The position numbers and the translations under genes were made by a program. This document shows positions 1 to 25,225 of a stretch of DNA of 25,225 bases, in pieces; the first letter of the stretch is position 1, and every line of letters starts with the position of its first letter. A model generated the notes under the pieces. The model was not told where the DNA came from and did no database searches. It saw nothing but the letters and a program-made list of their open reading frames with translations. The stretch is from a virus. The stretch covers positions 1 to 25,225 of the IMG/VR virus record IMGVR_UViG_3300046838_000053. One strand, given 5' to 3'.

Positions 1-35
1 GGCGGCAACGGGGTGCTGATATCAAGTTCGGACAT
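1..35 (-). CDS. 5' end of next head gene (partial; scaffold or capsid expected)
   Basis: Only the first eleven codons are inside the window (reads MSELDISTPLP). The ATG is preceded by a strong AGGAGG at the right distance (about 44-50), so this is a real translation start. Position directly after a MuF-like gene is where siphoviruses place the scaffold or major capsid gene; this role is inferred from order only, since no domain is visible. Confidence 0.6.
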   Translation of the reverse strand, partial: MSELDISTPLP

Positions 36-98
36 GACGAAAGAACCCTCCTGGGGTCTCGTAAAAGGAACCCGCACCACCTGGGTGCAGGCATAGCA

Positions 99-114
99 GA
101 AGCCGAACGGCTTC
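99..114 (-). other. Small hairpin at the MuF stop codon
   Basis: GAAGCC-GAAC-GGCTTC is a perfect 6-bp stem with a 4-base loop that overlaps the TGA of the MuF-like gene. A second weaker stem (GCACC/GGTGC, about 74-86) follows in the 77-base gap before the next head gene. There is no U-tract, so it may act as an attenuator or mRNA-stabilising fold rather than a full terminator. Confidence 0.4.
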
Positions 115-1075
115 AGGAATCTTCGGACTCACCATCGGGTCTGGCGACATAGAACCTGTCAGCGTTGCCGTCTGCCCGCTCCTGATTCAGAGCGGCAGTG
201 AACGCCTTCAAACTCCCCAACCCGATGGTCTTCTTGGTGTTGTCTTTCCAGATCTTCTCGAGCGCCTCGTACTGCTCGCGGCCGACCCAGTCCTCACCCT
301 GACGGACGAGGACCACTTCGCAGTCGCAGTCGTCGTGGTACAGCTTGGGCTCCCGGATGTCGAACCTCTTCGAGCGTTGCGAGACGAACTTCGCACCATG
401 CTCCGACGGGAACGTGGGGCCTCGACTCGCGAGCATCGCGCAAAACCCGCACGTCTCATCACCGGTCATGATCCGCGCCCACCCGATCACCGCACCCGGC
501 CGTTCCGGTGCAGCCTCAACAGCATCCGTTGTGGCCTCACGGGACGGCATCTGCGCGTGACGTTCCGCCGCAGCCGCCACCTTCACAGTGATGGCCTTGA
601 CGACCTGCGGATCCTTCCGGTTCTGCGGGGTCACCTCGATAGTCACCCGCGACTGACGGCGAGTCACAGGGTCGAGCACCTCGACCGCAACCTTCGGCGC
701 CGCAGGCTCAATCACCGGACGCCGGCTACGAGGTGTCGAACCCTCCACAGTCACCCGTGAACGGGCACGTGGTGTGCGCTCCACTCGAGTCGCGTTCTCC
801 AGCAGAGTCACAACCGCTTGCCGCTCATACGGGCGGATCGGCTGAACCTCCGGCGCAACCACCCGCAACTCCCGAGCCTGGGCACGCAGCAACTGCACAC
901 CCAGCTCATGCGACTGGATCCGGGCCCGCTGAATATGCGGAAGCAGAGCAGTAGCAACCTCGATGCGCTGCTCCTCAGTGACCGGCACCCCATACTGCTG
1001 AATCGTCCGACGTGTCTGACGGTTCAACGTACGAAGCAGCAACGCCATCAGACGCCGGAACTGGGAACGCTTCAC
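113..1075 (-). CDS. MuF-like minor head protein (capsid morphogenesis)
   Basis: Structural protein expected at the portal vertex inside the procapsid. The C-terminal part carries the signature seen in actinophage MuF/VG15-type head proteins: GWARIMTGDETCGFC around residues 198-212 followed by YHDDCDC near 246-252, a Cys/His cluster. The N-terminal 100 residues are basic and helical, and 100-190 is a low-complexity Arg/Pro/Val linker. The start is GTG; its GTGA overlaps the portal stop, implying coupled translation. No separate protease domain is evident. Family assignment is from motif memory, so the maturation function is an inference. Confidence 0.8.
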   Translation of the reverse strand: MKRSQFRRLMALLLRTLNRQTRRTIQQYGVPVTEEQRIEVATALLPHIQRARIQSHELGVQLLRAQARELRVVAPEVQPIRPYERQAVVTLLENATRVERTPRARSRVTVEGSTPRSRRPVIEPAAPKVAVEVLDPVTRRQSRVTIEVTPQNRKDPQVVKAITVKVAAAAERHAQMPSREATTDAVEAAPERPGAVIGWARIMTGDETCGFCAMLASRGPTFPSEHGAKFVSQRSKRFDIREPKLYHDDCDCEVVLVRQGEDWVGREQYEALEKIWKDNTKKTIGLGSLKAFTAALNQERADGNADRFYVARPDGESEDS

Positions 1076-2646
1076 TTGCCACCCTTAGATTCGAGGGTCT
1101 TCGCGTCAGCCTCCTTCGGCCTCAACGAGACAGGAATAGCACCGGTGAACTCCGCATCAGGCAAGCCCACCTCCTTCGCCACATACTCCGGATCAGCGCC
1201 AGCACGGATACCCACACCGAGAGCGTCGAACTGCTTCTTCTTCTCCTCAGTCCGATCACCGAGATCCTCGGGCATGATGCCCTGATCCCGCTTCGCAGCA
1301 GCGGCACCAGCGCGCTCGACCTTCGTCTTCGTCCAGCCGGGGATGTCCTCCCACAACGCTTCAACGGGGACGTCAAGCATCGTTGCGAGCTTGCCTAGAC
1401 CATCCACCGTCTGCGCGAACGAACGGGCCGTCGCATCACGCCACTTCACCTCAGACGCAAAGTCAGACGCAGAGGCAGCATCGTTCGTGATGTGCGCTGC
1501 AGTGCGCAGCACCTGCTCCCACGACTCACCGAACGACGTCTCAATCTCAGACGACTTCCGTTCCTTGCCCGTCTCCAGTGCAGCGAGAGCAACCTCTGAG
1601 ATATTCGAGATGCCATCGAGACCAAGGTTCTGTGCCGGCACCTGACCGATCGCGGACAAGTCCCGAACCGCCGAAGCCTTCGACTCCAAGTACCCCTTCA
1701 TGTCAGCGGCATCGAACTGGCCGACCTTCACATCAGGATCATTGAAGAACCACGTATCCGACGCGACCTGACGCAGCGCCTCCGTCTGGTCCTTCGGCAT
1801 CCAGCCCATGACGTACCGCTGAATGAACGCACTGTAGTACTGGGCGATCAGCATCTCGAACGTCGTCTCGTCGATCCGCGACTGAATGTTGATCAGCGGG
1901 TCGATGATCCCGAACTGCTCCTCGCCATCGAGAAGCACCCGGTCCTGAAAGCGGACGATCGGGCACGCACCAACCCCATGAGCACGACCCTCGATGTACT
2001 CGAAGTTGCTCACATTCAGGAACGCCGGATCAGACCAACCGAACTGCGACTTCGGCTGATTCTTCGTCCCAATGAAATGCACCGATGTCTCGTCGTACAA
2101 CCGAATCATCGGGCCCTTGACCTCGAGCGCCATGATCGGCCAGTCATCATCCACCGGAGTGTCCTGCCGCGGATCCCACTCCATCGGCTCCCCATACAGG
2201 GCAGTCATCTGCCGAGGAGACACACCGCGAATGAACGCAGCATCCTCATTGCCCGCAACCAGAGACGGCAGCACCGACACGTACGCGGCCCCATACTGGA
2301 GGGCACTCCGATGCACACCCGTCTGCCGGGCATCCAACTTGTTCCGCTGCCACCACTTCCACGGCGCCGCGGTCTCCTTGCCCGTGCCGGAGAAGTAGTT
2401 GTCCACCTTCATCGACTGCGAGAACGTGTCCAACACCAGCGGCAGGAAATTCGTCTGGGCACGCAACGCCAACCCTGCGAGGGGATGAGCGTCGGAAGTG
2501 CCGCCCTTGACGAGCACGTGATTGATGGCGTTGTCCGGAGTCCACGGCTGCATCGCCGCAGCGATCCGTTCCAACCTCACCGACTCAAACGCCCGCGGAC
2601 CCTGCAACATATTCCGTACCGCATCAATGGCCTGGGCCTTGTTCAC
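1072..2646 (-). CDS. Portal protein (SPP1 gp6-like)
   Basis: Forms the dodecameric ring through which DNA enters and leaves the head. The length (524 residues) and the N-terminal region (residues about 25-90: pairs of helices, then NYFSGTGKETAAPWKWWQRN with flanking HRSALQYGAAYVSV) fit the SPP1 gp6-like portals common in actinophages. The C-terminal tail (from about 455) is charged and proline-poor, ending in Lys/Gly. The start is GTG, 20 bases after the large terminase, with only a weak GGGGTGG upstream. The order terminase-portal-MuF is the classical packaging module. Confidence 0.88.
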   Translation of the reverse strand: MNKAQAIDAVRNMLQGPRAFESVRLERIAAAMQPWTPDNAINHVLVKGGTSDAHPLAGLALRAQTNFLPLVLDTFSQSMKVDNYFSGTGKETAAPWKWWQRNKLDARQTGVHRSALQYGAAYVSVLPSLVAGNEDAAFIRGVSPRQMTALYGEPMEWDPRQDTPVDDDWPIMALEVKGPMIRLYDETSVHFIGTKNQPKSQFGWSDPAFLNVSNFEYIEGRAHGVGACPIVRFQDRVLLDGEEQFGIIDPLINIQSRIDETTFEMLIAQYYSAFIQRYVMGWMPKDQTEALRQVASDTWFFNDPDVKVGQFDAADMKGYLESKASAVRDLSAIGQVPAQNLGLDGISNISEVALAALETGKERKSSEIETSFGESWEQVLRTAAHITNDAASASDFASEVKWRDATARSFAQTVDGLGKLATMLDVPVEALWEDIPGWTKTKVERAGAAAAKRDQGIMPEDLGDRTEEKKKQFDALGVGIRAGADPEYVAKEVGLPDAEFTGAIPVSLRPKEADAKTLESKGGK

Positions 2647-2666
2647 TCAGACCACCCCTACTCTCG

Positions 2667-4496
2667 CTACAGGAAGAACGCCTCATTTGTGCGTTCAGGT
2701 TTCTTCGGTGCTGCCAACCACACCCGACGCATCACCCGGGCACCGACCGAACACACAGCGCCGTCGATCTTCTTCGCCGACTCACGGTGCTCCTTGCCCA
2801 AACCGACACCGAACTTGTTCGGGCGCCGGCGAGCGTTGTGCACATGCCGGCGCAACAACTTGTGCCCATCGTGATAAAACGCAGGTTCGCGGCCATCAGC
2901 CTTCGCCTCCGCCGCCTTCTTCACATCAGTGACGAACCGCTCCGCCTCTTCGATGAACTGCTTCTGATGCCGAAGGGCACGCATATCCCAGATCACCGCA
3001 TGCTTCGAATCACCCGACTCGACCGCAGGCAACTTCCACTCCTGCAAGGTTGCCCAGGTGTCGAGCAGGTCCTCCCAGTACCGTTCACCGGTCTCATCGT
3101 CCCGGGCATCAGACGGGTCACCCCACAGCCCCAGAACATCCCACTCCACGAGAGCAGTACGCACCGTGTGATCCACGTCGTCACGATCCACCAACCAGGG
3201 CCCCATACGTTCGGTGTCCCAGTTCGCCGGCCGCTGCCAAATCTTCACCGTGAACACAAACCCGTTATCGATCCGACAACCCACCAGCGCGGTAGCGTCA
3301 TCCGACTTCGAACCGTCGAAGAACAACACCACCTGATCGCCGGCACCCGGACGAGCAGCATCATGCGGCAACGCATCCCACCACTTCGGATCCATCCACG
3401 CATCCGCCGTAGCAGTGATCTGGTTGTACCACTTACGCCGAGACTCACTCGGAGCGTTCGACGTGTTCAGGATCGACTTCACGATACGACCGCCAGGCTT
3501 CGTATCCAGCCACACCGAATCACCACGGATAGCGCGCAACACCTCAGGTGCAGCATCCGCAGTCAACGGCGCCTCAGGCGGAGCCTCCAGGCTGTCGTAC
3601 AGCAAACCGAAGTCCTCAGCGACAGCCGAGTCCTCACGATCATCACTGTCCTGCGTGGCCTCCCACGCCTCACGAACCCGCTGACCCACCGAATCCTGAC
3701 CAGGCCGGTACGCGTTGCAGATGTCCAACATCCGCGCCGCACCATCCTCCGACTTCGCCGCGTTACCCTCGATCGCGCCGGCCATCTCATGACCCTGGTT
3801 CGTCGAGTTCCAGTTCTGCGTCTCACCGCGAACGATCTGCGTAGGACGAGCACCCTCGATCGCCAGATACGACGACGTCACCGCCTCAATCTGCCGGGTA
3901 TCACCCAGACCGTAAACGTTCAGCTTGCCGATCTGGATGCCGTAATGCTTCACCGCCTCCGGAGTGAACAGCGACGGGAACAGCTTCATCGTGTTCTTCG
4001 TCTGCTCCTGCGACACCGCAACGATCTGCACCCACGCCGACGGTTCCTCACGCCCGATCGGACGGTCACCATCCCAATGGTCGAACGTCACCTCAGCGAA
4101 GCAACCCGCAGCCGCCAAACACGCAGCAACCGGATCCTTACCCCAACCCTTCAGACGCTGCAACACAGCCGAGTGGTAGGTGAACGAACCATCCGCCTCA
4201 ATGGAGAAATACCAGAGAAGGAACCGTGTCTGCTCCGGTGTGAACTGCCACGGCTGACCATGCTTATCGCGCAGCCACTTCCCACACCACGCCAGAATCC
4301 GCCAACCAAGAGTCCGCTCAGGCAACGCCCAACCATTGTTGTCCCACTGCCACGTCGGACCGATCTTCACCGGATCCCACAACAGATCCGTCGGCGGCGG
4401 AGTCGTCTCCAACTGCCGCTCATACCAGGAGATGATCTCGTCGAACTCGGAATCAGCGGTCTGGATCGTAGCCGCGGCAGCGAGGCTACGCGCCAC
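2667..4496 (-). CDS. Terminase large subunit
   Basis: ATPase-nuclease motor that packages DNA through the portal. A divergent Walker A region, RLKGWGKDP, lies near residue 115 and a probable Walker B/coupling segment, IVRGETQNW, near 221-229. The C-terminal RNase H-like nuclease starts at FFDGSKSDDATAL (about 392-404), with its metal-binding Asp. I place the start at GTG 4496 because GGAG sits 6 bases upstream, giving an 11-base overlap with the small subunit; GTG 4526 in the same frame has no visible ribosome binding site. Both ends of the motor are intact, so packaging looks functional. Confidence 0.92.
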   Translation of the reverse strand: MARSLAAAATIQTADSEFDEIISWYERQLETTPPPTDLLWDPVKIGPTWQWDNNGWALPERTLGWRILAWCGKWLRDKHGQPWQFTPEQTRFLLWYFSIEADGSFTYHSAVLQRLKGWGKDPVAACLAAAGCFAEVTFDHWDGDRPIGREEPSAWVQIVAVSQEQTKNTMKLFPSLFTPEAVKHYGIQIGKLNVYGLGDTRQIEAVTSSYLAIEGARPTQIVRGETQNWNSTNQGHEMAGAIEGNAAKSEDGAARMLDICNAYRPGQDSVGQRVREAWEATQDSDDREDSAVAEDFGLLYDSLEAPPEAPLTADAAPEVLRAIRGDSVWLDTKPGGRIVKSILNTSNAPSESRRKWYNQITATADAWMDPKWWDALPHDAARPGAGDQVVLFFDGSKSDDATALVGCRIDNGFVFTVKIWQRPANWDTERMGPWLVDRDDVDHTVRTALVEWDVLGLWGDPSDARDDETGERYWEDLLDTWATLQEWKLPAVESGDSKHAVIWDMRALRHQKQFIEEAERFVTDVKKAAEAKADGREPAFYHDGHKLLRRHVHNARRRPNKFGVGLGKEHRESAKKIDGAVCSVGARVMRRVWLAAPKKPERTNEAFFL

Positions 4497-4848
4497 GCTT
4501 ACTCCAACGAGCGTTCGCAGCCTCACGCTGCTGAGACCCAGCAGCCGGCGCGTTCTCGTCAGGAAGTTTCAATTGCCGAAGCAAACCGGCCAACGTCGAA
4601 CGATGCTGGCGGAGCTCCGAAATCAGGGGGTTGATGACAGGCTGCCCCTGCGATCCCTTCACCACCAACTCGAATCCCTCACCGGAAGTCGACGAGTTCA
4701 GGGTTTCGATCAGATCAGCCTCAAACGCAGCATCCTGCAGGACACGCAACTCATCCGGACGCAAAGCCCACTTCGCGGTGATATCAGTCCACAGCTTCTT
4801 ACCCGCCGCGCCAATACCCTCCGGTGCCGGAACCTTCTTGATTGTCAT
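4486..4848 (-). CDS. Terminase small subunit (P27-like)
   Basis: DNA-recognition partner of the large terminase. The 120-residue length, an N-terminal helical DNA-binding region (IGAAGKKLWTDITAKWALRP at 12-31) and a C-terminal helical oligomerisation part, with the large-subunit gene overlapping its end, fit the P27-type small terminases of actinophages. AGGAGG lies 8 bases before the ATG. The C-terminus (NARWSKRGA) is basic. No pac or cos sequence could be assigned. Confidence 0.85.
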   Translation of the reverse strand: MTIKKVPAPEGIGAAGKKLWTDITAKWALRPDELRVLQDAAFEADLIETLNSSTSGEGFELVVKGSQGQPVINPLISELRQHRSTLAGLLRQLKLPDENAPAAGSQQREAANARWSKRGA

Positions 4849-4889
4849 CGTGGCGACCTCCTGGGTCTAGGCCGCCACCTGGGCGACCC

Positions 4890-5450
4890 CTAGAACATCG
4901 CCCCGGACAAATCGCCGAGGCGCGACACAGCACCGCGGAACGGCTTACCCGTCACGGTGATGAAGCGATCACGTGAGTACGTCTCCACGGACAACCGGCC
5001 GATCGTCTGCTTCCGGCCCGGACCCTCCGGCAGCAGCCCCCACACATGGAGACCGTCACCCGATGGGGAGATCTCCACGTACGTATCCGGGCACGCCGCA
5101 AGGAACTCGGCAGCCGCACGAGTCGGAACACCCACCGGCGACAAGCAATGATCCAAGTCGAAGCAGCCAATGCCATCGCCGAGGACGAAACCCTTCCGGG
5201 TATGAGCTCGCACCCGGGCATACGACGACCACGTTGCCGAATCAGTCGACGACGCCGGCGAACCATCCACCTGGATCGGACGCTTCCGCGGGCCCGGAGT
5301 CCACCGCACCCACCGAGCACGCTCACGCAATGCGGACGGCACCGACACACGATGCGCAGCGACCCGACACTTCGCGGAGCAGAACCGCGGCACACGACCA
5401 GGCTTCAGCAGATCCAGCGGACCACCGCAACGCTCACAGGTTCTCGACAT
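4890..5450 (-). CDS. Stand-alone primase-polymerase (AEP) domain with N-terminal zinc finger
   Basis: Predicted archaeo-eukaryotic-type primase/polymerase. Residues 5-33 form a treble-clef-like zinc finger (C5, C8, C24, C28). The catalytic core shows GFVLGDGIGCFDLDHC at 87-102 with the D98-x-D100 metal pair, ISPSGDGLHVWG at 127-138 with the S-x-H motif, and a terminal VETYSRDRFITVTG segment, all as in the primpol domain of NrS-1-like phage polymerases. It ends after this domain (186 residues), with no helicase. The ATG at 5450 has no Shine-Dalgarno, but TATGCT lies exactly six bases before it, suggesting a leaderless transcript. An upstream in-frame extension to 5642 is low complexity and rejected. 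Confidence 0.8.
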   Translation of the reverse strand: MSRTCERCGGPLDLLKPGRVPRFCSAKCRVAAHRVSVPSALRERARWVRWTPGPRKRPIQVDGSPASSTDSATWSSYARVRAHTRKGFVLGDGIGCFDLDHCLSPVGVPTRAAAEFLAACPDTYVEISPSGDGLHVWGLLPEGPGRKQTIGRLSVETYSRDRFITVTGKPFRGAVSRLGDLSGAMF

Positions 5451-5462
5451 AGGTGAAGCATA
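5451..5462 (-). promoter_or_regulatory. Putative leaderless promoter (-10 TATGCT) of the primpol/terminase block
   Basis: On the minus strand TATGCT (5462-5457) is followed by TCACCT and then the ATG at 5450. The six-base gap puts the expected transcription start on the A of the ATG. The gene has no ribosome binding site, which fits. No convincing -35 is present. Confidence 0.4.
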
Positions 5463-5525
5463 CAGCCTGACGTTACGATAGGCACCGTTTGACCTGCACG
5501 TTTCCGGAGGGTAATTCGCCACCCC

Positions 5526-5540
5526 CTGAGACGGTCTCAG
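5526..5540. repeat. 15-bp perfect palindrome
   Basis: CTGAGAC-G-GTCTCAG has 7-bp arms around one central base, in the noncoding gap upstream of the primpol-terminase genes. It is suitable as a binding site for a dimeric protein (terminase or regulator); the function is unknown. Confidence 0.5.
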
Positions 5541-5747
5541 CCACATCCCAGGGGTCCGATCACCCCACCCCACACCCCAACGGCCGGCAGCAACCACACC
5601 AGCCACCCGCAAGCCCACCCCCAAAACACAGGAGGAGCGCACGCAAGATCGTTAGTGCTATGGGTACCGACAGGGAGATGGATCAGGATCGGGGGTTGCC
5701 CCCCTGGGGTGCAGATTTGAGAGGCCTGACGTCCACGTACACAGGAT

Positions 5748-6062
5748 TTATCGTAGTCCTGGGTGTCTCTCTGTGGGTAGTTTCAGGCGTGCCCTCTGAG
5801 CCCCTCTGGCTTGTACGCCTTCTTGGGCTGTTTTGTCCTGGTGGCATGGCCGGCAAGCTGCTTGGCAGTTGGTGTCAGCTTCAGCCTGGTTGGGATCGGT
5901 GAAGGATTTGACGTTGATGATGTGGTCACACTCGGTGGCCTTACCGATGCACCGTGGTCCTCGTAGCCGGCATTGGTATCCGTCACGCTTCAGCACACGT
6001 TTCCTGCGCTCCTGATGCGCTGCAGTGGACGTGCGGTCACGTGCACCTGTACCCCAAGCCAT
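5748..6062 (-). CDS. HNH endonuclease
   Basis: Metal-dependent nuclease of the HNH fold. C32 and C38 start the zinc-finger half, ECDHIINVKSF (44-54) holds the catalytic His, and NCQAACRPCHQDKTAQ (65-80) completes the finger and the terminal His/Asn part. HNH proteins encoded next to terminase genes assist cohesive-end cleavage in HK97-like phages; here the primpol gene separates it from the small terminase. The C-terminal 25 residues are basic and not part of the fold. The start overlaps the upstream stop (TGATG). Confidence 0.88.
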   Translation of the reverse strand: MAWGTGARDRTSTAAHQERRKRVLKRDGYQCRLRGPRCIGKATECDHIINVKSFTDPNQAEADTNCQAACRPCHQDKTAQEGVQARGAQRARLKLPTERHPGLR

Positions 6063-6211
6063 CAGCGGGCCTTGACCTGAGCAGCGAGCATGGCATCGAG
6101 GAGACGATCAGCCATCGGTTCGAGGACAGCCAACGCAGCCATATCATTCGCGAACCGTGCATTGCGGATCTTGATACGCACATCATCCAACTGGACTTCG
6201 AGTGTGGGCAT
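6062..6211 (-). CDS. Small helical protein, unknown function
   Basis: A 49-residue frame (begins MPTLEVQLDDVRIK, ends AAQVKAR) with AGGAG about 8 bases upstream, and a stop that overlaps the HNH start by one base. The sequence looks like a short beta strand followed by amphipathic helix. Family not recognised. The good ribosome binding site and coupling support translation. Confidence 0.7.
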   Translation of the reverse strand: MPTLEVQLDDVRIKIRNARFANDMAALAVLEPMADRLLDAMLAAQVKAR

Positions 6212-6215
6212 GCGA

Positions 6216-6353
6216 TCACTCCTCGGTGTCGTCGACCTCAGGCTCAGCGACAGTCTGTTGTGTCAGGCAGGTCACGAGGTACGTGACACCGGCCATGTGC
6301 TTCCATCCACCCTGACGTTGCAGGATCGGCTGATCACAGTTCCTGCACTTCAC
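6216..6353 (-). CDS. Small zinc-ribbon-like protein
   Basis: A 45-residue protein beginning MKCRNCDQPIL. C3/C6 plus a downstream H19 and C29 could bind one zinc. GTG 6353 is chosen because GGAGG lies 6 bases upstream and GTGA overlaps the preceding stop; an in-frame ATG at 6386 has no ribosome binding site. It ends in an acidic tail. Function unknown. Confidence 0.65.
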   Translation of the reverse strand: MKCRNCDQPILQRQGGWKHMAGVTYLVTCLTQQTVAEPEVDDTEE

Positions 6354-6505
6354 GGCGTACCTCCGACCTGAATCCAGCGGGGCCATGAACCGTGCTGCAG
6401 CAGCAGATCCACCGACGCCTTCGACGCCAACGGGCCCGCGTGCTCATGGCCTGGACGGACACACACCAGATACTCGCCACGCAGGGCGGTCACACACTCA
6501 GTCAC
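6350..6505 (-). CDS. Small unknown protein
   Basis: A 51-residue frame (MTECVTALRGEYLVCV...WIQVGGTP) that starts with GTG overlapping the end of the zinc-finger gene to its right and ends with GTGA coupling to the next one. It contains an EYLVCVRPGHEH segment followed by a short helix. No family recognised; the evidence is the unbroken chain of overlaps. Confidence 0.55.
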   Translation of the reverse strand: MTECVTALRGEYLVCVRPGHEHAGPLASKASVDLLLQHGSWPRWIQVGGTP

Positions 6506-6734
6506 GCCACACCACCCACGGGGCCTTCGGCGTGGTGCCGAAGAACTTCGTGTGGTCATGCGACCCAGGACCGTCAGGCAGTGACTGCGTGTGCTTGCCG
6601 ACCGGGAACCTCGGCTGAGCCATACGCTCAGCATCCGCCAACGACCAACACGGGACGCACTTGGCGCCGAAGCCCTCAGCCTGCGTGTGCTGCCCACACG
6701 TGACACAACGGTATGTCGGGGACAGGATGCCCAT
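6498..6734 (-). CDS. C4 zinc-ribbon protein
   Basis: 78 residues. YRCVTCGQHTQAEGFGAKC-VPCW near residues 8-30 gives two Cys pairs (C-x2-C, then C-x2-C), a classical small zinc ribbon. The rest is polar with HDHTKFFG. The ATG follows GGAG by six bases. Likely nucleic-acid or protein binding; the role is unknown. Confidence 0.72.
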   Translation of the reverse strand: MGILSPTYRCVTCGQHTQAEGFGAKCVPCWSLADAERMAQPRFPVGKHTQSLPDGPGSHDHTKFFGTTPKAPWVVWRD

Positions 6735-6750
6735 GCTTGCTCCGTTCGGG

Positions 6751-6840
6751 TCAGCGGAAGAACGGGTTGTACATGCGTGTGAGGCCCGATGCGGCCCAGC
6801 GGATGACCTGCCAGCGAGTCATCCACTGCAGCTCAGTCAT
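6751..6840 (-). CDS. 29-residue Trp/Arg-rich microprotein
   Basis: MTELQWMTRWQVIRWAASGL then TRMYNPFFR. The start is in an ATGA overlap with the upstream stop and it ends 16 bases before the next gene. Three Trp and two Phe in an amphipathic helix suggest membrane or partner binding. Function unknown; coding status is supported by coupling only. Confidence 0.55.
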   Translation of the reverse strand: MTELQWMTRWQVIRWAASGLTRMYNPFFR

Positions 6841-7049
6841 CGAACCGGATGCCATCTGCTACCCCAACGCAGATGACCATGACGGTCTTTGGGGAACTCT
6901 GCCTTGACGTCCTTCACTGCCTCGCCCTGATCACCGTGCAGGTGCACGTGAATGTGAACCTCAGCAGGCTCAGACGGGGTGTTGTCGAGACCCAGCAGCT
7001 TGCACATGACCTGACGGGTGATGCTCGTGACAGCGTCGATGGGATCCAC
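6837..7049 (-). CDS. Small unknown protein with His-rich strand
   Basis: 70 residues beginning MDPIDAVTSITRQVMCKLLG, with the alternating EVHIHVHLHGD segment in the middle and a basic C-terminus (HGHLRWGSRWHPVR). GTG 7049 is preceded by a strong AGGAGG at 7 bases; the in-frame ATG at 7112 has none. It is the first gene after the structured noncoding block, so its mRNA leader may include those RNA folds. The HxHxH pattern could bind metal. No family recognised. Confidence 0.65.
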   Translation of the reverse strand: MDPIDAVTSITRQVMCKLLGLDNTPSEPAEVHIHVHLHGDQGEAVKDVKAEFPKDRHGHLRWGSRWHPVR

Positions 7050-7204
7050 GTGGGCCTCCTGGGAACGTTGTGGCCCCGCCTGGGATGCGAAGGGAAGCAC
7101 CAGGCGGGGCAAGTACGCGTTGATGCCAACTGCCGGTCGCGCTCACACAGAGGGGAGCAGGCGGGGGATGCAGCGGAAATCCAGGCGCGCCCCTGGACGT
7201 TTAG

Positions 7205-7260
7205 GCCTTCTCGGTCGGGACTCTTACCGATCTGCACGCCGCGACGCGTGGCGAGAAGGC
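7205..7260 (-). ncRNA. Predicted three-way-junction RNA element
   Basis: Outer stem GCCTTCTC (7205-7212) with GAGAAGGC (7253-7260), 8 perfect bp. It encloses TCGG/CCGA (7215-7218 with 7227-7230) and CACGC/GCGTG (7235-7239 with 7246-7250). The fold is nearly symmetrical on both strands; minus is assumed from transcription direction. No known riboswitch class is recognised. Confidence 0.45.
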
Positions 7261-7304
7261 TTGCTCGGGTGCTCGGCCCTATTTCAGCCGGCCCTCCCGA
7301 ACCG

Positions 7305-7393
7305 ATCCCCTGGCCGGAATCGAACCGGCGCGTTTACCCAACTCGCAACTCGTGATGAAGTGGAAGGGCGGTCATTCCACCGCCATCAGGGGA
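7305..7393 (-). tRNA. tRNA-like gene of class II length, anticodon uncertain (possibly pseudo-tRNA)
   Basis: Acceptor arms TCCCCTG (7393-7387) and CAGGGGA (7312-7306) pair perfectly. The D-like arm GGCGG-TGGAATGA-CCGCC follows after two bases. The T arm GCCGG-TTCGATT-CCGGC is canonical and directly abuts the acceptor. The intervening 37 bases fit an anticodon arm plus long variable region. By position the anticodon loop is CTTCATC (anticodon TCA at 7358-7356), but its stem has two mismatches, so identity is doubtful. CCA is not encoded. Confidence 0.45.
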
Positions 7394-7433
7394 CTCAAAC
7401 GAAAATTGTGGACCGGTTTCCCGATCCACAATT
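7394..7433 (-). terminator. GNRA-capped 13-bp hairpin with U-rich tail
   Basis: The minus RNA folds AAUUGUGGAUCGG-GAAA-CCGGUCCACAAUU, 13 pairs with one U-G, followed by UUUUCGUUUG. On plus the wobble becomes a mismatch and there is no U-run, so the leftward strand is the functional one. It may end transcription of the DUF6221-type gene, or cap the tRNA-like RNA that starts 11 bases later. Confidence 0.6.
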
Positions 7434-7525
7434 CGCCACAGGCGCAGCCTACCGTGTACCACCCCGCTAAGCTACTCGAGTTGGGAACGGTCAGAATCGC
7501 CGGGACACACCACAACCCGAACACG

Positions 7526-7960
7526 TCACAGCTGACTATCCACACCCCACTCGTGCCGGTAGTCCGGGTGATCGTTGTAGACGGCGGCGAGTCGCGTGAG
7601 CGCGCCATAGAGTGACGCCGCTTTCGCCTCCCACGCCCATGACTCTTCGGACCGACCCGCCTCGGCTTCCATTTCCGCGACGTTCTCGGCGTGCTCGAGG
7701 TCGGCGACGATTGCCCGCTTCGCCTCCACCTCACGCAGCGCACGAACAGGATCCTGCCGCGCAATGTACTGGGAGTTCGCATGCCCATACCGGTCACCGC
7801 GGGAGACCGACACCTCTTCATCGCCGGACTCGACCACGTAATCCAGGTAGTCGAAAGCGACCTCTTCGAGACTGTCTCGCCAATCACCGGGGGTCGCACC
7901 CTTGGCGTACCGCTCATCATCATCCAGTCGAGCCTTGATGAACTTCACAATGTCGCTCAT
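7526..7960 (-). CDS. DUF6221-type protein
   Basis: A 144-residue protein matching the pattern of the actinobacterial DUF6221 family: MSDIVKFIKARLDDDE at the N-terminus, ARQDPVRALREVEAKRAIV in the middle and YNDHPDYRHEWG at the C-terminus. The function of the family is unknown; it is frequent in actinophages and Streptomyces accessory regions. ATG 7960 overlaps the upstream stop (ATGA). It is the last gene before the structured noncoding block. Confidence 0.85.
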   Translation of the reverse strand: MSDIVKFIKARLDDDERYAKGATPGDWRDSLEEVAFDYLDYVVESGDEEVSVSRGDRYGHANSQYIARQDPVRALREVEAKRAIVADLEHAENVAEMEAEAGRSEESWAWEAKAASLYGALTRLAAVYNDHPDYRHEWGVDSQL

Positions 7961-8145
7961 GCTGTGATCGCTTTCTGTGTCGTCGGCCAAGCAAACGGGA
8001 TAGGTGGCAGCCACATCGTGAACGACCACGGATGCTCCCGAGTCGCCTCGAACACCTGCCGGATCATCTCCAGGTGCTCCCGGTACCGGCACTCCGGGCA
8101 CCCGCAACGGGCGAGGATGCTCCACCGGGTGGTATCGACGTCCAT
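7957..8145 (-). CDS. Small unknown protein with CxCxxC
   Basis: 62 residues; RCGCPECRYREHLE at about 13-26 contains C-x-C-x2-C, then an amphipathic helix and the WSFTMWLPPIPFAW segment. ATG 8145 shares one base with the upstream stop; GTG 8148 is the alternative. GGCGG upstream is a modest ribosome binding site. Possible metal site; function unknown. Confidence 0.65.
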   Translation of the reverse strand: MDVDTTRWSILARCGCPECRYREHLEMIRQVFEATREHPWSFTMWLPPIPFAWPTTQKAITA

Positions 8146-8345
8146 CACTCACCGCCTTCGAGGTAGGAGATTTCCCACGTGGGGTGGTAGCTGTCGATGT
8201 GCTTATCACCGTCGAGGCGGATGCGCAGGTACATGTTTGCCCGCGAGGCCCCGACGATCGTGCCGAGACGCTCACCGTGCCACGTGTACTTGATGCGACC
8301 GCCACGCTTGGCCGGTACACCGTAGAGCCGGCGAATGCCCTCCAT
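8145..8345 (-). CDS. Small beta-barrel-like protein, paralog of the gene at 20102-20305
   Basis: 66 residues with the conserved core VPAKRGGRI...GERLGTIVGA...YLRIRLDG...HPTWEISYL, shared almost position by position with the protein at 20102-20305. Short alternating beta strands and the G-x-I-x-G turns resemble KOW/SH3-like barrels, so nucleic-acid binding is a reasonable guess. Start ATG 8345 follows AGGGA; upstream in-frame codons are not shared by the paralog and are excluded. Confidence 0.75.
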   Translation of the reverse strand: MEGIRRLYGVPAKRGGRIKYTWHGERLGTIVGASRANMYLRIRLDGDKHIDSYHPTWEISYLEGGE

Positions 8346-8359
8346 GCTGTCCCTGCCCA

Positions 8360-8629
8360 TCACACACCACCCATGGGTCGGGGCCGGCGAGTAGCACCGC
8401 ACGTCCTGCACCGGTCATTCAGACGCTGCCCATCGAAGACCACACGCACCCAGTGATGGTTACAAGCCGTGTCATCCATGACGTCGTCACCGATACGGCA
8501 GTTGACGTCGTCGCACTGCTCCTGCTCCCCGCAGGCCATGCACCCGTCCCCGAGGTGCGTGCCGTCGTCGTCCTTGATGCACCACCAGGAGTGGTGCCCG
8601 CCCGTGTACGGCTCGTGGCAGCGACTCAT
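8360..8629 (-). CDS. Multi-Cys/His zinc-binding protein
   Basis: 89 residues with two metal-site clusters: CHEPYTGGHHSWWC...CMACGEQEQC in the N-terminal half and CNHHWVRVVFDGQRLNDRC-RTCG in the C-terminal half, the latter like a small treble-clef zinc finger. GGAG lies 5 bases before ATG 8629, which sits in an ATGA overlap. Function unknown; probably a DNA- or protein-binding accessory protein. Confidence 0.75.
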   Translation of the reverse strand: MSRCHEPYTGGHHSWWCIKDDDGTHLGDGCMACGEQEQCDDVNCRIGDDVMDDTACNHHWVRVVFDGQRLNDRCRTCGATRRPRPMGGV

Positions 8630-8967
8630 GCGCTCTCCACCCAACGGTTGAGCTCCGCCCGAACCTCACGCAACTCCTCCTTGAGTCGGGCCGCTTCGAT
8701 CTCAGCCGTCTCGGCCCGGACCTTCCAGTGGTCACGGTTCGGTCGGAGTTCAGCGATCAGTGCGGGAACGAGCGTGCGGGCCTGCGCGATGAACTCGGCA
8801 TCGGATGGCCACGCGGTCGGGTGCATTGCCTGAGCGATACGGACGTGCGCTATTCCACCCACGTCCCGATTCGGGTACGCCTCCCATGGTCCGGGAGATG
8901 CTGCGTCTGCGAGCGCCTGAGCCTTGTCTAAATCCAGCGGTGTGGTGGCCGCGATATCATCTGTCAT
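8626..8967 (-). CDS. Actinophage hypothetical with coiled-coil tail
   Basis: 113 residues. ALADAASPGPWEAYP near 18-32 and SDAEFIAQARTLVPALIAEL near 55-75 are a recurring pattern in actinophage accessory proteins of unknown role. Residues 78-108 form a charged heptad coiled coil. AGGAAG lies about 9 bases before the ATG. It is the first gene after the 102-base gap holding a strong hairpin, so it may begin a transcript. Confidence 0.75.
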   Translation of the reverse strand: MTDDIAATTPLDLDKAQALADAASPGPWEAYPNRDVGGIAHVRIAQAMHPTAWPSDAEFIAQARTLVPALIAELRPNRDHWKVRAETAEIEAARLKEELREVRAELNRWVESA

Positions 8968-8995
8968 GGTTGCGACTTCCTACTAGTCGGACCGG

Positions 8996-9024
8996 CCCCG
9001 GGAGTGTTACCTGCACTCCCGGGG
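8996..9024. terminator. Perfect 11-bp hairpin, probable terminator
   Basis: CCCCGGGAGTG-TTACCTG-CACTCCCGGGG lies between the HTH gene (ends 9070) and the next gene (starts 8967). There is no U-tract on either strand, as is common for actinobacterial terminators. It is one of the few breaks in the overlapping leftward operon. Confidence 0.6.
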
Positions 9025-9069
9025 TATCTGATCCAGTCTACCTGATACACACCAGTTTTCGGGTGTGGC

Positions 9070-9735
9070 CTATGCTGTTTTCGCTTTGCGGGTGGGGTGT
9101 GTGAGGTGGGCGTCCAACACAGCCCCCAACAGGTACACCGACATCTCCCCGTCCGGGGTGGGGAACGTCCGCAACGGTGTGATACGGCCCCGCTTCAACA
9201 GTGTTTCGATGCGGCGTTGGGTGAGGCCCTGATACTCCGGGCCCAACTCGATGCGTAAGCGTTCGATGGCGGCTGCGTTCAACTCCGCCGACCTCGCTTC
9301 GGCCAGCGACCCGTAGGTGGGTTTCTTCGGCTTCGACGCCACACACCGGCGAGCCCGACGCATCGCCAACTGAATCTCCCCGAGGGCGACCCCGGATCCT
9401 TCGGTGAGGGACAGGTCGATCATGTGACGATCCAACCAACGCGACAACCCCAACAGGGTGACGTGCCCCTCGTAGCGCACCTGACGCTGCTCCACCACCC
9501 GATCCACCCAACCCGACAGGCAGTCATGCAACTCGTCGGCAGCCTCAGATGCTGACGGGTTGAAAGGGAGCGGGAACTCCTTCTCCCCAACCGACACCCT
9601 CGGCTCATAACTGATCGACCGGTACGACCCCGCTGTGATCGCCACAGCCAAGTCCTCGACAAGCTCGGGGATCTCACGGAGCAGAGCAACCAGCTTCTGC
9701 ATCTCATCCCGCTCGAGGTATTGGATGCCGCTCAT
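9070..9735 (-). CDS. Unknown protein with C-terminal helix-turn-helix
   Basis: 221 residues. Residues about 155-215 (ELGPEYQGLTQRRIETLLKR, then GRITPLRTFPTPDGEMSVYL) look like a winged helix-turn-helix in which the Gly-Arg turn leads to a wing. The N-terminal 150 residues are helical and not recognised. A basic patch RRARRCVASKPKKP precedes the HTH. ATGA overlap with the gene before. Probable DNA-binding regulator or replication accessory factor. Confidence 0.7.
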   Translation of the reverse strand: MSGIQYLERDEMQKLVALLREIPELVEDLAVAITAGSYRSISYEPRVSVGEKEFPLPFNPSASEAADELHDCLSGWVDRVVEQRQVRYEGHVTLLGLSRWLDRHMIDLSLTEGSGVALGEIQLAMRRARRCVASKPKKPTYGSLAEARSAELNAAAIERLRIELGPEYQGLTQRRIETLLKRGRITPLRTFPTPDGEMSVYLLGAVLDAHLTHPTRKAKTA

Positions 9736-10187
9736 TTGACTCTCCTGGGGGATCGGCGGTCACGCTTCGACCGAGCAGGATTCGGTGCCCACATCGGTGG
9801 GGTGGTTTTCGGGCGAGGGACTTCACCCGGACGCCGGCGCTGATCATGCGGATCCTCCGGGGCGGGGAGGGTGTCGAGGAACTCCTTGATGGGTGTGACA
9901 TCGGGGAGCGTCCACGTGCCCGGACCCAACACCCACTGATGCACATCCACCGGCTGCTCCGGCAACTCCCACAGGCTCGACGTCCTCCGAGCCAACTCCG
10001 CCCGAAGCCACACCAGGTACGCAGTCCTCGGTGACCTGTCCATCAGATCGCGGAACCACGGATCATCGAACTCGATCGTCGTCACCGCCACCCCATGCTC
10101 ATCCACCTCACGGCCAGTCACCCGACCGGACACGTTCGAGGCGATCACGTTCCCGTCCTCATCCCGGATATTCGCCGTGGCGTTCAT
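9732..10187 (-). CDS. Unknown small beta-rich protein
   Basis: 151 residues starting MNATANIRDEDGNVIASNVS; the first 50 residues read as beta strands (GRVTGREVDEHGVAVTTIEF), the middle is acidic, and the last 30 are proline/arginine-rich (KRDRRSPRRVK), possibly nucleic-acid binding. AAGGAG lies 8 bases before ATG 10187, which overlaps the preceding stop. Not recognised. Confidence 0.7.
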   Translation of the reverse strand: MNATANIRDEDGNVIASNVSGRVTGREVDEHGVAVTTIEFDDPWFRDLMDRSPRTAYLVWLRAELARRTSSLWELPEQPVDVHQWVLGPGTWTLPDVTPIKEFLDTLPAPEDPHDQRRRPGEVPRPKTTPPMWAPNPARSKRDRRSPRRVK

Positions 10188-10300
10188 TCGCCTGTCTCCT
10201 TCGGGTAGTCGTCTTCCATGCAGTCCGGTCCACACGTCCGAGGACCCTCATCCGGTGCGCGCCACTGCTCACACACGAAACACAGCTTCCGATCGGTCAT
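10184..10300 (-). CDS. 38-residue C4 zinc microprotein
   Basis: MTDRKLCFVCEQWRAPDEGP then RTCGPDCMEDDYPKETGE. C7-x2-C10 and C23-x3-C27 form a likely zinc site. GGAAGG lies 8 bases upstream and both ends are ATGA overlaps, so it is certainly placed as a gene. Function unknown. Confidence 0.72.
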   Translation of the reverse strand: MTDRKLCFVCEQWRAPDEGPRTCGPDCMEDDYPKETGE

Positions 10301-10608
10301 GACGGGACCTTCCGGTAGCCGGCCGACCACAGTGCAACCGCGACAGCATCCGCATCTCGGGTTGTGTATCCACCGAAGTCCAGCGCCTCGACAACACGGA
10401 GCAGTGCCCTCAATTCGTCGAGGCCCTCCATGCGCCCGTTGTCGATGAGGTAGGCGAACGCACCGAGCACGTCATCCGCATCGAGTGCGTTACGGAGATC
10501 GCGGGCACACCGAACACGGACGCGATTCCCCGACTCTTCCCACATGTGGAGCAGCAGCGCGAGGCGCAACGCCTGCGCCTTCCGCTTGCCGTCCTCCACG
10601 CTGCTCAT
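10297..10608 (-). CDS. Unknown helical protein
   Basis: 103 residues, all-helical appearance (RKAQALRLALLLHMWEES, RDLRNALDADDVLGAFAYLI). GGAGGAG lies 6 bases before ATG 10608 and the start overlaps the upstream nuclease stop. Not recognised. Its place next to a resolvase-like gene hints at DNA metabolism, no more. Confidence 0.7.
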   Translation of the reverse strand: MSSVEDGKRKAQALRLALLLHMWEESGNRVRVRCARDLRNALDADDVLGAFAYLIDNGRMEGLDELRALLRVVEALDFGGYTTRDADAVAVALWSAGYRKVPS

Positions 10609-10979
10609 GACTGCTCCTCCGGTCGTGTGCCTGTGATCAATGCGACCAAGTCGCGGACCGTCCCCAACACCCACTGATCACCCGGATCCGTGGTGCCACG
10701 CCGCTTCACCACCGCCATCCCCACAAGGGCGTCATCGTTGCCACGCTCCGTGTCGGCTTCGGTGTAGAACTGGGCTGCCTCGATACGCCCGCCGTAGTCC
10801 TTCAACTCCAGGACGACACGTTCACCGTGGGCGCGGAGTCCAGCGATGTCGCCTTTGTCCTTCGCGCCGGTCTTGACTCTGCGGTCGATGCGGTCGTCGA
10901 TGTGGGTGGCGAGGTAGTCGGCGACGAGTCGTTCGAAGCGGGAGCCTGCTGCCTTCGCTGATGCACGAGAGCGAGTCAT
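10605..10979 (-). CDS. Holliday-junction-resolvase-like endonuclease (PD-(D/E)xK)
   Basis: 124 residues with the Hjc/resolvase pattern: E16 in FERLVADYLA, KDKGDIAGL with D44, then VVLELKDYGG with E58-x-K60, followed by a helix with a conserved-looking Gln/Glu stretch. Such proteins cut branched recombination or packaging intermediates. AGGAGG lies 4-5 bases before ATG 10979, which shares one base with the preceding stop; GTG 10982 is an alternative. Confidence 0.8.
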   Translation of the reverse strand: MTRSRASAKAAGSRFERLVADYLATHIDDRIDRRVKTGAKDKGDIAGLRAHGERVVLELKDYGGRIEAAQFYTEADTERGNDDALVGMAVVKRRGTTDPGDQWVLGTVRDLVALITGTRPEEQS

Positions 10980-11305
10980 CACGCCTCCTCGTGGATGTAC
11001 AGGACAGTGGCGGGGAGGGTGACATCCTCAGCCTTGTATCCGAAGTCGCCGCCGTACCCGGTCCAGTGCTGGGTAGCCCAGAACGTCCGGTGCTGCGTCT
11101 CGTGCAGTTCGACCTCGAACACATGCCCGCGGCTGTCGCGGATGACGGACTGCCCGGGCAGGTCGGTGAGCTCGTCGACGGTGGTGATGGTGTTGTAGGC
11201 GGCGATCGCTTCGGCTGCCTTGACGCACTGCCTGTGCTCGTCGAGGCATTCCTCGATGCTGTCGTAACAGACCGACCGGTGGATGAGTTCCACGATCGTG
11301 CTCAT
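10979..11305 (-). CDS. Unknown protein
   Basis: 108 residues: N-terminal helix with CLDEHRQCVKAAEAIAAY, then a beta-rich half (GHVFEVELHETQHRTFWATQ, ATVLYIHEEA). ATGA/TGATG overlaps at both ends. No family recognised; a small alpha+beta domain is likely. Confidence 0.7.
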   Translation of the reverse strand: MSTIVELIHRSVCYDSIEECLDEHRQCVKAAEAIAAYNTITTVDELTDLPGQSVIRDSRGHVFEVELHETQHRTFWATQHWTGYGGDFGYKAEDVTLPATVLYIHEEA

Positions 11306-11472
11306 GCGCCGGCCACCTTCGTCAGACGGGACAGGCCGAAGCTGAACTTCTTCCCCCGACCGTCAACCAGGGTGGCCGTACCGAACCGATGATCGACGTG
11401 CTTAACGTGGAGGTGGTCGGGGTGCCCGATCAAAGTGACCGTGTCCCCCCGTTGGATGTCATCGAAGTTCAT
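11302..11472 (-). CDS. Small KOW/SH3-like protein
   Basis: 56 residues: MNFDDIQRGDTVTLIGHPDH, then HVKHVDHRFGTATLVDGRGK, with strand-turn spacing like a small beta barrel (G-D-x-V, then G-x-A-x-L). AGGAG lies 7 bases before the ATG. An in-frame extension to 11598 runs through the G-rich tract and is low complexity, so it is excluded. Possible nucleic-acid binding; unproven. Confidence 0.68.
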   Translation of the reverse strand: MNFDDIQRGDTVTLIGHPDHLHVKHVDHRFGTATLVDGRGKKFSFGLSRLTKVAGA

Positions 11473-11496
11473 GAGGTTGCTCCTGTGCTGTGAGTT

Positions 11497-11576
11497 GGGG
11501 GTGTGTGTTGCTGGGGCTGAGGTTGATGCTGTGGGGGTTTCGGGGGTGGGGTGGTGTGACGGGGTGGGGGCGTGGG
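11497..11576 (+). other. G-run cluster with G-quadruplex potential on the plus strand
   Basis: Runs of 3-5 G occur at 11497-11501, 11513-11516, 11533-11537, 11542-11546, 11548-11551, 11561-11564, 11566-11570 and 11574-11576 in the 122-base gap upstream of the KOW-like gene. The plus strand is the template for leftward transcription here, so a quadruplex would form opposite the growing RNA. No gene is seen in the gap. Confidence 0.5.
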
Positions 11577-11594
11577 AGAAGAGGCTGTGAGGGT

Positions 11595-12311
11595 TCATGC
11601 CGCCACCTCACCCAGCTGGGCCATCAACTGGCGGCCGATGAACTCCGTGTACGCCGGAGGGATCGACTCCCGAAGACCATCCCGGGTCATCCAGTCGATG
11701 CCCATCGCCGCCTTCGCCTGCTCCACACCGGAGAAGTTTCCGACCACGTGCATGAACTCGCCGGCGACAGGTGGGCGTCCCATCTTCGTGTTCCTGATTA
11801 CGTGTTCCGGATGGTCCGGAACGTCGATCGGGAAGTTCGACTCAAAGAGGCGATGGCGGTAAGTGCCCAGCCCGGGGAACATCGCCCCGCACAACAGCAC
11901 CGGATCAATCAGCGGATCCGGGTCCGTGCCGGGATCCTCAGGCACGACGTTCTCGATCACGTACGGCAGCCCGGTCTCGATAAGCAGATCGCGGGTCGGA
12001 CCGATCAGCCGAGGGTGCTCCCGGCTCATGATCTTCTGGGCCTTCGTCTTCGCCTGGCAGGGCGGCGAAGCAGCAGCGGCGAGCAGGTCTGTGATGTCGA
12101 GCGCCACCGTGGCACCGTTGCTCTGCTGGATGAACTCAAGGGTCTCGCCGGCGATTAGACGAGTCAGCGCCTCGAGTGCGTTCATCTGAAGGAACGGGAA
12201 CGGGTAGCGCGGCTGCGGGTCGATGTCGACACCGACAACGGAGAACCCCGCCCACTGGTACCCAACCGATGCGCCACCCTGGCAGCAGTAGAAGTCGATC
12301 ACCGGTCCCAT
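11595..12311 (-). CDS. DNA (cytosine-5) methyltransferase
   Basis: Transfers methyl from S-adenosylmethionine to cytosine. Motif I DFYCCQGGASVGY (6-18), motif II GVDIDPQP (27-34), catalytic ASPPCQ with C85, and motif VI IENV around 119-122 are visible; the C-terminal PAYTEFIGRQL matches motif X. There is no linked restriction gene, so it probably protects phage DNA or marks sites. At 238 residues it is shorter than classical enzymes, with a reduced target-recognition region. The start ATG 12311 has GGGAG upstream and a one-base overlap with the preceding stop. Confidence 0.92.
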   Translation of the reverse strand: MGPVIDFYCCQGGASVGYQWAGFSVVGVDIDPQPRYPFPFLQMNALEALTRLIAGETLEFIQQSNGATVALDITDLLAAAASPPCQAKTKAQKIMSREHPRLIGPTRDLLIETGLPYVIENVVPEDPGTDPDPLIDPVLLCGAMFPGLGTYRHRLFESNFPIDVPDHPEHVIRNTKMGRPPVAGEFMHVVGNFSGVEQAKAAMGIDWMTRDGLRESIPPAYTEFIGRQLMAQLGEVAA

Positions 12312-12802
12312 CACTTGACTCCCTTGAACCATGAACTGTTGACGATCGCCTTACGGGGTTCCGCCTCCAACGCCTGACGCTCCGCCAACAACCGCCGAAA
12401 CTCCAACGTCTGCTCCGCACTCAGGTGGAACTGCGGTTCACGACCCAACGCCACACGACGCGCATACCGATGAGCATCAGGCGGACTAACCCCCATCCCC
12501 TGCAACACATGATTCGCCTCCTCCATCAACTGACGGCGCCCCTCAGGCAACGCCGCCAACGACTCGAAGTACGCGGTGCGGGCATGCTTCACGATCGACG
12601 CCGGCAACGGCTTGAACCCGTCCTCCGCCAACCGGTACGCCCTAGCCACACCAGCCAACAGATCCTCACGGGTGAGCCCAGACTCGGCGAACACCTCCGC
12701 CCACGCCTGGATCACCGCATCACCACCAGCCGGGAACCACGGATCATTCGCCGCACACTTACCGAGAACCATCGTCGCCGTCTCGATGTCCTCCGGGGTC
12801 AT
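12311..12802 (-). CDS. Putative helicase-loader-like protein (G39P-like)
   Basis: 163 residues. AWAEVFAESGLTREDLLAGV (33-52) followed by YRLAEDGFKPLPASIVKHAR resembles phage helicase-loader N-domains of the SPP1 G39P type, where a helical bundle precedes a P-x-x-I segment. The C-terminal half is helical and charged. It is coupled (ATGA) to the replication initiator gene, the position expected for a loader. No replicative helicase is encoded in the window, so it may recruit the host enzyme. Function is inference. Confidence 0.55.
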   Translation of the reverse strand: MTPEDIETATMVLGKCAANDPWFPAGGDAVIQAWAEVFAESGLTREDLLAGVARAYRLAEDGFKPLPASIVKHARTAYFESLAALPEGRRQLMEEANHVLQGMGVSPPDAHRYARRVALGREPQFHLSAEQTLEFRRLLAERQALEAEPRKAIVNSSWFKGVK

Positions 12803-13632
12803 GAGATCTCCTTCTGCGTGTTCTGTCGGGCAGCATCAGCGAGGCGTTGCCCACGCTCCAGGTAGCCGAGGACCTTCGCGTCCTGCTTCGTCACACCACC
12901 CGAGGTCTGCTGGCGGCCGATGAACCCATCCAAGAACTGACCCATCACCTGCTTCGTCACCGGCTTCCCCATCTCATAGATCGCAACGATCGCGGCCTCG
13001 ACGGCGACGGGATCCTCACCCCGCTCATGGATGGCCCACTTCACGATTCCCCGGAGAGCCATGAAGTTCCCCGCCTTACCGATCCGCTCATAGGCAGCAG
13101 TCGCAGTGGAGTGCTCGATGGAGACAGGCTTCGAGGACTTCGACTCACTGGCCGCGACCGACTTGGTCGGCGCTTCTTTAACCTGCTCCACTGCTCCCCT
13201 GCTCCACTGCTCCCCTGCTCCGGGAAGTGAAGGCTCACTGTCGATTCCATGAGCACTCACTGAGTCCTCATTGATCACAGCGTCTTTGCTGGTAGGAGAC
13301 GGGTAACGCCCCGGAGATGGACGATTGATCCTCTGATGCGCCGACCACTGGCAGACGTACAGAAACTGTCGATTCTCCACGCTGTAGCGGGCGATAAGAT
13401 CCCGTGTTTGAAGGCGCTTGAGGCCTGCATCAACACGCATGAGTGTGTCGTGAGGACTCACTGAGAGATCATGCGCAAAGAGATCAGCACAGATGTCCGC
13501 CAACTTATCCCGACCCACACCGTTGTCATCCACGTACGACCACAGGCCGATGAACAGCAGCCGATCCTCAATGGGTAGCCCGGTGATGTCGTCCGACCGC
13601 CAGAACTCCGGCTTGATAGAACGGATCCTCAC
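12799..13632 (-). CDS. Replication initiator / replisome organizer with winged helix
   Basis: 277 residues. The N-terminal 110 residues (MRIRSIKPEFWRSDDITGLP, DRLLFIGLWSYVDDNGVGRD, then a winged-helix pattern ending QFLYVCQWSAHQRINRPSPG) are the common initiator domain of actinophage and Firmicute phage replisome organizers. A linker (about 125-180) is Ser/Glu-rich, and the C-terminal helical domain likely binds the loader or helicase. The linker DNA contains five 8-bp repeats, an arrangement like lambda O with its internal origin. Starts at GTG in a GTGA overlap. Confidence 0.8.
   Translation of the reverse strand: MRIRSIKPEFWRSDDITGLPIEDRLLFIGLWSYVDDNGVGRDKLADICADLFAHDLSVSPHDTLMRVDAGLKRLQTRDLIARYSVENRQFLYVCQWSAHQRINRPSPGRYPSPTSKDAVINEDSVSAHGIDSEPSLPGAGEQWSRGAVEQVKEAPTKSVAASESKSSKPVSIEHSTATAAYERIGKAGNFMALRGIVKWAIHERGEDPVAVEAAIVAIYEMGKPVTKQVMGQFLDGFIGRQQTSGGVTKQDAKVLGYLERGQRLADAARQNTQKEIS
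13182..13221. repeat. Five tandem 8-bp repeats, candidate replication iterons
   Basis: Five exact units alternate CCTGCTCC and ACTGCTCC with no gaps. They lie within the linker-coding part of the replication initiator gene. Eight is not a multiple of three, so the peptide is not a simple repeat; the DNA is what repeats. Lambda-type origins place initiator binding repeats inside the initiator gene. Confidence 0.6.
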
Positions 13633-14045
13633 AGCGTCACCCGCCCGTTTTCTGCGAGTCGGACGTTCACGCCCAGGAGAACGCGGGCGGCCGCCTGGAC
13701 TGCCGCCCGATCAATACCGGGGTTGGCGAGGATGGCCACCGCCTCGTTTGCTCGAACCTCCCAGTCCACCTCTCGCGTCGAGGCGAGCTTCTGGCGATTG
13801 CATGGCGAGCATGCGGAGCGAAGATTCTCTAGGGTGTCAGTGCCATTGAGTGAGTACGGAACGATGTGGTCGAGCTCGAGCCAGACGAGATTGCTGTCCC
13901 AGTTCGTCATCGGGGCGTGGACACCGGTCGATTGACTTTCCGTCTGCGGCTCGATGCGGCGTGCGCAGTACTGGCACGTCCAGTTGTCGCGCTCGTACAC
14001 AGCGAGCCGGATTGCCCGGGCGATCTTCTTGCGGTGATGCCTCAC
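13629..14045 (-). CDS. HNH endonuclease (McrA-like)
   Basis: 138 residues. AVYERDNWTCQYC begins the finger (C-x2-C); LELDHIVPYSLNGTDTLENL carries the catalytic DH; SACSPCNRQK closes the zinc site with the terminal Asn. GTG 14045 is chosen since AGGAGG sits 5 bases upstream and it overlaps the preceding stop (GTGA). It may be a free-standing homing-type nuclease or take part in phage DNA processing. Confidence 0.85.
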   Translation of the reverse strand: MRHHRKKIARAIRLAVYERDNWTCQYCARRIEPQTESQSTGVHAPMTNWDSNLVWLELDHIVPYSLNGTDTLENLRSACSPCNRQKLASTREVDWEVRANEAVAILANPGIDRAAVQAAARVLLGVNVRLAENGRVTL

Positions 14046-14188
14046 GCCACCCTCCTGTCTCTGTATTCGCCTGGCAGCACATGACCCGACATCGGGCACG
14101 GGCTGCTGTTGGTGTCTTCGTGGCGGACCACATACCCACCACTGGTGGTGTGCACCTGACGCCGGCACACAGGGCATTGATCGCTCAC
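14042..14188 (-). CDS. 48-residue Cys-containing microprotein
   Basis: MSDQCPVCRRQVHTTSGGYV then VRHEDTNSSPCPMSGHVLPG. C5-x2-C8, H13, H23 and C31 could form a zinc knuckle. GTG start in a GTGA overlap; its stop overlaps the HNH start. Function unknown. Confidence 0.7.
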   Translation of the reverse strand: MSDQCPVCRRQVHTTSGGYVVRHEDTNSSPCPMSGHVLPGEYRDRRVA

Positions 14189-14661
14189 CCGTCAGCCCTC
14201 ACAAACGGGGCGAGGCACCGCATCCGCGCTTCGGTGTACGTCGACGGTTCCCAGTCGATGGTGGCGAGTCGGATGCCGCCATTGTTCACCCAAGTGCCGA
14301 CGCCGGACCGGGCTCGGTACATCACGCCGGCTGGCACTTCCTGCCATGTGGCCCACGACTCAGGCACTGCTGCCGACTCCGGCTCCTGGGCGTCCAGCCA
14401 CACCAGCACAACCCGGGCCACATCCGCCGCACCCTCCAACGAATGCACCGACATCTCCGGCCACGTATTCGGGTCATGCTTCGTCAACTCACCCCACACC
14501 ACCGGGGCCAGAGCATCGACCCGCTCCTCGAACGCGGCCTCCTCCACCTCAAACCGGGCAGCCTCACGCGCCAGATCCTCAGCCAAATGCCCATACGCAT
14601 CACCCTCGGTGGCGTAGAACTGGGCCAGTTCCCGAACCTGTTGAGAAGTAGGGCGGCTCAT
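14185..14661 (-). CDS. Unknown protein, helical N-terminus
   Basis: 158 residues. The first 55 residues are helical and acidic (VRELAQFYATEGDAYGHLAE, ARFEVEEAAFEERVDALAPV); the rest is mixed alpha/beta with WATWQEVPAGVMYRARSG. GAGGAGG lies 7 bases before ATG 14661 and the start is an ATGA overlap. Not recognised. Confidence 0.7.
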   Translation of the reverse strand: MSRPTSQQVRELAQFYATEGDAYGHLAEDLAREAARFEVEEAAFEERVDALAPVVWGELTKHDPNTWPEMSVHSLEGAADVARVVLVWLDAQEPESAAVPESWATWQEVPAGVMYRARSGVGTWVNNGGIRLATIDWEPSTYTEARMRCLAPFVRADG

Positions 14662-14975
14662 GACTGCACCTCCTCGTAGGTGTCCGCGAAGAAGTCGGGC
14701 TTAGACGGGAAGAACTCGCCGTCCGCACCTCTCACGATCCATTCATCGAGGTGCACCAGCATCGGGGTAAGGAGTCCGGGAGTGCGGACCTGAATCCAAT
14801 GCGGGCAATCCCCTCGGGTGGCGACACACCGGTCGGTGTCGGAGCAGATGTAACTTGCGCTGCCGCCATTGGACAGCACCCAGTCGATGATCGTTGTCGC
14901 ACCTGCTGCGGTTCCATCCCACTGCATCGCTTCGATCTCGACAGGCTTCTTACGGAACGTCTTCACAACAGTCAT
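14658..14975 (-). CDS. PGDYG-like phage protein
   Basis: 105 residues. The opening VKTFRKKPVEIEAMQWDGT is the hallmark of a widespread small phage family (KFRKKPVEIEA..., often annotated PGDYG or hypothetical), and DEWIVRGADGEFFPSKPDFF near the C-terminus is its second conserved block. No enzymatic role is known. GGGAGGGG lies 8 bases before ATG 14975. ATGA overlaps at both ends. Confidence 0.8.
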   Translation of the reverse strand: MTVVKTFRKKPVEIEAMQWDGTAAGATTIIDWVLSNGGSASYICSDTDRCVATRGDCPHWIQVRTPGLLTPMLVHLDEWIVRGADGEFFPSKPDFFADTYEEVQS

Positions 14976-15403
14976 AGCGATTCCCCTCCCGGGGTGAATT
15001 GATGGGAGCAATCAGCACACTCCCGATAAGTCCCAACCCTGTCGTCATGCAGGGTGAGCGCATCCACGTGCTCGCAGAACACAACCTCACCCGCATCCGT
15101 CAACCACGCCGGCCGACCCCGATACCGGATCATCACCTGCTCCGGAACCATCGCCCCACGCACAGCCCAACCGTTCTCCCGCGCAAGGGCAGGGCGTTCG
15201 GTGATCCACCCATGACACCCACGAACCCCATCACCGCAAGCGGCCAGAATGTTTGACACATCCCAGGTCCCGCCCTGCGATCGGTTCTTCCTGTGGTGCA
15301 TCGACTCGGATCGGCCACCGCACACACCGAAGATCTGGATCTCGCACACCCCGTTGGCGCGCTCAGCGACCACGGCCCGCGCCTTACGCTCGTCCGCCTT
15401 CAT
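14972..15403 (-). CDS. HNH-family nuclease
   Basis: 143 residues. GVCEIQIFGVCGGRSESMHH gives the first Cys pair and the HH catalytic strand; HHRKNRSQGGTWDVSNILAA leads to CGDGVRGCHGWI, closing the fold with a second pair and the terminal His. A C-terminal extension contains another Cys pair (CEHVDAL...ECADCSHQF), perhaps a second zinc site. GGGAAG lies just before the ATG. Second HNH gene within 2 kb. Confidence 0.78.
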   Translation of the reverse strand: MKADERKARAVVAERANGVCEIQIFGVCGGRSESMHHRKNRSQGGTWDVSNILAACGDGVRGCHGWITERPALARENGWAVRGAMVPEQVMIRYRGRPAWLTDAGEVVFCEHVDALTLHDDRVGTYRECADCSHQFTPGGESL

Positions 15404-16074
15404 GACTTCCCAACTTTCGATTCCGTACGGAGACGTGCGAGATCAAACTTCTTGTGACACCGGACGCATCTGGCCTCGTACCACTTCGGGTCCGAGCTGT
15501 ACGGACCGAGACCCTCCTCGAACAGACCGTTCGGGTCCCCGTGGTTGTATGACCAATGGCGGGCGCGGGCGCCGCAGTCGACGCAACTCTGATCGCTCGC
15601 ACGACCGAGCGCTTTCCGAACCCGCTGATGTGCGGCCTGGTAAGTGCAGTCGCTACCCGTCCAGTAGCGAACCCGATCCAGGTTGTAGGTGAAGTTCACA
15701 TCGCCACGCCTCAGCAGCCGCAGGTAATGCATCCGACAGTGGTCCTTCTTGTGGTAGCAGGACCTGTCGCAACCCTCGACGGCGCAGATGCGGACCGGCT
15801 GCGGCGGCCGCGGTTCACGCTTCGGCTTCTCCACCTTCTGGCGCGGCGCAGGATCGGCAGTGCTACCAGTGCGCCGAAGGCGGTAGTAGTGCTTCTCGCA
15901 AAGAGGGGTCCTCTGTGTCCTCGGGTTGGAGGAGCATCCGTCCACAGTGCACACGGAGTACGTCGGCAGTAGCTCTGTGCGCCCGGACTTCTTGACGCGG
16001 GCGTAGTGCACGTCGCACCAGCCACGAGCTCGGTGCTTGCGGTCGCAGCCCTCGGCGCTGCAGGTGCGGGTCAT
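15400..16074 (-). CDS. Triple zinc-knuckle protein with HNH-like C-terminal domain
   Basis: 224 residues. Three repeats of pattern C-x4-C-x(8-12)-C-x2-H-(Y/x)-x-R (about residues 5-30, 42-70 and 97-123), each followed by a basic R/K-G turn. The C-terminal 90 residues contain SCVDCGARARHWSYNHGDP and ARCVRCHKKFDLARL, an HNH/recombination-endonuclease-VII-like arrangement. The repeats look like sequence-binding modules feeding a nuclease. ATGA-coupled on both sides. Confidence 0.72.
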   Translation of the reverse strand: MTRTCSAEGCDRKHRARGWCDVHYARVKKSGRTELLPTYSVCTVDGCSSNPRTQRTPLCEKHYYRLRRTGSTADPAPRQKVEKPKREPRPPQPVRICAVEGCDRSCYHKKDHCRMHYLRLLRRGDVNFTYNLDRVRYWTGSDCTYQAAHQRVRKALGRASDQSCVDCGARARHWSYNHGDPNGLFEEGLGPYSSDPKWYEARCVRCHKKFDLARLRTESKVGKS

Positions 16075-16817
16075 GCCGCCACCTTCGATCGGAACCGAAC
16101 AACAGTCCGCTTATCCACACCCACACGCTCAGCAATCTCAGCCGCCGACACACCAGCCCGCGTCAACTCATGAATCAACTCCACCCGCTCCAACCGGGCA
16201 GCCGCAGCAGCAGCACGCGCATCACGACGAGCACGCTTCGGAGTCACCCGCGGATCATCAATGTCATAGCCATGCCATTCCATCGGCAGGTACCACCGGC
16301 GCCGGCGGGCATGATCCGCAGCCTGCTTATTCCCACCCGGTGTGGCAGACAACTCCTCATACACGTCAACCACCTGACGCCACCGCGCATACGTGATCGT
16401 CGGACGGGTGCAGTTCTGGTACAACGTCTCCGCCGCAACGCCCACCCGGGATGCGATCTGATCCATCGGCCAACCCGACGCACGCAACGCCTGCACCCGA
16501 CGCACCGCACCAACCGACAACACATACGCCTGCGACGCATCAGGGGTATGCGTCACCCGCATCACCGCAGCCGCATGCCGAATCCGGACCGTCACAAACT
16601 CACCAGTCCGAATGTTCGCCACCGTCTGATTCGCGATCCCAGCAGCACGGGCGATCATCGCGTCCGTCATCCCATACCCCCGCAACCGGAGGATGTGGGC
16701 GCGGATCGGTTCAGCTGGGGTGTGCGACGGAATGCCACGCATCTGCAACAGGGCACGTTCCCTCTCGGACACGGCCCGACCCATCGGCCGGATCCTGGAC
16801 ACCGAGTTGCCCGTCAT
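16071..16817 (-). CDS. Protein with three helix-turn-helix segments
   Basis: 248 residues. Three HTH-like segments: about 42-70 (GYGMTDAMIARAAGIANQTV), 105-130 (GWPMDQIASRVGVAAETLYQ) and 218-246 (GVSAAEIAERVGVDKRTVVR). A basic stretch RRRRWYLPMEWHG and an Ala/Arg helix separate the second and third. Start ATG 16817, in an ATGA overlap with WhiB; the longer in-frame extension has no support. Probably a DNA-binding regulator acting with WhiB; target unknown. Confidence 0.75.
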   Translation of the reverse strand: MTGNSVSRIRPMGRAVSERERALLQMRGIPSHTPAEPIRAHILRLRGYGMTDAMIARAAGIANQTVANIRTGEFVTVRIRHAAAVMRVTHTPDASQAYVLSVGAVRRVQALRASGWPMDQIASRVGVAAETLYQNCTRPTITYARWRQVVDVYEELSATPGGNKQAADHARRRRWYLPMEWHGYDIDDPRVTPKRARRDARAAAAAARLERVELIHELTRAGVSAAEIAERVGVDKRTVVRFRSKVAA

Positions 16818-17089
16818 GACAGTGCCCCCGGCTTCCGGCGGGAGACGTCGACGCCACCCCACACCCCGTAGCCGAGACTGTTCTCGACAGCGAACGACAG
16901 ACACTGCACCGTGACAGGGCACTTGGCGCACACGGACTGCGCTTCCTTGATGGCAGCGCGCCGTTCAGCGCCACGCTCGGTGTCGACGAAGAACAGTTCA
17001 CTGTCGACGCCGGCGCACGTCGCTTCGAAACGCCAGTCGTCCGTCGGACCCGACAGCCCGGACAGAAGATCTGCATACGGATTGTTCAC
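16814..17089 (-). CDS. WhiB-family transcription factor
   Basis: 91 residues with the four iron-sulfur cluster cysteines C25, C54, C57 and C63 in the C...C-x2-C-x5-C pattern and the GVWGG turn at 75-79, then a basic tail (SRRKPG). WhiB proteins are redox-sensing sigma-factor partners found only in Actinobacteria and their phages; phage versions can reprogram host transcription. GTG start overlaps the stop of the ATPase gene. Confidence 0.95.
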   Translation of the reverse strand: MNNPYADLLSGLSGPTDDWRFEATCAGVDSELFFVDTERGAERRAAIKEAQSVCAKCPVTVQCLSFAVENSLGYGVWGGVDVSRRKPGALS

Positions 17090-17871
17090 GCGGACTCACC
17101 GCCGATCGAAGTGTCCGCGCTAGCCTCCGGGGACACGTGCGAAAAAGTGCGCGGCTCGACCTGCTCAAGTCCGAGCTTCGACCACAGCTCGTCAACCGAG
17201 AAGTCCTTGAACTCGGTGCGGCCCTTCAGCTGAAGAGCGACCGAACGGACACCGGAGATGAACACCTGCCCGCGCTCCGGCATTTCCACAACACCATCGA
17301 CGTCGTACGGCAACGACTTCTGCGTCTTGATCTTGTCAGCCTTCACCGGCGTCGGCCGGCCCCGAGCATCGAGCACAGTCACCGGCTCGAGACGGGCCGT
17401 CAACAACACAGGACCATCGTGGGCGAGGATCGCCTGCACGATCTGCGACCAGTACTTGTTCGCCTTGTTCCAGAGATCCATCGTGATGATGCCCTCGGAG
17501 TTATCCTTCGCCCGGGCGTTCGCCCAACCCTGGGCGCCGTCGCTGATGAGATCCCACAGGCGGGTCATCGAGTCGACAACGAGAAGCGTCGGCTTCCCAT
17601 CCTCCGGCTTCGGCAGTGAGGCGATCTCAGCGAGGACACCGAGGATCTGACGGTAGCTACCGTCATGCTCCACGATCTCGAAGTCCGCGCCTGGGATCGC
17701 CCCGTATTGGTCGGGGTCCGTCTCGCCGATGGACACCCAGAGAGTGCGCCCAATCTTCGGCGACGCAGACGCTTCGGCACAGGTCCACGACTTGCCGGTC
17801 TTCTCCCCGCCGGCGATGAGGAGGACGGGCCAGGACGGCTTGGCGGTGGGCTTACGGGTGGTGAGTGTCAT
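17086..17871 (-). CDS. Sak4-like RecA-fold ATPase (single-strand annealing)
   Basis: 261 residues. Walker A GGEKTGKS (21-28), Walker B LLVVDS ending at D100-S101, and a C-terminal RecA-like core (LLTARLEPVTVLD, YDVDGVVEM). The Sak4 family anneals single strands in phage recombination. Start ATG 17871, preceded by AAGGA, overlaps the exonuclease stop. The pairing with a YqaJ-type exonuclease upstream defines a recombination module like RecET or lambda Red. Confidence 0.8.
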   Translation of the reverse strand: MTLTTRKPTAKPSWPVLLIAGGEKTGKSWTCAEASASPKIGRTLWVSIGETDPDQYGAIPGADFEIVEHDGSYRQILGVLAEIASLPKPEDGKPTLLVVDSMTRLWDLISDGAQGWANARAKDNSEGIITMDLWNKANKYWSQIVQAILAHDGPVLLTARLEPVTVLDARGRPTPVKADKIKTQKSLPYDVDGVVEMPERGQVFISGVRSVALQLKGRTEFKDFSVDELWSKLGLEQVEPRTFSHVSPEASADTSIGGESA

Positions 17872-18758
17872 TTCGAATCCTTGGGGGAGAAGTGGCGGCG
17901 GCTTCCGTTCTTGTCGGGGCGCCACGTGTGAATCACCTTGTTGGTGAATGGGTCTACGAGTTCGGTCGCGTCCTTCATGAACCGCTCGATCTCGAACTTC
18001 GCGTTGTTCTCGTCGACGTTGCACTCGGCTACGAACTGCCGGCGCTGGGCGGCCCGCTCCCGCAGGAACTCGACCGCGTCCAACGTGTCCCGATCTGAAC
18101 GGACGGTGCGCCCAACTACAGCCGGATACAGGAGGTCGAGGTCGTCGCCGATCGATTCGAGCGGAGGGCGGCGCGGGACCACATGGTCATGCCAGAACGT
18201 GTGAGTCCGCTGGATGATCTCCTGCTGCCGGTCCTCACGTGCGAATAGCTTGAACAGCTGGAACTCGGTCGACCCGATGTGCCACACCGCCAGGTAGGCG
18301 AAGGGTGCGCCGTGGACCAGGCACTCGACGTCCTCTTGGACGAGGTAGTCCGATGGGACACCGGTGTCCCAGTTGTGCCGCTTGAATACGGTCGACGACT
18401 TCAGCTGCAGGGGGACGGTGATCCCCTCCGGTGTGTCCACCAGTCGGTCGAATGTGGCGTGCAGGTGGGGGTGTTCCACCGAGCGGGCCATGAACCCGGG
18501 GCGTACCTCACCGATGTTGGGGTGGTATTTGAGCACCCAGTCGGTGATGACCGGTTCGACGCCGTGCCCGATCAGGGACAGCAGCGGGTCGAACGGGCGA
18601 GGCCTGCCGATCTTCGACAGGTACAGCGACAGTGGTGTTTCCCCGAATGATGATTCGCCGATGACAGCGGCAACCTCGGATGCGCCTAGGCTGTTGCGGC
18701 GTTCGGCCTGCCACTCGTCGGTGTCCGGGATGACGTCGACGATGCTGTATGCAGTCAC
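17868..18758 (-). CDS. YqaJ-type viral recombinase / exonuclease
   Basis: 296 residues of the lambda-exonuclease-like YqaJ fold: EWQAERRNSLGASEVAAVIG (15-34), E68 in GHGVEP, ATFDRLVD with D104, and the active-site strand PLQLKSS (Q118-x-K120). The usual residue at 118 is Glu, here Gln. It would generate 3' tails for the annealing ATPase encoded next. GTG start in a GTGA overlap, with GGGGAGG upstream. Confidence 0.85.
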   Translation of the reverse strand: MTAYSIVDVIPDTDEWQAERRNSLGASEVAAVIGESSFGETPLSLYLSKIGRPRPFDPLLSLIGHGVEPVITDWVLKYHPNIGEVRPGFMARSVEHPHLHATFDRLVDTPEGITVPLQLKSSTVFKRHNWDTGVPSDYLVQEDVECLVHGAPFAYLAVWHIGSTEFQLFKLFAREDRQQEIIQRTHTFWHDHVVPRRPPLESIGDDLDLLYPAVVGRTVRSDRDTLDAVEFLRERAAQRRQFVAECNVDENNAKFEIERFMKDATELVDPFTNKVIHTWRPDKNGSRRHFSPKDSK

Positions 18759-19099
18759 GATGCCTCCCCATTTGGCGGGACAACGCGGAGCATGTCGGTC
18801 GGGATGATGTCGAGCTGACCTGTAGGCAGCGACAGGACGATCTGCGCGATGCTGTGCGGGTCGAAGTCGACGAGCTCAACAGCGCGACCACCGCGCCGGT
18901 GCGACGGGTCGATGGACAGTCGGGGGTACGCGGTGCCATAGCAGGGGCCGCACACATCACCCGACACAACCGGGGTCAGGCACACCGCACACCGGGACAG
19001 TGCGATCGACTCGTCGCGGGCCTGCTCGTACGCACGGTCCCAGGAGTCGGGCTCGTCATCCCATCGGTCGACTGGATCTTCCAGCGGGTCGTGACTCAC
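18755..19099 (-). CDS. Acidic zinc-ribbon protein
   Basis: 114 residues. Acidic N-terminus (DPVDRWDDEPDSWDRAYEQA), then CAVCLTPVVSGDVCGPCYG, a clear two-pair zinc ribbon, then a beta-rich C-terminal half. GTG 19099 is selected because GGAGG precedes it and it overlaps the 33-residue gene's stop; ATG 19111 is possible. Function unknown. Confidence 0.68.
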   Translation of the reverse strand: MSHDPLEDPVDRWDDEPDSWDRAYEQARDESIALSRCAVCLTPVVSGDVCGPCYGTAYPRLSIDPSHRRGGRAVELVDFDPHSIAQIVLSLPTGQLDIIPTDMLRVVPPNGEAS

Positions 19100-19197
19100 T
19101 GGCCCTCCCATTGATCGCGGAGTTCGCCGGCCACCCACATCTGGGCGAAGCTGACGAGTTCCCAGGCGGTCAGGGCTGCGGAGACTGCGAGCTTCAC
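19096..19197 (-). CDS. 33-residue helical microprotein
   Basis: MKLAVSAALTAWELVSFAQM then WVAGELRDQWEGQ. GTG start in a GTGA overlap with the upstream stop, and its own stop is a GTGA overlap with the next start. A hydrophobic helix of about 20 residues could associate with membrane. Function unknown. Confidence 0.6.
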   Translation of the reverse strand: MKLAVSAALTAWELVSFAQMWVAGELRDQWEGQ

Positions 19198-19391
19198 TTG
19201 GCGCTCACCTCCACCGGGAGCTCCAACGCCTCGACAGTGCACGGGGTATTGCCGTGCCACAGATGACCAGGCTTGCTGCCGACAAGGAAGATGCGGCCGG
19301 ACAGTTCAGTAATCCGGGTGCCCTGCGCGAGATGCCAGAGGACACGGTCATCGAAGACGAGGACCGACTGAGGTTTCGTGGGGGCGCTCAT
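19194..19391 (-). CDS. Small beta-rich unknown protein
   Basis: 65 residues, MSAPTKPQSVLVFDDRVLWH, with alternating strands and a HLWHGN motif. Start ATG 19391 in an ATGA overlap; upstream extension to 19475 is rejected because it runs through the neighbour's C-terminal coding region. Not recognised. Confidence 0.62.
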   Translation of the reverse strand: MSAPTKPQSVLVFDDRVLWHLAQGTRITELSGRIFLVGSKPGHLWHGNTPCTVEALELPVEVSAK

Positions 19392-19804
19392 GCCGACACC
19401 AGCCACAGCCAGCCGATGACACCGAACGCACCACCGAGGACGAGGGCCCAAGCCCACGCCATCCACCCACGCCACTCATTCAGCCCATCCTCGAACTGAT
19501 CCCACACACTCTCGACAAGGTCGGTGACCTCGTCATCCCGCAGGTACTCCTGCGACTCCAACGTCAACTGCGCGAAGATCGGGGCCTGCATGTGGGCGTC
19601 GAGGTCATCCTCACCCACAGCTTCAAGCTGGGTCTCGGCCCCGAGGTTGTAGTAGAAGTCGGCGTTCGCCTGCTCGGCGCGGCGGACCGGGTCGGACGGG
19701 AACATCCGGTCATGCTCGGCCAGCCACTCCTCGCGGGACGGCGCATCCGGAGAGACATGGATGCCGAATTGAAGATCTCGAATCTCAGTCATGTCGAATC
19801 TCAT
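19388..19804 (-). CDS. Unknown protein with C-terminal membrane helix
   Basis: 138 residues: acidic soluble part (LAEHDRMFPSDPVRRAEQAN, LEAVGEDDLDAHMQAPIFAQ) followed by one transmembrane helix at 114-136 (MAWAWALVLGGAFGVIGWLW). The topology suggests an anchored cytoplasmic protein. ATG 19804 overlaps the upstream stop; ATG 19792 is an alternative. Confidence 0.65.
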   Translation of the reverse strand: MRFDMTEIRDLQFGIHVSPDAPSREEWLAEHDRMFPSDPVRRAEQANADFYYNLGAETQLEAVGEDDLDAHMQAPIFAQLTLESQEYLRDDEVTDLVESVWDQFEDGLNEWRGWMAWAWALVLGGAFGVIGWLWLVSA

Positions 19805-19896
19805 TTCAGGTCAGAAGGTTTGGTGACCGATGGCGGCGGGGAGTCTTTCGCATATCTGATGCGGGCAACCGAACTCCTTCGGCACTTGCAGAACAC
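19801..19896 (-). CDS. 31-residue basic microprotein (tentative)
   Basis: MFCKCRRSSVARIRYAKDSP then PPSVTKPSDLK; a C-x-C and many basic residues. GTG start with a weak GGTGG; the stop is in an ATGA overlap with the next gene, which is the main support. The reading frame upstream of this GTG is not coding-like. Confidence 0.35.
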   Translation of the reverse strand: MFCKCRRSSVARIRYAKDSPPPSVTKPSDLK

Positions 19897-19913
19897 CCGC
19901 CGCCACCGGTAGA

Positions 19914-20105
19914 TCAGGGGAGGAACAGCAGATCGTCGCCCCAGCGGTAGGACTGGTAGCCGCTGTTCACGTAGGTGACATGCCAGCGGCCCAGGTGCTC
20001 GGCAACCAGTGCCCGGTATTCGGGATCCCTCGCGGCCACGCTGTTCGCGTAGTGGGCTGGATGCATCTCGGCGACTTCCCTGCCGGTCACATCGTCGAGG
20101 ATCAT
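19914..20105 (-). CDS. Small unknown protein
   Basis: 63 residues, MILDDVTGREVAEMHPAHYA, ending in an aromatic stretch (HVTYVNSGYQSYRWGDDLLF). ATGA overlap with the KOW-like paralog upstream gives the start. Not recognised. Confidence 0.68.
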   Translation of the reverse strand: MILDDVTGREVAEMHPAHYANSVAARDPEYRALVAEHLGRWHVTYVNSGYQSYRWGDDLLFLP

Positions 20106-20305
20106 GAGACCGCATCCAGATAATCGACTCGCCATGTGGGATGCACGTACTCGACGTGCGACTTACGCTCCCGATCGTCGAACCTGATTCGCAGATACGG
20201 TCCATCTGCACTGAGGATGGTGCCGATTCGCCATCCATCGAACATGATCCGGCCACCACGCTTCGCTGGGACTTTGTAGTAGTCGCGGACGTACTGGATG
20301 CTCAT
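20102..20305 (-). CDS. Small beta-barrel-like protein, paralog of the gene at 8145-8345
   Basis: 67 residues sharing VPAKRGGRI, RIGTILSADG, YLRIRFDD and HPTWRVDYL with the product of 8145-8345. Start ATG 20305 lies in an ATGA overlap with the small membrane protein gene. The two copies are about 12 kb apart in the same operon orientation, implying an old duplication. Nucleic-acid-binding barrel is a guess. Confidence 0.75.
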   Translation of the reverse strand: MSIQYVRDYYKVPAKRGGRIMFDGWRIGTILSADGPYLRIRFDDRERKSHVEYVHPTWRVDYLDAVS

Positions 20306-20391
20306 ACCGGCATCACCCACAGGAAGACTGCGATGACTCCGACCTCGAGGATCACGCCGGCGAGAAGGCCGCGGCGAAGGATGCGCATCAT
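20302..20391 (-). CDS. 29-residue single-pass membrane microprotein
   Basis: MMRILRRGLLAGVILEVGVI then AVFLWVMPV: basic N-terminus followed by one hydrophobic helix, an inside-positive membrane anchor. Overlaps at both ends (ATGA) place it in the operon. Function unknown; early phage proteins of this type sometimes modify host membranes or exclude other phages. Confidence 0.62.
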   Translation of the reverse strand: MMRILRRGLLAGVILEVGVIAVFLWVMPV

Positions 20392-20684
20392 GCGACACCA
20401 CCCTGGATGACACGAAGCGGACGCTTGAACGGCCGCTCCTCGAATGTCAGGGGCGCAGAGCGCAGGAGTCGAACCTTCGCGCCATACGACTCGAGGAGGT
20501 TGGCGCGGTTTACGGCTGATGACCGGGAGGCGTAGAACCTCTGGACGGACGGCCAGATGAACTCGTCCGTCTTGAACTGGTGGAGGTACTCGTCAGTCGG
20601 GTGCCAATCCTTCGGCTCCCAGCCCCGATAGTGAGCGCGCTCGGGGTACTCAACGTCGAGCTTCCAGACGTACGTGGGGCTCAT
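20388..20684 (-). CDS. Unknown basic protein
   Basis: 98 residues, MSPTYVWKLDVEYPERAHYR with aromatic and basic residues, then a helix (SSAVNRANLLESYGAKVRLL) and a basic C-terminus. Start ATG 20684 overlaps the antirepressor stop. Not recognised. Confidence 0.68.
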   Translation of the reverse strand: MSPTYVWKLDVEYPERAHYRGWEPKDWHPTDEYLHQFKTDEFIWPSVQRFYASRSSAVNRANLLESYGAKVRLLRSAPLTFEERPFKRPLRVIQGGVA

Positions 20685-21382
20685 GCCGCACCGCCTTCGA
20701 TGACGAGCTCCCAGATCCATGCCGGGTAGGAGTTGACCTCGCCGTACAGATGATGCGGAACCTTCACCGGCTCGATGCCATTGCGCTTCGCGATCATCGA
20801 CGCCTGACGCCCCATCTTGTTCAGGTGCTGCGTCGACGTGTTCTTGATGCCATTCAGTCGGGCGTACCCGAGGGCGGAGAACCAGTCGTGTCGTCCCTCG
20901 ATCGCGTCGAGGCGTGCCTCAGTCTTGACTGCGAGGGCCTTCGCCTCGTCCGCCGTCCGCTGCGCAGTCTCCAGCTGGTCGATCTGGGCGCGGAGGATAT
21001 CGAACGTCGACAGGCTGGAGGGATTCACCGCGACGCCGGCGGAGAAGTAGGCATCCAGGGCGTCAGCCGCTTCCGACTGGAATGCGACGACCTTCGGGCG
21101 GGCATCTTCACTGACCCGAGACTCATCGATCGTGGCGAGCCACATCGTCATGGTGCGGCGATCGATCATCGTCATCTGGTAGGACTTGCCGTCCGCGCCA
21201 GTTGCGGTGCTCATGACAGCAACTGCCCACGACTTGCTCTGAAGCTTCCGGCGCTGGCTATCGACGTCGATGCCGAGGGCTTCGCACATCGGCTTCAGTG
21301 CGACCATCGGGCGGCCGTCGATCTGAGCGGCGAAGAGCTGGGCATCGGTACCGGGGACGGGGATGGTGGCGAGTGTGCTCAC
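20681..21382 (-). CDS. Antirepressor (P22_AR_N domain)
   Basis: 233 residues. The N-terminal 115 residues match the P22 antirepressor N-domain: IPVPGTDAQLFAAQIDGRPM, VALKPMCEALGIDVDSQRRK and the RTMTMWLATIDESRV block. A helical linker (130-165) leads to a C-terminal domain with LGYARLNGIKNTSTQHLNKM. Antirepressors relieve repression by binding the CI-type repressor; here the likely target is the repressor at 22193-22438. GTG start in a GTGA overlap. Confidence 0.87.
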   Translation of the reverse strand: MSTLATIPVPGTDAQLFAAQIDGRPMVALKPMCEALGIDVDSQRRKLQSKSWAVAVMSTATGADGKSYQMTMIDRRTMTMWLATIDESRVSEDARPKVVAFQSEAADALDAYFSAGVAVNPSSLSTFDILRAQIDQLETAQRTADEAKALAVKTEARLDAIEGRHDWFSALGYARLNGIKNTSTQHLNKMGRQASMIAKRNGIEPVKVPHHLYGEVNSYPAWIWELVIEGGAA

Positions 21383-21531
21383 TTGGTCACCGCCGTTGCG
21401 ACGAACTTGATGGCGAACGCGGCAGCGAGAACCAGAGCCAGGGAGGCAGTGTCGAACGCGTCGACAACCATGCCGGGGATAGAGGGAAGGTGAGGCGCCC
21501 GTTGTTGATCGGGTGCTGTATTGTCAAGCAT
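21379..21531 (-). CDS. Small single-pass membrane protein
   Basis: 50 residues starting MLDNTAPDQQRAPHLPSIPG, then one transmembrane helix (TASLALVLAAAFAIKFVATA). AAGGA lies 5 bases before ATG 21531, hence the choice; ATG 21606 in the same frame, coupled by ATGA to the upstream frame, would add 25 residues (MKKPPAAVTTEGF...) encoded by the duplicated hairpin element. Function unknown. Confidence 0.65.
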   Translation of the reverse strand: MLDNTAPDQQRAPHLPSIPGMVVDAFDTASLALVLAAAFAIKFVATAVTK

Positions 21532-21535
21532 TGTG

Positions 21536-21603
21536 TTCCTTCGTGGTAGTTGGGACCGTTTGCAGAGGAAGCCCTCGGTTGTTACGGCAGCCGGGGGTTT
21601 TTT
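21536..21603. repeat. Tandem element copy 1 (box plus terminator-like hairpin)
   Basis: Begins with the 21-base box at 21536-21556 and ends with hairpin and T6. Copy 2 is 21668-21728; the boxes match at 19 of 21 positions, and stem and tail are likewise related. On the minus strand this copy supplies the AAGGA ribosome binding site of the gene starting at 21531. Confidence 0.7.
21571..21603 (+). terminator. Plus-strand intrinsic terminator 1
   Basis: Plus RNA: CCCUCGGUUG-UUACGG-CAGCCGGGGG followed by six U. Ten pairs with two U-G wobbles that become mismatches on minus, so it works only against rightward transcription, opposite to the local genes. Confidence 0.7.
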
Positions 21604-21731
21604 CATGCGGCGAGCGAGTGGCGAACTGGATAGATGTCCAGGTCTGCGCTACGCTTGGCCTTGCTCGTTCCTTCGTGGAGGTTGGGACGAAGATGGCCCT
21701 CAGTTGTTTCTTCAGCTGGGGGCTTTCTCAT
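21603..21731 (-). CDS. 42-residue frame made of the duplicated element (tentative)
   Basis: Begins MRKPPAEETTEGHL, like the MKKPPAAVTTEGFL frame at the next copy. ATGA overlaps join it to the 46-residue gene before and the frame after. It may be a true coupled microprotein or simply the coding shadow of the duplicated terminator element; unlike copy 1, no ATG follows its AAGGA. Confidence 0.35.
   Translation of the reverse strand: MRKPPAEETTEGHLRPNLHEGTSKAKRSADLDIYPVRHSLAA
21668..21728. repeat. Tandem element copy 2
   Basis: Second copy of the box (21668-21688) and hairpin; 132 bp to the right of copy 1. The spacer between box and hairpin is about 8 bases shorter than in copy 1. Confidence 0.65.
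21696..21728 (+). terminator. Plus-strand intrinsic terminator 2
   Basis: GCCCUCAGUUG-UUUCUU-CAGCUGGGGGC then UUUCU. Same fold as terminator 1; an A-U pair here replaces a G-C pair there, a compensatory change supporting a selected RNA stem. Confidence 0.65.
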
Positions 21732-21868
21732 GCCGCGGCACGTTCATCAGATGCGGCCTCGGAAATCAGTGGCCGGATGAGATCGAGTTGCCGTACGCTG
21801 AGCGGCCTACTGCGGCTCATTGTTTCTTCAAGCCAGGCCTGCATTGCCGGCGTCCACTCGGCGCTCAT
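21728..21868 (-). CDS. Small helical protein of the immunity region
   Basis: 46 residues: MSAEWTPAMQAWLEETMSRS then RPLSVRQLDLIRPLISEAAS. The start is an ATGA overlap with the Cro-like stop, so the two are translated together. Helical; possibly a partner of Cro. Not recognised. Confidence 0.68.
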   Translation of the reverse strand: MSAEWTPAMQAWLEETMSRSRPLSVRQLDLIRPLISEAASDERAAA

Positions 21869-22095
21869 TCGGTCGGATCCGCAGAGGGGGAGGGGAGGAG
21901 ATCTCGTGCGTCTATCCCGAGATGTTGAGCAATCTTGATCAGGTCTGAGCCGGTGAAGCTGGCATGACCGGTAGCACGTCGGTAGAAGGTGGTGCGGGGC
22001 AATCCGATTGCTTGCGCCACCTTGTTTTCCGACGTGCCATGTTGAGTGATTGCGCGCTTCACCGCCGCGCCGATGTCGAGGTTGGTTTGTTCCAT
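21865..22095 (-). CDS. Cro-like HTH regulator
   Basis: 76 residues with an XRE-type HTH: SENKVAQAIGLPRTTFYRRA (about 22-41) and a following helix (GSDLIKIAQHLGIDARDLLP). First gene of the leftward lytic operon and divergent from the repressor, the expected place for Cro. No Shine-Dalgarno; the ATG begins six bases after -10 TACGAT and lies inside operator O1, so translation is probably leaderless and repression blocks the start itself. Confidence 0.82.
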   Translation of the reverse strand: MEQTNLDIGAAVKRAITQHGTSENKVAQAIGLPRTTFYRRATGHASFTGSDLIKIAQHLGIDARDLLPSPSADPTE

Positions 22096-22101
22096 GTGGA
22101 A
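22090..22101. promoter_or_regulatory. Operator O1 over the cro start codon
   Basis: TTCCATGTGGAA, palindromic (TTCC-N4-GGAA). On minus it reads TTCCACATGGAA and contains the ATG of the Cro-like gene. Its centre is 20 bp, two helical turns, from that of O2. Confidence 0.65.
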
Positions 22102-22130
22102 ATCGTACTTTCCGTATGGAACAAAAGCAA
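22102..22130 (-). promoter_or_regulatory. Leftward lytic promoter (cro)
   Basis: Minus strand -35 TTGCTT (22130-22125), 17-base spacer, -10 TACGAT (22107-22102). The transcription start should fall on the A of the cro ATG at 22095. O2 lies in the spacer and O1 at the start. Confidence 0.6.
22110..22121. promoter_or_regulatory. Operator O2
   Basis: TTCCGTATGGAA, followed by CA as in the consensus TTCC-N4-GGAACA. It sits between -35 and -10 of the leftward promoter, so binding should block RNA polymerase. Confidence 0.65.
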
Positions 22131-22157
22131 GTGATGTGAATTACAAGACTGTCGTTC

Positions 22158-22186
22158 TTGGAGTTCCCCGCTATGGGAGGTATGGT
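22158..22186 (+). promoter_or_regulatory. Repressor promoter
   Basis: -35 TTGGAG (22158-22163), 17-base spacer, -10 TATGGT (22181-22186), then six bases to ATG 22193. A GGGAGG at 22175-22180 is too far (12 bases) for a normal ribosome binding site, so leaderless expression is likely. Confidence 0.55.
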
Positions 22187-22198
22187 TTCCGTATGGAC
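22187..22198. promoter_or_regulatory. Operator O3 over the repressor start codon
   Basis: TTCCGTATGGAC; differs from O2 only in the last base. It contains the repressor ATG, giving a simple autoregulatory site. Confidence 0.6.
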
Positions 22199-22438
22199 AC
22201 AGAGAGTGCAGATCGGATCACGCAGGCCATCGCTGCGGAGTTACGCGCAGCACGTGGCCGCAAAGACATCACGCGAGACGAGCTGGCGGATCGCTCCGGC
22301 GTCAGCCGCTCAAGCGTATGGAGATACGAGAAAGGGGAACGCGAGGTCAAAGTGATTGACCTATACGCGCTGTGCGAGGTGCTGGGCGTATCGCCCAGCA
22401 CCATCCTGCAGGCAGCTCAGGACTCCCTAGGAAACTAG
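22193..22438 (+). CDS. Immunity repressor (short XRE/HTH protein)
   Basis: 81 residues. HTH at about 27-47 (TRDELADRSGVSRSSVWRYE) with a C-terminal helix pair (VIDLYALCEVLGVSPSTILQ). There is no separate C-terminal dimerisation or cleavage domain, so it is not a LexA-like SOS-cleavable repressor; an encoded antirepressor offers another route to induction. The only rightward gene of the switch. Start ATG 22193 follows -10 TATGGT by six bases and lies in O3. Confidence 0.82.
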   Translation: MDTESADRITQAIAAELRAARGRKDITRDELADRSGVSRSSVWRYEKGEREVKVIDLYALCEVLGVSPSTILQAAQDSLGN

Positions 22439-22600
22439 GGAGACACTGATGTCGAGCAACGTAGTAACAGGGAGGTCCAGGCCGAGAGCGGCCTGGACCA
22501 TTTGCGTTGCAGTCAGAGATTGAAAGAACTCCGGAAGTTCCGCGAGAGGAACGTGGGGAGGCTTGTCGACTTCACTGCTCATGTGGAGGTTGTAAGGCAT
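22427..22600 (-). CDS. Small protein convergent with the repressor (tentative)
   Basis: 57 residues (MPYNLHMSSEVDKPPHVPLA, then ELPEFFQSLTATQMVQAALG and a hydrophobic end). It overlaps the last 12 bases of the repressor gene. Start ATG 22600 or ATG 22582. Protein-like composition, but no strong ribosome binding site, and a 10-bp hairpin lies in its coding part. Confidence 0.42.
   Translation of the reverse strand: MPYNLHMSSEVDKPPHVPLAELPEFFQSLTATQMVQAALGLDLPVTTLLDISVSLVS
22474..22499 (+). terminator. Terminator of the repressor gene
   Basis: GGTCCAGGCC-GAGAGC-GGCCTGGACC, a perfect 10-bp stem 35 bases after the repressor stop, followed by ATTTG. Short U-tract only. It could also act leftward. 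Confidence 0.6.
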
Positions 22601-22715
22601 GGACGGCTCTCGCTTCTTGGTTGATGGCTTAACTAACCGTTAGCAAACGGTTAAATCTGCTCGAGCAAACCGAACGTTACCTCTTACTTTTGAGTAGTGT
22701 TGGTACACAACGTGA
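22601..22715. other. AT-rich gap downstream of integrase; candidate attP region
   Basis: Large serine integrases usually have attP next to their gene. This gap is markedly richer in A/T than its surroundings, contains a 20-base inverted repeat (22634-22653) and the sequence GTGTTGGTACACAAC (22697-22711), similar in style to arms of known serine attP sites. The exact crossover dinucleotide cannot be assigned. Confidence 0.35.
22634..22653. repeat. Inverted repeat downstream of integrase
   Basis: TAACCGTT-AGCA-AACGGTTA, perfect 8-bp arms. No U-tract, so a protein site or part of attP is as likely as a terminator. Confidence 0.55.
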
Positions 22716-24071
22716 TTAAATCCACTCAAGTTTCACAAACTCGGGACGAAAGACCCTACCGCGAGGGGCGGGCAGTATGGTCACACGGGCGAGAGCACGG
22801 ATAACCGTCCGCCGGTTGGCTACCGACCAGCGTTCCCAAGTGGCTCGTGCGTTTCCGCCGAGCATCTCCACCACGAGCGGATTGACGACAGCTTGAGCAC
22901 GCCGCTCCGCATCGCGGATCTTCGGCAACATGCGCGCCTCGATACGCGCCAGCGATGCGGCAGTCAGCTCCCCATCGGCGTACTTGTCGGCAGCCTCATC
23001 GAGTCGCGCCTGGAGTTCACGGGCCTCCTTGATCGCTGACCCGACGCCCGGGTCCGCCAACTCGTCGATGCTCGACGCGGTCTCCAGCCGTGCGATCACA
23101 GCCTCCTCGACCAACTTGTCGACATACTTGGTGCGCCGGCCGACATGCCGCTTCGGCGAGGTGCAGGTATAGGAGTCGTAGCCGCTGTTCTTCAGCCGCT
23201 CGACCCGAGCTCCGCACACACCGCACTTCGCAATCCCGCTGAGGAGATGCACCGGGGCCACGCCACGCTGCGTCCGCCGATTCGGGTCCGACAGGATCGC
23301 GACGATCGTCTGGTGATCCTCGAGCGAGATCAACGGTTCCCACTGACCCTGAGTGATGGTGCCGTGATGCGAGCGGAGTCCGGCGTACGTCGGCCGCTGC
23401 AACATCAGACCCAAGCGCTGACCGACCCACTCCTTCGACGTCCCCGGAGTCGGCACCATCCTCGCATTGAGATCCTGGGCGATCGACCACGGGGTCTCGC
23501 CGGCAAGCACACGCCGAGCAGCATCCTGGATGACGAGTGATTCCTCCTCGTCGGGGACGCGCTTCATGGCGCCGGTGATCTTGTCGTACTCAGCCCGATA
23601 TCCGTAGACGATCTTCCCGTGGGGGCGGCCCTCGAAAGCGGCGGCGCGGAAGTCGCGCAACACTCGCTCGTGGGTCTTGTCGGATTCATGCTCAGAGAGG
23701 AGAGCGTGTAGGCCGGTGGTGAATCGGCCGTCGCTGGTGTTCAGGTCGTAGACGCTGCCACTGTATGACCATTTGACGCCGCGCTCTGCGCAGAGGTCGC
23801 GGAGTTCGGCGTAGACCTTCAGGTCGCGCTGCGCTCGGGATGCCTCCCAGGTAACGAGGACCATGCCAGGTTCGAGGACATCGCGGAGGCGTCGGTACTC
23901 GGGGCGGTCCTTCTTTGAGTGGCGTGACGCGCCCTTGTCGTTGTCCTGGAGGACGTCGACTATCTCCCACCCGTTGCGTTCGCAGGCGGCTCGGCACTCC
24001 TGTTCCTGCTGGTCAACTGACCTTCCTTCGCGGAGGTCACTGGACACTCGGGTGTAGATGATTGCCCTCAT
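22716..24071 (-). CDS. Large serine integrase
   Basis: 451 residues. N-terminal resolvase domain with YTRVSS (catalytic Ser10) and SVDQQEQECRAACERNGWEI; recombinase domain (about 150-260, GKIVYGYRAEYDKITGAMKR); zinc ribbon CGVCGARVERLKNSGYDSYTC near 284-304; C-terminal coiled coil (ELQARLDEAADKYADGELTA). Catalyses attP x attB integration; no excision factor was identified with confidence. There is no Shine-Dalgarno; -10 TAAAAT lies six bases before the ATG. Confidence 0.95.
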   Translation of the reverse strand: MRAIIYTRVSSDLREGRSVDQQEQECRAACERNGWEIVDVLQDNDKGASRHSKKDRPEYRRLRDVLEPGMVLVTWEASRAQRDLKVYAELRDLCAERGVKWSYSGSVYDLNTSDGRFTTGLHALLSEHESDKTHERVLRDFRAAAFEGRPHGKIVYGYRAEYDKITGAMKRVPDEEESLVIQDAARRVLAGETPWSIAQDLNARMVPTPGTSKEWVGQRLGLMLQRPTYAGLRSHHGTITQGQWEPLISLEDHQTIVAILSDPNRRTQRGVAPVHLLSGIAKCGVCGARVERLKNSGYDSYTCTSPKRHVGRRTKYVDKLVEEAVIARLETASSIDELADPGVGSAIKEARELQARLDEAADKYADGELTAASLARIEARMLPKIRDAERRAQAVVNPLVVEMLGGNARATWERWSVANRRTVIRALARVTILPAPRGRVFRPEFVKLEWI

Positions 24072-24083
24072 GTGGAAATTTTA
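24069..24083 (-). promoter_or_regulatory. Leaderless integrase promoter with operator half-site
   Basis: Minus strand TAAAAT-TTCCAC-ATG. The 11 bases ATTTCCACATG are identical to those at the cro start, so the left half of the operator (TTCC) is present while the right half (GGAA) is replaced by AGGG. No good -35 is seen. Confidence 0.5.
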
Positions 24084-24094
24084 TCACTGGGGAC

Positions 24095-24123
24095 TTGCAC
24101 ACCTGACGCCGCTTATGTAGCGT
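24095..24123 (+). promoter_or_regulatory. Rightward promoter upstream of the secreted-protein gene
   Basis: TTGCAC (24095-24100), 17-base spacer, TAGCGT (24118-24123). The predicted start near 24130 abuts operator O4. The leader to the gene at 24283 is about 150 bases and appears noncoding. Confidence 0.5.
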
Positions 24124-24134
24124 TCTCCCCAGTG

Positions 24135-24146
24135 TTCCAAACGGAA
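24135..24146. promoter_or_regulatory. Operator O4
   Basis: TTCCAAACGGAA in the context GTTCC-N4-GGAACA, the best palindrome of the set. It lies just downstream of the rightward promoter, in the position of a roadblock or initiation block. Confidence 0.6.
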
Positions 24147-24282
24147 CAACATCGAGACCTCGGGGAGTCTAGCAATGACCAGTCCGAATACCGCCCAAGT
24201 CGCACAGCCCCGATGCAGAGGGCAACCGGCAAACGGTGATCACCCGCCGACCCGCTCGCCCACCTGCTCGGAAGGCAACACC

Positions 24283-24690
24283 ATGATCCGCACCATCGTC
24301 ACCGCCATCGCAGCATCCGCCCTCGTCCTCCTCGGAACCGGCGCAGCACAGGCAGACCCCATCGCCGCCCAGTGCGCCCGCGCCACCATCCCCACCGCCC
24401 TCTGCAACGGCACCGGAGGAACCGCACCCACCAACGACGGCAACGGCCAGTACGTCAAAGCGCAGCCCGCCGAGAAGTACCTGTCCGGATCCACCCCCAC
24501 CGTCATCGGCTACCAGCCCGTGCTGAACACGGACGGCACCCCCAAGATCGGCGACGACGGCAAACCCGTAATGGACCCCATCATGGGACAGACCCCCGTC
24601 TACAGCACCAAGACTGCGGATGAGGATGGGAAGCCTGCCCGCTCCGGCGACGGCACCGCAGTCGACTACTCCGGCTACCAGTACAAGTAG
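24283..24690 (+). CDS. Secreted protein of unknown function
   Basis: 135 residues. A clear Sec signal peptide (MIRTIVTAIAASALVLLGTG, cleavage likely after AAQA near residue 24) is followed by a Gly/Thr/Pro-rich mature part with two Cys (C30, C40) and degenerate short Asp-Gly repeats (NTDGTPKIGDDGKPV, DEDGKPARSGDG). GGAAGG lies 7 bases before ATG 24283; the in-frame ATG at 24175 would hide the signal peptide. It may be a cell-surface or lysogenic-conversion protein; the evidence is only secretion and promoter position. Confidence 0.75.
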   Translation: MIRTIVTAIAASALVLLGTGAAQADPIAAQCARATIPTALCNGTGGTAPTNDGNGQYVKAQPAEKYLSGSTPTVIGYQPVLNTDGTPKIGDDGKPVMDPIMGQTPVYSTKTADEDGKPARSGDGTAVDYSGYQYK

Positions 24691-24695
24691 TCCTG

Positions 24696-24908
24696 ATGAT
24701 CCTCTCCATCAGCGAAGCGGCCCACCGCCTCCACGCCACCACCGATGAGGTGATCGACGCGGCCGGACTCACCCTCGGAGAACTCGAAGCCGCAGCCCAC
24801 GATTGCGGACTTCTCCCATGGCGGTACCGCGAAGCGCCGATACTCGACGAGACCGCCGTCGCATCACTGGTCGGCAGGATCACCAACAACCGACTCTCAC
24901 TCTTCTAA
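24696..24908 (+). CDS. Small HTH-like protein (excisionase-like?)
   Basis: 70 residues. ISEAAHRLHATTDEVIDAAG (4-23) resembles the SxxEAA-x-L HTH of MerR/excisionase-type proteins, with LGELEAAAHDCGLLPWRYRE following. Starts 5 bases after the previous stop with no clear ribosome binding site, so probably coupled. Could be a recombination directionality factor or a regulator; neither is shown. Confidence 0.6.
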   Translation: MILSISEAAHRLHATTDEVIDAAGLTLGELEAAAHDCGLLPWRYREAPILDETAVASLVGRITNNRLSLF

Positions 24909-24929
24909 CCCACAGGAAGGATCGACACC

Positions 24930-25196
24930 ATGAAGGGCATCGTCACCCTCATCGCCGCACTCGTCCTCATCTCGATGGTGCTCAAGTACTGGGTGGCGAT
25001 CCTCCTAGTGGCACTCATCGCAGCAGTCATCTACCTGGCAGTCACCCTCGGCGCACAGTGGGCGGAGCACCACAGGGGGGTGCTCCAACAACAACGCACC
25101 GCCCGGGATCAACTCGCAGCCCGGGCGGACCAACAACACCAGCAGTACCTGTCCGGTGACACCACCGGAATCTACGGCCAATACCCGCCAGCCTAG
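24930..25196 (+). CDS. Small membrane protein with coiled-coil tail
   Basis: 88 residues. Two adjacent hydrophobic helices (3-20 and 22-42, through LVALIAAVIYLAVTLG), then a Gln/Arg-rich helix (VLQQQRTARDQLAARADQQH) and a short tail. GGAAGG lies 8 bases before the ATG. Membrane hairpin with cytoplasmic coil; function unknown. Confidence 0.72.
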   Translation: MKGIVTLIAALVLISMVLKYWVAILLVALIAAVIYLAVTLGAQWAEHHRGVLQQQRTARDQLAARADQQHQQYLSGDTTGIYGQYPPA

Positions 25197-25225
25197 AAAC
25201 GACAAAAGACCCCCACTCCTCATGA

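Follow-up and report, generated by a model that had tools for sequence, protein, structure and literature searches.

The window analysed here, a linear IMG/VR record of 25,225 bp, carries a divergent pair of regulatory genes, a repressor-like gene (rep) and a cro-like gene, at whose starts a -10 box, an operator-like palindrome and the ATG are fused. From the sequence we consider it quite probable that this is a lysis-lysogeny switch with leaderless rep and cro, in which regulator dimers on the +1/start codon and at about -20 would block transcription. The terminase and scattered DNA matches relate the record to phages of Mycobacterium, Gordonia and other actinobacteria.

Genes of the divergent locus

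The cro-like gene (21865..22095, minus strand) encodes a 76-aa protein with an XRE-type helix-turn-helix (HTH) domain (PF01381, E=3e-6; PHROG 4583, transcriptional repressor, E=5e-15). The immunity-repressor-like gene rep (22193..22438, plus strand) encodes 81 aa (PF01381, E=4e-14), and both products consist of a single XRE/HTH_3 domain according to Pfam as well as PHROG 4583 and others. In tblastn searches the 81-aa protein gave matches to a hypothetical protein of Rhodococcus ReT1v-1 and to products annotated as immunity repressors in Sparky and Anatole. The divergent orientation of the two HTH genes and the palindromes between them are those of a Cro/CI-type switch. The pair is embedded in a lysogeny module: a serine integrase gene of 451 aa lies beyond rep (22716..24071, minus strand; PF00239 and PF07508; PHROG 95, E=2e-86), and a P22_AR_N antirepressor gene lies downstream of cro (20681..21382, minus strand; PF10547, E=1e-35). 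The antirepressor is probably the inducer of the switch. Antirepressor genes downstream of cro are also present in ReT1v-1, Anatole and B22.

Promoters and operator-like palindromes

On the minus strand, cro is preceded by the layout TTGCTT-17 bp-TACGAT-TTCCAC-ATG, with the -35 box at 22125..22130, the -10 box at 22102..22107 and the ATG at 22095. The plus-strand layout of rep is TTGGAG-17 bp-TATGGT-TTCCGT-ATG, with the boxes at 22158..22163 and 22181..22186 and the ATG at 22193. The original prediction had placed a -10 hexamer exactly six bases before each ATG, and its letters and coordinates proved correct on re-reading of the sequence; the matching -35 boxes at 17-bp spacing of Pcro and Prep go beyond what it had listed. 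A strict sigma-70 consensus scan of positions 21500-22800 gave no match, Pcro and Prep included, so that the promoter calls rest on the TANNNT/TTG geometry and its conservation and not on consensus strength. Among the 46 genes taken for the window, a TANNNT at 6-7 nt from the start codon is seen in three only, namely cro, rep and int (6 nt in each case). It had also been claimed that neither gene has a usable Shine-Dalgarno (SD) sequence. This holds for cro, but not strictly for rep, where GGGAGG is found at 22175-22180, 12 nt upstream of the ATG.

Three candidate operators are recognized between the two genes. O1 (TTCCATGTGGAA, 22090..22101) and O2 (TTCCGTATGGAA, 22110..22121) agree with TTCC-N4-GGAA at 8/8 arm positions, the dyad axis of O1 falling between -1 and +1 of cro and O2 lying in the Pcro spacer, 20 bp away centre to centre. 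Both sites are contained within a larger 17-bp inverted repeat (22086-22102/22109-22125). O3 (TTCCGTATGGAC, 22187..22198) is a near copy with 7/8 arm positions, and its dyad axis lies between -1 and +1 of rep. Thus, both start codons do stand inside palindromes as proposed, and the postulated third site at 22110-22121 is a perfect one. The 12-mer TTTCCGTATGGA at 22109 (O2) is repeated identically, in 12/12 bases, at 22186, that is in O3 at the rep start. In the Prep spacer, a weak fourth site (CCCGCTATGGGA, 22167..22178) may exist at a distance of 20 bp on the upstream side of O3; only its right half is operator-like, and we assign it low confidence.

In the 25,225 bp of the record the perfect TTCC-N4-GGAA motif occurs four times, compared with 0.13 copies expected from Markov-resampled sequence. 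The related motif TTTCC[A/G][C/T]ATG is likewise present in four copies, located at the cro start, in O2, at the rep start and at the integrase start, three of the four hence being at gene starts. One perfect TTCC-N4-GGAA lies within the antirepressor gene (21071-21082) and may be due to chance. Immunity by dispersed sites of the L5/Bxb1 stoperator type was considered and rejected, as the sites are too few: the record, which may be an incomplete genome, holds four perfect symmetric sites, two of them in the switch, and Sparky holds three, all in the switch.

Comparison with related loci

Relatives were collected through the rep protein, which led to Rhodococcus ReT1v-1, Mycobacterium phage Sparky and Propionibacterium phages Anatole and B22, as well as to viral contigs and to bacterial contigs from Microbacterium, Cryobacterium, Nocardioides and others. 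A DNA-level search of phages with the switch sequence returned no match, and the family was reached through the protein; with Cro as query, no relative was obtained from the viral contigs. By HMM, 36 divergent rep/cro pairs were identified, and as start we took whichever in-frame ATG came closest to position 1 of the HMM, regardless of promoters. Redundancy was removed at 70% identity over 120 bp, which left 27 loci. Two loci with an implausible repressor start or unclear ORFs (L030, L038) were left out of the statistics, and a further one (L010) is not a usable switch locus. The 27 loci are mutually related, and the resampling figures given below describe effect size, not independent trials.

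A TANNNT hexamer stands 6-7 nt before the ATG of 20/27 cro and 22/27 rep genes and is rare at other spacings. Upstream of cro, a TTG starts at a distance of 35-37 nt from the ATG in 25 of the 27 loci, and SD-like 4-mers were detected at one cro and two rep genes only. At the sequence level, this spacing together with the near absence of SD sequences is a leaderless promoter geometry. The M. abscessus prophage GD08-3, which does not belong to the 27 loci, has spacers of 6 and 7 and dyads of 5 and 6. A Rothia homologue shows the spacing with weak dyads. In a remote homologue from Bacillus, AGGAGG is present as ribosome site and the leaderless geometry is absent. Taken together, the 27 loci and the M. 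abscessus prophage strongly support two points of the original prediction, the leaderless geometry at both genes and the operator-like sites centred on both start codons. Leaderless translation is described as robust in mycobacteria (PMC4633059).

The annotated cro starts of Sparky and Anatole (L007:2384 and L008:2379) lie upstream of the leaderless ATG. They are probably wrong, since the leaderless ATGs (MEQRVNQ... and MTTKTVG...) fit family and promoter better. Read from this ATG, the Sparky Cro has the same N-terminus, MEQ, as the cro-like protein of the window.

Dyad symmetry was scored over nine pairs at each axis from -45 to +15, with 3473 other ATGs of the same loci as control. For cro, the mean over the 27 loci reaches its maximum at axis 0, which separates -1 from the A of the ATG, with 5.74 of 9 pairs compared with 2.14 at control ATGs, and a second peak of 4.07 pairs is found at -21. 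For rep, the peak at axis 0 amounts to 3.81 pairs (control 2.14). When the three pairs involving the ATG itself are removed, the values are 3.78 versus 1.63 for cro (0/5000 resamples) and 2.48 versus 1.64 for rep (1/5000), again to be taken as effect sizes. The cro -20/-21 site is more similar to the start site with which it shares a locus (8.56) than to those of other loci (7.00; 0/5000). The operators therefore vary between phages but are consistent inside each one, as expected of sites for specific proteins.

For rep the picture is less uniform. Its start site is more similar to the cro start site (8.19) than other ATGs are (5.83), but it is no closer to the cro site of its own locus than to those of other loci at the 5% level (295/5000). 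At the rep -20/-21 position, family-wide similarity is only slightly raised, and a cro-like operator pair at the rep promoter was not retained. In Sparky (63,334 bp) and two relatives (G001, G002), TCCRYATGGA occurs three times each, at the starts of cro and rep and 21 bp upstream of the former, and nowhere else in these genomes. The proposal that one protein could control both promoters hence remains plausible: the same core is found at both genes and at no other place in Sparky and the two relatives, while the family-wide relation is weaker. Covariation between operators and recognition helices gave r ~0.25 for rep and Cro alike, and partial tests did not separate the two convincingly. In one Cro group Thr3 is invariant, and its ACC codon is the operator half-site (GGTnnnCATATGnnnACC).

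Proposed mechanism and alternative explanations

In the switch that we propose, rep and cro would each be transcribed from the A of the ATG as +1 and translated as leaderless mRNAs. At Pcro, two dimers of a regulator, the repressor and/or Cro, would occupy sites separated by 20 bp, or two helical turns, and thus lie on the same face of the DNA, one on the spacer (O2) and one on the +1/start codon (O1). With the -10 box enclosed between them, RNA polymerase would be kept out. O3 on the +1 of rep would serve autoregulation and/or repression of rep by Cro. By analogy with lambda, the 81-aa repressor would silence Pcro in the lysogen, Cro would turn rep down during lytic growth, and the antirepressor encoded downstream of cro would inactivate the repressor; by the same analogy, preferential binding to the cro promoter would be expected of the repressor, and to the rep promoter of Cro. 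An RNA that begins with the A of the ATG contains no more than the right half-site, so that in this case the symmetry would have to be read on the DNA and act against transcription initiation. The original prediction had suggested that one protein could mask both start codons, and this part has to be replaced. As the right half of the operator is coding, it also fixes codons 1-3 of each regulator.

Two alternatives start from longer transcripts. The rep mRNA, and possibly the cro mRNA, may begin further upstream, rep then using GGGAGG, and the -10-like hexamers would be coincidental or minor. The presence of this motif and the negative sigma-70 scan speak for such leadered mRNAs. Against them stand the scarcity of SD-like 4-mers in the family and the sharp peak of TANNNT at 6-7 nt from the ATG; in addition, 12 nt is long for SD spacing. 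Moreover, the Bacillus homologue, with its AGGAGG and no leaderless geometry, shows that the method separates both types, and we judge leadered transcripts to be unlikely. An even longer shot is regulation at the RNA level, in which the ATG palindrome of a leadered mRNA would fold into a hairpin and hide the start codon from ribosomes. The ATG indeed lies within a perfect inverted repeat, but the left arm is missing from the RNA if transcription starts at the ATG, and the matched site 20-21 bp upstream, in the promoter spacer, would make no sense for an RNA structure. We regard this explanation as very improbable.

A more serious competitor, albeit one we still doubt, restricts the real operators to the cro promoter (O1 and O2). 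The site at the rep start would then mainly reflect a sequence preference around leaderless starts and N-terminal codons, and rep would not be directly autoregulated. The weaker family-wide dyad at rep and its lack of clear locus specificity are in line with this, as is the finding that Prep of phage BPs is not regulated by the repressor (PMC4557955). However, the rep site of the window is identical to O2 over the 12-mer, the corresponding site is one of only three genome-wide copies in Sparky and the two relatives, and the rep dyad exceeds that of all other ATGs. We thus prefer the switch with start-codon operators at both genes.

Integrase start and candidate attachment site

A third leaderless-like start was detected at the integrase gene (24069..24083, minus strand), composed of the -10 box TAAAAT, TTCCAC and ATG. 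It has TTTCCACATG in common with the cro start, and the left half of the operator, TTTCCAC, is identical. The integrase may be co-regulated with the rep/cro switch, but since its start carries the left half-site only, we put joint control forward as a hypothesis.

Directly upstream of the integrase -10 box, a 50-bp stretch (24085-24134) is bounded by perfect 9-bp terminal inverted repeats (CACTGGGGA...TCCCCAGTG) and looks like the attP of the serine integrase. In BPs-type immunity, attP is located inside the repressor gene; here, this best candidate for an attP-like inverted repeat adjoins the integrase gene and lies outside rep. The candidate attP abuts a 16-bp palindrome (TGTTCCAAACGGAACA, 24133..24148) with the same arms as O1 and O2, which could be a further operator near the integrase or a part of the att region. 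Just upstream of this palindrome, TTGCAC-17-TAGCGT is present on the plus strand.

Relation to known systems

The ingredients of the proposed switch are known singly: leaderless cI and cro, operators at start sites and tandem C-boxes. In lambda, cro is leadered and the operators are not centred on the AUG. Leaderless repressor mRNAs in divergent switches are represented by lambda cI transcribed from PRM and by PaaR2 of an O157 prophage; unlike in the window, where both genes show the geometry, leaderless expression is described there for the repressor gene alone, to the extent that the source could be consulted (PMC8630535). Leaderless mRNAs on both sides are known from the enterobacterial telomere phage PY54, in which the transcripts of the divergent cI and cro genes start at the AUG according to RACE (PMC4488713). 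PY54 thus resembles the window, where leaderless expression is seen as geometry, in having divergent repressor and Cro genes of this kind. In contrast, its Cro binds one 16-bp site beside cI, the cro promoter is far away, and the available portion of that report does not describe an operator centred on both start codons (PMC4488713). The phrase 'very compact switch' used in the original prediction is therefore fair, but leaderless cI and cro as such are not new.

Among actinophages, BPs can be compared by its published description. Like the window, it has divergent promoters, Prep and PR, with an operator in the -35/-10 spacer of PR and a partial operator, ORep, overlapping the Prep start site, as well as paired half sites and a 12-bp palindrome, there with a CATATG core (PMC4557955). 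The differences concern the repressor, which has 103/136 aa and is apparently a tetramer, the integration-dependent immunity and the ORep match, which is a half motif; a leaderless cro or dyads centred on start codons were not found stated (PMC4557955). The closest solved structures to the rep profile are C.BclI and C.AhdI. Such restriction-modification controllers, exemplified by the Csp231I C-protein operon with its leaderless mRNA and tandem C-boxes, share with the window a small XRE regulator and tandem palindromic operators at its own promoter (PMC4824078). Unlike the window, C-protein operons comprise a single autoregulated gene with activation and repression, the C-box lies upstream in the promoter, and there is no divergent phage switch. 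Further counterparts are Sparky, Anatole and B22, which have a homologous rep/cro pair and, by sequence, the same fusion of -10 box, operator and ATG, but other operator sequences and a different neighbouring integrase (tyrosine-type in Sparky).

What appears to be new is a conserved fixed geometry with the dyad on the first coding base and a second site at a distance of two helical turns on the upstream side, the two enclosing the -10 box. A search of the open literature, which does not cover most subscription journals, brought up no account of a switch with an operator centred on each of its two start codons. Roughly thirty related phages and prophages share the geometry, among them phages of Mycobacterium, Rhodococcus, Propionibacterium, Microbacterium and other Actinomycetota. 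We lean slightly towards the view that such actinophage switches form a widespread class. Operator, transcription start and start codon would then be one element at both divergent genes, and here at the integrase too, with the axis exactly between -1 and +1, and operator specificity and the first codons (e.g. Thr3) would co-evolve. If true, this would provide a simple rule for finding operators in actinophages and for amending the start codons of their repressors and Cro proteins; several of these are apparently mis-annotated. It would also be a testable overlapping constraint: a new immunity specificity should require changed N-terminal codons in both regulators.

Further observations in the window

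A strong 11-bp GC-rich hairpin just past rep (22474-22499) is probably the terminator of the repressor transcript. It lies within or beside a 57-aa ORF on the minus strand (22427-22600) without family match. Between this ORF and the integrase gene, an inverted repeat (TAACCGTT-agca-AACGGTTA, 22634-22653) may represent a terminator or another site. On the other side of the integrase, an ORF on the plus strand (24175-24690) with a likely signal peptide (MIRTIVTAIAASALVLLGTGAAQADP) and no NCBIfam match is the first of a small group of plus-strand genes. Another leaderless-like start, TATGCT-TCACCT-ATG, was noticed at 5450 (minus strand) as an alternative start within ORF 4890-5642, giving a 186-aa protein (MSRTCERCGG...).
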